This document shows, one piece after another, positions 1-64,000 of a stretch of DNA of 64,000 nt. Source of the DNA: Hyphomicrobiales bacterium. GTDB taxonomy: Bacteria; Pseudomonadota; Alphaproteobacteria; Rhizobiales; Rhizobiaceae. The notes under the pieces are model-generated. The model was not told where the DNA came from, ran no database searches, and saw only the letters and a program-made list of their open reading frames with translations. The position numbers and the translations under genes are program-made. Position 1 is the stretch's first letter, and the number at the start of each line of letters is the position of its first letter. The stretch is from assembly GCA_900470285.1 (NCBI GenBank), contig UCAG01000002.1:138146-202145 (forward strand). Reading direction: 5' to 3'.

Positions 1-244
1 TCACACTTTTTGGAATGCGCTTTATACCCAAATCCTGCTGCGTCTTTGACATATCCATATGGACGCAAGGCGCTTAACATGCATTATGAGATAATATTTT
101 CACGTTTTTTGTGAACAGGGCAAGCTCTATCCACCGATGCTTGCGTCAGTCACAAGAGATATGACAGGAAAACACCGCAAACTTGACCTAAACCGGCCCA
201 AAACCGGCGCAGAATTGCATTGACTGAATGAGGCCTGAAATCTT

Positions 245-1642
245 ATGAAATATATCAGCACCCGTGGCGAAGCGCCGGTTTTGGGCTTTTCTGATGCACT
301 TTTGGCGGGTTTGGCGCGGGACGGCGGTCTCTATCTGCCGGAAACCTATCCGCAATTCTCCTCAGATGACATCCGCAAGCTGCGCGGCAAATCCTATGTG
401 GAAATCGCCCTCGCAGTCCTCACTCCTTTTGTAAATGGTGAGATTCCGGACGCCGAATTTGAAAAAATGGTGCGCGAATCTTATGGCTCATTCCGCCATG
501 ATGCGGTCTGCCCGCTGGTGCAGACCGGCGCGAATGAATATGTGCTGGAGCTTTTTCACGGCCCGACATTGGCGTTTAAAGACGTTGCGATGCAGCTGCT
601 TTCGCGCATGATGGATTATACGCTGGCGCAGCGCGGACAGCGCGCGACCATTGTCGGCGCCACATCCGGCGATACCGGCGGCGCGGCGATTGAAGCTTTT
701 GCCGGTCGTGATAATACCGATATTTTCATCCTGTTCCCGCATGGCCGTGTATCTCCGGTACAGCAGCGCCAGATGACCTCATCTGCGGCCAGCAATGTTC
801 ATGCCCTGTCAATTGATGGTAATTTTGACGACTGTCAGAACCTCGTCAAAGGCATGTTCAATGATCTGAACTTCCGTGACACACTTTCGCTCTCCGGTGT
901 GAATTCGATCAACTGGGCACGTATCATGCCGCAGATCGTCTATTATTTCACATCAGCTATCAGCCTCGGTGCACCGGATCGCAAAGTGTCATTCACTGTG
1001 CCTACCGGCAATTTCGGTGATATTTTTGCAGGCTTTGTTGCTAGACAAATGGGACTCCCGATTGATCGTCTGATCATTGCCACCAATGATAATGATATTC
1101 TGTCACGCACTGTTGCCACCGGCTCCTATGCGATGCGCGGCGTGGAACAGACTTCTTCTCCGTCTATGGATATTCAGATTTCCTCGAATTTCGAGCGTCT
1201 GCTGTTTGAATCCTATGACCGTGATGCAGCAGCTATTCGCGGCCTGATGCGCAGCCTTGGTCAGTCCGGTGAGTTCACGATTGCCGATGCCCCGCTGAAA
1301 ACTATCCGTGAGCAATTTGCTGCTGGTCGTTCAACCGTTGCGGAAACCGCTGCAACCATTGACTCCGTGCTGAAACAGGACGGCTATCTGCTTGATCCGC
1401 ACTCGGCTATCGGCGTTAAAGTTGCCCGCGAGCACGCAGACACAGCCTCGCCGATGGTGGTGCTGGCCACTGCCCATCCGGCGAAATTCCCGGATGCGGT
1501 GAAAGATGCCTGCGGTGTTTCTCCGGCTCTGCCTGCATGGCTCAGCGATCTGATGGAGCGTAAAGAGCATTTTACGCGTCTGCAGAATGACCTGAAAGTG
1601 ATTGAAGATCACATCCGCAATCATTCAAGAGCTGCGAAATAA
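245..1642 (+). CDS. thrC: Threonine synthase
   Basis: Threonine synthase converts O-phosphohomoserine and water to threonine and phosphate, using PLP in the cytoplasm; it is the last step of threonine synthesis. The 465-residue length fits the long (E. coli/yeast-like) ThrC class. The N-terminal segment MKYISTRG is typical, and HGPTLAFKD carries the PLP lysine at residue 112. A glycine-rich phosphate loop (SGDTGGAA) and the SINWARI segment follow. The ATG is preceded by GAGGCCTGAAATCTT. Homoserine kinase, which makes its substrate, is encoded at 9406-10365 on the other strand, so the two pathway genes are near each other but not in one operon. A hairpin follows at once, so thrC is probably transcribed alone. 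The 244 bases upstream hold no gene that I can see. Confidence 0.97.
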   Translation: MKYISTRGEAPVLGFSDALLAGLARDGGLYLPETYPQFSSDDIRKLRGKSYVEIALAVLTPFVNGEIPDAEFEKMVRESYGSFRHDAVCPLVQTGANEYVLELFHGPTLAFKDVAMQLLSRMMDYTLAQRGQRATIVGATSGDTGGAAIEAFAGRDNTDIFILFPHGRVSPVQQRQMTSSAASNVHALSIDGNFDDCQNLVKGMFNDLNFRDTLSLSGVNSINWARIMPQIVYYFTSAISLGAPDRKVSFTVPTGNFGDIFAGFVARQMGLPIDRLIIATNDNDILSRTVATGSYAMRGVEQTSSPSMDIQISSNFERLLFESYDRDAAAIRGLMRSLGQSGEFTIADAPLKTIREQFAAGRSTVAETAATIDSVLKQDGYLLDPHSAIGVKVAREHADTASPMVVLATAHPAKFPDAVKDACGVSPALPAWLSDLMERKEHFTRLQNDLKVIEDHIRNHSRAAK

Positions 1643-1651
1643 TTAAACCGC

Positions 1652-1686
1652 AGTTGCAGCCATATATTGTATTATGGCTGCAAATT
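1652..1686 (+). terminator. Hairpin after thrC
   Basis: A perfect 11-bp inverted repeat (TTGCAGCCATA at 1654-1664 against TATGGCTGCAA at 1673-1683) begins 11 bases past the thrC stop and is followed by ATTTG. The T tract is weak, so this is a likely rather than certain intrinsic terminator. Confidence 0.55.
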
Positions 1687-1745
1687 TGCATAGTTTTCAC
1701 TCTGCCTTTATATGCTGCAAAAAACATAAGAGGCAGACGGAGTAA

Positions 1746-1849
1746 TAGAGCAATTTCATTTACGATTGAAATGTTGAAACTGCTCTATCTGTTTAATTTG
1801 ACGTATTATCATACCCGTCAGCATCAAAGAAAATGACGGTGAAATACTC
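1746..1849. repeat. RIME/Bru-RS-like palindromic element, divergent copy A
   Basis: About 104 bp between thrC and the M16 peptidase gene. It has the same architecture as the copies at 3171, 12694 and 52834: a first palindrome with ends TAGAGCA and TGCTCTA (1746-1787), an AT-rich linker with GTATTATC, a second small palindrome CCGTCA/TGACGG (1815-1839), and a tail GAAATACTC matching GAAATGCTC of the other copies. It lies directly upstream of the peptidase start, so it would be in that gene's leader if the promoter is upstream. Confidence 0.6.
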
Positions 1850-1857
1850 AGGGGAGT

Positions 1858-3165
1858 ATGCCTAGAATGGGTGTAGAAGTAAGTGTTCTGTCCAACGGAC
1901 TCACGATTGCCACCGAAACCATGCCGCTTATTGAAAGCGTGGCACTGGGCATCTGGGTTAAGGCAGGCTCCCGCAATGAAGCGCATAACCGCCATGGCAT
2001 TGCACATTTTCTCGAGCATATGGCCTTTAAAGGCACTGATAACCGCAGTGCATGGCAGATTGCGGCTGACATTGAAAATGTCGGCGGTGAAATCAATGCC
2101 GCGACCAGCGTCGAAACCACCTCTTATTATGCCCGTGTGTTGCGCAATGATCTGCCGCTGGCGATTGATATTCTGGCCGACATTCTGACCAGTTCAAAAT
2201 TTGACGAAGATGAGCTTGAGCGCGAGAAAAACGTGATCATGCAGGAAATCGGCGCGGCACATGATACGCCCGATGATATTGTTTTCGACCGTTTTTCTGA
2301 AACCGCTTACCTCAACCAGCAGCTTGGCCGTTCTATTCTCGGCACGCCTGAAACAGTGCAATCCTTCACGCCGGACGATCTGCGTAACTATATTAACGAA
2401 CAGTATAGCGCCGACCGTATGGTTGTTGTCGCTGCCGGTGCGGTTGACCATGCTTCTTTTGTACGTGAAGTGGAAAGCCGTCTCGGCGGTTTCCGCGCAA
2501 CGACACAGGCTGCAGCGCCGGTGAAAGCATCCTATGTCGGCGGTGATTACCGCGAAGAACGCGACCTGATGGATGCACAGGTGCTGATCGGTTTTGAAGG
2601 CCGCGCCTATCATGTGCGCGATTTCTATGCCTCACAGCTTCTGGCAACGGTTCTCGGTGGTGGCATGTCCTCCCGCCTGTTCCAGCAAGTGCGTGAAAAG
2701 CGAGGTCTGTGCTATTCCGTTTACGCCTTCCATTGGGGCTTTTCCGATACCGGCCTGTTCGGCATTCATGCTGCGACAGGTCGTGAAAATCTTGAAGAGC
2801 TGGTTCCGGTTGTTCTCAACGAGCTTTATGAAGCCTCCACCAATATCAATATTCAGGAAGTTGACCGTGCCCGTGCACAATATCGTGCCGGTCTGCTGAT
2901 GTCGCAGGAAAGCGCTGCCAGCCGTGCAGGTCAGATTGCCCGCCAGATGCTGCTTTACGGTCGCCCGGTACCGAACGAAGAGCTGCTGGAACGCCTGAGC
3001 CTGATTACGCCGGAACGCCTGACAGATCTTTCCGGTCGTATGTTCCTCGACAGCAAGCCGACCATTGCCGCTGTCGGCCCTGTCAGTCAGATGATGGGCT
3101 ATGATGATATTCACGGCACATTACGCGGTTTCGCAGCGAATAAACGTCCGGCACTGGCAGTCTGA
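1858..3165 (+). CDS. M16 family zinc peptidase (mitochondrial processing peptidase-like)
   Basis: A 435-residue member of the pitrilysin/M16B family. The inverted zinc motif HxxEH is seen as HFLEH at residues 50-54, and the distal ligand is probably Glu130 in VIMQEIG, at the spacing expected for the family. A second M16 domain fills the C-terminal half, with the glycine-rich GGGMSSRLFQQVREKRGLCY stretch near residue 270. No signal peptide is seen, so it should act in the cytoplasm. The start at 1858 follows GGGGAGT; an in-frame ATG three codons later is possible. Family members degrade peptides or processed presequences; the substrate here is unknown. The arrangement thrC then M16 peptidase is, as I recall, conserved in Brucella relatives. 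Confidence 0.92.
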   Translation: MPRMGVEVSVLSNGLTIATETMPLIESVALGIWVKAGSRNEAHNRHGIAHFLEHMAFKGTDNRSAWQIAADIENVGGEINAATSVETTSYYARVLRNDLPLAIDILADILTSSKFDEDELEREKNVIMQEIGAAHDTPDDIVFDRFSETAYLNQQLGRSILGTPETVQSFTPDDLRNYINEQYSADRMVVVAAGAVDHASFVREVESRLGGFRATTQAAAPVKASYVGGDYREERDLMDAQVLIGFEGRAYHVRDFYASQLLATVLGGGMSSRLFQQVREKRGLCYSVYAFHWGFSDTGLFGIHAATGRENLEELVPVVLNELYEASTNINIQEVDRARAQYRAGLLMSQESAASRAGQIARQMLLYGRPVPNEELLERLSLITPERLTDLSGRMFLDSKPTIAAVGPVSQMMGYDDIHGTLRGFAANKRPALAV

Positions 3166-3170
3166 ACACC

Positions 3171-3275
3171 GGAGCGGTTCCGGTTAATAATGAACAATTG
3201 GAACCGCTCTGTCTCTTTATTTCACGCATTTCCGCACGCAAAACAGCGTCCCGCTTTTAGCTCAGAAATGCTCTA
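3171..3275. repeat. RIME/Bru-RS-like palindromic element, copy B
   Basis: The element starts 6 bases after the peptidase stop. Its first palindrome has perfect 9-bp arms, AGCGGTTCC (3173-3181) and GGAACCGCT (3200-3208). The conserved linker CTCTTTATTTCACGCATT follows, and the element ends in GAAATGCTCTA. It belongs to the same family as the copies at 1746, 12694 and 52834. Confidence 0.7.
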
Positions 3276-3301
3276 ACCTCTCTTCAGACAGGCTGGGTAT
3301 C

Positions 3302-3913
3302 ATGATCAGCTTTCCCTTCAGCAAAACACCATCTGTGTATCTGAAGGGAGAGCGTCTGTTTTTGCGTGAACCGCAATGGTCTGATTACCGCCAATGGGCA
3401 AATCTGCGCGAAAAAAGCCGCGCTTTTCTGACACCATGGGAGCCGGTATGGCGGGATGACGAGCTGGAAAAACCGAGTTTCCGGCTGCGGTTACGCCATT
3501 ACAGCGAAGAGGCACGCAGCGGAAATGCGTGGTCGCTGTTTTTATTCCGTAAGTCCGACAATGTTTTGCTGGGGGGAATCACTCTCGGTAATATCCGGCG
3601 TGGTGTCGCCCAATCCGGACAGATCGGATACTGGTGCGGTGCACCTCATGCCGGTCAGGGCTATATGTTCGACGCTTTGAAACTGGTTATCCCCTTCGCA
3701 TTCAGTGAACTGCGGTTGCACAGACTTGAAGCTGCCTGTATTCCGTCTAATCTGCGTTCGGTCAGGCTTCTTGAAAAAGCCGGATTTTTACTGGAAGGCA
3801 CATTGCGCTCCTATCTCAAGATTAACGGCCTGTGGCAGGATCATCTGCTCTACAGTCTGATTGAGGGAGAAGAGCAGCGCAGAAGTCTGTCAGTCAAAAC
3901 AACAGTCGTCTGA
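3302..3913 (+). CDS. GNAT family N-acetyltransferase (RimJ/RimL-like)
   Basis: 203 residues with the fold signature of the RimJ/RimL group: VYLKGERLFLREPQWSDY at the N-terminus, and a central acetyl-CoA loop GAPHAGQGYMFDAL followed by the typical LRLHRLEAACIPSNLRSVRL segment. It probably transfers acetyl from acetyl-CoA to a protein N-terminus or small amine in the cytoplasm; the substrate cannot be read from sequence. The ribosome binding site before the ATG is weak (GGCTGGGTATC). It lies 46 bases upstream of the EAL protein on the same strand and may be co-transcribed with it. A RIME-like repeat lies just upstream. Confidence 0.88.
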   Translation: MISFPFSKTPSVYLKGERLFLREPQWSDYRQWANLREKSRAFLTPWEPVWRDDELEKPSFRLRLRHYSEEARSGNAWSLFLFRKSDNVLLGGITLGNIRRGVAQSGQIGYWCGAPHAGQGYMFDALKLVIPFAFSELRLHRLEAACIPSNLRSVRLLEKAGFLLEGTLRSYLKINGLWQDHLLYSLIEGEEQRRSLSVKTTVV

Positions 3914-3959
3914 CCATTAAGCGCAAAACACCTGATACCAAGACAAAAAGGTAAAGATA

Positions 3960-6848
3960 GTGACAGAAAACTTTCAGAACCGATTGAAAACGTTTTTCTG
4001 TGTGTTTGCCTTTATCGCAGCATTATTGCAGATCACGGTTCCTGCATCCGCAGTTGAGCCTATCAAAATTTCCAAAGAAGATACCGCTCTCGACCTCACC
4101 CGTGCTGTGCAGATCATGCATAATCAGGGTGATACTGTGCAGGTTTCCACCGCTCCCGGTGCCGACGGCATTGTCCGGCGCATTGAAGTGCAGGCCGACA
4201 AGGATAAACGCTCCAGCGGTAACTGGGCAGCTTTCGCTATTGCTAACCCGACCGATGAGCAGATTGACCGTCTGATTGTTGCGCCGCATTACCGCCTTGT
4301 GAAATCCGGCTTTGTCTGGCCGGATCTGGGTTCACAGCGCATATCCTCGATCACGCCAAGTGAGGGCTTTGCGCTTGACCGTCAGGTCAGCCCTGATGCG
4401 GATGTGTTTCTGATTACTATCAATCCGGGCTCGGTGATTACACTGGTTGCGGAAATGGCCTCCCCTAACCTGCCACAGCTTTATCTGTGGGAACCGGATG
4501 CCTATAAAGACACAATCAACTCCTACACGCTCTATCGCGGTATTCTGCTCGGCATTTCCGGTCTGCTGGCACTGTTTCTGACCATTCTTTTTGTCGTGCG
4601 CGGAACATCACTGTTTCCTGCAGCGGCGGCACTGGCTTGGGCGGTTCTGGCCTATATCTGCGTGGATTTCGGCTTCTGGAACAAGCTGATCGCCATCACT
4701 CCCGGCAATGAGCAGATGTGGCGGGCGGGCACGGAGGTGGCGCTGGCAGCCAGTTTCCTGATTTTCCTGTTTACCTATCTCAACCTCAACCGCTGGCACG
4801 ACCATTTTTCCTATGGCGCTGTGGCATGGGTTCTCGGTCTGATGATGCTGAGCGGCGTGGCGATTTTTGATCCGCCAATTGCTGCCGGCATTGCCCGCAT
4901 CTCTTTTGCGCTGACCGTTATCTGCGGCATTGCGATCATCGGCATTCTGGCTTTGCGCAGCTATGACCGCGCAATTATGCTGATCCCCACATGGCTGTTG
5001 ATAGCCATATGGATGACCGGCGCATGGCTGGCCGTTTCCGGTCGTCTGGACAATGATATCGTGCAGCCTGCGCTAGGCGGCGGCCTTGTACTGATCGTTC
5101 TGCTGATCGGTTTCACCGTGATGCAACATGCTTTTGCAGGCGGCGTGCTGCGTGTCGGTCTGTTCTCCGATATGGAACGGCAGGCGCTGGCGGTCATTGG
5201 TTCCGGCGATATTGTCTGGGACTGGGATGTGCCGCGTGACCGCGTGGTGACAACACCGGATATTTCCACCTATCTCGGCACGGCTGCTGCCAGCCTTCTC
5301 GGCCCTGTGCGTAACTGGTTGCCGGTGATGCATGGTGATGACCGTGACCGTTTCCGCACCACGCTGGATGCTATTCTGGAAAACCGCCGCGGCCGTATTC
5401 ACCAGACTTTCCGTCTGCGCGCCAATGACGGCCATTATCACTGGTATCATCTGCGCGCGCGTCCGGTTATCGGCTCGGATGGCGAAATTGTACGCTGTGT
5501 CGGTACGCTGCATAATGTGACCGAACAGAAAAAGGCCGAAGAACGCCTGCTGCATGATGCTGTGCATGACAATCTTACCGGTCTGCCGAACCGCGAGCTG
5601 TTCCTTGACCGCCTCGCCAATGTCATGAGCATGTCCTATAATGAGAGCAGGCTCAAACCGACTGTTTTCGTCATTGATATCGACCGGTTCAAACAAGTCA
5701 ATGACAGCCTCGGCATGTCAGCCGGTGATACAATCCTGCTGACGATCTCGCGCCGCCTGTTCCGCCTGATGAAGCCGCAGGATACGCTTTCAAGACTGTC
5801 TTCCGACCAGTTCGGCCTGATCCTCGCATCCGAGTCTGATCCGGCTAAAGTGGCTGCTTTTGCGGAAGCGCTGCGTCAGGCCATCCGCGCACCGATTTCC
5901 TATGCCAAGCGCGAGATTGTACTGACCGCTTCTGTTGGTCTTCTTACATGGACAGCCAATGCCGCCAATGCGGAAGATATGATCAAAGATGCGGAACTGG
6001 CCATGTATCAGGCCAAGCGTTTTGGCGGCGACCGTATTGAGCCGTTCCGCCCGTCCTTCCGTGCTATCGGCAGCGACAAGTTGCAGCTGGAATCGGATCT
6101 GCGCCGCGCCATTGAGCGTAAGGAAATCACAATAGCCTATCAGCCGATTGTGAACCTGCAGGACGGTACAATTGCCGGTTTTGAAGCCCTGATGCGCTGG
6201 GAACATCCGCGTCGTGGTCCAATCTCGCCATCTGAATTTATTCCGATTGCCGAGAATTCCGGTCTCATCGTGCCGCTTGGCCTGTTCGCCATGCAGCAAT
6301 CAGCCAATGACCTGTTCAACTGGCAGGAGAACCTGTCACGTCCGAACCTGTTTGTCTCCGTCAATCTGTCCAGCACCCAGCTGATCCGTCAGGATTTGCT
6401 GAGCGATGTCCGTGCGATCTTGTCCCGTACACATGTGACCAAAGGCACACTCAAACTGGAACTGACAGAATCCGTGCTGATGGAAAATCCGGAGCAGTCA
6501 GCGCATATGCTGAACGAGCTGAAATCCATGGGTGTCGGCCTGTCACTGGATGATTTCGGTACCGGCTATTCATCGCTTGCCTATCTCACACGCTTCCCGA
6601 TTGATATGATCAAGATCGACCGTTCATTCGTCAAAGGTGACAAGCCGCAGAAAGCAACCTTGCTGCGCTCCATCATTCGCATGGCACAGGATCTGGAGCT
6701 TAAGGTTGTTGCTGAAGGTGTTGAAAGCGAACAGGATGCCATGCAATTGCGTGAAATGGGCTGCGAATATGTCCAGAGCTTCCTGTTCGGCCAACCGATG
6801 ACTGCTGAAAATGCAGCCCGCCTGCTCAATGGCCAGACAGTAGAATAA
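3960..6848 (+). CDS. Membrane PAS-GGDEF-EAL protein, probable c-di-GMP phosphodiesterase
   Basis: A 962-residue signalling protein. Order of parts: signal peptide (about 1-31), a periplasmic domain resembling the 7TMR-DISM extracellular type (about 35-175), seven or eight membrane segments (about 190-400), a PAS domain (about 415-525), GGDEF (about 535-695) and EAL (about 710-955). The GGDEF active site reads SSDQF at residues 614-618, so cyclase activity should be lost. The EAL site is intact (EAL at 742-744, then VNLSSTQL, ELTESVL, DDFGTGYSSL, KIDRSFV, EGVE), predicting hydrolysis of c-di-GMP. The start is GTG after AAAGGTAAAGATA. A strong terminator follows. As I recall, a related phosphodiesterase gene lies near thrC in Brucella. 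Confidence 0.93.
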   Translation: MTENFQNRLKTFFCVFAFIAALLQITVPASAVEPIKISKEDTALDLTRAVQIMHNQGDTVQVSTAPGADGIVRRIEVQADKDKRSSGNWAAFAIANPTDEQIDRLIVAPHYRLVKSGFVWPDLGSQRISSITPSEGFALDRQVSPDADVFLITINPGSVITLVAEMASPNLPQLYLWEPDAYKDTINSYTLYRGILLGISGLLALFLTILFVVRGTSLFPAAAALAWAVLAYICVDFGFWNKLIAITPGNEQMWRAGTEVALAASFLIFLFTYLNLNRWHDHFSYGAVAWVLGLMMLSGVAIFDPPIAAGIARISFALTVICGIAIIGILALRSYDRAIMLIPTWLLIAIWMTGAWLAVSGRLDNDIVQPALGGGLVLIVLLIGFTVMQHAFAGGVLRVGLFSDMERQALAVIGSGDIVWDWDVPRDRVVTTPDISTYLGTAAASLLGPVRNWLPVMHGDDRDRFRTTLDAILENRRGRIHQTFRLRANDGHYHWYHLRARPVIGSDGEIVRCVGTLHNVTEQKKAEERLLHDAVHDNLTGLPNRELFLDRLANVMSMSYNESRLKPTVFVIDIDRFKQVNDSLGMSAGDTILLTISRRLFRLMKPQDTLSRLSSDQFGLILASESDPAKVAAFAEALRQAIRAPISYAKREIVLTASVGLLTWTANAANAEDMIKDAELAMYQAKRFGGDRIEPFRPSFRAIGSDKLQLESDLRRAIERKEITIAYQPIVNLQDGTIAGFEALMRWEHPRRGPISPSEFIPIAENSGLIVPLGLFAMQQSANDLFNWQENLSRPNLFVSVNLSSTQLIRQDLLSDVRAILSRTHVTKGTLKLELTESVLMENPEQSAHMLNELKSMGVGLSLDDFGTGYSSLAYLTRFPIDMIKIDRSFVKGDKPQKATLLRSIIRMAQDLELKVVAEGVESEQDAMQLREMGCEYVQSFLFGQPMTAENAARLLNGQTVE

Positions 6849-6867
6849 GTATCATACGGCGAGAATA

Positions 6868-6905
6868 AAAAACACCGCCTCGGCTGGAGAGGCGGTGTTT
6901 TTTTA
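6868..6905 (+). terminator. Intrinsic terminator, bidirectional
   Basis: AACACCGCCTC and GAGGCGGTGTT form a perfect 11-bp stem with a 7-base loop, with an A tract before and a T tract after. It sits between the convergent EAL gene and algH, so it can serve both. Confidence 0.9.
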
Positions 6906-6921
6906 TGCATCAGACCTTGCT

Positions 6922-7503
6922 TTAAGCATGTCCGGCCTGAACAACGAGGCGTGCAGGATCGACGCCCATCTGCGCCATGACACGATCATATTTGCCGAGA
7001 ATATCCGTATCAAACAGCAAATCTGTGGTTGGCGGGCAGATCAGCCAGTCATTACTCGCAATTTCACGCTCAATCTGCCCTGCATCCCAACCGGCATAGC
7101 CAAGCGCCATCAGTGTTTTATCCGGCCCCATACCATCCGATATGGCATGGAGAATATCCATAGTCGCGGTCATACAGATATCATCGGTGACGGGAATACT
7201 GGTGCCGACCATAAAATCATCGCTATGCAGTACAAAGCCCCGTCCGGTTTCAACAGGGCCGCCACGGCGCACCATCAGCGAGCGGGCTTTTTCGGGCAGT
7301 AAAATACTCTGCGCCTGCGTAATGATACCAAGACGGATCAAGAGGTCGGGAAATTCAAGCGGCTGCAGCTGGTTAATGATAAAACCCATCGTCCCCTGCT
7401 CTGAATGCGCACAAATATAAATGACCGAACGGGCAAAACGCTCATCCGTCATACCGGGCATTGCAAGCAGAAATTGTCCGTTGAGAAAACCGTTGTTCAC
7501 CAC
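6922..7503 (-). CDS. algH: YqgE/AlgH family protein
   Basis: 193 residues matching the UPF0301 family: [18 protein letters not shown] at the N-terminus, then [31 protein letters not shown] and the [19 protein letters not shown] block. It is cytoplasmic, without catalytic motifs. In Pseudomonas, AlgH was first linked to alginate regulation, but the molecular role of the family is not settled. The start is GTG at 7501-7503 after AGAGGC; the next codon is also GTG, so the start could be one codon later. It is convergent with the EAL gene and alone on its strand. Confidence 0.9.
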
Positions 7504-7891
7504 ACGCCTCTTTCAATTTCAATGCAACAGGATTGATGAAGATAAATGGGTAATTTTTGCCGTTCGCTTCGGATGATTATGCGTCTGTTTTATTCATTCA
7601 CGGCATAGTGAATAATCAGCATAACACAACGCTTACATGAGCCAAGTCACATTTATCGAAGTTTTTTGAAGCGAGAAAATCCGGTTTGTATTTTTTCAGC
7701 CATTTCAGCACATTACTTAAAATTCGTATTTTAGAAAATTCATATTAAAAGCGAAATATTCTGCCTTAAGAAGAAAATTACACGCCTGTCCGCCAGAAAT
7801 TTCAAGAAATAGCGCTTCCGTAAAATCCGGTCAGAGGCTATGTATAATGCCAATATCCGTTACTCATAATCTGTATGAAGGAGAACAGACA
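7504..7891. other. AT-rich intergenic region between algH and the peroxiredoxin gene
   Basis: 388 bases between divergent genes, so it should contain both promoters. It is visibly richer in A and T than its surroundings (7640-7780). I see no gene, no strong hairpin and no clear operator. An in-frame ATG at 7847 precedes the peroxiredoxin start but lacks a ribosome binding site. Confidence 0.5.
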
Positions 7892-8377
7892 ATGGCCATT
7901 CAGATCGGCGATAAACTGCCAGCAGCGAGCTTCAAAACCAAAACTGCTGACGGCGTTAAAGACGTCACCACAGATGACGTTTTTCAGGGTAAGAAAGTCG
8001 TTCTCTTTGCAGTACCAGGTGCTTTCACCCCAACCTGCACACTGAACCATCTGCCAGGCTATCTGGCAAATTACGATGCGCTGATCGCTAAAGGCGTAGA
8101 CACTGTTGCTGTCGTTTCCGTCAATGACGTGCATGTCATGGGCGCATGGGCAAAGGCCACCGAAGGTGAAGGCAAAATCGTCTATCTTTCCGACGGTATC
8201 GGCGCATTCACTAAAGCTGCCGGTCTTGATATCGACCTGTCCGGCGGCGGTCTTGGCGTACGCTCCAAGCGCTATTCAGCGCTGATTGAAGATGGCGTTG
8301 TAAAGAGCCTCGACATTGAAGAAAATCCGGGCGTTGCCACAGTTTCTTCCGCAGAAGCGATGCTCGAAAAGCTCTGA
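7892..8377 (+). CDS. Peroxiredoxin, Prx5 type, single cysteine
   Basis: Reduces hydrogen peroxide and organic peroxides in the cytoplasm. The 161-residue protein carries the Prx5 active-site motif PGAFTPTC, with the peroxidatic cysteine at residue 49. I find no other cysteine in the chain, so a second resolving cysteine is absent and an external thiol must resolve the sulfenate. The chosen ATG follows AAGGAGAACAGAC, a strong ribosome binding site; an upstream in-frame ATG at 7847 has none and would add 15 residues not typical of the family. A terminator follows directly, so the gene is probably monocistronic. Confidence 0.94.
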   Translation: MAIQIGDKLPAASFKTKTADGVKDVTTDDVFQGKKVVLFAVPGAFTPTCTLNHLPGYLANYDALIAKGVDTVAVVSVNDVHVMGAWAKATEGEGKIVYLSDGIGAFTKAAGLDIDLSGGGLGVRSKRYSALIEDGVVKSLDIEENPGVATVSSAEAMLEKL

Positions 8378-8393
8378 TTTCATAATCCGCATG

Positions 8394-8425
8394 CAAAAAG
8401 CCCGCTTCAAAGCGGGCTTTTTTAT
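8394..8425 (+). terminator. Intrinsic terminator, bidirectional
   Basis: AAAAAGCCCGCTT-CAA-AGCGGGCTTTTTT: an 8-bp GC-rich core stem with a short loop, flanked by A and T tracts, between the convergent peroxiredoxin and DUF3995 genes. Confidence 0.9.
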
Positions 8426-8442
8426 ATACAGAATGATCAAAA

Positions 8443-8844
8443 TCAGAGCGAAATATATAAAATACCGGCAGCCAGCAGCAAGCAAAGCGGCGAATAATAC
8501 CTGCTGTCATATTTCGCAAATTCAGATTTAGACGGACGTTTAAAAAAGCCGACCAGCCTGAAATCTCCGACAGCGCGCAAAAACAGAATAAACGCCAGTC
8601 CCCAACCTAGCGGCTGAAGTACAGTGACATTCCAAACACCGACAGAGAAAACCAGAACGGCAAACAAAAACAGCGCAACGGCCACAGCCAGAGTACCGGC
8701 CTTAGACGGCGTGAATGATTGCTGCCCGTCTTCTCTTACCGGAACTGCGGCAGCTTTACCCATCTCACCGCCAAGTGCCCAATAGACATGAATGGCTGAT
8801 AAAATCAGAAAAACACCCGTCAGCAACAATCCGATGTAAAACAT
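8443..8844 (-). CDS. DUF3995 family membrane protein
   Basis: 133 residues with four predicted membrane helices (about 1-22, 53-74, 78-98 and 113-133). The SAIHVYWALGG motif after helix 1, and the WGLAFILFLRAVGDFRLVGFFKR stretch between helices 3 and 4, match DUF3995. Its function is unknown. I chose the second ATG because it sits after AGCAGAGACA and opens directly into the first helix; the upstream ATG at 8863-8865 would add seven residues. It is last in line after rnhA on the same strand and could be the end of the ispH-thrB-rnhA unit. Confidence 0.75.
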   Translation of the reverse strand: MFYIGLLLTGVFLILSAIHVYWALGGEMGKAAAVPVREDGQQSFTPSKAGTLAVAVALFLFAVLVFSVGVWNVTVLQPLGWGLAFILFLRAVGDFRLVGFFKRPSKSEFAKYDSRYYSPLCLLLAAGILYISL

Positions 8845-8898
8845 TGTCTCTGCTTTCTGCAGCATTGCGGTCGCACAGATAGTCTCGTTACACGAATA

Positions 8899-9339
8899 TC
8901 AGCGCTTTTTATATGGTGCCATACCTTCACGGGCGAGTTCATCCGCACGCTCATTCTCAGGATGTCCCGCATGGCCTTTAACCCAGTGCCATGTCACCTT
9001 GTGATTTTTGCGCGCAGCATCCAGCTCCTGCCAAAGCTCAGCATTTTTAACCGGAGCCTTGGCCGCGGTTTTCCAGCCATTACGCTTCCAGCCTTCGATC
9101 CATTTGGAAATGCCATCGCGTACATATACCGAGTCCGTATAGAGATCGACCTGACATGGCTCTTTAAGTGCCTGCAATGCGGAAATTGCCGCCATCAGCT
9201 CCATCCGGTTATTGGTCGTATCCCGCTCACCACCATTCAGCTCTCTGCGGTGGCCGTTATACTCCAGTATCGCCCCCCATCCCCCGGGACCCGGATTTCC
9301 TGAACAGGCACCATCCGTATAGGCTGTAATCGTCTTCAA
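8899..9339 (-). CDS. rnhA: Ribonuclease HI
   Basis: Cleaves RNA in RNA-DNA hybrids, removing R-loops and Okazaki primers. At 146 residues it is the normal length, and all active-site residues are visible: Asp9 ([16 protein letters not shown]), Glu47 (NRMELMAA), Asp69 (YTDSVYV), His123 (VKGHAG) and Asp133 (ERADELA). The start codon appears to be TTG at 9337-9339 (leading into KTITAYTD), after GAGAAAACCGC; a weak start may keep expression low. It lies 66 bases after thrB and probably shares its transcript, as is common in alphaproteobacteria. Confidence 0.95.
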
Positions 9340-9405
9340 GCGGTTTTCTCACATTTATTTATCAGGCTCAGTTCACGGATATTCAGCACCGTAACCTGTT
9401 ATTGC

Positions 9406-10365
9406 TTACTGTCCATATTCACTGGCCGAGCGTACTTCGCGATGAAAACGCATACGCCGCAAATATTCCATCGGGTCTTTTTTGGTAACAAAACTGTCTG
9501 CAGGCACATTGATCCAGTCATAAAGCCGCGTCAGCATAAAGCGCAAGGCAGCGCCGCGGCACAGCGCCGGCAAAGCCTCACGCTCTGCGGAGTTCAGAGG
9601 ACGCACAGAATTATAACCGCGCAGCAAAGCTGTGCCTTTAGTCAGATTATAGGAAAAATCACGCTCGAAGCACCATGCATTGAGGCAGATTGCCAGATCA
9701 TAGGCCAGCATATCCGTGCAGGCAAAATAAAAGTCGATAATGCCTGACAGGTTCGAACCGATGAAAAACACATTATCCGGAAACAGATCGGCATGGATCA
9801 CACCGCGCGGCAGATCAGACGGCCAGTTCTGCTCCAGATAGGCCAGATCCGCTTCTGTCTGTACACGCAAGCCGGCCTCAACGGCATCAGCATCTGCCAT
9901 GCATTTTTCCCACAACGGACGCCAGTCTTTCAGTGTCAGACTGTTTTCGCGTTCCATCGCAAAATTCTGACCAGCGAGATGCATCTGCGCCATTGCCACA
10001 CCCAGAGCATAGCAATGTTCCGCGGCAGGTTTGCGCAACCACATGCCTTCGAGAAAGGTGACAATTGCCGACGGACGACCAGCCAATTCACCAATCGCCT
10101 CACCGTTTTTTTGCACAACCGGCTGCGGGCACTCAATCCCGTTGACCGCCAGATGCTGCATCAGCTTAATGAAGAACGGCAGATCATCACGATCCACGCG
10201 TTTTTCATAAAGGGTCAGAATGAAAGTGCCTTCAGTCGTGCGCAGCAGGAAATTGGAGTTCTCAACACCTTCGGCAATGCCTTTGAAAGACAGCAAAGTA
10301 CCAATGTTGTAATTTTCCAGATAGGCTGCCAGTTCAATTTCATTAATATCCGTATAGACAGCCAT
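9406..10365 (-). CDS. thrB: Homoserine kinase (ThrB, APH-fold type)
   Basis: Phosphorylates homoserine with ATP to give O-phosphohomoserine, the substrate of ThrC. The 319-residue protein is of the aminoglycoside-phosphotransferase fold used by rhizobia and pseudomonads, not the GHMP type of E. coli. Evidence: the catalytic loop [14 protein letters not shown] (HxDxxxxN) and the metal-binding IIDFYFA segment. The start ATG follows GGGGGAGACCAGC. It is 53 bases after ispH and 66 before rnhA on the same strand, an arrangement I associate with Brucella and rhizobia. Confidence 0.95.
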
Positions 10366-10418
10366 GCTGGTCTCCCCCTGCCGTCACCTGCGAAAATCGC
10401 GGCAGATTATTCTTTATT

Positions 10419-11420
10419 TCAATGATTGCCGTTCACAAACGCCATGTCCTGAGTCGTTAGTTCCACATCGCGGATCTGACGATTTACGAGGAAATTCTCG
10501 GTTTCAACGGTGGTGATCGCCAGATCAATTGTGACATCAAAACGCTGCGAAAACGCATCGATGATCTCATCAACGATAATTTCCGGTGCCGATGCCCCTG
10601 CCGAAATCCCCAGCACCGAAAGCTCGCCCAGATTATCCCAGTCAATCTCCTCCGCACGCTGCACAAGCAGAGAATGACGGGCACCGGAGCGCTCGGCCAC
10701 TTCCACCAGACGTTTGGAATTTGAAGAGTTCGGCGCGCCGACAATCAGAAACAGATCACAGCCGGGAGCCGCTTCTTTCACCGCTTCCTGACGATTGGTT
10801 GTGGCATAGCAGATGGATTCAGCGGCAGGCGCTGTCAGCTGCGGAAACCGTTCCTGAAGCTTGGCAATAATCCCCGCAGTGTCATCTACCGATAGTGTGG
10901 TTTGCGTTACGAAGCCGAGGTTTTCAGGATCTTCCGGCTGATAGGCCTCTGCGTCTGCTACAGTTTCGATCAAAGAAACCGTACCTTCCGGCAGTTGCCC
11001 CATTGTGCCGATCACTTCCGGATGGCCGGAATGGCCGATCAGAATAACATGCCGGCCAAGACGCTGATGGCGCATCGCCTGTTTATGCACTTTAGAAACC
11101 AGCGGACAGGTTGCATCCAGATAGAACAGGTTTTTCGCATCCGCATCTTCCGGTACGGATTTTGGCACACCGTGAGCGGAAAATACCACCGGCTGATCGC
11201 GGTGCTCCATCGGAATTTCGTCCAGCTCTTCCACGAAAATCGCACCCCGCGCCTGCAGGCCTTCAACCACATAGCGGTTGTGAACAATCTCATGACGCAC
11301 ATAGACCGGAGCGCCGTATTTCTTCAGCGCCAGCACAACGATCTGAATAGCGCGATCAACTCCGGCGCAAAATCCACGTGGACCGCACAGGCGGATGGTC
11401 AGCTTAGGCTTATCGGTCAT
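10419..11420 (-). CDS. ispH: 4-hydroxy-3-methylbut-2-enyl diphosphate reductase
   Basis: The last step of the MEP isoprenoid pathway, converting HMBPP to IPP and DMAPP with a 4Fe-4S cluster. In 333 residues the three cluster cysteines are visible at 18 ([12 protein letters not shown]), 105 (DATCPLV) and 204 (ICYATTNRQ). The substrate-binding histidines are His47 (EIVHN), His83 (SAHGVP) and His133, and the proton relay glutamate is Glu135 (GHPEV). The first MEP enzyme, Dxs, is encoded at 24907-26847, and two users of isoprenoids (CtaB, UbiA) are also in the window. It is first of an ispH-thrB-rnhA run. Confidence 0.97.
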
Positions 11421-11531
11421 TGAACTCTGATTATCCTGTCTTCAAAGCAACATTGCGACCATAGATCATCAATGCGCTGTAAAACAAATGCTGCTGTAGC
11501 AATTGGGCTTCGCATCGCGCAATGTCAACAG

Positions 11532-12284
11532 CTATTGCGCATCCGCGCTGCGACGCTGACGGAAAATATAGATAAAGGTGACAACCAGCAAAACGGCAGC
11601 CAACCCGAACCATGTGCCCGCATATTGCAGATGATTATTCGGTTGCTCCAGAATGGTTATCCCGCCCTGCGGCAGGCCACCGGCATTGGCTGTGGCATCC
11701 GCATCCACAAAAAACCCGACAAAATCACGATCCTGAGCAAGGCCGCTATTTTCCATCATCGCGCCCCAATCTTTCCAGTAATAAAGTTTTTTGGCCGGTT
11801 CATTATCCGGCAGATAAAAAGACGGTTTGGCAATCAGCGGATCACGGGCAAGCCCCGTAACAGTCACCTCTCCCGTGATCTGACCTTGTGGCCGTGTTGC
11901 CGGATTTTGCTTTTCATAAGGCACAAAACCACGATTAACCAGAACAGCCCGCCCGTCATTCAGGATCAGCGGCGTATAAACCGCATAGCCGGATGCGCCT
12001 TTAAAGGTCGTAAAAAAATACTGTTCGCGCTCATGCTGAAATGTACCGCGCAAAGTCACCGGCATGTAATCTACAGCACCGCTTTTTGCAAATTCAGCCT
12101 CAATGTCACTCAGCGGTTTTGGTGCGGAATGCACCCTTTCTTCAATCTGCGCAATCAGCTGTTCTTTCCAGAATAAACGCTGTGTCTGCCAGATACCAAG
12201 CCCCAGCAGAACGGCAAAAGCAATGCTGCTGCAGAGCAGTAAAATCCATGGGAAGGGCTTCGATGTTTTGCCGGTGGCAGTCAT
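11532..12284 (-). CDS. SURF1 family cytochrome oxidase assembly protein
   Basis: SURF1 proteins assist maturation of cytochrome c oxidase, probably by handing heme a to CoxA. The 250-residue protein has the family layout: one N-terminal helix (about 13-33), a periplasmic domain with VNRGFVP near residue 115, and one C-terminal helix (about 218-238). It overlaps the upstream DUF983 gene by 4 bases (ATGA type), which indicates translational coupling. It ends the cox cluster and lies 111 bases before ispH. Confidence 0.94.
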   Translation of the reverse strand: MTATGKTSKPFPWILLLCSSIAFAVLLGLGIWQTQRLFWKEQLIAQIEERVHSAPKPLSDIEAEFAKSGAVDYMPVTLRGTFQHEREQYFFTTFKGASGYAVYTPLILNDGRAVLVNRGFVPYEKQNPATRPQGQITGEVTVTGLARDPLIAKPSFYLPDNEPAKKLYYWKDWGAMMENSGLAQDRDFVGFFVDADATANAGGLPQGGITILEQPNNHLQYAGTWFGLAAVLLVVTFIYIFRQRRSADAQ

Positions 12285-12676
12285 TCGCGTCCTCGCCTGT
12301 CGAGCTGCCCCGACGCCGCTTTATGCTTATATTGCAGAGTTATCAGAATACCTTTCATCCAGCGCGTCAGCACTAACCCGATGAGAATAGCCAGCGGTAT
12401 CCAGATGATAAAATGCAGCCAGAGCGGCAGCTGATAAGATACCTCAGCCCAGAGCGCCAAAGCCGTAACAAGAAAACCGTCAAGCAGAAGCACAAAAACA
12501 ACAGGCCCGTCACCGGAATCTGCAAAACCATAATCCAGTTCGCAGACCTCGCAGCGCTTTGCCAGTTTCAGATAACCATTAAACAAAGCGCCCTGTCCGC
12601 AGCGCGGACAACGTCCTTTGATACCGGCTTTGATTGGCTCTACCGGCGGATAAAGACTATCTTCATTATGCATCAT
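12281..12676 (-). CDS. DUF983 family small membrane protein of the cox cluster
   Basis: 131 residues. A four-cysteine knuckle near the N-terminus (CPRCGQGALF, then CEVCELDYG) probably binds zinc, and is followed by two membrane helices (about 57-75 and 82-103). DUF983 genes commonly lie between coxC and SURF1 in alphaproteobacteria, so a role in oxidase assembly is inferred from context; the biochemical function is unknown. The start follows GGAGGTGGA, with two consecutive ATG codons. A RIME-like repeat separates it from coxC. Confidence 0.88.
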   Translation of the reverse strand: MMHNEDSLYPPVEPIKAGIKGRCPRCGQGALFNGYLKLAKRCEVCELDYGFADSGDGPVVFVLLLDGFLVTALALWAEVSYQLPLWLHFIIWIPLAILIGLVLTRWMKGILITLQYKHKAASGQLDRRGRE

Positions 12677-12693
12677 TCCACCTCCGCTGCGGT

Positions 12694-12802
12694 CTAGAGC
12701 GGTTTACGTCCAAATTGGATCATAGCGCTCGCTCTAGATTCTTTATTTTGTCGCATTATCACTGCCGTCAAGTTGATCCAACTTGACTGTGAAATGCTCT
12801 AG
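12694..12802. repeat. RIME/Bru-RS-like palindromic element, copy C
   Basis: 109 bp inside the cox cluster. The first palindrome has ends CTAGAGCG and CGCTCTAG (12694-12737), then ATTCTTTATTTTGTCGCATT, then a perfect 8-bp stem TCAAGTTG-ATC-CAACTTGA (12768-12786), and the terminal GAAATGCTCTAG. It is very close to the copy at 52834-52941; the second palindrome and the tail are identical over more than 30 bases. Confidence 0.85.
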
Positions 12803-12879
12803 TTGCGCCGTTAAAACCAGAGCAAAATTTTAAAGTGTTGGAGCGAGTTTTATGTGCCAAGTCTGGCACACGGCACTTT

Positions 12880-12924
12880 AAGAAACTAAAAGCGCCGCAG
12901 CCCTCAAAAACCGCGACGCTTTCC
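12880..12924 (-). terminator. Possible imperfect terminator after coxC
   Basis: On the minus strand GGAAAGCGTCGCGG and CTGCGGCGCTTT form an imperfect stem, followed by TAGTTTC. It could attenuate reading from coxC into the DUF983 gene. The pairing has a mismatch and the T tract is short. Confidence 0.35.
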
Positions 12925-12976
12925 TTATCCCATCAGGTTCAGAACTCCGGCAAAATGCCATTATTCCTGATGCCGG

Positions 12977-13855
12977 TTAATGTACGGCAATCGGTGCGCC
13001 CCATGACCCCCATACATAAATGCTGAAGAACAGGAACAGCCAAACCACGTCCACGAAATGCCAGTACCATGCAGCGGCCTCCAGACCGAAATGGTTCTTC
13101 GGCGTGAAATCACCGCGGATAGAGCGGATCAGACAAACAGCCAGAAAGATCGTACCAACAATAACGTGGAAACCATGGAAGCCGGTCGCCATGAAGAATG
13201 TTGCACCATAAACGGAATCTTTGAAGGCAAATGGCGCATGAATATATTCGTAAGCCTGCACGAAAGAGAACAGCACGCCGAGAACAACAGTCAGCGCCAA
13301 TCCCCAGACAAGGCCTTTGCGGTCATTATGCAGCAGCGCATGATGCGCCCATGTCAATGTTGTACCGGAGAGCAGCAGAATAACGGTGTTATAAAGCGGC
13401 AGGTGCAGAGGATCGAGAACTTCCATGCCTTTCGGAGGCCACTGACCACCGGTGAATTCTGCACGCATCACCTGATGCACTTCATTCGGGAACAGGCTGG
13501 CATCAAAGAACGCCCAGAACCATGCCACGAAGAACATAACTTCGGAGGCAATGAACATAATCATGCCATAGCGCAGATGGATGGAAACCACCCGGGTATG
13601 GTGGCCTTCCTTGCCCTCACGGATCGTATCTGACCACCAGCCATACATGCAGTACAGGATGATGGCGATGCCGATAAAGAACAGCCATGGCGTTACAAAA
13701 TTGATACCAAACAGATGCAGCTCGCCTGCATTGAGGTAGCGCATATAAGCGATACCGCCAATGGCCAGAACAAATGCACCAACCGAGCTCAGAAACGGCC
13801 ACGGACTAGGATCTATAATATGATAGTCGTGGTTCTTCTGATGAGTGTCTGCCAT
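12977..13855 (-). CDS. coxC: Cytochrome c oxidase subunit III
   Basis: An inner-membrane subunit of aa3-type oxidase that stabilises the catalytic core. The 292 residues contain about seven helices. Family motifs include HDYHIIDPSPWPF at the N-terminus, FIASEVMFFVAWFWAFF, the HHALLHNDRKG loop and a C-terminal WYWHFVDVVWLFLF. The start ATG follows GGGGGAATGAC, a strong site. It is downstream of ctaG with a 205-base gap that holds no convincing gene. Confidence 0.97.
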   Translation of the reverse strand: MADTHQKNHDYHIIDPSPWPFLSSVGAFVLAIGGIAYMRYLNAGELHLFGINFVTPWLFFIGIAIILYCMYGWWSDTIREGKEGHHTRVVSIHLRYGMIMFIASEVMFFVAWFWAFFDASLFPNEVHQVMRAEFTGGQWPPKGMEVLDPLHLPLYNTVILLLSGTTLTWAHHALLHNDRKGLVWGLALTVVLGVLFSFVQAYEYIHAPFAFKDSVYGATFFMATGFHGFHVIVGTIFLAVCLIRSIRGDFTPKNHFGLEAAAWYWHFVDVVWLFLFFSIYVWGSWGAPIAVH

Positions 13856-14060
13856 GTCATTCCCCCTTAAGGTTTATGCCCCAAGGCTCCTCTGTTTATC
13901 TTTCCGGTGCTGCATCCGGATATCCCCCGACAAGCACCCTGTTCTTTACTTTGTGCCGCTGGCGCATTCAGTCGTTTCATGCGCCGAACATAGCCCCTCT
14001 TGACCATATTCTTGATGCAGTTCGCTTTTTTGCGCACCGCAACATGATGTCGCGGCATCT

Positions 14061-14738
14061 CTATCCTTGCGGCTTGACCACCGGCTTAATTTCAGCATTT
14101 TTCTGCAGAACAGCAGGCACTGCGGCTGAATTTACCGGCTCCTTGTCCAGCGGGAAAAATGTATAAGACAAGGTGATCGTCTTCAGCCCTTTAAGGTCTT
14201 TTTCTTTCACAATATCCGGATCGACAAAGAACATGACCGGCATTTCCATTGTCTCACCGGCGGCAAGGGTTGTGTCTGTGAAGCAGAAGCACTGAACCTT
14301 GTTGAAATAGGAGCCTGTGAGATCCGGCGACACGTTGAATGTCGCACGTCCCGAAGCCGGGCGGTCTGAAATATTCTTCGCTTCGTAATTAACGATAGTC
14401 GTTTCACCGATACGCACAGTCACTTCGCGCTGAACCGGCTTGAACTCCCATGGCAGTCCGCCGGACACATTGGCATCAAAGCGTACATTGACCGTCTGAT
14501 CGAGTATCGTATCCGACATCTGCTCAACGCGCTGCGTTGTGCCGCCATAGCCGGTAACCTGACAAAACATCTGATAAAGCGGCACAGCTGCATAGGCCAT
14601 GCCGATCATAGCAACGAAAAAACTGGTACAGGATAAAGCAACAATACGATTGGAACGCTGATGACGTGCGGCTTGTACAGCAGTGTCTTCTGCTGCAGGC
14701 GCCTGCATTGTTTCTGTATTTTCCGGTTTCTGTATCAT
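14061..14738 (-). CDS. ctaG: Cytochrome c oxidase assembly protein CtaG (Cox11 type)
   Basis: Delivers copper to the CuB site of CoxA. 225 residues: an N-terminal cytoplasmic tail, one helix (about 32-53) and a periplasmic copper-binding domain. The copper-binding CxC pair is Cys150 and Cys152 in KVQCFCFTDT. ATG follows GGGAGGCGGCATAGGCA. It lies in the order coxA, ctaB, a small CoxF-like gene, ctaG, coxC, the standard arrangement in alphaproteobacteria. Confidence 0.96.
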   Translation of the reverse strand: MIQKPENTETMQAPAAEDTAVQAARHQRSNRIVALSCTSFFVAMIGMAYAAVPLYQMFCQVTGYGGTTQRVEQMSDTILDQTVNVRFDANVSGGLPWEFKPVQREVTVRIGETTIVNYEAKNISDRPASGRATFNVSPDLTGSYFNKVQCFCFTDTTLAAGETMEMPVMFFVDPDIVKEKDLKGLKTITLSYTFFPLDKEPVNSAAVPAVLQKNAEIKPVVKPQG

Positions 14739-14782
14739 TGCCTATGCCGCCTCCCTGCGACTTAAAACGCTGACAGTTCCGA

Positions 14783-14962
14783 TTACATCGGGCGAACCAG
14801 CACACCTGGTCCAAGTTTAACCCATGTGCCGATGTAAACGATCAGAACAAAGGCCGCTAAAGCCAATGCCAGAGCCACAGAACGGCTGCGCTGGGCTTTC
14901 TTCTGTTTCTCTGTCTGCGTTATCAGTTCGAGTTCAGTTTTTGCTTCTTTATCCGCCATCAT
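14783..14962 (-). CDS. Small CoxF-like membrane protein of the cox operon
   Basis: A 59-residue gene that automated calling can miss because of its size. It starts [10 protein letters not shown], has a charged N-terminal helix, one membrane segment (about 30-47), and ends with GPGVLVRPM. The start ATG overlaps the ctaB stop by one base (TAATG), and AGGGGG lies just upstream, so it is translationally coupled to ctaB; a second ATG follows at once. Proteins of this size and position, between ctaB and ctaG, are annotated as CoxF or small assembly factors in rhizobia. Function inferred from context. Confidence 0.82.
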
Positions 14963-15915
14963 TATCCCCCTATTACCGGCAGTATTTTCGCCACCAGTGC
15001 CTCAACAAGCAAGATGCTGAACAAAGCGGACAGATAAACCAGCGAAAATTTAAACAGCGCACGGGCAGCACGCATTTGTGTTTCATGCTCCGGCGCCATC
15101 CATAGCTGCACTGCGCGCCATATGAAGATTGCGCCAAGCAATGCAGAGAGTACACCATAGACATGGCCGCCGAAGCCGAGGAACCATGGCAGAACGCCAA
15201 CCGGTGCCACGATCAGTGAATAGACCACGATCTGCAAACGTGTGGATTTTTCACCCCGCACATTCGGCATCATCGGAATTTTTGCCGCTTCATAATCACC
15301 GGATGTGAACAGAGACAGCGCCCAGAAATGCGGCGGCGTCCACAGGAAGATAATCAGAAACAGAACAACGCTTTCAATCGAAATCGTGCCGGTTACCGAA
15401 GCCCAGCCGATCATCGGCGGGAATGCACCGGCGGCACCGCCAATCACAATATTCTGCGGTGTCGAGCGTTTCAGCCACATCGTATAAACGACGCTATAGA
15501 AGAAAATTGTAAAGGCCAGCAAAGCAGCGGCAAGCCAGTTGACAAGCAGGCCAAGCGTCATCACGGAAAAGACAGACAGTGTAATACCATAGGCAAGCAC
15601 TGTTTCTTCACGGATCAGACCTGCAGGGATCGGCCGGTTTTTGGTACGCTTCATAATGCGGTCAATATCCGCATCATACCACATATTCAGTGCGCCGGAG
15701 GCACCGCCGCCGATCGCAATACAAAGAATAGCAATCGCAGCCATAACCGGATTCATATGGCCGGGAGCCACGATCAGACCAACAAAACCGGTAAATACAA
15801 CCAGCGACATGACACGCGGTTTCAGCAGCGCGATATAATCAGCCGCGCTCGCTTCCGACAGCTGCATCTGCTGTCCGGCTTCACCAGTCATGTTATTTTT
15901 CTCAACCAGAGACAT
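14962..15915 (-). CDS. ctaB: Protoheme IX farnesyltransferase (heme O synthase)
   Basis: Attaches a farnesyl group to heme B to give heme O, the precursor of heme A for cytochrome oxidase. 317 residues with about nine helices. The UbiA-superfamily motif is present ([19 protein letters not shown]), along with PHFWALSLF in the second conserved loop. It shares a bifunctional logic with UbiA at 39339, which uses the same type of prenyl donor. The ATG follows AAGGACAGATACAGATA; the spacing is long. Confidence 0.96.
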
Positions 15916-16255
15916 TATCTGTATCTGTCCTTATTCAACAATTCCGGCAAAACCGGATACCGGATCTCAAACCCGGCAATTCCTTAAAACGAATGTCGCA
16001 CTCTGAGCAGCTATTTGCGGGGAGACTGCTTCTCCCGCAACGCCGCATTTTTCTTGCGCGACTGTTGCAGCACCTGTGGTGCGTAAAGCGCTAATAGCGC
16101 CTCTATACACCCAAACACCGCACGGTACACCCGTCATAATTTAGGAAATTCATAAATAGCCTAAAAGTGAACGGCCCTATGAATTGCATAAATCATGCTA
16201 TCCGGCATTTTCGTTTGTATCGGGCGGCGGCAGACTGACGCCGCCCGAACAATGA
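15916..16255. other. Intergenic region between coxA and ctaB
   Basis: 340 bases without a gene, an unusually large gap inside an assembly cluster. It holds a perfect hairpin just after the coxA stop (16220-16248) and an imperfect palindrome at 16014-16042 (TTGCGGGGAGA and TTCTCCCGCAA). A separate promoter for ctaB is possible here, but I cannot point to one with confidence. Confidence 0.5.
16220..16248 (-). terminator. Strong hairpin just after coxA
   Basis: A 10-bp perfect stem (TCGGGCGGCG and CGCCGCCCGA) with a 9-base loop, starting eight bases past the coxA stop on the minus strand. No T tract follows, so it may stabilise the coxA mRNA end or cause partial termination rather than act as a full intrinsic terminator. 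Confidence 0.5.
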
Positions 16256-18016
<1,761 letters not shown>

Positions 18017-18080
18017 TTACCGCATGAATTCCGTCTTAAATCATATTTGATTTTTAAGCAGCCATGCGGTTCGTGACCTG

Positions 18081-18123
18081 TAAAAACCCAAGAGCCTGAC
18101 GAAGTTTTCATTCACGTCAGGCT
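18081..18123 (-). terminator. Terminator-like hairpin between coxB and coxA
   Basis: Read on the minus strand, AGCCTGACG and CGTCAGGCT form a 9-bp perfect stem with a 13-base loop, starting five bases after the coxB stop and followed by CTTGGGTTTTT. Lying between two subunit genes of one complex, it would attenuate transcription or separate the two messages. Confidence 0.6.
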
Positions 18124-18128
18124 TATAA

Positions 18129-19013
18129 TCAGTTTCCGGCAACAGTCACGGTCTTGGTATCATTTTCAATTTCAGCCATCAGTGTCTTATTCGCACCGGA
18201 AATATCTGTGCGGGCGGCAGCAAGCCATGCATCATAACGCTCCTGCGAAACAACGCGCACAGCAATCGGCATATAAGCATGATCTTTACCGCACAGTTCG
18301 GAACACTGGCCGTAATAGAGCCCTTCACGGGCAGCCTTGAACCATGTTTCGTTATTACGTCCCGGAACACCATCCATCTTGACGCCGAAAGCAGGCATTG
18401 CCCATGAGTGGATCACATCGGCAGCTGTCACCAGCAAGCGGACAGTCGTATCCACAGGAACCACAACTTCATTATCAACGGCCAAAAGACGCGGATAAGC
18501 AACCAGATCCTGTTTTCCGGCAGCAGCACGGTCCTCATCTTTCAGCAGAAGCGCATCAAATGAAAGCGGCTCTTCTGTCTGATATTCATAACCCCAGTAC
18601 CACTGGTAACCTGTTGCTTTAACAGTCAGTTTTGGCTCATCCGGAGAATATTGCGCTGTCAGAAGCTGGAAGGACGGAATGGCCAGAAACAGCAAAATAA
18701 TGACCGGCCCCAGTGTCCAGATCACTTCAATCGTTGTGTTATGGCTGGTTTTGGAAGCAACCGGATTAGCGCCTTTACGGAAGCGCAGGATGCACCACAA
18801 GAGCAGCAGCATCACCAGACCGGTTACCGGAATAATGAACATCAGCGAATAACGTTCGAACCAATGTATCTGATCCGCAATTTTCGTTGCGGAATCCTGC
18901 CAGCTCAGCTGCCAGTCAACCGGCTTGTCAGCCAGCGCACCCGCTGCAGACGCCAAAAGACCGGACACTGCGCCGAATGCAACCGCGCTGCCGGTCAAAA
19001 TATGTTTTTTCAT
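18129..19013 (-). CDS. coxB: Cytochrome c oxidase subunit II
   Basis: Carries the CuA centre that accepts electrons from cytochrome c. The 294-residue precursor has a signal peptide (MKKHILTGSAVAFG... ending near ALA), two helices (about 46-68 and 88-108) and a periplasmic cupredoxin domain. CuA ligands are seen in GQCSELCGKDHAYMPI: two cysteines, the glutamate backbone position, His and Met. The YQWYWGYEY aromatic patch is also present. The ATG chosen follows AAGGATTCTGCG and opens into a normal signal peptide; longer in-frame starts up to 19109 do not. Confidence 0.96.
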   Translation of the reverse strand: MKKHILTGSAVAFGAVSGLLASAAGALADKPVDWQLSWQDSATKIADQIHWFERYSLMFIIPVTGLVMLLLLWCILRFRKGANPVASKTSHNTTIEVIWTLGPVIILLFLAIPSFQLLTAQYSPDEPKLTVKATGYQWYWGYEYQTEEPLSFDALLLKDEDRAAAGKQDLVAYPRLLAVDNEVVVPVDTTVRLLVTAADVIHSWAMPAFGVKMDGVPGRNNETWFKAAREGLYYGQCSELCGKDHAYMPIAVRVVSQERYDAWLAAARTDISGANKTLMAEIENDTKTVTVAGN

Positions 19014-19479
19014 CGCAGAATCCTTACCTGCAACGGCTTTATTTGTGGCAATAACCCTATCCACCAGCATCTTCTCCCGATTATAGCCTTGCCGGTTAAT
19101 CGCAGACATAGCTCTTCCCTAGCCAATGCCCCGTTCCCCCACCGTACTGACAACACATTATAGCACCAAGCAAGGAAGGCGAAGATTTTCCCGTGCGGCA
19201 TTTTTGCGCGTAATACAACTTAAAAACACCAGTCTTTTCCGGCTCACATCACCGGAAACGGGATATGGATTTTTAAAAAACAATTCATAAAAATACATAA
19301 AATCAATAAGTTGGAAAGGAAAACCAACACAACGTCATTGTATATAATTTTTGTCTCTCCGGAAAAATCTTAAGATGAGTCTGATTGTCTCAACCGCGCC
19401 AAAACAGCCCAAATTCGCTGATCACGCCTTATTCCGGCCTCAGGGAGGAGAATCAATTCACAATCCGGGCTTATTTGCA

Positions 19480-19493
19480 TTGATCTGGATCAA
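19480..19493. promoter_or_regulatory. FNR/FixK-type binding site
   Basis: TTGATCTGGATCAA is an exact match to the consensus TTGAT-N4-ATCAA of the FNR/FixK family of oxygen-responsive regulators. Its target is unclear: coxB starts about 470 bases to the left and the IalB-like gene about 400 bases to the right. Confidence 0.55.
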
Positions 19494-19629
19494 GTAAAAT
19501 ACAGATAAAACAATAGCCCCGCGTATTCCCGGTGCCCCTGCTACAAAGCCTTTAAAAGCACCGCAGATTTCAAACCCTGCACGCTCCGCCGTATCAGAGT
19601 AAAATTCACGGAGCTGAAAGGGAGAGCCC

Positions 19630-19680
19630 ATGACGAAAACTGTGCATGGCATAGCGATAATTTCAACAATGCGGATTTAG
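19630..19680 (+). CDS. Possible 16-residue peptide downstream of the FNR-type box
   Basis: An ATG preceded by AAAGGGAGAGCCC, a ribosome binding site as good as those of real genes here, opens a 16-codon frame (MTKTVHGIAIISTMRI) ending in TAG. It lies about 140 bases after the FNR-type box in the right orientation. It is too short to judge from composition. It may be a true small peptide, a leader, or the remnant of a decayed gene. Confidence 0.2.
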   Translation: MTKTVHGIAIISTMRI

Positions 19681-19897
19681 AATGGTGTTCATAATCTGAT
19701 TTATACTAAAACTTTACCTTATCCGGTTCAAATTCCGCCATTATCCATGTACACAGAATAAAAAGCATGGCTTTCTGATTTGCCGGTTTCCGGAAATGAC
19801 GCAAAGACCTCACTTAAATACGCTTTCAAAGGGTACTTACGGCTCGCGCCGCATTTACCGATGTAATGTTTACCGAGCCGCCAAAGGTATCATAAAT

Positions 19898-20458
19898 ATG
19901 CACCATTTCTCTTCTGTCAGCCGTAAAGTTGCCGCTGCTCTGCTCGGTGCAGGCCTTATGGCTGTATCCGCCTCTGCTGCTTTTGCTCAATCCGCACCCC
20001 AGCCAACGGCGGCCGGTGCTTCGCAGAAAAACGGCACTTTGCGCTCTCAGCATGGCGCATGGTCCATTCTTTGTGACAAGCCTGCCGGTGCCAAGACCGA
20101 GCAATGTGCGCTGATCCAGAATGTGATCGCAGCGGATCGCCCTGAACTCGGCCTTTCTGTCGTTGTTCTCAAAACCGCCGATAACAAAGCACGCATTCTG
20201 CGTGTTCTTGCACCACTCGGCGTGCTGCTGCCAAACGGTCTCGGTCTCAATGTGGATGGCAAGGATATCGGTCGTGCCTATTTCGTACGCTGCTTTGAAG
20301 ACGGCTGTTATGCAGAGGTTATCCTTGATGATGCGCTGATCGAAACACTGCGCAAGGGTAAAGCTGCAACCTTCATCGTCTTCCAGACACCGGAAGAAGG
20401 CGTTGGTATTCCGGTTGAACTGCAAGGCTTCAGCGACGGCTTCAACAAACTGCCATAA
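19898..20458 (+). CDS. IalB family secreted protein
   Basis: 186 residues: a signal peptide (about 1-31, ending SAAFAQ), then an IalB (invasion-associated locus B) domain. The two cysteine pairs expected in the family are visible (ILCDKPAG...QCALI, and VRCFEDGCYAEV). The family is named from Bartonella, where it was linked to erythrocyte invasion, but it is widespread in free-living rhizobia and its function is unknown; it should be periplasmic. I chose the ATG before HHFSSVSRKV because AAAGGT precedes it and a normal signal peptide follows; an upstream start at 19796 lacks both. Confidence 0.88.
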   Translation: MHHFSSVSRKVAAALLGAGLMAVSASAAFAQSAPQPTAAGASQKNGTLRSQHGAWSILCDKPAGAKTEQCALIQNVIAADRPELGLSVVVLKTADNKARILRVLAPLGVLLPNGLGLNVDGKDIGRAYFVRCFEDGCYAEVILDDALIETLRKGKAATFIVFQTPEEGVGIPVELQGFSDGFNKLP

Positions 20459-20473
20459 GTCTTTTAATCTGAT

Positions 20474-20517
20474 TAAAACGCCGCCGCTCATATTTTGACG
20501 GCGGCGTTTTTATTTTA
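20474..20517 (+). terminator. Intrinsic terminator after the IalB-like gene
   Basis: AAAACGCCGCCG and CGGCGGCGTTTT form a perfect 12-bp stem around an 11-base loop, followed by TATTTTAT. Confidence 0.9.
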
Positions 20518-20615
20518 TCCCGCTCTGCGGCTTGTTCCAAAGCCGCAAACTCGCCATATACAAAGAACAATAATCGTCCTGATACAGGACGCCGCCGCTG
20601 TTCCGGAGTAATTTT

Positions 20616-22043
20616 ATGAGTTCCACGACTTCCCGAAGCCTGATTGATGAATTCGATATCAGCCGTGATCAGGTTGAAAAACTGGTCTCACAATCGCTCC
20701 ACGGTAGTGAAGACGGTGAACTTTATCTGGAATATGCGGAATCTGAATCTCTGGTCTTTGATGATGGCCGCCTGAAAAACGGCGCGTTCAATCAGGGGCA
20801 AGGTTTTGGTCTGCGCTGCGTTTCCGGTGAAACGGTTGGTTATGCCCATTCCGGCGAACTGACCCATAGCGCCCTGCTCCGTGCAGCCGATGCGGCCTCT
20901 GCAATTTCGCGTAACGCAACAGGCAGTTATAGCGCGGCGCCAAATGGCACTAACCGCCACCTCTATACCGATGTGAACCCGCTGGGCTCTCCAACTTTCG
21001 ATGAAAAAGTCGTGCTACTCCAGCAGATTGACGGATATTTGCGTGCCAAAGACAGCAAAGTGCGTCAGGTCAGTGTCAGCATTGGCGGCTCTTGGCAGCA
21101 GGTAGAAATTCTGCGCGCTGATGGTCATTTTGTCCGCGATATCCGTCCGATGGTGCGCCTGTCGATTTCCGTCATGGCCGGTCAGGGCGACCGTCAGGAA
21201 TCCGGCTCCTATTCCATGGGTGGCCGCCGTCTGTTTGAGGATTTTATCGCAACCGGCTCATGGCAGCACGCGGCAGATGAAGCCCTGCGTCAGGCTCTCG
21301 TTAATCTTGAAGCCATCCCTGCTCCCGCCGGCACCTTCGACATCGTATTGTCCAATGGCTGGCCGGGTGTGATGCTGCATGAGGCAGTAGGCCATGGTCT
21401 TGAAGGTGATTTCAACCGCAAGAAACTCTCGGCCTTTGCAGGGCTCATGGGGCAGCAGGTTGCCGCTAAGGGCGTGACCGTGGTGGATGACGGCACCATC
21501 GCTGACCGTCGCGGCTCGCTGACCATTGATGATGAAGGCACACCGACCAACAGCACGGTACTGATCGACGACGGTAAGCTGGTCAATTATATGCAGGATC
21601 GTCAGAATGCCCGTCTGATGGGCATGCAGCCGACCGGTAATGGCCGCCGTGAATCCTATGCCCATGCACCGATGCCGCGCATGACCAATACGATGATGCT
21701 CTCCGGTGATAAAACACCGGAAGAAATTATCGCTTCTGTTAAAAAAGGCATCTATGCGGTGTCTTTCGGCGGTGGTCAGGTGGACATCACCTCCGGTAAA
21801 TTCGTATTTGGTTGCACCGAAGCCTATATGATTGAAGACGGTAAAGTCGGCGCACCGGTCAAAGGTGCCATGCTGATCGGCAACGGCCCAGATGCCATGC
21901 ATCGCGTGTCAATGATCGGCAATGACAGCAAGCTCGATAATGGCTCCGGCAATTGCGGTAAAGGCGGCCAGTGGGTGCCTGTTGGCGTTGGCCAGCCGCA
22001 TCTGCGTATGGATCAGATGACTGTTGGCGGAACCGCGGTATAA
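20616..22043 (+). CDS. tldD: Metalloprotease TldD
   Basis: TldD acts with TldE (PmbA) as a heterodimeric metalloprotease that unfolds and degrades peptides, for example in microcin maturation and CcdA turnover. 475 residues, normal length. The zinc motif HExxxH is seen as HEAVGH at residues 255-260, followed by GLEGDFNRK. The C-terminal GSGNCGKGGQWVPVGVGQP block is typical. The start follows TTCCGGAGTAATTTT. No tldE is seen in the window. An SDR gene starts three bases after its stop. Confidence 0.96.
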   Translation: MSSTTSRSLIDEFDISRDQVEKLVSQSLHGSEDGELYLEYAESESLVFDDGRLKNGAFNQGQGFGLRCVSGETVGYAHSGELTHSALLRAADAASAISRNATGSYSAAPNGTNRHLYTDVNPLGSPTFDEKVVLLQQIDGYLRAKDSKVRQVSVSIGGSWQQVEILRADGHFVRDIRPMVRLSISVMAGQGDRQESGSYSMGGRRLFEDFIATGSWQHAADEALRQALVNLEAIPAPAGTFDIVLSNGWPGVMLHEAVGHGLEGDFNRKKLSAFAGLMGQQVAAKGVTVVDDGTIADRRGSLTIDDEGTPTNSTVLIDDGKLVNYMQDRQNARLMGMQPTGNGRRESYAHAPMPRMTNTMMLSGDKTPEEIIASVKKGIYAVSFGGGQVDITSGKFVFGCTEAYMIEDGKVGAPVKGAMLIGNGPDAMHRVSMIGNDSKLDNGSGNCGKGGQWVPVGVGQPHLRMDQMTVGGTAV

Positions 22044-22045
22044 AC

Positions 22046-22795
22046 ATGAAAAATCTGAATGGTTTGACGACTGTTATCACCGGCTCCGGTCGTGGCCTTG
22101 GTGCTGCAATGGCGATGATGCTGGCGGATGCCGGTTGCAAGATTGTGCTCTGCGCTCGCAATCAGTCTGCGCTCAATGATATTGCCAGTCAGATTGAACA
22201 ACGGACAGGACTGCGCCCTGATCAGGTTGTGGTGGATCTGGCGGATAATGCCAGTATCAGCAGTGCAATTGCCCAGATCACAGAAAAATACGACACGGTT
22301 GATCTGCTGATTAATAATGGTGCGATGTGGCTGGAAGCCAGTGATGAACCGCATACGGAACAAGAAGTCTTCGGCACGATCAATGCAGCAGTCACCGGTA
22401 ATTTTCTGTTCACGCAAGGCCTGCTGCCACTGCTGAGAAACTCATCCAAACCGGATATTGTTACCATTGGTTCTATCAGCGCATTGCCGAATGCCCCGCT
22501 GCATAGTGTGGCTGTACCGTTTTATGCTGCGAAACATGCACAGGCAGCGATAGCAACAGGCTTACAGCAAATCCTGCGCGGCACGCCGGTGCGCTCACTC
22601 TGTGTGCATCCGCCATATCTGGATGATATTTCACCGGCTGATGCGGAATGGGATGCCATTCAGGAGCGCTCCAAAGGTGAGCGCGCGACCAACCGCGATG
22701 TATGTGAGGCGGTAATGTTTGCGATCACCCGACCGCGCCATATCACTCTGTCTTCGATCACAATTGATACGGATGAAGGCGGGTTGTTCGGCTGA
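22046..22795 (+). CDS. SDR family oxidoreductase
   Basis: 249 residues of the classical short-chain dehydrogenase fold. The NAD(P) loop is TGSGRGLG (residues 12-19), INNGAMW marks the NNAG position, and the catalytic serine (TIGSISALP) and YAAKHA (YxxxK) are present, so the enzyme should be active. Its substrate is unknown. The ATG is three bases after the tldD stop; there is no strong ribosome binding site, so translation is probably coupled to tldD. It is convergent with the rRNA methyltransferase gene, with only 18 bases between the stops. Confidence 0.9.
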   Translation: MKNLNGLTTVITGSGRGLGAAMAMMLADAGCKIVLCARNQSALNDIASQIEQRTGLRPDQVVVDLADNASISSAIAQITEKYDTVDLLINNGAMWLEASDEPHTEQEVFGTINAAVTGNFLFTQGLLPLLRNSSKPDIVTIGSISALPNAPLHSVAVPFYAAKHAQAAIATGLQQILRGTPVRSLCVHPPYLDDISPADAEWDAIQERSKGERATNRDVCEAVMFAITRPRHITLSSITIDTDEGGLFG

Positions 22796-22813
22796 ACACC
22801 CGCCCTCTCCTGA

Positions 22814-24043
22814 TTACTTTTTCGAGAGAAGTGCCACGGTTTCCACATGGGATGACCACAGAAACTGATCGACAGGAATGATCTTGTCGATCTTGTAGCC
22901 GCCCTTGACCAGAATGGCGAGGTCGCGCGCCAGTGTCACCGGATTACAGGAAACAGCCGCGACTTTGGGCACGGATGATTTGGCAATCTGCATTGCCTGT
23001 TCTTCAGCACCGGCACGCGGCGGATCAAAAACCACGCCCTGATAGGCATTGAGATCCTTATGCAGGATCGGACGGCGGAACAGATCGCGTCGCTCATGCG
23101 TGACCGGCTTTAGCCCCTGCACATGACGAATACCGCGATCCAGTGCGGCCAGTGCCGGTGCATCATTTTCCACCGCATGAACCGCCATGGTTTCAGCCAT
23201 ACGCAGTGCAAAAGTACCAACACCACAGAACAGGTCGGCCGCTCTTTTGACCTTTTTGAAATGACCGATCACCAGCGCAACCATGGCTTCTTCAGCTTCG
23301 ATTGTTGCCTGAAGGAAACTGCCGGACGGAATATTCACCGGCACTTTGCCAAAGGTAATCAATGGCTTTTTCGGTTCCAGAATAATCTCGCCGTCAACGC
23401 TGAGACGGGCAAAGCCCAGTTCCATCATCAAAGGTGTAAGAATACGGCGCGCCGCATCATCCGGTGTCGGGCAGCCGCTTGCAGCCAGATCAAGGCCGGA
23501 TTCCGTATCAGTAACCGTCAGTTTAAACGGCTTTGCACCATCGGCCAGATGAATAGCGACTTTGCGCAGATCATCCAGACGGGAGATAATCGCCGGAACT
23601 GTCACCGCACATTCAGAAATATTGATCAGCTCATGACTCTGGTGACGGTTAAAGCCGAGCAGCAAACCGGCTTCGGTTTTGCGGATAGCGAAAGTCGCAC
23701 GACGGCGGCTCTGCTGTGCGCATGGCACCAGCGGTGCAAGCTCATATTTCAAACCACGCCCGTCAAGGCTGGCTGCCACCAGTGAGCGCTTCCATGCCTG
23801 ATAGGCAGACATTTCCCAGTGCTGCAAGGCGCAACCGCCGCAGTCCTCAAAATGGCGGCAGGATGGTTCTACACGCTGTTCCGATGTTTCCAGCAATGCC
23901 ATCAGGCTGGCGCGGCTCTTATCCCGCGCAACATTGGCAACTTCACCTGGCAAGGTAAAAGGCACAAAAACCTGACCATCCGGCAGCTGGGCAATACCAT
24001 CACCACCGGCACCCATCGCATTAATTGTAACACGCAAACTCAT
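22814..24043 (-). CDS. Class I RNA (uracil-C5) methyltransferase, RlmD/TrmA family
   Basis: Methylates C5 of a uridine in 23S rRNA or tRNA using SAM. 409 residues: a TRAM-like N-terminal domain (about 1-50), a 4Fe-4S cluster site with Cys62, Cys68 and Cys71 (CRHFEDCGGC), a SAM-binding FCGVGTFAL motif, and the catalytic cysteine in VSCNPVTLARD. The ATG overlaps the tlyA stop by one base (TGATG), so the two rRNA-modifying enzymes are co-translated. Whether it is RlmD, RlmC or TrmA cannot be told from sequence alone. Confidence 0.92.
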   Translation of the reverse strand: MSLRVTINAMGAGGDGIAQLPDGQVFVPFTLPGEVANVARDKSRASLMALLETSEQRVEPSCRHFEDCGGCALQHWEMSAYQAWKRSLVAASLDGRGLKYELAPLVPCAQQSRRRATFAIRKTEAGLLLGFNRHQSHELINISECAVTVPAIISRLDDLRKVAIHLADGAKPFKLTVTDTESGLDLAASGCPTPDDAARRILTPLMMELGFARLSVDGEIILEPKKPLITFGKVPVNIPSGSFLQATIEAEEAMVALVIGHFKKVKRAADLFCGVGTFALRMAETMAVHAVENDAPALAALDRGIRHVQGLKPVTHERRDLFRRPILHKDLNAYQGVVFDPPRAGAEEQAMQIAKSSVPKVAAVSCNPVTLARDLAILVKGGYKIDKIIPVDQFLWSSHVETVALLSKK

Positions 24044-24822
24044 CAAACATCGTCCTTCGCGGCGGCAGCTTTGTTCTTCCTGCCTGCCAAAATATATTCC
24101 TGATTGCCGTCACCACCGGTAATCGGTGAGGCACAAAATCCTAAAGCCTGCCAGCCGGATTGCTCATTGAGCCATGCCTGCAAATTCTGCGCAATCTTCT
24201 CACCCTGCGACGGGTCTTTGAGAATGCCACCCTTGCCGATTGCCTCGCGACCAGCTTCGAATTGCGGTTTCACCAACAGCAGACACCAGCCACCATCGGC
24301 ACAAAAGGCAAGTGCGTTAGGCAATGCCAGTTTCAACGAGATAAAGCTGACATCCGAGACAACAATCTCAACCTTGCGTTCTTGCAAATGACTCACATCC
24401 AGCACACGGGCATTCAGCCCTTCGAGATTGGTAACGCGTTTATCGCCGCGCAAAGTCTCATGCAACTGGTCATGGCCGACATCGACGCAGATCACATGCT
24501 CTGCACCGCGCTCGAGCAGCACTTGTGTGAAACCACCGGTGGATGCCCCGATATCCAGCGCCGTCTTACCCTCAACCTCAAAACCAAAATGATCGAGCGC
24601 AGCCGTCAGTTTCAGCGCCGCACGGGAGACAAAACGGCTCGCCGGATCATCCACCGCTAATTCGGCCTGTGCCGTTACGATCTGACCGGCTTTTGTGACA
24701 ACCTGACCATTCACGCGCACGGTGCCACGCGCTATCGCATCGCGGGCACGCGAGCGCGAGGCAAACAACCCGCGCTCCACCAGCGCCTGATCAAGGCGTA
24801 TCTTATCTGTATTTTCACTCAT
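24043..24822 (-). CDS. tlyA: TlyA family rRNA 2'-O-methyltransferase
   Basis: 259 residues: an N-terminal S4 RNA-binding domain (about 8-68; RLDQALVERGLFASRSRA, then ARGTVRVNG) followed by an FtsJ-like methyltransferase fold with the SAM motif ALDIGASTGGFTQVLLERGA. In mycobacteria, TlyA methylates ribose in 16S and 23S rRNA; older annotation as hemolysin is misleading. ATG follows GAGGCAGC. The order dxs, tlyA, methyltransferase on one strand is widespread in Hyphomicrobiales. Confidence 0.94.
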   Translation of the reverse strand: MSENTDKIRLDQALVERGLFASRSRARDAIARGTVRVNGQVVTKAGQIVTAQAELAVDDPASRFVSRAALKLTAALDHFGFEVEGKTALDIGASTGGFTQVLLERGAEHVICVDVGHDQLHETLRGDKRVTNLEGLNARVLDVSHLQERKVEIVVSDVSFISLKLALPNALAFCADGGWCLLLVKPQFEAGREAIGKGGILKDPSQGEKIAQNLQAWLNEQSGWQALGFCASPITGGDGNQEYILAGRKNKAAAAKDDV

Positions 24823-24906
24823 GCTGCCTCAATGAAGGAGACAGCAGCTTAGCGCAAGGTGTTTTATCCGCGCATGTCGATCAAGATGGCAAAGCCTGCC
24901 AGCAGA

Positions 24907-26847
24907 TTATGCCCGCAGTCCGCCTCCTGCCTCACCGGTCAGCACATCGCGGCCGAGCGCTGCAAAGGCAGCCCGCACGATGCCTGTACTATCCAAGCCT
25001 GCACCGGCATACATCGCCTCAGGCTTGGCATGATCCAGAAATGCATCCGGCAAAGTCAGCGTGCGAACACGCAGACCGTGATCCAGCGCCCCTTCATTGC
25101 TGAGATAATGCAACACCTGGGCACCAAAGCCACCAGTTGCACCCTCTTCAATTGTCAGAAGCACCTGATGTTCTTTAGCAAGACGGCGGATCAGATCATG
25201 ATCCAGCGGCTTGGCAAAACGCGCATCGGCAACAGTGGTGGAAAGACCTGCTGCATCCAGCTCATCAGCAGCAGCCAAACATTCCTGCAACCGCGCACCG
25301 AAGCTCAAAATCGCGATCTTGCTGCCTTCGCGGACAATCCGGCCTTTGCCGATTTCCAGAACAGTACCACGCTCCGGCAGATCAACACCCACACCATCGC
25401 CACGCGGATAGCGGAACGAGATCGGCCCTTCTTCATATTCCGCAGCAGTGCGCACCATATGCACCAGCTCGGCTTCATCCGATGCGGCCATCACCACAAA
25501 ACCCGGCAAATTGCTCAGGAAGGCAGTATCAAAACTGCCCGCATGAGTGGCACCATCCGCACCGACGACACCGGCACGGTCAATCGCAAAACGTACCGGC
25601 AGATGCTGGATCGCCACATCATGCACCACCTGATCATAGGCACGTTGCAGGAAGGTGGAATAAATCGCTGCAAAGGGCTTCAAACCTTCTGCTGCCAGAC
25701 CAGCGGCAAAAGTCACCGCATGCTGCTCTGCCATGCCGACATCGAAAGTCCGTTTCGGAAATGCCTGCCCGAAAAGATTAAGCCCTGTTCCGTCTGGCAT
25801 AGCCGCAGTCACAGCCACAACCTTCTCGTCATGACGCGCTTCTTCAATCAGCGCATTGGCAAAGACTTTTGTATAGCTCGGCGCATTTGCAGGCGGCTTT
25901 GACTGCTTGCCGGTAATGACATCAAACTTGTTAACGCCGTGATATTTATCGGCTGCGGCTTCCGCAGGGGCGTAACCTTTGCCCTTCTGGGTTATCACAT
26001 GCACCAAGACAGGCCCGTCAACATTATCGCGGATATTGGTTAGCACCGGCAGCAGATGATCGAGATTATGACCATCCACAGGGCCGACATAATACATGCC
26101 TAGCTCTTCAAACATTGTGCCGCCAGCCCAGAAGCCACGGGCAAATTCTTCCGTCTTACGGGCTTTATCCTGAAAGAATTTCGGCAGCTTCTTACTGATC
26201 TGCTTGGCCATCTCGCGCAAGTTTCGATAAGTCGGCCCCGAGACCAGACGCGCAAGATAGGCGCTCATCGCACCGGTCGGCGGTGCAATCGACATATCAT
26301 TATCGTTGAGAATAACGATCAGACGGGCATCCAGCGCACCGGCATTATTCATCGCCTCATAGGCCATACCGGCGGACATGGAACCGTCACCGATCACTGC
26401 AATGACATTGCGCTTCTCACCTTTGAGTTCGCTTGCCACAGACATGCCAAGACCTGCGGAAATCGAGGTGGACGCGTGGCCGGTGCCGAAATCGTCATAT
26501 TCACTTTCAGCACGTTTAGTGAAACCGGACAGACCGCCTTCCTGACGAATGGTCGACATGCGCTCACGGCGTCCGGTCAGAATTTTATGCGGATAGGTTT
26601 GGTGCCCCACATCCCATATCAGGCGATCATTCGGTGTATCGAACAGATAATGCAGCGCCACAGTGAGTTCGACCACACCAAGACTAGAGCCAAGATGACC
26701 GCCTGTGCGTGACACCACATCAATCAGATCGGCACGCAATTCTTCAGTCAGTTGCGGTAATTGCGCAGGCGCAAGCTTTCGCAAATCTTCCGGCAAATGC
26801 ACCTGATCCAGCAACGGTGTGTGCAACTTGTTATTAAAACCGGTCAT
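24907..26847 (-). CDS. dxs: 1-deoxy-D-xylulose-5-phosphate synthase
   Basis: The first and rate-limiting enzyme of the MEP isoprenoid pathway, condensing pyruvate and glyceraldehyde 3-phosphate with thiamine diphosphate. 646 residues, full length. Thiamine-binding features: [11 protein letters not shown], the [18 protein letters not shown] motif and [12 protein letters not shown]; the transketolase domain has [15 protein letters not shown] and [18 protein letters not shown] follows AAGGTTTTCCAG. In many relatives xseB is directly upstream; here five other genes (26953-30150) intervene, of both orientations. Confidence 0.98.
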
Positions 26848-26952
26848 CTGGAAAACCTTATTATTCTATGGACAGTTCAGGGCAGACAGAAACATATTTA
26901 AAAGGCTTTGTTTCCCATCTGCCGGTCATTTGCAATCAACTATTTCAAATAG

Positions 26953-27888
26953 TTATTCGGGAAGCGGGATAAATTCCTCCGCATCGCCCGGCACAATATC
27001 AAAGCGACGGCTGCGCCACTCTTCCTTTGCCTGTTCAATACGTTCTTTTGATGATGAAACGAAATTCCACCAGATATAACGGCGGCTATCCATCGCCTCA
27101 CCACCGAAGACCATGATCTGTGCACCTTCAGTCGCAAAATTTTGCGGCACGGCTTCAATCACAATATCATCGCCCTGCCGGAATGCCAGCAGCTGATTAT
27201 CGGTAAATACTTCTCCGGCGATACGCACTGCACCGCTCAGGATATAAATCGCCCGCTCTTCCTGCACGGCAGGTAAATGGAATTTACCGCCCGCTTCGAT
27301 AAATACATCGGCATAAAGTGTTTCGCTATAAGTCGGCACATTGGACTTCAATCCGTGCATATCGCCGATCATCAGACGCATGCGGAATTCTTTTTCCGCC
27401 AGCCACGGCAATTGCTGCACCGTATGATTACTGAATTCCGGCGCCATATTTTCAGAGCGTTCAGGCAAAGCAACCCATGTCTGCACACCAGAGATAGCCA
27501 GCGGCGATCCGCGCATTTCTTCCGGCGTGCGTTCTGAGTGCACAATGCCGCGTCCCGCAGTCATCAAATTGACTTCACCGGGATTAATCACCTGCTCGGT
27601 GCCCAGACTGTCACGATGACGGATATTGCCGTCCAGAAGATAAGTAACAGTTGAAAGGCCGATATGCGGATGCGGTGCCACATCCAGCGCTTGCCCTGCC
27701 CGTAATATAGCAGGCCCCATCCGGTCGAAAAAGATAAATGGCCCGACGAGACGACGCTTGGATGTCGGCAAAGCTCGGCGCACCTGCAAGCCGCCTACTT
27801 CACTGGTGCGCGGAATAATCAGCGTTTCAATTACATCAATCGACTGATGATCACCGGGAACCGGATCCTGACCGGGAAAGAAGCTCAC
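26953..27888 (-). CDS. Pirin family protein (first copy)
   Basis: A 311-residue bicupin of the pirin family. The metal-binding residues are visible: HPHIGLSTVTY, then HRDSLG, and HSERTPEEM, corresponding to the three histidines and one glutamate of human pirin. Pirins may act as quercetinases or as redox-dependent regulators; the role here is unknown. It starts at GTG after AAAGGACAGATTT. A second, different pirin (57046-57927) lies in the same window. It sits between dxs and the YidB-like gene, in a segment that looks inserted into the usual xseB-dxs neighbourhood. Confidence 0.92.
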   Translation of the reverse strand: MSFFPGQDPVPGDHQSIDVIETLIIPRTSEVGGLQVRRALPTSKRRLVGPFIFFDRMGPAILRAGQALDVAPHPHIGLSTVTYLLDGNIRHRDSLGTEQVINPGEVNLMTAGRGIVHSERTPEEMRGSPLAISGVQTWVALPERSENMAPEFSNHTVQQLPWLAEKEFRMRLMIGDMHGLKSNVPTYSETLYADVFIEAGGKFHLPAVQEERAIYILSGAVRIAGEVFTDNQLLAFRQGDDIVIEAVPQNFATEGAQIMVFGGEAMDSRRYIWWNFVSSSKERIEQAKEEWRSRRFDIVPGDAEEFIPLPE

Positions 27889-28044
27889 AAATCTGTCCTT
27901 TCAGAAACAATGAAACGCGTAGTCGAAGCATTGCCAGCTCAAACTGAGCCATTGAAATGCCTGATCTATTGGCTTTCACCCGTATCCCGCACCAAAGTCT
28001 GCTGCAGATTTTCGGAATGCACTTCAGATAACATATCATAAAAT

Positions 28045-28080
28045 AAGAAATGTCCGGAGTTTTACATCCGGACATTTCAT
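28045..28080. terminator. Hairpin after the YidB-like gene
   Basis: GAAATGTCCGGA and TCCGGACATTTC form a perfect 12-bp stem with an 8-base loop; on the minus strand TTATTTTAT follows. It terminates the YidB-like gene before the pirin gene. Confidence 0.8.
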
Positions 28081-28117
28081 CACAAATCAGTCAGACGAGA
28101 CCGGATATAACCGCTCG

Positions 28118-28762
28118 TTATTTCTGGCCAAGCATTTTCAGCAATTGCTGCATATCCGGCACCTGACCATTCGCTGTCAGCTTGTCAACAATACCCGGCA
28201 ATGCTGCGGAAAGCTCTGCCAGCAAATCCTGCTCACTGACACCCGTCTGACGGGCAATATCCGAAATTGTGTTTTTACCAATGGCATTGCCAAGCTGATC
28301 CGGTTCGATCGACGCATTACTGCCGGAACCAACCCAGCTATCAACTTTATCCGCATGACCAGCCTGTGTAAGCTGCTCAAGCAGACCGCCTAAACCGCCA
28401 CCAAGTCCACCACCGCTGCCGGTCTGTCCGGCTTGTCCTGCGGTTGTGCCACCCAGAACACCGCCAAGCAAGCCGCCAAGAACACTGCCGAGACCACCAA
28501 GGCCACCAGCCTGTGAATCTGCCTGCGTGCCTGCCGGAGCATTCGCCTGCTGTCCGCCGCCGAACACACTGCCCAGAAGATCGCCGAGGCCGCCACCGGA
28601 TGCAGCCTGATCCGGCGCATTCACCTGAGGCTGTTCATTATCATCGGATTTACCGCTGAACATACGCCCGACAAGCAATGCACCAAGTGCAATCAGAACC
28701 GGCTTGGTCAGACTACCGCCCGGAACCGGCTCATTAGAACCATCATTATTAAAAATGCCCAT
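28118..28762 (-). CDS. YidB-like DUF937 protein
   Basis: 214 residues: a short start (MGIFNNDGS), a hydrophobic stretch (about 21-33), a long low-complexity Gly/Gln/Ala-rich middle (about 55-130), and a C-terminal helical DUF937 domain (QLTQAGHADKVDSWVGSGSN to the end) typical of E. coli YidB. Function unknown. The start chosen follows a near-perfect Shine-Dalgarno sequence (GGAGGAAG); the longer frame to 28816 has none. Confidence 0.85.
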   Translation of the reverse strand: MGIFNNDGSNEPVPGGSLTKPVLIALGALLVGRMFSGKSDDNEQPQVNAPDQAASGGGLGDLLGSVFGGGQQANAPAGTQADSQAGGLGGLGSVLGGLLGGVLGGTTAGQAGQTGSGGGLGGGLGGLLEQLTQAGHADKVDSWVGSGSNASIEPDQLGNAIGKNTISDIARQTGVSEQDLLAELSAALPGIVDKLTANGQVPDMQQLLKMLGQK

Positions 28763-29024
28763 CGAAGACTTCCTCCAAACCTGCTGAAATGCCGGATACT
28801 TAGCAACATCGCGCAAAAATATTCAGTTGGCAAGATTGTCACTTGCCAAGCATGTAATGATATGGGAGCGTTTTACCGAGTTTCCAGAGCCAGCCTCATG
28901 AATTTGCCAGCACGTGAATTTAATTGATGGTCTGCGTTCCGGTTTCTTTGATTTTCGCATTCTTGCAGCGCCGGATGTGATCTGTCTCTGTAGAATGCTT
29001 TTTTTGCGAAACGGAGAACATACA

Positions 29025-29285
29025 ATGTCAGTTATCAGCTGGATTATTCTCGGTCTCATTGCCGGTTTTATCGGCAGCAAAATCGTCAACAAAAGCGGTC
29101 AGGGCATGCTGATGGATATTGTCCTCGGCATTGTCGGCGCGGTTATCGGCGGTGTTATTTTCAATTTCTTCGGAGCGGCGGGTGTTACCGGCCTGAATAT
29201 TTACAGCCTGATTGTTTCCGTAATCGGTGCGGTAGTCGTGTTGTTCCTTTATCACGCAATCAGCGGCCAGAAGCAGCTGCGATAA
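29025..29285 (+). CDS. GlsB/YeaQ/YmgE family membrane protein
   Basis: 86 residues with three helices and the glycine-rich pattern of transglycosylase-associated proteins (WIILGLIAGFIGSKIV, then DIVLGIVGAVIGGVIFNFFG). These small inner-membrane proteins are often stress-induced, but no biochemical function is established. The ATG follows ACGGAGAACATACA; the frame extends to 28914 without a better start. It starts a short plus-strand group with the DedA and SH3 genes. Confidence 0.88.
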   Translation: MSVISWIILGLIAGFIGSKIVNKSGQGMLMDIVLGIVGAVIGGVIFNFFGAAGVTGLNIYSLIVSVIGAVVVLFLYHAISGQKQLR

Positions 29286-29303
29286 ACATAAACAGGCACG
29301 AAT

Positions 29304-29801
29304 ATGCATTGGGTTGAGCCATATATTGCCGCTTATGGCTCAATCGTTTTGTTTATCATCATTTATTTTGAAAGTTTCGGTGCGCCGGTACCGGGAGAGA
29401 CATTGCTTATTGCTGCATCCCTGCTGGCGCAGCAAGGTACCCTGTCTTTGCCGGTTATGTTGCTCGCAGTGTTTCTGGGTGCAATACTGGGCGACAGCAC
29501 AGGTTATCTGATCGGCCATTTTGGCGGTCGGAAAATTCTGATCCGCTTCGGCCCCTATATCAAACTGACACCGGAACGGCTGGAGCAATTCGAAAAATTG
29601 TTTGAAAAATACGGCAGCGGCATTGTCATCACTGCGCGCTTCTTTGCTATTTTGCGCCAGCTCAATGGTATCATGGCCGGTACTTTAAAGATGCACTGGC
29701 TGAAATTTGTCTCCGCCAATATTATCGGTGCGGCACTGTGGACTTTAGTCTGGGGTGCAGGTCCCTATTTTTTCAGCGCCTTTTTTCGCTCTCTCTTATA
29801 A
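29304..29801 (+). CDS. DedA family membrane protein
   Basis: 165 residues, short for the family but with the core intact: YFESFGAPVPGETLLIAASLLA, GAILGDSTGYLIGHFGGRK (the conserved glycine motif), and the arginine-containing ITARFFAILRQLNGIMAG. DedA proteins help recycle undecaprenyl phosphate or flip lipids at the inner membrane. It starts 18 bases after the YeaQ-like stop and is probably co-transcribed. It may equally be called a SNARE-associated (VTT domain) protein. Confidence 0.9.
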   Translation: MHWVEPYIAAYGSIVLFIIIYFESFGAPVPGETLLIAASLLAQQGTLSLPVMLLAVFLGAILGDSTGYLIGHFGGRKILIRFGPYIKLTPERLEQFEKLFEKYGSGIVITARFFAILRQLNGIMAGTLKMHWLKFVSANIIGAALWTLVWGAGPYFFSAFFRSLL

Positions 29802-29811
29802 GAAAATAATC

Positions 29812-30150
29812 ATGATCCACAGAACAGTCACTGCAGACCACCAAGCCAGCTATCCCGATCCGATCAGTGTCCGGCAAGGCGATGTCTTGCAGCTCACGGG
29901 AGAAGAATATGATTGGGACGGGCATTTATGGCTTTGGGCAATCAATACGCAGGGCAAAACCGGTTGGATTCCAGACACATTAGTGAGCCGCACAGCTGGC
30001 GGCTTCTTTGCCAATAAAGATTATTCAGCAATGGAGCTGTCCTGCGAGGCAGGACAGATATTGGAGAGTTTTGAAACCACACATGGCTGGGCATGGTGCC
30101 GCTCACTAAGCGGCAATGAAGGCTGGGTGCCCCTTAAAAATCTCTCATGA
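29812..30150 (+). CDS. Small protein with tandem SH3-like domains
   Basis: 112 residues without a signal peptide. Two SH3-type repeats can be read: one ending in GKTGWIPDTLV (about 1-58) and one ending in GNEGWVPLKNLS (about 64-112), both with the WxP signature of the fold. It probably binds a protein or peptide in the cytoplasm; partner unknown. The ATG is ten bases after the dedA stop with only a weak AAGAA upstream, so translation may depend on dedA. An upstream in-frame start at 29755 lies inside dedA. Confidence 0.75.
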   Translation: MIHRTVTADHQASYPDPISVRQGDVLQLTGEEYDWDGHLWLWAINTQGKTGWIPDTLVSRTAGGFFANKDYSAMELSCEAGQILESFETTHGWAWCRSLSGNEGWVPLKNLS

Positions 30151-30208
30151 TACAACAATGCCTCATCTGTGAGGATGAGGCATGAAAATGCAACCATTTT
30201 GAAAAGAC

Positions 30209-30478
30209 TTATTCTGGATCAAGCGGCTCGGTACCAGTTGGCTGACCGTCGCGGTTGAGTTTAATCTTCTCAACCTTATCCTCTGCCGATTGCAGCAATT
30301 TCTCGCAATGATTTTTCAGCGCTTCACCGCGCTCATAAATCAGGATCGATTTTTCCAGAGGCACATCACCGCGTTCCAGATCATCAACAATTGTTTCCAG
30401 CTGCTTGAGCGCCTGTTCGAAGCTCATGACAGCAATATCGTCATTGGAAGCTGGTCCGGTGGTGTTCGGCTCGGTCAT
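30209..30478 (-). CDS. xseB: Exodeoxyribonuclease VII small subunit
   Basis: 89 residues, the usual length. The family core [20 protein letters not shown] is followed by [23 protein letters not shown]. It pairs with XseA to degrade single-stranded DNA to oligonucleotides; xseA is not in the window. ATG follows AAAGGATAAATT and is three bases from the stop of the HDAC-like gene, so the two are co-transcribed. Confidence 0.94.
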
Positions 30479-30481
30479 AAT

Positions 30482-31444
30482 TTATCCTTTCATCAAACGC
30501 GTAATATGCGCTGCGGCGGAAAAGGACAAGCCCTGTAAATCATATCCGCCTTCAAGAAAACTGATCAGCCGGTTATTACAGAACCGGTCGGCGCGCTCCA
30601 TCACCTGCCCCGTCGCCCAATCATAGTCGGCTTCGGTCAAATTAAGTTGAGCTAACGGGTCAAGATAATGACCATCAAAGCCCGCTGAAATCAAGATCAG
30701 ATCGGGACGAAAATTATCCAGCGCCGGTAAAATACGCGTTGAAAACGCTTCACGAAATTCACGACTGCCGCTATCGGCCAGCAAAGGCGCATTGACGATA
30801 TTGCCAACACCGGTTTCCTTCACCAAGCCAGTGCCGGGATAAAGTTGCGACTGGTGCGTTGAACAAAACAACACATCCTTGTCCGCCTCAAAAATATCCT
30901 GTGTGCCGTTGCCATGATGCACATCCCAATCAATAATCGCCACGCGTTCCGTACCAAAATGGCTCTGCGCATAGCGGGCAGCAACTGCGACAGTATTGGT
31001 GATGCAAAAGCCCATCGCAGTGTCAGCAGTTGCATGATGTCCGGGCGGACGGGCAGCGATGAAAACATTATCCGCCTGCCCGTTAAATACATCTTCCACC
31101 GCTGCAAGGGCAGAGCCGGTTGCCGCCAACACAGCATGCCAGCTTTGCGGGCTGACATAGGTATCCTGTCCGACATTCATGATCGGCTGCGCCATGCCTG
31201 AAGCTAATTGCTCTTCATCAAGCGGATCGGGAATTTGTGCTTTAATTTTCTTCAGATACGATGCCGGATGCACCAGACCTAAAGCGCCTTCATCGGCAAA
31301 AGGCGCCTCCACCTGATCCAGAGCGTAATAATCATAGCCTTCCAGCACGCTGAATAAAGCGCGCAAACGATCCGGACGCTCAGGGTGCCCTGCTGGTGTG
31401 AGATGCTCAAGAAAAACCGGATGCGAATAAAGTCTGGTTGCCAT
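30482..31444 (-). CDS. Histone deacetylase family protein
   Basis: A 320-residue zinc deacetylase of the HDAC/AcuC/AphA superfamily. Signatures: HPERPDRLRALF at the N-terminus, RPPGHHA (catalytic histidine pair), the metal-binding IIDWDVHHGNGTQ, and LISAGFDGHYLDPLA. Bacterial members deacetylate polyamines, acetoin-pathway proteins or small amides; the substrate here is unknown. ATG follows AGGGCGTT. Linkage to xseB and dxs is common in rhizobia and Brucella. Confidence 0.92.
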   Translation of the reverse strand: MATRLYSHPVFLEHLTPAGHPERPDRLRALFSVLEGYDYYALDQVEAPFADEGALGLVHPASYLKKIKAQIPDPLDEEQLASGMAQPIMNVGQDTYVSPQSWHAVLAATGSALAAVEDVFNGQADNVFIAARPPGHHATADTAMGFCITNTVAVAARYAQSHFGTERVAIIDWDVHHGNGTQDIFEADKDVLFCSTHQSQLYPGTGLVKETGVGNIVNAPLLADSGSREFREAFSTRILPALDNFRPDLILISAGFDGHYLDPLAQLNLTEADYDWATGQVMERADRFCNNRLISFLEGGYDLQGLSFSAAAHITRLMKG

Positions 31445-31483
31445 AACGCCCTATATCTGCCTGCTATTTCAGGCAGAATAAAG

Positions 31484-32590
31484 TTACAAGATTTCAGTTT
31501 TAAGAATAGTAATACCGAAACCTTCCAAACCGACATAATGGCGTTCTTTGGAAGCCAGCAGGCGGATAGAACTGATGCCGAGATCTTTCAGAATCTGCGC
31601 ACCCAGACCAATCTGGCGCCATTCTTCCTCACGCGCCTGTGCTTCTTTATGCTCTTCCCTGTCATGATTTTCCGCACGGCGGCGCGACTGGTCATTTTTA
31701 CCGACGCCGACTGACCCTTCACGCAGATAAACCAGCACGCCGCGTTTCTCGGCAGCCATTCGCTTCAGCACCGTATCAAGACCGGAACCGGCACCAAATG
31801 TATCCGCCAACACATCTTCCCGATGCAGACGCACCGGCACATCTTCACCGTCACGAATATCACCGAATACCAAAGCCACATGCTGCATCGGCTCCCAAGG
31901 CAGCTGATAAGTGAAAGCACAGGCATGCCCCGCCAGTGTATCCACTTCGGTCTCGCCCATGCGCACAATCAGCGTTTCCTTGCGCTGGCGATAGGCGATC
32001 AGATCAGCCACGGTAATACGATGCAATCCGTGTGTTTCCGCGAACTCAGTGACCTGCGGCCCTCGCATGACAGAGCCGTCATCATTGACCAGTTCACAAA
32101 TCACACCAACAGGCGGCAAATTGGCCAGTTTGCACAAATCCACCGCAGCTTCCGTATGACCGGAGCGCATCAGCACACCGCCTTCACGCGCTACAAGCGG
32201 GAAAATATGCCCCGGACGCACGAAGTCCGCAGGGCCTGCATTCGGGTTCGCCAGATTGCGCACAGTCAGCGTGCGGTCATCTGCCGAAATACCGGTCGTC
32301 GTGCCATGCTTATAGTCAACAGTAATAGTGAAAGCAGTGGAATGCGGCGCATCATTTTCTGCCACCATTGCCGTCAGGTTGAGGCGTCTGGCCTCTTCCT
32401 TCGGCATAGGTGTGCAGACGATACCGGAAGTATGGCGCACGATGAATGCCATTTTCTCCGCTGTACAATGGACAGCGGCGACAATCAGATCGCCTTCATT
32501 TTCGCGACCGTCATCATCCATAACAACAACGATTTCGCCACGCTCGAAAGCGCGCAGTGCATCAACAACCTGCTTCTGATTATAGCTCAT
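31484..32590 (-). CDS. ribB: 3,4-dihydroxy-2-butanone 4-phosphate synthase with degenerate GTP cyclohydrolase II half
   Basis: 368 residues. The N-terminal half (about 1-205) is an intact Rib[19 protein letters not shown] and [13 protein letters not shown], producing DHBP from ribulose 5-phosphate for riboflavin synthesis. The C-terminal half aligns with RibA ([10 protein letters not shown]), but where active RibA has three zinc-binding cysteines around the GDVFGSxxCDC segment, this protein reads [17 protein letters not shown] with none. GTP cyclohydrolase II activity is therefore probably lost, as in the RibBX type described elsewhere in proteobacteria. ATG follows GGGGTGAGGA and overlaps the GNAT gene end by 11 bases. 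Confidence 0.92.
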
Positions 32591-33182
32591 TCCTCACCCC
32601 TTTTATCATTGCATAGGTCTCAGGGCCATTAAAAGGAAGTGGATAGGCAGCCTTAACCTCAAAACCTAAACGCTCGTAAATCCTGACATTAGCTTCATCC
32701 GACGTTTCCAGAAAAACGGGATATCCCTGTTTTTCAGCCATTTCGAGACCGGGCTCTATCACTGCACGCCCGAGCCCTCTTCCCTGCGAAGCAGGATCAA
32801 CAGCAACGGCTCCTAAAAACCAACATGGAAACTGTGGACGCTCCTTTGCCATAACCGCTTCCGAGGCTTGCATAATCTCTGCACTTGATCCCGCAATCGC
32901 AGCTAATTTGGCAGCAAACGGGGCAAAAACCGCTGCAGCATCTTCAATATCCGGTGCTGTCCAGATGGAAACAGCAGCACCATCCTCTGCTGTCCATACA
33001 TGACCGGCAGCCAGACCGACATCCCGCAGAAAAGCCTCCTGAAAGGATCGCAGGCGATTTAAATAATCATCCTCAGCCAGAAAGTGCCGCATCAGGCTAT
33101 ACTCATCAAACGCAGAGGTTAAAGTTTCAATCACCCGCTCTGTTTGTAAAGGCGATAATTTTTTACCATCGAGAACAGTCAT
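32580..33182 (-). CDS. GNAT family N-acetyltransferase
   Basis: 200 residues of the GNAT fold. The acetyl-CoA loop reads LGAVAVDPASQGRGLGRAVIEP (Q/RxxGxG/A at QGRGLG), followed by LETSDEANVRIYERLGFEV. The N-terminal half is less conserved, and the substrate is unknown. Its 3' end overlaps ribB by 11 bases. Its start lies 51 bases beyond the aroC stop and in the same frame as aroC; between them only TGA and TAA interrupt the frame, and a copy of the aroC tail is found there. Confidence 0.85.
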   Translation of the reverse strand: MTVLDGKKLSPLQTERVIETLTSAFDEYSLMRHFLAEDDYLNRLRSFQEAFLRDVGLAAGHVWTAEDGAAVSIWTAPDIEDAAAVFAPFAAKLAAIAGSSAEIMQASEAVMAKERPQFPCWFLGAVAVDPASQGRGLGRAVIEPGLEMAEKQGYPVFLETSDEANVRIYERLGFEVKAAYPLPFNGPETYAMIKGVRNEL

Positions 33183-33206
33183 GTCTTTTCCTGTGCGTTG
33201 CTGTCT

Positions 33207-33254
33207 GACGCGGCCAGTCTGGCCCCATGATTATCAGACGCGGCCAGTCTGGCC
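33207..33254. repeat. Tandem duplication of the aroC 3' end
   Basis: GACGCGGCCAGTCTGGCC occurs at 33207-33224 and again, identically, at 33237-33254, 30 bp apart. The right copy encodes the last residues of AroC (GQTGRV) plus its stop TGA; in the left copy the stop has become AGA. Each copy contains the palindrome GGCCAG-T-CTGGCC. Confidence 0.85.
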
Positions 33255-34325
33255 GCGGTGACGCAAATAATGATCCGCAATCGCGCAAGCGAGCATTGCT
33301 TCACCAATCGGCACAGCACGGATGCCAACGCACGGGTCATGACGGCCTTTGGTCATGACATCCACTTCCTTCTTATCCACATCAATAGAACGACGTGTCG
33401 TGAGAATGGATGAGGTCGGCTTCACGGCAAAGCGGGCAATAATCGGTGCACCGGTTGCAATACCGCCAAGAATACCACCGGCATTATTCGACAGGAAGAC
33501 CGGATTGCCATCGGCATCAATGCGCATTTCATCGGCATTTTCTTCACCGGTCAGCGTTGCAGCCTCAAAGCCATTACCGATTTCAACACCTTTTACTGCA
33601 GGGATCGACATCAGATTGGACGCAATATCCTGATCCAGTTTGGCATAAAGCGGCGCGCCGATACCGGCTGGAACACCTTCAGCCACAACCTCAATCACTG
33701 CACCAATGGAGGAACCATTTTTACGGATACCATCGAGATAACTGGCGAACAGTTCTACTGAGCCTGCATCCGGTGTAAAAAACGGATTATTGTCGACTTC
33801 AGCCCAATCCCAGCGGGAGCGGTCAATCTTGTGAATGCCCATGCCTACCAATGCTGCACGGATTTTCAAACCCGGCACAACCTTGCGGGCAATCGCACCG
33901 GCAGCAACACGCGCTGCGGTTTCACGCGCAGAAGAACGTCCGCCGCCACGATAATCGCGCAGGCCATATTTTACATCATAAGCATAATCCGCATGACCCG
34001 GACGGTATTGACGGGCAATCTCGCCATAATCTTTTGAACGCTGATCCACGTTCTCAATCATCATGGAAATCGGCGTACCGGTGGTAGTCATCACCCCGTC
34101 TTCACTGGTGAGAACACCGGACAATACCCGCACCTGATCCGGCTCGCGGCGCTGTGTGGTATATTTTGACTGACCCGGCTTGCGCTTATCAAGATAGGTC
34201 TGAATTTCAGCTTCGGTAAATTGAATACCCGGAGGGCAGCCATCAATAATACAACCCAGCGCCGGACCATGGCTTTCGCCCCAGGTCGTCACGCGGAAAA
34301 GATGGCCAAAGCTGTTATGCGACAT
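33234..34325 (-). CDS. aroC: Chorismate synthase
   Basis: Converts EPSP to chorismate with reduced FMN, the last common step of aromatic amino acid synthesis. 363 residues with the three family signatures: [23 protein letters not shown] at the start, [18 protein letters not shown], and [19 protein letters not shown] near the end. The ATG is preceded by TTGGGGTTTTCT; an in-frame TTG four codons upstream is less likely. The C-terminus GQTGRV is encoded in a palindrome that is duplicated just downstream. Confidence 0.96.
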
Positions 34326-34618
34326 AGAAAACCCCAAGATTGAACCGGTTCTTTGCGGTTCATTTTAATTTCAGTTTGGTAATCTGTTTCTATTCGCCTT
34401 TTAAGCGGTGGTCAAACAAGAGAAAGACGGGCGCACAAAAAAGCAGCGCCAATCGATACTGTTTGCGGTATCGGCACCATATGACCGGAAAATGTTGCGA
34501 AATTCTGCGGATATAGTCTAGTCTGAGCAACAGAGCATTTCAGAGAAGCAAGTCGTTCAAATGCCATAATTGGCTTGCAATTTTGCGTTCACGATTTCAT
34601 CAGGCACAAGGATATCTC

Positions 34619-34876
34619 ATGCGTATTTTGGCCATTCTCACGGTGTTACTCGCCCCGTTTTTTGCAGGCACAGCGCTTGCAGACGATGCTGAGGGTAAGA
34701 TCACCAAGATCAATGAAGATACGGAAACCATTACGCTGGACAACGGTAAAGATTACCGCCTGCCCGGAGAATTCGATTATAGTGCGATTGAAAAGGGCAT
34801 GAAGGTTATCGTCACCTATGATCTCGTCGATAATGTTCGCTATATCAGCAATATTGACGAAGCCGACGGCGGTTAA
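34619..34876 (+). CDS. DUF1344 family secreted small protein
   Basis: 85 residues: a signal peptide (MRILAILTVLLAPFFAGTALA) and a short beta-rich domain with GKITKINEDTETITLDNGKDYRLP, the DUF1344 pattern common in rhizobia and Brucella. It should be periplasmic; function unknown. ATG follows AAGGATATCTC. It is alone on its strand, and a terminator follows 30 bases after the stop. The 293 bases between the divergent aroC and this gene contain no other gene that I can see. Confidence 0.85.
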   Translation: MRILAILTVLLAPFFAGTALADDAEGKITKINEDTETITLDNGKDYRLPGEFDYSAIEKGMKVIVTYDLVDNVRYISNIDEADGG

Positions 34877-34906
34877 ACCCGCAATTACCGGCCATTATAA
34901 AATGAC

Positions 34907-34933
34907 AAAAGCGCCGTTTCCGGCGCTTTTTTA
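34907..34933 (+). terminator. Intrinsic terminator, bidirectional
   Basis: AAAAGCGCCG-TTTC-CGGCGCTTTTTT: a 10-bp stem with a four-base loop and a T tract, between the convergent DUF1344 and phosphatase genes. Confidence 0.92.
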
Positions 34934-34953
34934 TTATGCAGAAGCTGCTTTAT

Positions 34954-35553
34954 TCAAACCCATTCAAGATGGTTGTTTTCAAGCTTCAGAAGCTTGTCCT
35001 GCGGCACAGAAAGATGCGCGGCATCCTGCCCGCTCATGCCTTCAACCAGATAGAACAAGGTGCGAATACAACCGCCATGGGTCACGCACACTGTTTTGCT
35101 TTTCACGCTTTCAAGCCATTTGGCAACACGTCCTGAAAGAATCATATAGCTTTCGGCATGTTCACCCGGCGGAACAAAGTTCCATTTGTCACGCTCGCGC
35201 TGCTGCAAGAGACTTGCACTGCCGACACCGGCAGCCTCGAACTCTTCCATCATATGCCCCTGCCAGTCGCCGAAATGCACTTCCATCAACAGAGGATCGG
35301 TGCGGTAAGCCAGCGGGTCGAGCCCCATACGGGTGCGAATACGCTCCATCGTTTCACGGGTACGGCGCAGAGGACTTGCAACAAAGTCAAATCCTTCTGC
35401 AGTACCAATCAGCGACTTCAGCATATCGCCGTTGCGGTCAGCCTGTGTGCGGCCATGGGCATTGATATCAATGTCCATCTGCCCCTGCACACGCTGGGAG
35501 ACATTCCAGTCCGTCTCGCCATGACGCGAGAAGTAAATGATTTCCCGTGCCAT
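34954..35553 (-). CDS. Histidine phosphatase family protein (phosphoglycerate mutase-like)
   Basis: 199 residues with a canonical active site: IIYFSRHGETDWN at the N-terminus (catalytic His in RHG), VASPLRRTRETMERI, and the second histidine in VTHGGCIRTL. It is likely a cofactor-independent-of-BPG type phosphatase of the branch often labelled gpmB; the true substrate is unknown. ATG follows GAGGACAGCAGGG and is 11 bases from the fabI stop, so it is probably co-transcribed with fabI. It contrasts with the atypical relative at 48275-48856. Confidence 0.92.
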   Translation of the reverse strand: MAREIIYFSRHGETDWNVSQRVQGQMDIDINAHGRTQADRNGDMLKSLIGTAEGFDFVASPLRRTRETMERIRTRMGLDPLAYRTDPLLMEVHFGDWQGHMMEEFEAAGVGSASLLQQRERDKWNFVPPGEHAESYMILSGRVAKWLESVKSKTVCVTHGGCIRTLFYLVEGMSGQDAAHLSVPQDKLLKLENNHLEWV

Positions 35554-35564
35554 CCCTGCTGTCC

Positions 35565-36383
35565 TCAGTCTTTTACAACCGAAATATCCGGTGCATCCAC
35601 GGCCTTCATACCGATTGTATGATAGCCGCTGTCAACATGGTGAACTTCACCGGTCACGGAACGGGAGAGATCGGAGAGGAAATACAGGCCAGAATCGCCG
35701 ACTTCTTCAATGCTGACGGTACGACGCAGCGGTGCGTTATACTCGTTCCATTTCAAAATGTAACGGAAATCGCCGATACCGGAAGCTGCAAGCGTTTTGA
35801 TCGGACCGGCGGAAATCGCATTAACGCGAATATTCTGCGGGCCGAGATCAACAGCTAGATATTTCACGCTGGCTTCCAGTGCGGCCTTGGCAACACCCAT
35901 CACATTGTAGTTCGGCATGACTTTTTCTGCACCGTAATAGGTGAGTGTCAGCATTGAACCGCCATCTGTCATCAGCTTCTCCGCGCGCTTAGCCAGCGCA
36001 GTGAAGGAATAAACCGAGATCAGCATTGTGTTGGAAAAGTTCTCTGCCGAAGTATCGAGATAACGGCCAGTCAGCTCATCCTTATCAGAGAAGCCGATAG
36101 CATGAACGAGAAAGTCGAGCTTACCCCATTTCTCTTCAATCAGAGCGAAAACCGCATCCATAGATGCATCGTCAGTCACGTCGCAATGGCCGCAAACCAG
36201 CGCGTCCAGTTCAGCCGCAAGCGGCTCGACGCGCTTCTTCATCGCATCGCCCTGATAAGTTAAAGCGATCTCCGCACCAGCATCCCGTGCAGCCTTGGCA
36301 ATACCCCAGGCGATTGAGCGATTATTGGCCAAACCTAAGATCAGCCCGCGTTTTCCTTGCAACAAACCGGATTTGGTGGTCAT
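35565..36383 (-). CDS. fabI: Enoyl-[acyl-carrier-protein] reductase (NADH), FabI
   Basis: Reduces trans-2-enoyl-ACP in the last step of fatty acid elongation. 272 residues: the divergent SDR cofactor motif GLANNRSIAWGIA at the N-terminus, the AIGFSDKDEL loop, and the FabI-type Tyr-x6-Lys pair in YNVMGVAKAAL, then the substrate-loop SAGPIKTLAASGI. ATG follows GAGGTATGGTGA. In relatives fabI, the phosphatase, a dnaJ-like gene and pdxH are also neighbours. Confidence 0.96.
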   Translation of the reverse strand: MTTKSGLLQGKRGLILGLANNRSIAWGIAKAARDAGAEIALTYQGDAMKKRVEPLAAELDALVCGHCDVTDDASMDAVFALIEEKWGKLDFLVHAIGFSDKDELTGRYLDTSAENFSNTMLISVYSFTALAKRAEKLMTDGGSMLTLTYYGAEKVMPNYNVMGVAKAALEASVKYLAVDLGPQNIRVNAISAGPIKTLAASGIGDFRYILKWNEYNAPLRRTVSIEEVGDSGLYFLSDLSRSVTGEVHHVDSGYHTIGMKAVDAPDISVVKD

Positions 36384-36560
36384 TCACCATACCTCATAAA
36401 AAAATATAATCTGAATAGCTGCCTATCGCACAGCACAGCATTGGCTTCAAGCAAGGACAGTAAATTTTGTCCCCCTTCCCCTTGAAAGCAGGTATTTAAG
36501 TGCAAATATCAGCTTATTGTTTCTAATATGTAACGGTTCCCGTCAGTAATATAAAGCAGT

Positions 36561-36588
36561 ATTCACGGGCGCGAATCCACCCGTGAAT
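36561..36588 (-). terminator. Hairpin after the dnaJ-like gene
   Basis: ATTCACGGG and CCCGTGAAT form a perfect 9-bp stem with a 10-base loop, five bases after the stop. The last codons of the gene itself contain TTCACGGG, a copy of the stem arm, so the gene end could pair with the distal arm instead. No strong T tract follows. Confidence 0.55.
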
Positions 36589-36592
36589 CACT

Positions 36593-37519
36593 TTATCCTG
36601 CCCGTGAACGCAATAGCGATTCGAGCTCTTCATCACCATTTTCAGGCAACATAATCCGGATATGCACGAATAAATCCGCAGCATCTCCCGTTTTATTAGG
36701 CAATCCTTTGCCCTTAAGACGCAAAATCTTATCCGAGCTTGACCAGGCAGGAATACGCACAGCCACACGTCCGCTCAAAGTTTCCACTTCCGCACGGGCA
36801 CCAAGCACCGCATCACTGAGCTGCACCGGCAAATCAAGATGCAAATCACGCCCGTCCTGACGGAAACGCGGGTGCTTTTTGAAGTTGATAGTTACCAATG
36901 CATCACCGTCAACAGCACCGGGAATAGTTTCTCCCTGGCCTTTCAGGCGGATTGTCTGGCCGTCCTCAACATATTTCGGCAGTTTGATTGACAGTTTCTT
37001 GCCGTTCGGAAAGACAGCTTCAACCTTCTCAGCCCCTGCGGCCTGTTCCAGTGAAACAGAGATCGAGGCTTTCAAATCCGGTGCCTTTGACGGTGCACGG
37101 CTGCGTGTCCGGCCTCCGCCGCCGCCAAAACCACCACCGAAAATACTACTCAGAATGTCCTCTGCGCCGTCAAAACCGCCCTGCTGGAAGCCACCAGCAC
37201 CTTGCCCGCCGGGGCCACCCCGACGAAAACCTGCGAACGGATCGCCCTGAAAACCACCGCCCTGACCGCCAAAACCATGGCCGGCAAAACCTGCCGGTTT
37301 TCCTTCGGCATCGATCTCACCGCGATCAAACTGACCGCGTTTGTCTTTGTCGCCGATAATTTCATAGGCCTGATTAATTTCGGCAAATTTCTCCTGCGCC
37401 TTCGGATCATCCTGATTCTGGTCCGGATGATATTTCTTGGCCAGTTTACGAAAAGCAGATTTTACTTCTTCAGGCTTCGCCGTTTTAGCGACGCCCAATA
37501 CGCTATAGGGATCGCGCAT
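36593..37519 (-). CDS. DnaJ-like co-chaperone, CbpA type
   Basis: 308 residues: a J domain (1-65, with HPD at residues 31-33), a long Gly/Phe-rich linker (about 80-140; repeated [11 protein letters not shown]-type runs), and two DnaJ C-terminal beta domains (about 150-300). The CxxCxGxG zinc repeats of true DnaJ are absent, so it belongs to the CbpA class. It stimulates DnaK ATPase and may bind curved DNA. ATG follows AAGGAATATT. Confidence 0.94.
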
Positions 37520-37774
37520 AATATTCCTTCATGGCTGCGGTGATTGCCAAACAGAATCACCTGTCATCTGATAAGAGCTTAGCGCATACGGCACCATTTT
37601 ACCGCGCGGATTAAACACCCGATCAGCTTGTAAAGACAGCGACAGTGTTTCACGGCATGGTTCCGGCATGCTTTTATACAGCAATATGCGTATCAATACG
37701 GCTGTTTTCCAGATGTTAAACGGCAAATATAGCCGTTCATCTGCAAAACCTGCGTTTCAATTTGCATGCAGTTG

Positions 37775-38245
37775 TTAAATCGGAGCAAAAGAGGTCAGAG
37801 CCCAGGCACCACCCTGCGCCATGCAAGCTTGTCCGCGATAAAGTGCAGCACCGTCAAAGGCTTCGCGCGAGGTTTCAAATTCGCGGCACAGTCCGGCATC
37901 CGTCTTTTTCTCGGCGACTGTGGTGATTGTTCCCTGACTGCCGGTATCCGGATTAGCCCATGGGATCGGTGTTTTGCCCCATTGCGTGAAATTCAGAGCC
38001 GAAACCACATTCCGGATAGTGTTCTGATCCGATACTTTACTGCTGTCATTAACCTCTGCTGTTACAGCAGGCTGTTTTGCGACAGAACCGGTGATACTGT
38101 TTTTATCCGGCATCGCTTTTTCGAAATCAAAACCGGACATTGCACAACCGGACAGGGCAGAAACAGTGCAAGCGATCATAAGAAAACGGCAGGATGCCCC
38201 CCGCATCAACTGCAAAAAACCGCTTTTCCGTAATTCTGAAGTCAT
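37775..38245 (-). CDS. RT0821/Lpp0805 family surface lipoprotein
   Basis: 156 residues. A lipobox (VSALSGC) near residue 32 follows a hydrophobic stretch, predicting a lipid-anchored outer-membrane or periplasmic protein. The C-terminal domain, TPIPWANPDTGSQGTIT through CREFETSREAFDGAALYRGQA and ACMAQGGAW, matches the RT0821 surface antigen family. The start is uncertain: I used ATG at 38243-38245; ATG at 38204-38206 would give a shorter, more usual signal peptide. Divergent from pdxH. Confidence 0.72.
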   Translation of the reverse strand: MTSELRKSGFLQLMRGASCRFLMIACTVSALSGCAMSGFDFEKAMPDKNSITGSVAKQPAVTAEVNDSSKVSDQNTIRNVVSALNFTQWGKTPIPWANPDTGSQGTITTVAEKKTDAGLCREFETSREAFDGAALYRGQACMAQGGAWALTSFAPI

Positions 38246-38674
38246 TGTAGTGACTGGCAAATGATCGTCCTGACAGGCTGAAGAACAGAATATCCGCAAG
38301 GACATTCCGGTGTTAATTGAAAACAGGCCTTTATTATGTGCCGGTCTGCGTTAACAAGCGGTATGCGCAGAAGGTAAACAAATCGATAGCAGCCGTCAAA
38401 GGCTTCTGAAACATGTTTTCACAGCATTTCGCATATGCGCCGGTTTATTATCGATTTGCGATTATTTCTTGTTGTTTTCACGGCTATTTCCCATCTGCAG
38501 GCCGAAGAAAAATATGACACCCATCCGGTATCCAGCCGGTTTTTTGTACAATAATAAACTTGCGGGTCTTCACAAGCTCAGCCGCTCATGCAAGTTATGC
38601 TGGTCATGATGATGGAAGCGCGGATTTAAGTACCGCTGAAGCCTTCCGATTACCAAGCAAGTGAACATACCGAT
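38246..38674. other. Intergenic region between the lipoprotein gene and pdxH
   Basis: About 430 bases between divergent genes. A perfect 10-bp inverted repeat, CAAATCGATA (38379-38388) and TATCGATTTG (38459-38468), is separated by 70 bases and flanks a small palindrome GCATATGC. A 31-codon frame at 38511 has no ribosome binding site. The promoters of both genes must be here; I cannot place them. Confidence 0.45.
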
Positions 38675-39286
38675 ATGACAACATCAGCGAATGATTTTAC
38701 AACTGCAACCGAGCCTTTTCGTCTGTTTGCAGAATGGCTTGAGGATGCAACAAAATCCGAGCCGAATGATCCGAATGCTGTTGCAGTGGCAACAGTAGAC
38801 GAAAGCGGCATGCCGAATGTGCGCATGGTGCTGCTGAAGGATTTCGATGAGCATGGCTTTGTATTCTATACAAATTATGAGAGCCAGAAGGGTTGCGAAA
38901 TCCTGTCAGCCGGGAAAGCGGCCATGTGCTTCCATTGGAAATCTCTGCGTCGTCAGATCCGTGTGCGCGGCCCTGTCGAACAGGTAACGGCTGAGGAAGC
39001 TGATACTTATTACCAGTCGCGTCCGCGCGGCAGCCGCATCGGGGCATGGGCTTCCAAACAATCCCGCCCGCTGGAAAGCCGCTTTGCACTGGAAAAAGCG
39101 GTTGCCGAATATACTGCGCGCTATGCCATCGGTGAAATTCCGCGCCCTGAATACTGGTCGGGTTTCCGTATCAAACCAACCTATATTGAATTCTGGCATG
39201 ACCGTCCGTTCCGCCTGCATGATCGCTTGATCTTCAAACGCGATGCACCGGAAGGCGATTGGACAACCCAGAAATTCTATCCGTAA
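38675..39286 (+). CDS. pdxH: Pyridoxamine 5'-phosphate oxidase
   Basis: Oxidises pyridoxine or pyridoxamine 5'-phosphate to PLP with FMN. 203 residues, the usual size. Motifs: the FMN-binding [27 protein letters not shown], then [14 protein letters not shown], and the C-terminal [24 protein letters not shown]. The ribosome binding site is weak. PLP feeds enzymes such as ThrC in this window. A terminator follows the stop. Confidence 0.96.
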
Positions 39287-39290
39287 ACAA

Positions 39291-39325
39291 AAAAAGCCGC
39301 TCTTGTTCAGAGCGGCTTTTTTTAT
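39291..39325 (+). terminator. Intrinsic terminator, bidirectional
   Basis: AAAAAGCCGCTCT and AGAGCGGCTTTTT form a 13-bp stem followed by further T residues, between convergent pdxH and ubiA. Confidence 0.93.
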
Positions 39326-39338
39326 TGTCTGATCCGGA

Positions 39339-40322
39339 TCAGATCACCGGCTTGATCACAACCCATAAAGAGCCGAGCACCAGACCGGCAAAGATCAGCC
39401 AGCCGACAATATTATTGGAGCGGAACAGGCGCAGGCATTGCTCCGGATTATCAATATCCAGCACAACAATCTGGCGGTAGAGATGCACACCGGCGGCAAG
39501 CAGACCGGCCAGTGCAGGCATCGGCACTTCTGCCACGGCAAACGCTCCGGCAAAGCACATCAGCGCACCGCCATAAAGCAGCATCAGCGCCAGTTTGGTT
39601 TTCTCGCCGAACAAACGGGCAGTCGAGCGCACACCCACCAGTGCATCATCCTCCTTATCCTGATGGGCATAAATCGTATCATAACCGATCGTCCACAGGA
39701 TCGCGCCGATATAAAGCAGCACAGGCGAAAGTGACAGAGAACCAGTTTGTGCCGACCACGCCACCAATGCACCCCACGAAAAAGCCATACCCAGCACCAG
39801 CTGCGGCCAGTCGGTAATGCGCTTCATAAACGGATAGGCCGCGACAATTACCAGCGAAGCAAAGCTTAACGCGACTGTAAACCAGTTGAATTGCAGCACC
39901 ACAGCAAGACCAACCAGACATTGCAGGCCTAAGAAAACCCAAGCCTGTTTGCGGCTGACCTGACCGGATGGCAGCGGGCGGGAACGGGTACGTGCAACCT
40001 TATCGTCGATATCCTGATCCGCCAGATCATTGAGTGTGCAACCGGCTCCGCGCATGGCAATAGCGCCGATCAGAAACAGTACCATATGCCAAAGCGAAGG
40101 CAGCACGCTCCAGATATCATCACCGGCTTTAGCACCGGCACTCGCTACCAGAGCCGCCGACCACAGGCATGGCCAAAGCAGCAGCTGCCAGCCAATCGGA
40201 CGATCCCAGCGGGCAAGCTGCGCATAAGGCCACAGGCTTGGCGGCAATAACCGGTAGACCCAATGGCCGGACGGCGCGTCCATAACCTTACCCGTTTGCC
40301 CGCGTGCCTGAATCTGAACCAT
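39339..40322 (-). CDS. ubiA: 4-hydroxybenzoate octaprenyltransferase
   Basis: Prenylates 4-hydroxybenzoate, an early membrane step of ubiquinone synthesis. 327 residues with about eight helices. Both aspartate motifs of the UbiA superfamily are seen: [19 protein letters not shown] and [14 protein letters not shown] chose the ATG that follows AAAGGTTTGCATAAA; ATG at 40281-40283 is an alternative. The start region of the gene is divergent from purD, and the two share a 96-base gap. Confidence 0.94.
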
Positions 40323-40418
40323 TTTATGCAAACCTTTCGCAGTCGCATTCTCATAAATGCTTTTAAATTCTCTACCGATTTCGTAAAGGAGGAGCAAGCC
40401 TCAAGCACATATGGAGAA

Positions 40419-41732
40419 ATGCCTGTGACCACCTCCCCCTCAGACGCTCTTAAAGTTCTGCTGATCGGCTCCGGTGGCCGTGAACACGCGCTCAGCTGGA
40501 AACTGGCAGCATCTCCGCTGCTCGGCACCCTCTATTGCACACCGGGCAATCCGGGCATTGCCGAATGTGCCACACTGATTGATCTGGATATTGATGATCA
40601 TGACGCTGTGATTGCCTTCTGTCATAGCTTTGAAATTGATTTGGTCGTAGTCGGCCCTGAAGCGCCGCTGGTAGCCGGTATTACCGATCCGCTGATCGCT
40701 GCAGGCATTAAAGTTTTTGGCCCTTCACAGGCCGCGGCTCAGCTTGAAGGCTCCAAAGGTTTCACCAAAGATCTTTGTGCCCGTTTTGATATTCCGACCG
40801 GCAGCTATGGCCGTTTCAACAATGCGCCAAAAGCCAAAGCTTATATCCGCGAACAAGGTGCGCCGATTGTTGTTAAAGCCGATGGTCTTGCCGCCGGTAA
40901 AGGCGTGGTCGTTGCCATGACTTTGGAAGAAGCGCTGGATGCCGTAGATGCCTGTTTTGAAGGCCACTTTGGTGATGCCGGTGCAGAAGTTGTGATTGAA
41001 GAATTTCTCGATGGTGAAGAAGCCAGCTTCTTCTGCATTTGTGACGGCACCACAGCCTTGCCTTTTGGCAGCGCACAGGACCACAAGCGTGTTGGTGACG
41101 GTGATACCGGTGCCAATACCGGCGGCATGGGTGCCTATTCCCCTGCGCCGATCATGGATGAAGCCATGACGGAACGGGTGATGAAGGAGCTGATTGAGCC
41201 GACAATGCGCGGCATGGCCGAAATCGGCGCACCTTTCAGTGGCGTGCTGTTTGCCGGTCTGATGATCGGCAAAGACGGCCCTAAGCTGATTGAATATAAT
41301 ACCCGCTTCGGCGACCCTGAATGTCAGGTGCTGATGACCTGCCTCAAAGACGACCTGCTGGTGATCATGCTGGCGGCGGTCAACAAAATGCTGGATCAGG
41401 TTTCAATCCGCTGGAGCGACGATGCCGCCCTCACCGTGGTGATGGCAGCGGAAGGCTATCCGGCTTCCCCGCGCAAAGGTACTGTCATCAAAGGCATTGA
41501 AGAGGCTGATGCTCTGCCGGATGTAAAAGTGTTCCATGCAGGCACTGTGCATAAAGATGGCGAGTTGCTGGCTAATGGCGGTCGCGTTCTCAATGTTACA
41601 GCCACCGGAAAGACAGTCTCCGAGGCTCAGGCGAAAGCCTATCAGGCTGTGTCTAAAATCGACTGGGCTGGTGGCTTTTGCCGGTCAGATATTGGTTGGC
41701 GCGCCGTTGAGCGAGAAAAATCAGTCCGGTAA
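40419..41732 (+). CDS. purD: Phosphoribosylamine-glycine ligase
   Basis: The second step of purine synthesis: ATP-dependent joining of phosphoribosylamine and glycine. 437 residues of the ATP-grasp fold: [17 protein letters not shown] at the N-terminus, [31 protein letters not shown] (ATP-grasp), and [13 protein letters not shown]. The start ATG is just after TATGGAGAA; a long upstream frame reaching into ubiA is spurious. The final residues EKSVR and the stop lie in a palindromic repeat related to the one at 55841-55880, so the C-terminus appears to be repeat-derived. Confidence 0.95.
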
Positions 41733-41748
41733 TCGCTTTTAATCCCGC
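41711..41748. repeat. Repeat overlapping the purD stop codon
   Basis: GCGAGAAAAATCAGTCC followed by TAATCGCTTTTAATCCCGC aligns with the nested palindrome at 55841-55880 (GCGGGAAAATCAGTCC ... TTTTTTAATCCCGC), with the centre shortened. The purD stop codon TAA (41730-41732) is inside it. Confidence 0.65.
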
Positions 41749-41754
41749 CTTTTG

Positions 41755-41781
41755 AAACCCGCCTCTTCGGCGGGTTTTTTC
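41755..41781 (+). terminator. Intrinsic terminator after purD
   Basis: AAACCCGCC-TCTTC-GGCGGGTTTTTT: a GC-rich 9-bp stem with a T tract. Confidence 0.93.
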
Positions 41782-41894
41782 TTGTTTTGCTACCCTGAGA
41801 ATTTATTGACGTTTACGTAATAAGCCGATACCAATATTTGCAGGAGAATTACGGCTGCATTCTTTCACCGGAATGCGCCAAACGGAGGAAGCAG

Positions 41895-43661
41895 ATGTAT
41901 CGCGCGCCACTTGCTGAAATCAGCCAGACACTCAATCAGGTTGCAGACCTGCCGGAGCTTTTGAAAACCGATCTGTTTTCAGAATTATCACCGGATATTG
42001 TCGAAGCCATTTTGCAGGAAGCAGCAAAGTTCAGCGAGACGCGCATCACTCCGCTACGCACCAAAGGCGATCATCAGGGCGCAACCCTGAAAGATGCGCA
42101 GGTCACCATGGCAGATGGCTGGAAAGAACTTTACAAAGACTGGACGGATGGCGGCTGGAATGCCCTGACCGGCGATCCTGTCTATGGTGGTCAAGGCCTG
42201 CCGACTTTGCTCTCTGTCGCTGTTGCTGAAATGTGGAACTCCGGTTCGCTCGGCTTTGCTATTGCCTCAACCCTGACGATGGGTGCAGTTGAAGCGCTGG
42301 AACATCATGCCAGCGATGAACTGAAAAACACCTATCTCGAAAAGCTGATTTCCGGTGAATGGTCAGGCACCATGAACCTCACCGAGCCGCAGGCTGGTTC
42401 CGATCTCGGTGCTTTGCGTTGCCGTGCTGAACGGGCGGATGACGGGACATACCGGATTTTCGGGCAAAAAATCTTTATCACCTATGGTGAGCATGATCTG
42501 ACCGATAATATCGTGCATCTGGTTCTGGCGCGCCTGCCCGATTCACCGGCAGGAACGAAGGGAATTTCGCTGTTTCTGGTGCCGAAATATCTGGTCAGTG
42601 AAGACGGCTCGCTTGGCGCACGCAATGATGTGTTTTGCGCAGGACTCGAAGAAAAGCTCGGCCTTCATGCATCCCCGACCTGCACCATGATTTATGGTGA
42701 CGGTTTTGGTGATACGGGTGAAAAAGGTGCTGTCGGCTATCTGATCGGTGAGGAGCATAAAGGCCTCGTCTATATGTTCACCATGATGAACAATGCCCGC
42801 CTGCTGGTCGGCATTCAGGGCGTTGCGATTGCCGAAGCTGCCTATCAGAAAGCCCGCGCCTATGCGGCAGAGCGGCGTCAGGGACGCGCCCTGAATGCAC
42901 GGAAGGGCGCAGAAATGAGCCCGATCATCGAACATCCCGATGTCCAGCGCATGTTGCTGACCATGAAAGGGCTGACACAGGCTTCCCGCGCGATTTGCTA
43001 TGCTACCGCACAGGCGCTGGATATGGCCAAAGCCGACAGCGCCAAAGCGGACTTCTGGGCAAACCGTGCCAGCCTGCTGACCCCGCTTGCCAAGGCTTTC
43101 TCCACCGATAGCGGTGTGGATGTGGCATCCCTCGGCATTCAGGTGCATGGCGGCATGGGTTATATTGAAGAAACCGGCGCCGCTCAGTTGCTGCGCGATG
43201 CCCGCATCCTGCCGATTTATGAAGGTACCAATGGCATTCAGGCCATGGATCTGGTGATGCGCAAATTACCACTGGAAAATGGCAGTCATATTCATGGCTT
43301 TCTGCAGGAATTACGCGACATTACCGGACAAGCCAAAACCTCTGGCAAGCTCTCCGCAATCGTTCCGCAGCTTGAATTCGCGCTGGATGCTACAGAAGAA
43401 GTCACGCGCTTCCTGCAGGATTGCATAGTTAAAGGCGACAACCAGACAGCGCTTTGTGGTGCCACACCCTATCAGCGCCTGCTCTCGCTGACTGTCGGCG
43501 CGCTTTATCTCACCAAAGCCGGATTGCATGACGACCGCACTGCCGCCCTTGCCGGTTTCTTTGCCGAAAACACGCTTCAAGAAACTGCCGCACTTAAAGA
43601 GGTCGTGCTCAATGGTGCAGCCAGCCTGACCAATGCCGCAACAATTTTGCAGGATATTTGA
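41895..43661 (+). CDS. Acyl-CoA dehydrogenase, long (FadE5/DmdC-like) type
   Basis: FAD-dependent alpha,beta-dehydrogenation of an acyl-CoA. The 588 residues place it in the long subgroup with an extra C-terminal domain, rather than the usual 380-residue class. Motifs: SGTMNLTEPQAGSDLGALR, the IFGQKIFITYGEHD segment, and the active-site region LPIYEGTNGIQAMDLV with the catalytic glutamate. Some relatives act on methylmercaptopropionyl-CoA; the substrate here is unknown. ATG follows CGGAGGAAGCAG; the longer frame to 41838 has no site. Its stop overlaps the crotonase start, so they form an operon for acyl-CoA oxidation. Confidence 0.93.
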   Translation: MYRAPLAEISQTLNQVADLPELLKTDLFSELSPDIVEAILQEAAKFSETRITPLRTKGDHQGATLKDAQVTMADGWKELYKDWTDGGWNALTGDPVYGGQGLPTLLSVAVAEMWNSGSLGFAIASTLTMGAVEALEHHASDELKNTYLEKLISGEWSGTMNLTEPQAGSDLGALRCRAERADDGTYRIFGQKIFITYGEHDLTDNIVHLVLARLPDSPAGTKGISLFLVPKYLVSEDGSLGARNDVFCAGLEEKLGLHASPTCTMIYGDGFGDTGEKGAVGYLIGEEHKGLVYMFTMMNNARLLVGIQGVAIAEAAYQKARAYAAERRQGRALNARKGAEMSPIIEHPDVQRMLLTMKGLTQASRAICYATAQALDMAKADSAKADFWANRASLLTPLAKAFSTDSGVDVASLGIQVHGGMGYIEETGAAQLLRDARILPIYEGTNGIQAMDLVMRKLPLENGSHIHGFLQELRDITGQAKTSGKLSAIVPQLEFALDATEEVTRFLQDCIVKGDNQTALCGATPYQRLLSLTVGALYLTKAGLHDDRTAALAGFFAENTLQETAALKEVVLNGAASLTNAATILQDI

Positions 43662-44416
43662 TGATGAGCGACTTTCTTCAGATTGAACGTCAGGATGCAG
43701 TGCAGATTATCCGCCTCAACCGCCCGGAAAAGAAAAATGCCATCACCCGCGATATGTATCACGGTATTGCCGAGGCACTGAAACAGGCTGATACCGACGA
43801 CACTATCCGTGTTAGTGTTATTTTAGGCCAGCCCGGTGCATTCTCCGCCGGAAATGACATGCAGGACTTTATGCATGCAGCACTGTCACAAGGCAGCCTC
43901 GGTGCGGAGATTATCGACTTTCTGCATACGCTGGCACTGACACGTAAACCGCTTATCTCCGGTGTGGACGGACTGGCAATCGGGGTTGGCACCACACTGA
44001 ACCTGCATTGCGACCTGACCTTTGCCTCGCCGCGTTCCGTGTTCCACACACCTTTTGTCGATCTCGGGCTGGTGCCGGAAGCCGGTTCAAGCCTGCTCGG
44101 CCCTAAAATCATGGGCTATCAACGTGCTTTTGCCCTGCTGGCGATGGGGGAAGCCATGACTGCGGAACAGGCACTGCAAGCCGGCATTGTCTGGCGCATT
44201 GTGCCGGAAGCAGAGCTGGAAGCGGAAGTGCTCAAAACCGCACAAAAGCTTGCAGCCCGCCCGCCTGCTGCCCTGCAACTGACCCGTGATTTGTTACGCA
44301 GCGCCGCAGAACCGCTCACAGACCGGATTGATCGCGAGGCACAGATTTTTTCTGATCGCCTGAAATCTGCAGAGACTGCACAGGCTGTCGGCGCGTTTCT
44401 TTCCCGCAAGAAATAA
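43661..44416 (+). CDS. Enoyl-CoA hydratase/isomerase family protein
   Basis: A 251-residue crotonase-fold protein. LNRPEKKNAITRDMY is the classical N-terminal block, the oxyanion hole is GAFSAGNDMQDF, and PEAGSSLLGPKIMG contains the glutamate expected for catalysis. A second glutamate typical of hydratases is less clear, so it may be an isomerase. The ATG shares one base with the stop of the upstream dehydrogenase (TGATG), consistent with sequential action on the same acyl-CoA; a second ATG follows directly. A very stable terminator ends the operon. Confidence 0.92.
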   Translation: MMSDFLQIERQDAVQIIRLNRPEKKNAITRDMYHGIAEALKQADTDDTIRVSVILGQPGAFSAGNDMQDFMHAALSQGSLGAEIIDFLHTLALTRKPLISGVDGLAIGVGTTLNLHCDLTFASPRSVFHTPFVDLGLVPEAGSSLLGPKIMGYQRAFALLAMGEAMTAEQALQAGIVWRIVPEAELEAEVLKTAQKLAARPPAALQLTRDLLRSAAEPLTDRIDREAQIFSDRLKSAETAQAVGAFLSRKK

Positions 44417-44426
44417 CTCCACCGCA

Positions 44427-44470
44427 AAGCAAAACACCACATGCCCCTTCAAGCATGTGGTGTTTTGCTT
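44427..44470 (+). terminator. Very stable hairpin after the acyl-CoA operon
   Basis: An 18-bp perfect stem (44427-44444 with 44453-44470; core ACACCACATGC and GCATGTGGTGT) around an 8-base loop, with A-rich and T-rich flanks. It is longer than the other terminators here. Confidence 0.85.
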
Positions 44471-44495
44471 GTTCTGTGACTGGAGATCACATATT

Positions 44496-44607
44496 TAATT
44501 CTTTAAACGCGCGAGATAATCTCAGTTTTTTTAAACTCGCGAAATAATTTCCTGTCTTTTAAACTCGCGAAATAATTTCAGCTTTTTTACACTCGCGAGA
44601 TGATCTC
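44496..44607. repeat. Four tandem 28-bp repeats spanning the end of the DUF6101 gene
   Basis: Exactly four units of 28 bp. Read on the minus strand each has the form GARATYATYTCGCGAGTKTAA plus a 7-base A-rich spacer. The first unit (44580-44607) is the coding end of the gene (EIISRV and stop), and each later unit again encodes EIISRV-stop in its own frame, apart from one silent change. Units include the palindromes CGCGAGAT-G-ATCTCGCG or GAAAT-A-ATTTC. There are no spacers of differing sequence, so this is not a CRISPR array. Confidence 0.92.
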
Positions 44608-45162
44608 GCGGCCAGAAATCTTCAAACTTACGCCCAGCGAACCGGTTTTGCGGCGTGCCAGAAAACGCGGGCGACGACGGCGCGGTTCCTGCCCCTGACG
44701 ACGCTCTGTGCTGGCTGAAGCTGTAACACCGCCAATGCTGTCATAAAGCGGACGGGCAACACCATCGGCCTCAACCAAAAGCATCGGCAGCTTGTAAGCA
44801 TTTGCCCATGCATGCCAGTCGGCGGCAACATCATCCAGATCATGCGCCACCAGCAACGGCACAGACATTTGCGGATCTTCGTGCATCAGTTCCAGTGTCA
44901 CGGTAATCAGACCCTGTTCATCTTCAACCGCACGGGCAGTCACACCGAGAAACACATGGGCAGGTAATGCCACAGACATTGGCAAACCGCTGGAAGGCAA
45001 TACGCGTCGCAGCACTGCGCCACGCTCATTAATCGTAAAAGTCACATCTTCCTGCTCCCCCGTGGAAGCGTAAGATACGCTCTGAGGGAACTGGAAAGGA
45101 TCGAGACGGATCTCCCTGCTCGCCCAAACTGGTTTGTCCTGTTTTTCCAGCATCTGGTTCAT
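44587..45162 (-). CDS. DUF6101 family protein
   Basis: 191 residues without a signal peptide or membrane segment. N-terminal part WASREIRLDPFQFPQSV and a conserved basic C-terminal tract EPRRRRPRFLARRKTG resemble a family of unknown function (DUF6101) that I know from Hyphomicrobiales. Possibly PilZ- or nucleic-acid-binding from its basic tail, but that is a guess. Start uncertain: ATG at 45160-45162 or GTG at 45250-45252, which would add 30 residues. Its 3' end is the first of four tandem 28-bp repeats. Confidence 0.72.
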   Translation of the reverse strand: MNQMLEKQDKPVWASREIRLDPFQFPQSVSYASTGEQEDVTFTINERGAVLRRVLPSSGLPMSVALPAHVFLGVTARAVEDEQGLITVTLELMHEDPQMSVPLLVAHDLDDVAADWHAWANAYKLPMLLVEADGVARPLYDSIGGVTASASTERRQGQEPRRRRPRFLARRKTGSLGVSLKISGREIISRV

Positions 45163-45741
45163 TGTTTTCGCGCCCTGTACCTTCTGAGAACCGCTGTTAT
45201 TTTTATTTTCGGTCCTGTTATATTTGCGAGCCTTTTTGGCTTCGTTAGACACAAGAATAGCGCGGCAAAGTCACCAATCTGCTTAAATGACACGGTTAAT
45301 GCTTCTGTCTTTGCGGGAATGGTTTACAGATTCCAACTATCGGCCAAGCAGAAGTAAGATTTCGGAAAGGCCGGTAAACAGCATTTAAACCATGAAAATC
45401 AGCGAATATTTATGATTTTTAACAAGAGTTAAACAATAGGCGCCTGTTCTGCTTCGCCAACAGCATTTTACCGCTTCCGGAGCTTCCAAATCTGAAGATT
45501 GTCTGAAAACCACCATCCGTCAGCAACCAGTTATTAAGGCTGAGGCTGTGGACATTAAATCCGCGTTAAACACGCCGGACAGCACATCAATCTTTTGCTA
45601 ACCGCGTTTTTGCTGCTCAGAATGTGGATATTTACCGCTCGTTTATGATGAGCGGTGGGCAAAGCGTCCTGTTTTTAATAATTGAGCCGCCGCTTCTTAA
45701 CGAAACGGCGGCTCAATGTTTAAATTTTAACAAGGCTCAAT
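45163..45741. other. Non-coding region between the DUF6101 and oxidase genes
   Basis: About 490-580 bases, depending on the DUF6101 start. It is AT-rich in its left half (45300-45440) and holds two hairpins on the right: ACCGCTC/GAGCGGT at 45634-45656 and the stable one at 45681-45718. No gene is recognisable. Confidence 0.5.
45681..45718. terminator. Stable hairpin after the GlcD-like gene
   Basis: ATTGAGCCGCCG and CGGCGGCTCAAT form a 12-bp perfect stem with a 14-base loop, 23 bases past the oxidase stop. Its outer arms TTGAGCCGC and GCGGCTCAA are shared with the hairpin at 60384-60421. Confidence 0.65.
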
Positions 45742-47160
45742 TCAAAGGAGCTTGTCCGGATTCATAATATTCTTCGGATCAAAAGCCTGCTTGATCCGGC
45801 GCATCAGTTCCAGCGCCAGCGGCTGTTTGAACGCCCGCAATTCTTCACGCTTCAGCGCGCCAATGCCGTGCTCCGCCGAGATGGAACCATTATAGTGCAT
45901 CACAATCGTATGGATGCGATGGTTGAGCTCATGCCAGCGCGCCAGAAAAGCCTGTTTATCCGCCCCCACCGGTTGCGAAACATTATAATGCAGATTGCCG
46001 TCGCCAATATGACCGAAGCAGACCACACGCGCAGACGGGATCATTTCCTCAACTGCAATCGCCGCTTCGGCAAGGAATGCAGGGATTGAAGCAACAGGCA
46101 CAGAAATATCATGTTTGATAGAGCCGCCTTCCGGCTTTTGCGCCGGAGACATTTCCTCACGCATTTTCCAGAACAGATCAGCCTGCGCACCATTTTGCGC
46201 AATGGCTGCATCCTGCACCAGTCCGGTCTCAAAACCTTGCGTCAGAACAGCTTCCATCATTTCCTGCGCATCCGCCTCTGAACGCGCAGAGGAAATCTCA
46301 ATCAGCACATACCACGGATAGGCATTTTCCAGCGGATCGCGCGCTTCTGCGATATGGCGGAGGATAAATTCCATGCCAATGCGCGGCATCAGCTCAAAGC
46401 CGGTCAGCGCCTGCCCTGCCTGATCGGTAGCCAAGCGGAACAGCTGCACCACATCTTGCCCCGACTGCAATCCTGCATAGGCCACCGCTTTGCCTTTCGG
46501 CTGCGGGTGCATTTTTAGCACGGCCGCGGTGATAACGCCAAGCGTGCCTTCCGCACCGATAAACAAATCACGCAGATCATAGCCGGTATTGTCTTTTTTC
46601 ACGCGACGCAGATCATTCAGCACCTGTCCGTCCGGCAAGACGACTTCAAGACCAAGGCATAATTCACGCATATTGCCATAGGCCAGCACAGCCGTACCAC
46701 CGGCATTGGACGAGAGATTGCCACCGATCTGGCAGGAACCCTCCGCGCCCAAAGATAACGGAAACAACCGCCCCGCATCCTGCACGGCTTCCTGCAAGTT
46801 TTGCAGCACAACACCGGCCTCAACCGTGACAAGATTGCCGATCGTATCAATGTTGCGGATTTCATTGAGGCGCGACAGCGAGAGAATGATCGCCCGTCCG
46901 CTGGTATCCGGCTGTTGCGCACCGACAAGGCCGGTATTTCCGCCCTGCGGCACCACAGGTGTAGCGGTCTCATAGGCCAGTTTCATAATGGCAGAGACTT
47001 CTTCCACCGATGCAGGACGCAGTACCAAGGCGGCGCGGCCATGAAACAGATCACGTGGTTCGCTTAAATAGGAAATCTGATCGACCGGATCGCGGAGTGC
47101 ATTTTTCTCACCGACAATTGCAGTGAAGCGCGCAATCAACTCTTCTGAAATCGTCATCAT
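45742..47160 (-). CDS. FAD-linked oxidase, GlcD/D-2-hydroxyacid dehydrogenase family
   Basis: 472 residues: a PCMH FAD-binding domain (about 30-220; VVPQGGNTGLVGAQ, QIGGNLSSNAGGT) and an FAD-oxidase C-terminal domain (about 225-470; HIGDGNLHYN, then SAEHGIGALKREEL, and NIMNPDKLL at the end). It likely oxidises a D-2-hydroxy acid such as D-lactate, glycolate or D-2-hydroxyglutarate; glcE and glcF are not present, so a stand-alone D-2-hydroxyglutarate or D-lactate dehydrogenase is more likely. The start has two ATG codons after GGGCGGAAACAG. Confidence 0.92.
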   Translation of the reverse strand: MMTISEELIARFTAIVGEKNALRDPVDQISYLSEPRDLFHGRAALVLRPASVEEVSAIMKLAYETATPVVPQGGNTGLVGAQQPDTSGRAIILSLSRLNEIRNIDTIGNLVTVEAGVVLQNLQEAVQDAGRLFPLSLGAEGSCQIGGNLSSNAGGTAVLAYGNMRELCLGLEVVLPDGQVLNDLRRVKKDNTGYDLRDLFIGAEGTLGVITAAVLKMHPQPKGKAVAYAGLQSGQDVVQLFRLATDQAGQALTGFELMPRIGMEFILRHIAEARDPLENAYPWYVLIEISSARSEADAQEMMEAVLTQGFETGLVQDAAIAQNGAQADLFWKMREEMSPAQKPEGGSIKHDISVPVASIPAFLAEAAIAVEEMIPSARVVCFGHIGDGNLHYNVSQPVGADKQAFLARWHELNHRIHTIVMHYNGSISAEHGIGALKREELRAFKQPLALELMRRIKQAFDPKNIMNPDKLL

Positions 47161-47184
47161 CTGTTTCCGCCCAAATTCAACTAA

Positions 47185-47232
47185 TCGCGCGGCGCAGCCG
47201 CCCAGTTCCAGTTATTCGCGCGGCGCAGCCGC
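47185..47232. repeat. Tandem duplication of the Sua5 gene 3' end
   Basis: TCGCGCGGCGCAGCCGC occurs at 47185-47201 and at 47216-47232, 31 bp apart. The right copy is the coding end of the Sua5 gene (AAAPRE and stop TAA). Each copy carries the palindrome GCGGC-GCA-GCCGC; on the minus strand the second copy also ends in an in-register stop-like TTAG. Confidence 0.85.
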
Positions 47233-48174
47233 GCGCGATAAGCGATCATTAATTGCTTCGCCCAGACCATGATGCGGCACCGGCTCAACGGCAATCGTCT
47301 TCGCCCCTGCTGCATCCAGTTTTTTCATATAATCAAACAAATGCACGGCAGCTTCATGCAAGTCACCGGAAGGGCTTAGATTCAGCACCGCAGCCGCATT
47401 TTCTGCCCCCGCTGCACGTTGCGCTCCAAAACCCAGCAGCGCCTCGCCTTCACGCACTTCAGAGATATTCAACCGCATCGCTGCATCCGGCGCATAGTGA
47501 GACGCCATCATGCCCGGCGCCTGAATGGCCGCACGCTGATCCAGACGATGCAAAGGCTGACCGAGAAAGGCTTCGATCTCTTCTGCTGCCAAACCACCCG
47601 GCCGCAGCAAAAATGCCTGACCATTTTCAATTTTAACAATGGTGGATTCCAGCCCCACGACACAGGCACCACCATCAACGATCAGATCGAGTTTGGCACC
47701 CAGATCATCCTGCACAGCCTGTGCCGAGGTGGCGCTGATACGACCAGAACTATTGGCGCTCGGTGCAGCTAACGGGCGGTCAAGCATGGCAATAATCTCA
47801 CGCACCGGCCCGCGCGGCATACGAATGGCCAGCGTTGTGAGACCGGCGGTCACCAGCGGATGAATCTCTGCACCGTCACGCACCGGCAGCACCAGTGTCA
47901 GCGGCCCCGGCCAGAATTTTGTCGCAAGTTTACGAGACAGATCATCAAACACCACATAGCGCTCGGCCATTGCAAGCGTCGCCATATGCGCAATCAGCGG
48001 ATTGAAATGCGGACGGCCTTTGGCAGAGAAAATACCCGCAACCGCATTGCCATTGGTAGCATCGGCGGCCAGTCCGTAAACAGTCTCGGTTGGCAGAGCC
48101 ACAAGTTTGCCTATGCCCAGCGCATTTGCAGCCAGTTCAAGAGATGAAATGTCAGTAGAAATAATTTGTGCCAT
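47212..48174 (-). CDS. L-threonylcarbamoyladenylate synthase (Sua5 type)
   Basis: Makes threonylcarbamoyl-AMP from threonine, bicarbonate and ATP for the t6A37 modification of tRNA. 320 residues: a YrdC domain (about 1-190; LPTETVYGLAADATNG, SAKGRPHFNPLI, AAPSANSSGRIS) and a C-terminal Sua5 domain (about 215-320; SPGMxxxHYAP-like PGMMASHYAPDA). ATG follows GCAGGAGCGCGGC; in-frame starts up to 48225 are less likely. The last codons lie in a duplicated palindrome. It is 51 bases upstream of the GlcD-like gene on the same strand. Confidence 0.94.
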   Translation of the reverse strand: MAQIISTDISSLELAANALGIGKLVALPTETVYGLAADATNGNAVAGIFSAKGRPHFNPLIAHMATLAMAERYVVFDDLSRKLATKFWPGPLTLVLPVRDGAEIHPLVTAGLTTLAIRMPRGPVREIIAMLDRPLAAPSANSSGRISATSAQAVQDDLGAKLDLIVDGGACVVGLESTIVKIENGQAFLLRPGGLAAEEIEAFLGQPLHRLDQRAAIQAPGMMASHYAPDAAMRLNISEVREGEALLGFGAQRAAGAENAAAVLNLSPSGDLHEAAVHLFDYMKKLDAAGAKTIAVEPVPHHGLGEAINDRLSRAAAPRE

Positions 48175-48274
48175 GCCGCGCTCCTGCAATTTTTTGCAAG
48201 CTGGCAGCACTGTCAGGACCTGCATGTTCTCTGACTACAGAACCATGAAACGCGATGCAAGACTGTAATCCCTG

Positions 48275-48856
48275 TCAGGCGTGATCATTGATGTTTCGCC
48301 AATGATGCAGCATCTGTTTTACATCATAATCATAGTGCCAATAATGCCCCTGCGAGGGTTGATCATAGCGGCAGGAAACCGGCAATCCGGCTAACGCACA
48401 ATAAAGCAATGTGCCAGTTGCCCCATGACCGCAGATGATAATGTTCTTATGGTGAGCCTTGGCAGCAGCATCCATAATGTCACGAACTGCCGTGCAAATT
48501 CTCGCCTGTGCATCCACAGCTCTCTCCCACCCGCGCACGGAATGATGCGGTTGAGCAAAGAACTGGTCAGCAACCTGTTCAAACTCTGCCGGAGGGAGAA
48601 ACCCTGTTGCGGAGCGGTCATTTTCTCCCAAAGCACTATGGCTTTGCACAGTCTTATTAAAATACGCTCCCAATAAAGCAGCACTCTCCTGCGCCTTGGT
48701 TTCCGTACTGCCCCAGATCATATCCGGCACCGGCAAAATATTGCTCTCGAGAAACTGTTGTAATACAGCCCTGCCCGCTTGTGACAAATGCCAGCACTCA
48801 ACCGGCACTGCCGGATCGACTACAACTTGCGGATGGCTCACAAAAATCAGCTGCAT
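48275..48856 (-). CDS. Histidine phosphatase superfamily protein with altered active site
   Basis: 193 residues. The fold matches the phosphoglycerate mutase-like superfamily (WHLSQAGRAVLQQFL, WGSTETKAQESAALLGAYF, and the second histidine in IICGHGATGTLLYCAL). The catalytic RHG at the N-terminus is replaced by SHP (LIFVSHPQVVVDP), keeping the histidine but losing the arginine that holds phosphate. It may act on a different substrate or be weakly active. ATG follows GCAGGAATGCA; a start five codons earlier is also possible. It is in line between der and the Sua5 gene. Confidence 0.82.
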   Translation of the reverse strand: MQLIFVSHPQVVVDPAVPVECWHLSQAGRAVLQQFLESNILPVPDMIWGSTETKAQESAALLGAYFNKTVQSHSALGENDRSATGFLPPAEFEQVADQFFAQPHHSVRGWERAVDAQARICTAVRDIMDAAAKAHHKNIIICGHGATGTLLYCALAGLPVSCRYDQPSQGHYWHYDYDVKQMLHHWRNINDHA

Positions 48857-48942
48857 TGCATTCCTGCTCATCTGTTACCGGCAATAAAAAATCCTGCCGA
48901 AGTATTTCCGGCAGGATTTTAAAATACATCACCAAGATGACA

Positions 48943-50382
48943 TCAGCGCTTCTTCTTTGCGCGTCCGGCAAAAGGATTGTCCGATGTACGCAAGGACAAA
49001 CGAATAGGCACACCCGGCATCTCGAATGTTTCACGCAGACCATTGATGAGATAACGCACATAGGATTGCGGCATCACATCAGGACGCGAGCAGGACACCA
49101 TAAAGCCCGGCGGGCGTGTCTTGACCTGCGTCATATACTTCACTTTAAGGCGACGGCCAGCCACTGCCGGTGGCGGGTGATGGGTAATTACACCTTCGAG
49201 CCAGCGGTTGAGGCGGCCTGTAGAGATGCGCGTATTCCAGATACGATGCGTCATCTCAACGCTTTCCATCAGCTTATCAATACCATGACCGGTTTCACCG
49301 GAAATCGGCACAGCGCGGATACCACGTACCTGCGGCAGCAAACGTTCGGTCTTTTCGCGCAGATCAGCCAGCAAAGCCTGACGGTCTTCGATCAGATCCC
49401 ATTTATTGAAAGCAATAATCGGCGCACGGCCTTCACGGATAATCAGATCAATGATCTGCAAATCCTGCTTTTCAAAAGGAATGGTCGCATCGAGAACGAT
49501 AATCACCACTTCCGCAAAACGGATAGCGCGCAAGCCATCGGCAACGGAAAGTTTTTCCAGCTTTTCCTGCACGCGCGCCTTACGGCGCAGACCTGCGGTG
49601 TCAAACAATTTAACACTGCGGCCACGCCATTCCCATTCAACGGAAATCGAGTCACGGGTAATACCGGCTTCAGGCCCTGTCAGCAGACGATCCTGACCGA
49701 GCATCGTATTAATCATTGTGGACTTACCGGCATTCGGGCGTCCGACAATGGCAATCTGCAGCGGCTTGGTCGCGTCATATTCTGGGATGATTTCCTCATC
49801 CTCATCGCTGACATCTTCACCAACCAGTGCGCCGATTTTTTCCTGCGTAAATTCTTCTTCGGCTTTTTCTTCCGCGAAGGCTTTTTCTTTGCCGATCGCT
49901 TCCACAATCGCATCGCGCAGATCAGGCAGCCCCTGACCATGCTCGGCAGAAATCGGGCAAGGCTCACCCAGACCCAAACGATAGGCATCATAAAGACCGG
50001 CATCAGCGCCACGGGCTTCAGACTTATTGGCTACCAGAATAATCGGCTTGCTGAATTTGCGTACCAGCTGCGCGAACTCAATGTCCGTCGGAGTCAAACC
50101 GGCTTTAGCATCAATCACGAACAGTACCGCATCAGCCTCGTCGATTGCGGCTTCGGTCTGCGCGCGCATACGGCCTTCCAACGTACCGGCTTCGGCAATT
50201 TCCAGACCGGCAGTGTCAATAACTTTGAAATGCAGATCATAGAGCTTGCCGTCGTGAATACGACGGTCACGGGTAACACCCGGCGTATCATCGACCAGCG
50301 CCAGTTTGCGCCCGACAATGCGGTTAAACAGTGTGGACTTGCCGACATTCGGACGTCCGATAATTGCGAGTGTAAAGCTCAT
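48943..50382 (-). CDS. der: GTPase Der (EngA), ribosome assembly
   Basis: A tandem-GTPase factor for 50S subunit maturation. 479 residues: first G domain ([12 protein letters not shown], then DTPGVTRD), an acidic linker rich in Glu and Lys (about 160-195), second G domain ([28 protein letters not shown]), and a C-terminal KH-like domain ending in GRAKKKR. Complete. It is 59 bases downstream of the YfgM-like gene and probably in the same operon. Confidence 0.97.
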
Positions 50383-50441
50383 TCAGCTTATTTTTCCGTA
50401 TTATAAAGCGGCACTTAAACCGTCCCGCTCTAATGAGTGTT

Positions 50442-51113
50442 TCAGCCTTTTGCTGCAGTCTCTGTGCTGCGCATCAGGTCAAGCATTGTATTGGCACGCT
50501 GACGGAGATTGGCAGGGATTGCCGCATCATCCGCATTTTGCTGGAACAGTTTGCGGGCATCGTCTGCACGACCTGCCTTGTAAGCCGCCAGACCCAGCAC
50601 TTCACGGGCAGAACCGCGCATCGGATTACCATCCGCGCTCAGTGTTTCCGCACGTTTGGCAACATCTTCATAAGAGCCGGTATCCACCAGAATATAGGCA
50701 GCCCGAAGCTTGGCAACATCACGCAGGGCAACCGGTGCCTTGCTGTCCGCTGCAACCGCATCAAAAGCACTGACAGCACCGGCCATGTCTTTTTTCTGCT
50801 CAAGCAATGTTGCTGTGCGCAACTGTGCCAGAACCGGATAAGACCCTGCGCCTTCGGTTTCCAGCTTCTTCAGAGCGCTCAGGGCTTCATCTGTTTTCTT
50901 TTCACCGGCCAGATCAAGCGCTGTCAGGAACTGGTCGCCCGACACTGCTGCTTTGCTTTCGCGCCAATATTCATAACCGACATAACCGGCTGTACCGATA
51001 ACAACGGCTACCGCGCCACCGATCAAAACCGGACCAAAACGCCGCCATACAGCGCGCACCTGTTCTGAGCGGAGCTCTTCGTTGACTTCGCGGATAAAGC
51101 TGTCGTCTGTCAT
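50442..51113 (-). CDS. Tetratricopeptide-like protein of the YfgM/Ancillary SecYEG translocon family
   Basis: 223 residues: an N-terminal cytoplasmic tail, one membrane segment (about 28-46; VLIGGAVAVVIGTAGYVGY) and an alanine-rich helical periplasmic part with TPR-like repeats. The family (DUF2133/TPR_21) lies next to der in alphaproteobacteria, as YfgM with BamB does near der in E. coli. YfgM is a chaperone linked to the Sec translocon. Role here inferred from family and context. ATG follows AGGGTATTC. Confidence 0.85.
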   Translation of the reverse strand: MTDDSFIREVNEELRSEQVRAVWRRFGPVLIGGAVAVVIGTAGYVGYEYWRESKAAVSGDQFLTALDLAGEKKTDEALSALKKLETEGAGSYPVLAQLRTATLLEQKKDMAGAVSAFDAVAADSKAPVALRDVAKLRAAYILVDTGSYEDVAKRAETLSADGNPMRGSAREVLGLAAYKAGRADDARKLFQQNADDAAIPANLRQRANTMLDLMRSTETAAKG

Positions 51114-51419
51114 GAATACCCTGTGAAACTTGTCAAGATTATCGAATATGCATCAAGAGCACGGACTATGTACATAGCCCGCAACTTAACACACCTATCC
51201 GGCTTTTAGTCGGAATCGCCGACAGATGGTAGTCCTGATTGCGAATTCCTGCATAATTCCTTAATTTGCGCCGCTGAACGCTCAAATCAATGGCACAGCA
51301 TCAAGAGATCCAGAGCATCTTTGTGCATCCATTCAGATGCAGAGCGCTCTCTGCCTGTGCTTTGCCACATTTCACACCTAATCAATCCGCTTCCGATTTA
51401 GCAATGAGCTTTCATTTTC
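51114..51419. other. Intergenic region upstream of the deacetylase gene
   Basis: About 306 bases between divergent genes. Around 51313-51356 a degenerate RIME-like palindrome can be read (GAGCATCT ... AGATGCAGAG, then AGAGCGCTCT). Nothing else is recognisable. Confidence 0.4.
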
Positions 51420-52439
51420 ATGTATCAGTCTTTTCTTTCCGGTTTTGCGGTTTCTCTATGTCTGGCCACGGCTGCGCAGGCGATGCCCGATATGCCTGCA
51501 GCGCCTCAGCAACAGGAAAAACCGGCTGATACCCGCCCGAAACAGGTGGTGATTATCTCCTTTGACGGCGCGCATGATAACAAGCTCTGGCAGCGCAGCC
51601 GCGCATTGGGACAGGAAACCGGTGCACATTTCACCTATTTTCTCTCCTGCGTCTTTTATCTGGAACGGGCAGACCGTGCGCAATATCAGCCACCGCGTAT
51701 GAAAGCAGGCCGCTCCAATGTAGGCTTTGCACAGGATAAAGCAGAAATTGCCACTCGTCTCGATCAGGTATGGAAAGCCAATCTGGAAGGCCATGAAATT
51801 GCCAGTCATGGTTGCGGCCACTTTGACGGCAAGAGCTGGACAGCAAAAGAATGGGCGCAGGAAATTCAGGCATTCCGCAATATTGTCGGCAATGCATGGA
51901 GCGCCAATAAAATAGACGGCGAACCGGAAGGCTGGAAAGATCTGGTCTATAACAAAATCACCGGCTTTCGTGCGCCTTACCTCTCCGATGACAAGCCGGT
52001 GCAGACAGCTTTGCGTGAAAGTGGTTTTGCCTATCAGGCCAGCGGCGTAACCTCAGGGCCTGAATTGCCAAAGAATTTTGCAGGTCTCAAAAGTTTCGAC
52101 CTGCCGCTGATACCGGAAGGCCCTGCCCGCAAACCGGTTATTGCCATGGACTATAATCTCTATGTGCGCCATTCGGGCGGCAAAGAGAAACCGGAACAGG
52201 CAGCGCAATTTGAGCAGCGCAGCTATGATGCCTTTATGAATGCGTTCAACAAACAATATGACGGCCAGCGTATTCCGCTGCAAATGGGCTTCCACTTTGT
52301 GCTGATGAATAACGGCGCTTACTGGAATGCGCTGGAGCGTTTTGCCCGTGATGTGTGCAAACGTCAGGATGTACGCTGCGTCAGCTATCAGGATTATCTG
52401 GCGGAACCGGAACTACATAAAAGACAAACCGTTCTCTGA
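51420..52439 (+). CDS. Secreted polysaccharide deacetylase family protein
   Basis: 339 residues with a signal peptide (about 1-22, ending AAQA) and a NodB-like deacetylase domain. Motif 1 reads SFDGAHD in place of the usual TFDDG, motif 2 is HGCGH in ASHGCGHFDG (HxxxH zinc ligands retained), and motif 3 is FRAPYLSDD (RxPY). The conserved second aspartate of motif 1 thus seems displaced or replaced. It should act on a periplasmic glycan. No ribosome binding site is obvious. The last codons lie in a 10-bp hairpin. Confidence 0.85.
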   Translation: MYQSFLSGFAVSLCLATAAQAMPDMPAAPQQQEKPADTRPKQVVIISFDGAHDNKLWQRSRALGQETGAHFTYFLSCVFYLERADRAQYQPPRMKAGRSNVGFAQDKAEIATRLDQVWKANLEGHEIASHGCGHFDGKSWTAKEWAQEIQAFRNIVGNAWSANKIDGEPEGWKDLVYNKITGFRAPYLSDDKPVQTALRESGFAYQASGVTSGPELPKNFAGLKSFDLPLIPEGPARKPVIAMDYNLYVRHSGGKEKPEQAAQFEQRSYDAFMNAFNKQYDGQRIPLQMGFHFVLMNNGAYWNALERFARDVCKRQDVRCVSYQDYLAEPELHKRQTVL

Positions 52440-52454
52440 CAGAACAGAGAACGG
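52429..52454. terminator. Hairpin overlapping the deacetylase stop codon
   Basis: CCGTTCTCTG (52429-52438) and CAGAGAACGG (52445-52454) form a 10-bp stem with a six-base loop; the deacetylase stop TGA is at 52437-52439, inside it. No T tract follows on the plus strand. Confidence 0.5.
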
Positions 52455-52466
52455 CAGCCTCAAGGT

Positions 52467-52820
52467 TTAAGCAAAAAATTCCGCATAAATTTCCGGCTTG
52501 AAACCGGCCAGCAATTTGCCGTCCCTCTCCAGAACCGGACGCTTGATCATCGACAGATTGCCGAGCATCAGCTCAATAGCCTTGGCTTCAGTCAAATCCT
52601 GTTTCTGGGCATCATCGAGTTTACGGAATGTCTGACCTGCACGGTTGATTACGGTTTCCCAACCCAGTGTCTGGCACCAGTTTTCCAGCCTGGCACGATC
52701 CAGACCAACCTTCTTATAATCATGAAAATCAAAGGTGATATTCTGCTCTGTAAGCCAGTCCTGCGCCTTACGCATCGTGTCACAATTCTTAATGCCGTAA
52801 ATGGTTACAGTCACGTCCAT
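52467..52820 (-). CDS. ArsC/Spx family protein, YffB type
   Basis: 117 residues of the arsenate reductase-like thioredoxin fold (Spx/MgsR/YffB). The N-terminal cysteine is in IYGIKNCDTMRKAQDWL, a CxxM variant rather than CxxC; SMIKRPVLERDGKLLAGFKP is the family signature. YffB members probably handle thiol-dependent reduction, not arsenate. ATG follows AGAGAGGA; a start at 52853 would add 11 residues. A RIME-like repeat begins 14 bases upstream of its start. Confidence 0.9.
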   Translation of the reverse strand: MDVTVTIYGIKNCDTMRKAQDWLTEQNITFDFHDYKKVGLDRARLENWCQTLGWETVINRAGQTFRKLDDAQKQDLTEAKAIELMLGNLSMIKRPVLERDGKLLAGFKPEIYAEFFA

Positions 52821-52833
52821 TCCTCTCTGCTTT

Positions 52834-52941
52834 ATAGAGCGGTTTACGTTCATGTTGAATCGCAGTGCTCGCTCTATATTCTTTAGTTTGTCGTATTATC
52901 CCGACGTCAAGTTGATCCAACTTGACTGTGAAATGCTCTAG
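52834..52941. repeat. RIME/Bru-RS-like palindromic element, copy D
   Basis: 108 bp, nearly identical to the copy at 12694-12802. Left palindrome TAGAGCG...CGCTCTA (52835-52876), linker ATTCTTTAGTTTGTCGTATT, the same TCAAGTTG-ATC-CAACTTGA stem (52907-52925), and the end GAAATGCTCTAG. It is the whole spacer between the ArsC-like gene and the MerR stop. Confidence 0.85.
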
Positions 52942-52944
52942 TCT

Positions 52945-53394
52945 TTATTTCAATGTTTGCGCCGGATGATCGTGATCATGGCCGCACTGGCTGTGATCTT
53001 CAAGAATCTGAATCACCCTGCATTCACAAACCCGTCCGTGATCGCACTCACTGACCATGCGGCGTAATTCATCGCGCAAGGCTGACAGGCGCCCGATACG
53101 ATCTTCAATCTCATCAAGATGACGCCGCGCAATCGAATCTGCCTCATGACAGGAGGCATTCGGCGTCTCGGTCATGGCCAGTAATTCACGAATGTCATTG
53201 ATTTCAAAGCCGAGATCACGCGCATGGCGGATAAAAGTCAGGCGCTTAATATCTTCCGCGCCATATTCCCGCCGCTGACTCTCAGTGCGTTCCGGCTCAC
53301 GGATCAGCCCGATTTGCTCGTAAAAACGGATAGTTGGCACTTTAACACCGCTACGTGCCGCAACTTTGCCAATCGTATAACCTTTTTTGTCCAT
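52945..53394 (-). CDS. MerR family metal-responsive regulator (ZntR/CadR/PbrR-like)
   Basis: 149 residues: an N-terminal winged helix (about 5-70; YTIGKVAARSGVKVPTIRFYEQIGL), a dimerisation helix (about 80-118) and a cysteine-rich C-terminal metal site (ECDHGRVCECRV), plus an unusual histidine-rich tail QCGHDHDHP. The cysteine spacing fits Zn/Cd/Pb sensors. It is divergent from the P1B ATPase at 53470 and should activate it through the operator at 53403-53433. The start ATG follows GGAGCAAGCGGAAAA; a much longer frame upstream, running opposite to the ATPase gene, is spurious. Confidence 0.9.
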   Translation of the reverse strand: MDKKGYTIGKVAARSGVKVPTIRFYEQIGLIREPERTESQRREYGAEDIKRLTFIRHARDLGFEINDIRELLAMTETPNASCHEADSIARRHLDEIEDRIGRLSALRDELRRMVSECDHGRVCECRVIQILEDHSQCGHDHDHPAQTLK

Positions 53395-53402
53395 TTTTCC
53401 GC

Positions 53403-53433
53403 TTGCTCCTATAGCCACTAGAGCATTTAGGGT
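53403..53433 (+). promoter_or_regulatory. MerR-type operator and promoter of the ATPase gene
   Basis: TTGCTC (-35, 53403-53408) and TAGGGT (-10, 53428-53433) are separated by 19 bases, the long spacer of MerR-activated promoters. Inside lies the near-perfect dyad CTATAG-CCA-CTAGAG (53409-53423). It sits between the divergent regulator and pump genes. Confidence 0.65.
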
Positions 53434-53469
53434 CTTTCTCAAAAGATGCAAGAGAAAAGGAAATTGGAG

Positions 53470-55761
53470 ATGTCCGGTCCCGTCCGTCAGGATAGATTCC
53501 GTGTTGAAGGCATGGATTGCGCCTCCTGCGCCATGAAAATTGACACGGCTGTGCGCCGCCTTGGCAAGCAGATCAGCGATGTCAATGTCTCGGTCACCAA
53601 AGGCATAATGACTGTAACCCATAATGGTGTCGAAGCCGACGCTATTACCGGCCAGCTGAAAAAACTCGGCTATAAATCCAGCTATATGGGTGCCAATCAA
53701 GGCGCTGTTGTTGCAGAGCCGGAAACCGACGCTCATGTCTGCTCCGGTGATCATGACCACGATCATAGTCATCACAATCATGATCATGCCTCGCATGATC
53801 ATAAAGACCATAGTCACAGTCATGCGTACGAGCAGAAGCAGGAAAAGGTCAAAGAGTCCTCACCGCTGCATATGCATGATCATGGCACTGTTGAAGACAG
53901 CAAGCCGTGGTGGCAGCAGGGTAAAGCGAGGCTGACAATTGCTGCGGGTACTGCACTGGTTGCAGCCTATCTTCTCGGCCATTTTGTTCCGCAATATGAA
54001 ATCTATATTTTCTCTGCCGCGATGCTGGTGGGGCTGGTGCCGATTGCCCGCCGCGCTTTGGCCGGCGCCCGTTTCGGAACGCCATTCTCTATTGAAACAC
54101 TGATGACCGTTGCCGCTGTCGGCGCGCTGTTTATCGGTGCCGTGGAAGAAGCCGCGATGGTTGTCTTCCTGTTCCTGATCGGTGAGCTTCTGGAAGGTGT
54201 GGCTGCACGACGTGCCCGCAACTCCATCCGCGGCCTTGCCGATCTGGTACCGAAAACTGCGCGTGTGGAAAAAGACGGGCAGATTATCGAGCAGGACGCT
54301 GCAAGTCTTGGTGTAGGCACAATCATTCTGGTACGTCCGGGTGACCGTATTGCTGCCGATGGTGAAGTTATCAGCGGAAACAGCGCGGTCAATGAAGCCC
54401 CTGTGACCGGCGAAAGCACGCCTAAGAATAAAGAAATTGGCGATAAGGTTTTTGCAGGAACTATCAATTCTGATGCTGTCCTGCGGGTTAAAGTCACTGC
54501 CACTGCGCAGAACAACACCATTGCCCGTATTATTGCACAGGTTGAGGAAGCACAGGAATCCAAAGCACCGACCGAACGTTTTATCGACCGCTTCTCGGTC
54601 TGGTACACACCTGCGGTGATGATCCTTGCTGCTCTGGTGGCGATTATACCGCCGCTTGTTGCCGGTGGTGACTGGAATGAATGGATCTATAAAGGTCTCG
54701 CCATTCTGCTGATCGGCTGTCCTTGTGCTCTGGTTATTTCCACGCCTGCCGCGATTGCTGCCGGTCTTTCTTCCGGTGCGCGCCGTGGCCTGCTGATGAA
54801 AGGTGGTGCAGTTCTGGAAAGCGCCGGTCATGTGACAGCTGCCGCCTTTGACAAGACCGGCACGCTGACAGAAGGCAAACCGGTTGTCACAGACATCATC
54901 GCCTTTGGCAGCTCGGAAGAAGAAGTTCTGCGCTATGCGGCAGCCGTTGAACAGGGCTCGAGCCATCCGCTTGCTGTTGCTATTCTCAAGGCTGCGGAAG
55001 ATCGCAAACTGGCTCTGCCGCAAGTACATGACGGCGCAGCGCTTGGTGGTAAAGGCGTATCCGGTACAGTTGACGGCAAAGCCATTCTGCTGGCCTCTCC
55101 TAAAGCTATCGCCGCCAAGACCAGCATTTCCGATGCGGATCAGAGGCGCATCGCTGATATGAATGATCAGGGCAAGACCGTCTCGCTGCTGATGATCGGC
55201 GACCAGCTTGCCGGTGGTATCGCCATGCGGGATGAGCCGCGTGAAGATGCGCGTCAGGGTATCAAAGCACTGCAGGCGCAGGGTATCCGCACCATCATGC
55301 TGACCGGTGACAACCGCCGTACGGCAGAAGCGATCGGCCGCGATCTCGGCATGGAAGTCCATGCGGAAATGATGCCCGCAGACAAGCGTCGCGTGGTCGG
55401 TGAACTGAAAGCCGATAAGCAGATCGTTGCGAAAATCGGTGACGGTATCAATGACGCTCCGGCACTGGCCGCTGCCGATCTCGGTATCGCCATGGGCGGC
55501 GGTACTGATGTGGCGCTCGAAACTGCTGATGCCGCGATCATGCATGGCCGGGTAACTGACGTTGCCAATATGATCGACCTGTCAAAAACAACCATGGCGA
55601 ATATCAAGCAGAATATTACGCTCGCCATTGGATTGAAGGTCGTGTTCCTCATCACCACGATCCTCGGCATTACCGGACTTTGGCCAGCTATTCTGGCCGA
55701 TACCGGTGCCACCGTTCTGGTGACAGCCAATGCCATGCGGTTGCTGCGCTGGAAACCTTAA
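53470..55761 (+). CDS. P1B-type Zn/Cd/Pb-exporting ATPase
   Basis: A heavy-metal efflux pump of 763 residues. N-terminal metal-binding domain with the CxxC pair Cys17 and Cys20 (GMDCASC), then a striking His/Asp-rich linker (about 93-130; repeated HDHDHSHHNHDH-type runs), eight helices, the CPC ion site at 417-419, the phosphorylated Asp461 (DKTGTLTEGKP), and the ATP-binding GDGINDAPALA. The CPC motif without a Cu-specific pattern, the ZntR-like partner and the His linker indicate Zn, Cd or Pb. The ATG used follows AAAAGGAAATTGGAG; the ATG at 53446 is weaker. A terminator follows. Confidence 0.94.
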   Translation: MSGPVRQDRFRVEGMDCASCAMKIDTAVRRLGKQISDVNVSVTKGIMTVTHNGVEADAITGQLKKLGYKSSYMGANQGAVVAEPETDAHVCSGDHDHDHSHHNHDHASHDHKDHSHSHAYEQKQEKVKESSPLHMHDHGTVEDSKPWWQQGKARLTIAAGTALVAAYLLGHFVPQYEIYIFSAAMLVGLVPIARRALAGARFGTPFSIETLMTVAAVGALFIGAVEEAAMVVFLFLIGELLEGVAARRARNSIRGLADLVPKTARVEKDGQIIEQDAASLGVGTIILVRPGDRIAADGEVISGNSAVNEAPVTGESTPKNKEIGDKVFAGTINSDAVLRVKVTATAQNNTIARIIAQVEEAQESKAPTERFIDRFSVWYTPAVMILAALVAIIPPLVAGGDWNEWIYKGLAILLIGCPCALVISTPAAIAAGLSSGARRGLLMKGGAVLESAGHVTAAAFDKTGTLTEGKPVVTDIIAFGSSEEEVLRYAAAVEQGSSHPLAVAILKAAEDRKLALPQVHDGAALGGKGVSGTVDGKAILLASPKAIAAKTSISDADQRRIADMNDQGKTVSLLMIGDQLAGGIAMRDEPREDARQGIKALQAQGIRTIMLTGDNRRTAEAIGRDLGMEVHAEMMPADKRRVVGELKADKQIVAKIGDGINDAPALAAADLGIAMGGGTDVALETADAAIMHGRVTDVANMIDLSKTTMANIKQNITLAIGLKVVFLITTILGITGLWPAILADTGATVLVTANAMRLLRWKP

Positions 55762-55776
55762 TCCATTTACAAAATC

Positions 55777-55808
55777 AAAAAGGGCACCATCCGGTGCCCT
55801 TTTTATTT
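55777..55808 (+). terminator. Intrinsic terminator after the ATPase gene
   Basis: AAAAAGGGCACC-ATCC-GGTGCCCTTTTT: a 12-bp stem and T tract, ending the efflux gene. Confidence 0.93.
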
Positions 55809-55811
55809 AGT

Positions 55812-55900
55812 GCGTATCCCGAAAAGTGGGAACCGCCTTCGCGGGAAAATCAGTCCACTGGACTGATTTTTTAATCCCGCTTCGATCGGATAAGATACGC
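55812..55900. repeat. Nested palindromic repeat
   Basis: Outer arms GCGTATC (55812-55818) and GATACGC (55894-55900) enclose CCCGAAAAGTGGGAACCG. Inside is a second palindrome: GCGGGA...TCCCGC framing AAAATCAGTCC-ACT-GGACTGATTTT, an 11-bp perfect stem with a 3-base loop. A shortened relative of the inner part overlaps the purD stop at 41711-41748. The outer motif resembles intergenic repeats I know from Brucella. Confidence 0.75.
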
Positions 55901-55914
55901 CAAAAACAAATAGA

Positions 55915-55956
55915 TAGAGCATTTTCTATGATCCATGATAAGCTGGAAATGCTCTA
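55915..55956. repeat. RIME-like half element overlapping the LysR stop
   Basis: TAGAGCATTT (55915-55924) and AAATGCTCTA (55947-55956) form a perfect 10-bp stem. The last three bases are the TAG stop of the LysR gene, so the repeat supplies the end of that gene. Confidence 0.65.
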
Positions 55957-56880
55957 TGTCAGACTGTAATCTGTTTCTTCACGGGCAATTTTTGCATATT
56001 CATTGCCGAGGAAATCCAGCAGTGACCGAACAGAAGGCAGCAAGCCGCGCCGCGACGGGAAAGCTGCATGGAGAATACCGGTGCGCGGTGCCCATTCCGG
56101 CAGCACATCCACCAGACGCCCCTCACGCAGATCATCGCGGATAACCATCGTCGGCAACTGACATACACCGACACCATGCAGAGCCGCCATACGCAGAGCC
56201 ACCATATCTTCCGTTATCAGGCGCGGCTTGTGATGTACACGCGCTGTCGCACCATCTGCCTTTTCCAGACACCATTCATGATCCACCCGCAGCGGGTCCC
56301 ATGCCATGCTTGGCAATGCAGCCAGATCAGCCGGTACCAAAGGCCGGTTAATTTCGGCAATTACGGACGGACTGGCGACAAGACGCTGCGGACTTTCCGC
56401 CAGTTTACGGATGACAAGATCACTGTCATCCAACGGCGGAAAGCGCACGCGGATTGCCAGATCAAAGCCTTCCCGCAGCACATCAACACGGCGGTTTGTA
56501 CTTTCCAACAACACATCGACCTTGGGATTTTCCTGCATGAAGCGGGCAATCATGTCGCCGATCTGGAAGTAAATCATTGAAGACGGACAACTGACCCGCA
56601 CTATGCCCTGCGGTTCCGAACGCATCCGGTCAATTACCTCCTGCGCGGCTTCGGCCTCAACCAGCATAGCCACACAATGACGATAATATTCATGCCCGAC
56701 TTCCGTCACCGCAAAATGGCGGGTTGTGCGCTGGATCAGCCGCACACCAAGACTGTCCTCCAGAAGACCAATGCGGCGACTGAGACGGGAGCGCGGCATA
56801 TTCAGCTTGCGTGCCGCAGCAGCAAATCCGCCCTGCTCTACCACAACCACGAAAAATCTCAGATCATTCAGATCCTGCAT
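55954..56880 (-). CDS. LysR family transcriptional regulator
   Basis: 308 residues: a winged-helix DNA-binding domain (about 1-60; LRFFVVVVEQGGFAAAARKLN, then SRLSRRIGLLEDSLGVRLIQR) and a substrate-binding domain (about 90-300). The effector is unknown. It is divergent from the pirin and hydrolase genes and very likely controls them through the dyad at 56937-56973. ATG follows AGGGAGTTTCC. Its stop codon is the end of a RIME-like palindrome. Confidence 0.94.
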   Translation of the reverse strand: MQDLNDLRFFVVVVEQGGFAAAARKLNMPRSRLSRRIGLLEDSLGVRLIQRTTRHFAVTEVGHEYYRHCVAMLVEAEAAQEVIDRMRSEPQGIVRVSCPSSMIYFQIGDMIARFMQENPKVDVLLESTNRRVDVLREGFDLAIRVRFPPLDDSDLVIRKLAESPQRLVASPSVIAEINRPLVPADLAALPSMAWDPLRVDHEWCLEKADGATARVHHKPRLITEDMVALRMAALHGVGVCQLPTMVIRDDLREGRLVDVLPEWAPRTGILHAAFPSRRGLLPSVRSLLDFLGNEYAKIAREETDYSLT

Positions 56881-56936
56881 GGAAACTCCCTGTCATGTCA
56901 TCTGTTTCGTTGAATATAACCTTATTATTTTAAATC

Positions 56937-56973
56937 GCTACGATATTGTCTCATATTTCAGACATTGTAGTGC
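56937..56973. promoter_or_regulatory. Putative LysR operator
   Basis: An imperfect inverted repeat in the LysR-pirin intergenic region: CTACGATATTGTCT-catattTC-AGACATTGTAG, with CTAC...GTAG outer and TGTCT...AGACA inner arms. Position and symmetry fit a LysR binding site for divergent control. Confidence 0.5.
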
Positions 56974-57045
56974 ATTTTTGCTGACTACCGCTATTTTTGT
57001 CCTGCTCATATCTTCCTGTCATCAAAGCAATACAGGAGACAGGCA

Positions 57046-57927
57046 ATGAGAAAGGTATTAGGTGTTTACAGCAGCCCCCGCCCGCATTGGGTCGGCGACG
57101 GCTTTCCTGCACGCTCAATCTTCTCCTATGCCAGCCATGGCGATCATGTCAGCCCGTTTCTTCTGCTTGACTATGCAGGCCCTGCAGAATTCAAACCCGC
57201 CACGAAAGGTTCCGACCACCGGCGTGGTGTCGGCATCCATCCCCATCGCGGCTTTGAAACAGTCACGCTTGTTTATCAGGGCGAGCTTGAGCATCGAGAT
57301 TCAACCGGTAATGGCGGCACGATCGGCGCGGGTGATGTGCAGTGGATGACTGCGGCCAAAGGCATTCTGCATGAGGAATTGCATTCGCGAGCCTTTACCG
57401 AACAGGGTGGTACGCTGCAAATGGTACAGCTCTGGGTGAATTTGCCTGCAAAAGATAAAAATGCAGAACCCGGTTATCAGAACTTACTGAACGCAGAGAT
57501 TCCGGCAGTTGATCTGGCGGATGGCGCAGGGAGCCTGCGCGTTATTGCCGGTACTTATAACAAGATTGAAGGCCCTGCCCGTACTTTTACTCCCGTCAAT
57601 CTATGGGATGTCAGTCTGCGCCAGAACATGACCGTCACTCTGCCTATTCCTGACGGTCACACCGCAATGCTGGTGGTACTCAGCGGTGCTGTCACTATCA
57701 ATGATGACAAGCAGGCAACCGAGGCTCAGCTGGTTCTGCTGGATCGCAAGGGCACGGATGTCCGGATAGAGGCGCAAAACAATACCTCTTTTCTGGTTCT
57801 CAGCGGGGAACCAATTGACGAACCTGTCGTTATTCATGGGCCATTTGTTATGAACAGCACGGAAGAAATCAGCTCCGCTCTTCGTGATTTTCAAAATGGC
57901 CATTTCGGAAAAATATCAGTTTCATGA
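57046..57927 (+). CDS. Pirin family protein (second copy)
   Basis: A 293-residue bicupin. The metal ligands are present (GIHPHRGFETVTLVYQG, LEHRDSTG, and a histidine/glutamate near GILHEELHS). The sequence differs markedly from the pirin at 26953 and belongs to the branch found with LysR regulators. Possible quercetin dioxygenase or redox sensor; substrate unknown. ATG follows CAGGAGACAGGCA. The hydrolase gene 107 bases downstream is probably in the same operon. Confidence 0.92.
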   Translation: MRKVLGVYSSPRPHWVGDGFPARSIFSYASHGDHVSPFLLLDYAGPAEFKPATKGSDHRRGVGIHPHRGFETVTLVYQGELEHRDSTGNGGTIGAGDVQWMTAAKGILHEELHSRAFTEQGGTLQMVQLWVNLPAKDKNAEPGYQNLLNAEIPAVDLADGAGSLRVIAGTYNKIEGPARTFTPVNLWDVSLRQNMTVTLPIPDGHTAMLVVLSGAVTINDDKQATEAQLVLLDRKGTDVRIEAQNNTSFLVLSGEPIDEPVVIHGPFVMNSTEEISSALRDFQNGHFGKISVS

Positions 57928-58034
57928 CCGGATTATCCGGCCATGCTCTGCCGGTTTCACACTGCCCCCCAGCCGCGTGAGACCGGCAGATGATAAGTGC
58001 ACAACCAGACTTCAAAACCAAAGGAGAAACCGAA

Positions 58035-58724
58035 ATGAACCTTCCTTCAACCATAGCCAATTTCAACGGTCAGCGTCCGGTTATTGATCCGGAAGATGCA
58101 GTTATGCTGCTGATCGATCATCAGAGCGGCCTGTTTCAGACTGTCGGAGATATGCCGATGACTGAACTGCGTGCCCGGGCCACAGCACTTGCCAAAATCG
58201 CAACGCTGGCAAAAATTCCGGTCATCACCACCGCATCCGTGCCTCAGGGACCAAACGGCCCGCTGATTCCGGAAATTCATGAAAATGCCCCTCATGCCCA
58301 GTATGTTGCACGCAAAGGTGAGATCAATGCGTGGGATAATCCGGACTTTGTGGCAGCAGTCAAAGCAACAGGCCGCAAGACTCTGATTATTGCCGGTACA
58401 ATTACCAGTGTCTGCATGGCCTTTCCGTCAATTTCAGCAGTCTATGACGGATATAAAGTTTTTGCTGTTGTTGATGCTTCCGGCACCTATTCCAAAATGG
58501 CACAGGAAATCACGCTGGCACGCATCACACAGGCAGGTGTTATTCCGATGGATACCGCAGCAGTAGCCTCTGAAATTCAGCGCAGCTGGAACCGTGATGA
58601 TGCGGCGGAATGGGCCAAAGTCTACACTCTTATTTTCCCGCCTTACCAGCTTCTGATTGAAAGCTACATGAAAGCACAGGAAGTCGAGAAAAATCACGAG
58701 ACTCTCGATTCAATGCGAAAATAA
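58035..58724 (+). CDS. Isochorismatase-fold cysteine hydrolase (YcaC-like)
   Basis: 229 residues. The catalytic aspartate is Asp28 ([11 protein letters not shown]), and the nucleophilic cysteine is Cys127 ([15 protein letters not shown]), the pattern of YcaC-like amidohydrolases; a lysine between them is plausible in the ARKGEINAW segment. It may hydrolyse an amide or cleave an aryl ester; substrate unknown. ATG follows AAAGGAGAAACCGAA. It is the second gene after LysR-controlled pirin, and the pair recurs in other proteobacteria. A terminator follows. Confidence 0.9.
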
Positions 58725-58742
58725 TTTTCGGACGCAGAAATG

Positions 58743-58783
58743 AAAATGGCTGCGGAACTTATCTGTTCCGCAGCCATTTTTTA
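58743..58783. terminator. Intrinsic terminator, bidirectional
   Basis: AAAATGGCTGCGGAAC and GTTCCGCAGCCATTTT form a perfect 16-bp stem with T and A flanks, between the convergent hydrolase and MATE genes. Confidence 0.9.
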
Positions 58784-60175
58784 TCAGACATAGACCACAT
58801 TGCTGAGACTGTCGCGGCGCATCCAGCGCTGTGTCATCAGCACAGCGACGATTGCAAGCCCTGTCGCCAGACCAATCCACACGCCGATCCCTTCAAAATT
58901 GAAGGTAAAGGCCAGTAATGCCCCAAGCGGCAGGCCAACGCCCCAATAACCAAGCAGCGCCAGAAACATCGGAATGCGCGTATCGCGCAATCCGCGCAAC
59001 ATACCCGCAGCTACAGCCTGCGCACCGTCAACAATCTGGAACAAAGCCGCAAAAGCCAGAAATGATACGCAAAGCCGGATCACTTCCGCATTAGCCGGAT
59101 CACGAATATCCAGAAACGCGCTGATAAAGACCTTCGGCATCAGGATCATCAAGAGCCCCATCAGCCCCATGAAACCTACCCCTAAAGCATAGGCACTCCA
59201 GCCCGCATAGGCCACGGCCTCGCGATTGCCCGCACCATAAGCGCGCCCCACGCGAACAGTCGCCACCTGCCCGAAGCCGAGCGGCACCATGAAACTCAAG
59301 GAAGCAATCTGCATCGCTACCGCATGAGCGGCCAGTGATGTCGGGCTGATTTTACCCATCATCAGCACAGCCGCATAGAAAATCGTGGTTTCAAAGGCAA
59401 AGGTCAGTGCCATTGGCAAACCAATGCGCCACAATTCAATGAAACGTGGCCAGTCAGGGCGCCAGAAGCGGCCAAACAAACGATAGCGACGGAATTTCTT
59501 ATGGGTACAGACAACAACAACCAGACCAAAGAACATCATCCAGCTGGAGGCTGTGGTCGCAATACCGGCACCACGCAACCCCATTTCCGGCATGCCGAAT
59601 TTACCGAAAATCAGGCTATAGGCAGCAATCGCGTTGAACACGATAGCAAAAGCCGCAATCAGCAATGTCCAGAGCGGGCGTTCCATCGCCGCCAGAAATG
59701 AGCGCAGACCGATATAACCGAGATAAGGCAGCATCGCCCATTGCAGCGTATGCATCATCTGCACGGAATGGGCGGCAATATCCGGCCTCTGTCCCATGAA
59801 CAGAAACACGGATTCTGCATTCCAGAGCAAAATCCAGAACGGAATACAGATAATGATCGCAGTCCAGAAACCCTGACGCACAGTACGGCGCACGTCACGC
59901 ACCGAATGACGGTTGCGGCCAAGCGCCATCGCCATCATCGGCAGTGTGGCAGAAACCAGCCCCATGCAGAAGATCATCATCGAATGATAAAAGCTGGTGG
60001 TCAGCACGGCAGCAGCCAGCGTATCGGCGCCCAGACGCCCGATCAGAATGACATCCGTTGCGGTAAGCGCTGCCTGCGAAAGATTCGTGAAAATCAGCGG
60101 CCAGCCAAGTTTAAAGGACGAAACAACCTCCCGCCCCCAGCGATTCCCTGTATTTGTCTGCGTAATTGCAGTCAT
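58784..60175 (-). CDS. MATE family multidrug efflux transporter (NorM-like)
   Basis: 463 residues with twelve helices, matching the NorM branch: FKLGWPLIFTNLSQAALTATDVILIGRLG at the N-terminus, and a repeat of this pattern in the second half (GLPMALTFAFETTIFYAAVLMMGKI). It exports cationic drugs in exchange for Na+ or H+. The start follows GGGAGGCGGCTGAAC; an earlier ATG at 60223 has no site. It is alone on its strand. Confidence 0.93.
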   Translation of the reverse strand: MTAITQTNTGNRWGREVVSSFKLGWPLIFTNLSQAALTATDVILIGRLGADTLAAAVLTTSFYHSMMIFCMGLVSATLPMMAMALGRNRHSVRDVRRTVRQGFWTAIIICIPFWILLWNAESVFLFMGQRPDIAAHSVQMMHTLQWAMLPYLGYIGLRSFLAAMERPLWTLLIAAFAIVFNAIAAYSLIFGKFGMPEMGLRGAGIATTASSWMMFFGLVVVVCTHKKFRRYRLFGRFWRPDWPRFIELWRIGLPMALTFAFETTIFYAAVLMMGKISPTSLAAHAVAMQIASLSFMVPLGFGQVATVRVGRAYGAGNREAVAYAGWSAYALGVGFMGLMGLLMILMPKVFISAFLDIRDPANAEVIRLCVSFLAFAALFQIVDGAQAVAAGMLRGLRDTRIPMFLALLGYWGVGLPLGALLAFTFNFEGIGVWIGLATGLAIVAVLMTQRWMRRDSLSNVVYV

Positions 60176-60383
60176 GTTCAGCCGCCTCCCGACAGCTTTT
60201 TCCGGCACAGGCCGGGTTTTCAAAGCATTTTCCGGCCTGACTGCCTCAGGAAAATACGCTCATTTTGTTATGGTATATTCGCAAGCAGTTTCCGGACAGA
60301 AGAGCCGGCGCTTAACATTGAGAACCATGCTGTATCATGCCGGTTCATGAAGATCGAGAGCGATCTGAAAGAACAATCAAATG

Positions 60384-60421
60384 TGTTGAGCCGCAGTGCT
60401 TTCCGGCACTGCGGCTCAACA
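60384..60421. terminator. Very stable hairpin after the purine permease
   Basis: TGTTGAGCCGCAGTGC and GCACTGCGGCTCAACA form a perfect 16-bp stem with a six-base loop, 26 bases past the permease stop. The arms share TTGAGCCGC...GCGGCTCAA with the hairpin at 45681-45718, suggesting a common origin. Confidence 0.75.
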
Positions 60422-60446
60422 TAGTAACAAGCAAGGTTACGATGCT

Positions 60447-61736
60447 TTAATGCACATAGGCAAAGCGGATCACAAACAAGGCCGCAACAATCCATGTTGC
60501 CGGATGAATAACCCGCCACTTACCCGAACCGGCCTTGAGCACAACATAGCTGATGAAGCCGAAGGCCAGACCGTTGGCAATCGAATAGGTGAACGGAATA
60601 CCCAGAGCTGTCAGAGCAGCAGGTGCGGCTTCCGTTACATCGTCCCATTCGATTTCAGACATTTCACGCATCATCAGACAGGCGACATAGATCAGCGCCG
60701 GCGCTGTTGCATAGGCAGGAACGGAACCGGCCAGAGGTGAAATGAACAAGGCGGCAAGGAACAGAAGAGCGATAACCAGTGCAGTCAGACCTGTGCGGCC
60801 ACCGGCCTGAACACCGGAAGCGCTTTCAACATAAGCGGTTGTCGAGCTGGTACCGATAATGGAACCGCCGATAATTGCAGTACTGTCAGCGAACAAAGCG
60901 CGGTTCAGGCGGTTCGGCTTACCTTCAGGAATGAGACCTGCACGCTTACTCACGCCGATCAGCGTACCGGTTGCATCAAAAACTTCAACCAGAACGAAAA
61001 CCAGAATAACCTGCAGGAAGCCCACATGCAGAGCGCCCATAATATCGAGCTGCAGGAATGTCGGCATCAGGCTTGGCGGTGCGGAGAACACGCCCTGAAA
61101 CTGGCTTACACCGAGCATGATCGACAGAACAGTTACTACAAGAATACCGATCAGAATCGAACCGCGCACTTTGAGCGCATCCAGTACGGCCATCACGAAA
61201 AAGCCGAAGATCGCCAGCAGCGGGCCGGTTTTGGTCAGATCGCCAAGAGTGATGAAGGTTGCTTCGCTGCCGACAATAATGCCAGAGCTTTTCATACCAA
61301 CCAGCGCAAGGAACATACCGATACCGACAGCGATCGCACTGCGCAAGGATTTCGGAATACCGTCGACCAGCCAGCTGCGGATGCCGGAAACGGTGAGAAT
61401 GAAGAAAATCACACCGGAAATAAAGACAGCGCCCAGAGCCTGCTGCCATGAGAAACCCATGATACCGACAACGGTAAAGGCAAAAAACGCGTTCAGTCCC
61501 ATGCCCGGGGCCATACCGATTGGCCAGTTAGCAACGAAGGCCATCACGAGTGAGCCAAGCGCTGCGGCAAGACAGGTCGCGACAAAGATCGCATTGCGAT
61601 CCATACCGGTGGAGGACAGAATGTCCGGATTAACAAAAATGATATAGGACATCGTCAGGAACGTTGTCAGGCCGGCGAGCACTTCCGTGCGCACATTGGT
61701 CTTATGTTCCTGTAATTTGAAAAGCTTTTCCAGCAT
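60447..61736 (-). CDS. NCS2 family purine permease (AzgA-like)
   Basis: A 429-residue transporter with 12-14 helices of the AzgA/GhxP branch of nucleobase permeases. Motifs: TFLTMSYIIFVNPDIL near the N-terminus, GMAPGMGLNAFFAF, and SSTTAYVESASGVQAGGRTGLTA in the second half. It imports hypoxanthine, guanine or adenine with protons. The ATG follows CAGGGAGCTACC. The 375 bases upstream contain a possible structured leader. PurD in the same window is for de novo purine synthesis, so both salvage and synthesis are represented. Confidence 0.93.
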   Translation of the reverse strand: MLEKLFKLQEHKTNVRTEVLAGLTTFLTMSYIIFVNPDILSSTGMDRNAIFVATCLAAALGSLVMAFVANWPIGMAPGMGLNAFFAFTVVGIMGFSWQQALGAVFISGVIFFILTVSGIRSWLVDGIPKSLRSAIAVGIGMFLALVGMKSSGIIVGSEATFITLGDLTKTGPLLAIFGFFVMAVLDALKVRGSILIGILVVTVLSIMLGVSQFQGVFSAPPSLMPTFLQLDIMGALHVGFLQVILVFVLVEVFDATGTLIGVSKRAGLIPEGKPNRLNRALFADSTAIIGGSIIGTSSTTAYVESASGVQAGGRTGLTALVIALLFLAALFISPLAGSVPAYATAPALIYVACLMMREMSEIEWDDVTEAAPAALTALGIPFTYSIANGLAFGFISYVVLKAGSGKWRVIHPATWIVAALFVIRFAYVH

Positions 61737-62113
61737 GGTAGCTCCCTGTCAGTCTTTGGTAAGAAAGCATTCTGACGTCTTGCAGATGAATGGCCTCCTC
61801 GCAAAATCCTGATAGCAAAACCTGCTGCAGTCCACGGGAGGCGACCTGTTTTAGGCCGCCTGATCCGGCGGGATAAAACAATGCCACATTTTCGCCATTA
61901 TCATGAATAGCCGGTCGCGTAAATGCACAGCACGATCCGGCACTCCGCTGTGCAGGCTTTATGCACCGGAATCTCGCAGGCAAAAATGACTGATAATAAT
62001 GATTATATGCTGGTTAGAAGCGAAGCGTGTCGCATTTAAACACGGCTGCACACGCTCCGCTTTAATGCACCGCAGCTTTGCGATGATTACGTAAGGTTAA
62101 TCTTGCAACGGCT
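61737..62113. other. Leader region between the permease and hydrolase genes
   Basis: 377 bases, with the hydrolase ending on the left of its own unit and the permease starting at the other side. Both genes read leftwards, so the permease promoter must be here. It holds the candidate switching structure at 61793-61860 and a stem GCACAGC/GCTGTGC (61926-61953). No gene is recognisable. Confidence 0.5.
61793..61860 (-). promoter_or_regulatory. Candidate structured leader (riboswitch-like) of the purine permease
   Basis: On the minus strand, GGCGGCC-TAAAACA-GGTCGCC forms a 7-bp hairpin (61840-61860, one G-T pair). A second pairing, GCCTCC (61837-61842) with GGAGGC (61793-61798), uses three of the same bases, so the two structures exclude each other. 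Switching of this kind, upstream of a purine transporter, is riboswitch-like. I do not recognise a named family, and chance cannot be excluded. Confidence 0.3.
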
Positions 62114-62806
62114 TTAGCCGAGCGCTTTTGCAGCCTCATCAATCAGATTTGCAACTTCTGCCGCGCGGGAAGCAAGCGAAGCATGGCTCGCATCCAGCTC
62201 AATAATTTTACGCGGATTCATCCGTCCGGCCATATTTTTCTGATTGTCAGGATGGATCATGTGATCCTGCGTTGAAAGCTGATACCAGACCGGCTTATGC
62301 TTCCATGCAGGGTCAGTTACATTATCACCAAATGTGGTTGCAACCGGTGCTTTCTGCGCCACAGCCATTACCAGAGCTTCATCTGCGCTCATGTCCTGAC
62401 AGAAGCTTTCGTGGTATTTATCAAACTTAATCCAGAGATAACCGTCACTGTCCGGCTCCAGATTGGCGATGGCTGCAGGCGGCTTTGCCTGACTGATACC
62501 ACCAGGACTTTCCCCTGCATCCGGGGCGAAAGCGGCAATATAGACCAGTCCGGCAACATTAGGCAGGTTACCCATTTCTGTTATAACGGCACCGCCATAG
62601 GAATGCCCCACCAACAAAACTTTGCCTTCCTGCTGCCTGACCATTTTTCGGGTTCGCTCCGCATCTTCAGCCAGAGATGTCAGCGGCATTTCCACTGCGC
62701 GGATTTTATCATATCCCTTACGGGACAATTCGAGAATAACTTTGCTCCAATGGGCGGCTCCGCCCCAAAACCCGTGCACTAATACAATTGTCAGCTGACC
62801 ACCCAT
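62114..62806 (-). CDS. Alpha/beta hydrolase family protein
   Basis: 230 residues of the short hydrolase type related to plant esterases and salicylate-binding proteins. VLVHGFWGGAAHW is the oxyanion-hole region, and the nucleophile is Ser69 in VGHSYGGAVI; the catalytic histidine is probably in ELDASHASLAS near the C-terminus. Substrate unknown. ATG follows AAAGGAGATAGCT, the best ribosome binding site in this part. It lies downstream of ureC on the same strand, 217 bases away. Confidence 0.9.
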   Translation of the reverse strand: MGGQLTIVLVHGFWGGAAHWSKVILELSRKGYDKIRAVEMPLTSLAEDAERTRKMVRQQEGKVLLVGHSYGGAVITEMGNLPNVAGLVYIAAFAPDAGESPGGISQAKPPAAIANLEPDSDGYLWIKFDKYHESFCQDMSADEALVMAVAQKAPVATTFGDNVTDPAWKHKPVWYQLSTQDHMIHPDNQKNMAGRMNPRKIIELDASHASLASRAAEVANLIDEAAKALG

Positions 62807-63023
62807 AGCTATCTCCTTTTGCAATGGTAATCCTGAATTATGCGATGTCTTTTGATGAACGACAGAATAGGGAATATTATTATTTTAGAATTATAAGATA
62901 TTTATGTAAGAGCAGTGCATCGTAATTAGAGCGCCTGTTTTGTCCGGCAACCGGATGTCGATTATTTTTTGGTAGCAGCACGCCGCATATTTCTGTACGG
63001 CGTGCCGCCCTTCTCAATAGCAA

Positions 63024-64000
63024 TCAGAACAGGTTGTAACGCTGCGCAAGCGGCACGACAGAAACCGGCTCCGCCCCCACCTCTGCACCATCAACGCTGA
63101 CTTTATAAGTCTTCGGATCAACCGTAATTGCCGGCAATGCATCATTGAGCTTCATGTCAGCCTTGGTCAGGCCGCGGCATTTAACGACCGGCTCAATGCG
63201 CTTTTTCAAGCCCAGATTCAGCACATTACCATCATTGACCGATGCCTGACTGACGAACAGGATTGAGGTCTTGCCGATACCGGAAGACAAAGCACCAAAC
63301 ATCGGACGCATAATCACCGGCTGCGGTGTCGGGATCGACGCATTGGCATCGCCGATCTGCGCATAGGCGATGAAACCGCTCTTCATTACCAGTTCCGGAC
63401 GCTGGCCGAAGAATGCCGGTTTCCACAGCACCAGATCCGCGACTTTGCCGGTTTCAACTGACCCAATGAGATGGCTGATACCGTGAGCAATGGCAGGATT
63501 GATGGTATATTTGGCGATATAGCGTTTGATACGGAAATTATCATTGCCTGCACCATCCTGCGGCAGGCTACCGCGCTGCGCTTTCATCTGATCGGCGACC
63601 TGCCATGTCCGCATAATCACCTCACCGCCGCGTCCCATCGCCTGACTGTCAGAGGTCATCATGGAAATCGCACCTATATCATGCAGCACGCCTTCAGCAG
63701 CAATCGTGTTGGCACGGATACGGCTGGCCGCGAAAGCCACATCTTCCGGAATATTCTTATCCAGATGATGACAGACCATCAGCATATCGAGATGCTCTTC
63801 CACCGTATTCACAGTGTAAGGCAGTGTCGGCGTGGTGGAACTGGTCAGCACATTGGCTTCCGCACAGATGCGCATCAGATCAGGCGCATGACCACCGCCT
63901 GCACCTTCCGCATGATAGGCATGGATCGAACGACCGCCAAAGGCCTTGATGGAATCCTCCACCGTGCAGCTTTCATTGACGGAATCCATATGAATGGTGA
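63024..64000 (-). CDS. ureC: Urease subunit alpha, 3' part (runs off the window)
   Basis: The catalytic nickel subunit of urease. The frame is open at the window edge, so about the N-terminal 40 percent lies outside. Active-site residues in the visible part are intact: [19 protein letters not shown] (nickel histidines), MVCHHLDKN (catalytic histidine), and [12 protein letters not shown] (nickel aspartate). The C-terminus ends QRYNLF. Usually ureE, F and G follow ureC; here an unrelated hydrolase follows, so accessory genes must lie elsewhere. Between them is a hairpin (GCACGCCG/CGGCGTGC at 62978-63005) without a T tract. Confidence 0.95.

What the first reader, a model, noticed from the sequence alone, without database searches (positions are those of the whole stretch)
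44496..44607. Gene end with four tandem copies of its own last codons and stop
The last 28 bp of the DUF6101 gene, which encode EIISRV and the stop, are repeated three more times immediately downstream. The period is exactly 28, not a multiple of three, yet every unit has an in-unit EIISRV-TAA. The units differ by a few bases that conserve the residues and stop. A simple slippage repeat would be expected to decay freely in non-coding DNA; here each copy retains coding-like meaning and a palindromic core. It may serve as a stepwise backup of the stop or as repeated RNA signals at the mRNA 3' end.
Basis: partly seen in the sequence, partly recalled or inferred. Interest (0 to 1): 0.8.

Follow-up and report, generated by a model that had tools for sequence, protein, structure and literature searches.

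The report
Hairpin tandem repeats at gene ends
The repeated gene end is real, and it is one of a group of private, often hairpin-bearing tandem repeats that span the stop codons of many genes in the bacterial genus Pseudochrobactrum but were not seen in the relatives checked; they look like spare, interchangeable gene ends made by local DNA duplication, with an RNA role still possible.

Summary
In detail: four units (44497-44607, spacing 28 bp) each read EIISRV-stop at the end of a DUF6101 gene in a Pseudochrobactrum genome. All six Pseudochrobactrum species examined carry the array, with 2 to 5 units spaced 27-31 bp; 21 outgroup loci have a single end. Of 15 downstream units, 10 keep EIIxRV-stop and 5 are broken. 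In two species the gene's own end matches downstream units of other species, so units seem able to become the gene end. This explains the kept coding sense better than a backup stop.

The larger result: this is not a single oddity. In 2.02 Mb of three Pseudochrobactrum genomes, 20 of 29 short tandem duplications (shift 16-60) outside gene interiors span a stop codon (22% expected), none a start. In 0.8 Mb of two outgroups 0 of 3 do. Sixteen of 20 periods are 27-33 bp, sequences are private to each gene, and array gene ends carry longer stems than other gene ends. aroC, chvI-like, lspA and Sua5-like ends show arrays in five or six of six species.

Best reading: hairpin-prone duplication plus unit exchange; a selected RNA element is the main rival. 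Ten full-text searches listed no description.

The parts
44587..45252 (-). DUF6101 gene (221 aa); family C-terminus EIIAR, here EIISRV
   Evidence: ORF; PF19596 E 9.7e-86; orthologous ends
44580..44607 (-). unit 1, the true gene end: GAG ATC ATC TCG CGA GTG TAA; with the preceding CGC forms a 17-nt perfect palindrome (8-bp stem)
44552..44579 (-). unit 2, EIISRV-TAA; its 4 differences from unit 1 in these codons are synonymous
44524..44551 (-). unit 3, EIISRV-TAA, identical to unit 2 over the first 21 nt
44497..44523 (-). unit 4, EIISRV-TAA, last unit; its first 21 nt equal the last unit of L041
   Evidence: read
44475..44491 (-). TGTGATCTCCAGTCACA, identical inverted-repeat block after the array in all six species; one exact copy in the genome (one more with 2 mismatches)
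44427..44470 (.). 18-bp terminator-like hairpin between DUF6101 and the convergent enoyl-CoA hydratase gene
   Evidence: read; no Rfam family at its gathering score; no terminator scan was run
33198..33256 (-). second array of the class: end of aroC (33234-34337), period 30, GCGGCCAGACTGGCCGC in the last codons
   Evidence: gene name recalled from the protein sequence
47167..47234 (-). third array of the class: end of a Sua5-like gene (47212-48225), period 31, second copy reads AAAPRD-TAG against AAAPRE-TAA
   Evidence: gene name recalled from the protein sequence

Best explanation
The array is one of a class of gene-end tandem repeats in Pseudochrobactrum. A short stretch, mostly 27-33 bp, that covers the last codons, often able to fold as a hairpin, and the stop codon is duplicated head to tail by a local replication error (slippage or template switching at the hairpin; inferred). 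Copies that span a stop are harmless because the gene still ends in the first copy (inferred). The array then gains and loses units (shown by unit counts across species). A deletion that joins the gene body to a later unit gives back the same codons and stop, so any unit can become the gene end (supported by unit matches in two species, by the tree in one of them). Because living gene ends and downstream copies are repeatedly exchanged, copies lean to synonymous differences and keep their stops, while distal units that escape exchange decay. No job in the cell needs to be assumed.
For: Unit number varies over six species and outgroup loci have one end. P. saccharolyticum u1 is identical over 21 nt to units 2 and 3 of the window and 4 differences from its u1; P. 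asaccharolyticum u1 is 1 and 2 differences from unit 2 of L040 and L038 but 4 from their u1, which are identical to each other, and the flank tree joins L038 with L039 at 100, L040 outside at 100. The five broken units are the final units of four species and the last but one of L040. Class: 20 of 29 duplications outside gene interiors span a stop in 2.02 Mb, expected share 0.224, P 1e-7; 0 span a start; G000 alone 14 of 17, P 3e-7. 0 of 3 in two outgroups; no stop-spanning one in 21 named outgroup loci or 23 same-family loci. First downstream copies of 19 arrays: differences at codon positions 15/7/27, stops kept in 15 of 19; third-position excess P 0.0014. 13 array gene ends carry longer stems than 932 other gene ends of G000 (mean 5.6 v 4.1 bp, P 1e-4).
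Against: Stop-spanning arrays outnumber wholly intergenic ones although both should be harmless; preservation by exchange may explain it but was not shown. chvI-like hairpin arms, one of them non-coding, pair better with their own partner than with swapped ones (P 0.001), which selection on RNA would also give. 3 of 13 array gene ends have stems of only 3-4 bp, so a hairpin is not required. Neither the duplication mechanism nor why this genus has it was found: SbcD and Y1 transposase families do not track it. The 20 arrays are 16 distinct genes, so the tests count aroC and DUF6101 three times each. TRF also shows a 112-bp array in G005 (L199) that the first gene caller put over a start; it is outside the 16-60 range of the count. 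In Falsochrobactrum ovis (L055) a short tandem repeat, shift 24, begins just after the stop of the Sua5-like gene.
Confidence: 0.55

Rival explanations
1. Selected RNA element: the units are tandem 3'-end hairpins that slow exonucleases, or act on the terminating ribosome, as REP elements near stop codons are reported to do. Local duplication is the raw material and selection keeps the arrays.
For: Longer stems at array gene ends; covariation of chvI-like arms GAGGC/GCCTC with GAAGC/GCTTC, P 0.001, and of DUF6101 units of three species, P 0.016 (few and related units, one broken DUF6101 unit left out); arrays at aroC, Sua5-like, chvI-like and DUF6101 ends in six, five, six and six of six species (by eye).
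Against: lspA and aroC arms show no covariation (P 0.85 and 1.0). Nine DUF6101 downstream units of three species have stems of at most 3 bp. Template switching can also make and repair perfect stems (PMC8794818, abstract). Hairpins at stops rise only slightly genome-wide, and in two of three genomes.
Confidence: 0.3
2. Ordinary neutral minisatellite by slippage, of no special kind, with coding sense kept only because the duplications are young.
For: Variable unit number and broken units.
Against: Excess at stops, none at starts in the counted range; the same gene-end arrays in species whose DUF6101 genes differ by up to about 15%; third-position bias.
Confidence: 0.1
3. First reader's stepwise backup of the stop codon.
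For: Stops kept in 15 of 19 first downstream copies.
Against: Periods range from 22 to 56 with no common frame; the window gene has a second in-frame stop after 3 codons, two others only after 32 and 72.
Confidence: 0.03

Closest known systems
REP/BIME elements (repetitive extragenic palindromes)
   Same: Short palindromes close to stop codons, sometimes in tandem (the latter recalled); in E. coli 446 of 4,072 predicted REPs lie within 15 nt of a stop and such REPs are reported to stall ribosomes (PMC12306157, passages seen).
   Different: REPs share sequence across the genome (recalled); here each gene has a private unit that includes its own last codons, and the window genome has no Y1 transposase match.
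Mycobacterial interspersed repetitive units (MIRU; recalled, not searched)
   Same: Tandem units at gene ends that carry the stop codon, number varying among strains.
   Different: MIRUs are longer and homologous between loci; these are mostly 27-33 bp and private.
Template-switch (quasipalindrome) mutation
   Same: Makes perfect inverted repeats and compensatory changes in one step (PMC8794818, abstract; PMC7202029, search listing only).
   Different: What I saw describes hairpins, not tandem arrays of gene ends.
Bacterial VNTR/minisatellites
   Same: Head-to-tail units, number varies between genomes.
   Different: Placement over stop codons, coding-like differences between units, narrow period.

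Membership tests
REP/BIME | sequence family dispersed over the genome | tested here: not met
   unit core matches 6 times in the 3.8 Mb genome, 5 of them in this array; units of the other arrays look unrelated by eye
REP/BIME | lies outside genes | tested here: not met
   first unit contains the last codons and the stop
REP/BIME | palindrome able to form a hairpin | tested here: met
   8-bp stem in the coding unit of the window; array gene ends v 932 others P 1e-4, though 3 of 13 have stems of 3-4 bp
REP/BIME | REP-associated Y1 transposase in the genome | tested here: not met
   PF01797: 0 in G000; 3 of 10 genomes match, two of them Pseudochrobactrum
VNTR/minisatellite | tandem units, copy number differs between genomes | tested here: met
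   2 to 5 units in six species; strains within a species not tested
Intrinsic terminator array | stem followed by a run of U in the gene's sense | tested here: inconclusive
   read by eye, stems of the DUF6101 and LivF-like arrays are followed by A-rich sequence in sense; no terminator scan and no RNA data
MIRU | homologous units at many loci | tested here: not met
   unit core private to this array but for one other match; MIRU features recalled

The most novel reading that the evidence does not exclude
Pseudochrobactrum has a genus-specific process that builds hairpin-bearing tandem arrays of gene ends (by extrapolation from 14 in 1.22 Mb some 40 per genome), giving genes interchangeable spare C-termini with stops, and some arrays have been taken up as selected mRNA 3'-end elements.
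Probability: 0.3. Interest if true: 0.75.

Novelty: new variant of a known kind. Interest (0 to 1): 0.58.

Why it matters
If right, it shows how non-coding DNA can keep coding meaning without being translated: copies and the living gene end trade places. It gives a natural, countable record of tandem duplication and hairpin-linked mutation at one kind of site, so far seen in one genus only, so the responsible replication or repair trait could be sought. If the RNA reading is right, it is an independent origin of REP-like 3' elements from each gene's own sequence.

Tried and rejected
Chance: excluded (shuffled controls 0 hits). Backup stop by readthrough: frames do not fit. Known RNA family: two matches below their gathering scores, mir-4703 and EF0408_EF0409. 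Mobile repeat: unit core is private but for one other site. Y1 transposase: no match in the window genome. Loss of SbcD as cause: 0 of 10 genomes pass the curated cut-off and 8 of 10 have a weaker match, all six Pseudochrobactrum among them, neither Falsochrobactrum, so it does not separate array genomes from others. A stop hairpin on every gene: the -20..0 bin is 3.7%, 4.3% and 1.8% in the three Pseudochrobactrum genomes against roughly 2-3% upstream. Palindrome before duplication: suggested by single-copy palindromes in G005 (Sua5-like, zwf-like and L073 gene), but contraction fits as well, so not claimed. Strand bias: 11 of 14 arrays of G000 are on minus genes, but minus genes are commoner on contigs C10, C12 and C13, where 13 of the 14 lie; no claim. 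First gene caller (longest ORF) misfiled two aroC arrays as inside an antisense ORF; a codon-usage caller replaced it; both results are given. A hairpin test on the array's first bases gave P<=0.05 for 4 of 17 stop-spanning arrays (combined P 3e-4) and for 5 of 26 other duplications (combined P 0.02): weaker than the gene-end test.

Literature: ten searches were answered, two of them with no paper; the listings held no description of such arrays, but each list shows only the best-ranked papers, and most subscription papers are not in that library.

Full report
What is there. The window lies in contig C12 of a 3.8-Mb genome that belongs to Pseudochrobactrum, judged by the named neighbours. The DUF6101 gene (minus strand, 44587-45252; PF19596) ends in EIISRV-TAA, and the 28 bp that hold these codons recur three more times toward the convergent enoyl-CoA hydratase gene. 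Tandem Repeats Finder scores the array 128, the highest of 12 rows in the window; four matches to the unit against 0.01 expected.

The same locus in relatives. One scan of genome contigs gave 26 loci: five Pseudochrobactrum (one of them titled Bacillus subtilis SK6B4) and 21 others (Brucella, Ochrobactrum, Falsochrobactrum, Phyllobacterium, Mesorhizobium, Paramesorhizobium and two titled Rhizobiales bacterium). The C-terminus EIIAR is kept in 21 of 21 outgroup loci, read, each with one end; a self-match scan finds no stop-spanning duplication in those 21 loci, 138,610 bases. All six Pseudochrobactrum species have an array: 4 units in the window, 3 in P. saccharolyticum, 2 in sp. sp1633, 4 in SK6B4, 3 in P. 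asaccharolyticum, 5 in P. kiredjianiae, with 15 spacings of 27 to 31 bp. A seventh genome of the genus, 61% complete, gave no DUF6101 match. Of the 15 downstream units 10 read EIIxRV-stop and 5 are broken. The broken ones are the final units of four species and the last but one of P. kiredjianiae.

Units become gene ends. In P. saccharolyticum the gene's own last 21 nt are identical to units 2 and 3 of the window and differ at 4 sites from its unit 1. In P. asaccharolyticum the gene's end differs at 1 and 2 sites from the second units of P. kiredjianiae and SK6B4 but at 4 from their first units, which are identical to each other. A tree of gene and downstream flank puts SK6B4 with P. asaccharolyticum at support 100 and P. 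kiredjianiae outside at 100, so the odd end of P. asaccharolyticum is most simply a replacement. The placement of sp1633 and the root in that tree does not sit well with the pairwise identities, so the P. saccharolyticum case rests on unit matches alone. A deletion by one unit would do this and keep frame and stop. It is an inference from short units.

The class. A scan of window plus sampled stretches of G000 (1,224,637 bases, about 2 kb of them counted twice), G005 = P. saccharolyticum (400,000) and G006 = P. asaccharolyticum (400,000) for ungapped duplications (26 nt, at least 21 matches, shift 16-60) found 43: 20 span a stop codon, 14 lie inside genes, 9 are intergenic and none spans a start (composition-shuffled controls gave 0 hits). 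Random placement of arrays of these lengths predicts a stop share of 0.224 among those outside gene interiors; 20 of 29 observed, P 1e-7; G000 alone 14 of 17, P 3e-7. By genome the stop-spanning counts are 14, 2 and 4. The 20 are 16 distinct genes, since aroC and DUF6101 were each met in three species. The longest-ORF gene caller gave 17 of 27, P 8e-5. In the outgroups Falsochrobactrum tianjinense G061 and an unnamed same-family genome G021, 400,000 bases each, 0 of 3 non-internal duplications span a stop; zero against the Pseudochrobactrum rate has P 0.001-0.003 by the first gene calls. No stop-spanning one was found in 23 further same-family loci, 82,761 bases. Stop-spanning periods were 22, 27, 27, 27, 28 (four times), 29, 30, 30, 31, 33, 33, 53, 54 and 56 for the 17; the three added have 27, 30 and 30, so 16 of 20 lie in 27-33. 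The other 26 duplications range from 21 to 57. Beyond the scanned range, TRF shows an 82-bp array over a stop in G006 and a 112-bp array that the first gene caller put over a start in G005.

Other members. Gene-end comparisons, units counted by eye, show arrays at aroC in six of six Pseudochrobactrum species (about five units in G004), at a chvI-like regulator in six of six with the stop codon in the hairpin loop, at lspA in five of six (none in G004), and at a Sua5-like gene in five of six (one unit in P. saccharolyticum). The outgroup genomes read for aroC, lspA and chvI-like (four each) have no such array, though the aroC end of G064 is followed by a different, shorter repeat; for the Sua5-like gene eight of nine outgroup loci are plain, and F. 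ovis (L055) has a short tandem repeat that begins just after the stop. Gene names other than DUF6101 and enoyl-CoA hydratase are recalled from the protein sequences, not searched. The aroC end in G061 has only the core CCAGACTGG, whereas Pseudochrobactrum has the full GCGGCCAGACTGGCCGC, as a template switch would leave; but G063 has CGGCCAGACGGGCCG without an array, so the case is only suggestive.

Hairpins. In G000 the longest perfect stem from -30 to +15 of the stop averages 5.6 bp for 13 array genes and 4.1 bp for 932 others, P 1e-4; 3 of the 13 have stems of only 3-4 bp, so a hairpin is usual, not universal. Swapping 3' arms among units lowers pairing for the chvI-like family (18 units, P 0.001) and for DUF6101 of the window, P. 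saccharolyticum and sp1633 (8 of 9 units, P 0.016), but not for lspA (13 of 15 units, P 0.85) or aroC (13 of 16 units, P 1.0). The units left out were degenerate: the broken third unit of P. saccharolyticum, two lspA units whose right arm is gone, and three distal aroC units, so these tests lean toward paired units; DUF6101 units of the other three species were not put to this test. At DUF6101 the coding unit folds with a 6-8 bp stem in six of six species, while downstream units have 5 or fewer. REIISR is itself nearly palindromic in DNA. Selection on RNA is therefore possible for some arrays and poorly supported at this one.

Coding footprint. In the first downstream copy of 19 of 20 arrays given (one had no comparable codons), 118 codons show 49 differences, 15/7/27 by codon position; third-position excess P 0.0014; 22 codons differ synonymously and 21 not; the stop is kept in 15 of 19. 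Orthologous arrays are counted separately there.

Mechanism and limits. Best supported is local duplication, usually where the gene end can fold, followed by gain, loss and exchange of units. Duplication by slippage or template switching is inferred; the abstract of PMC8794818 states that template switching can create perfect stems and help maintain them. REP elements within 15 nt of a stop are reported to affect translation (passages of PMC12306157), which keeps the RNA reading open. SbcD and Y1 transposase families do not separate genomes with arrays from those without. No RNA data were available, species and not strains were compared, about a third of G000 and a tenth of G005 and G006 were sampled, and gene calls are my own.

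Literature. Searches for DUF6101, Pseudochrobactrum with tandem repeats or palindromes, and for tandem or palindromic repeats with stop codons or template switching listed no paper on such arrays; only listings were seen, except passages of PMC12306157 and the outline and abstract of PMC8794818.

Noticed in passing
window 44475-44491: TGTGATCTCCAGTCACA, an inverted repeat identical in all six Pseudochrobactrum species although the array beside it varies; one exact copy in the genome. Function not known.
   Followed up: partly
L099 13443-13962: A Fur-like regulator gene (name recalled) ends in VDVIVRLRRKD-TGA, and 54 bp on the same eleven residues and stop recur with all five differing codons synonymous. 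May be the old end left after replacement by a divergent allele.
   Followed up: partly
L103 6357-6423 and L223-L227: chvI-like regulator: tandem hairpins with the stop codon in the loop and paired changes in the arms, in six of six Pseudochrobactrum species.
   Followed up: partly
L206 (aroC end, G004): About five tandem 30-bp copies of the aroC end, the largest aroC array seen (by eye).
   Followed up: no
L055 1300-1349: Falsochrobactrum ovis: a short tandem repeat (shift 24) starts right after the stop of the Sua5-like gene; possibly a related event in an outgroup.
   Followed up: no
L038: The contig is titled Bacillus subtilis SK6B4 but its sequence groups with Pseudochrobactrum: a mislabelled public record.
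   Followed up: no
L164 12775-13219; L191 7089-7263: 57-bp tandem repeats (7.8 and 2.8 copies). The core of the L164 unit (GAGCATTTCCAGCAAAAGTGCG) also stands after DUF6101 in L048, L058 and L060, so it is a dispersed repeat, a different kind from the gene-end arrays.
   Followed up: no
L096 8103-8183: Three 28-bp units after the gene end, each ending in TAA, in which two kinds of palindrome occur (by eye).
   Followed up: no
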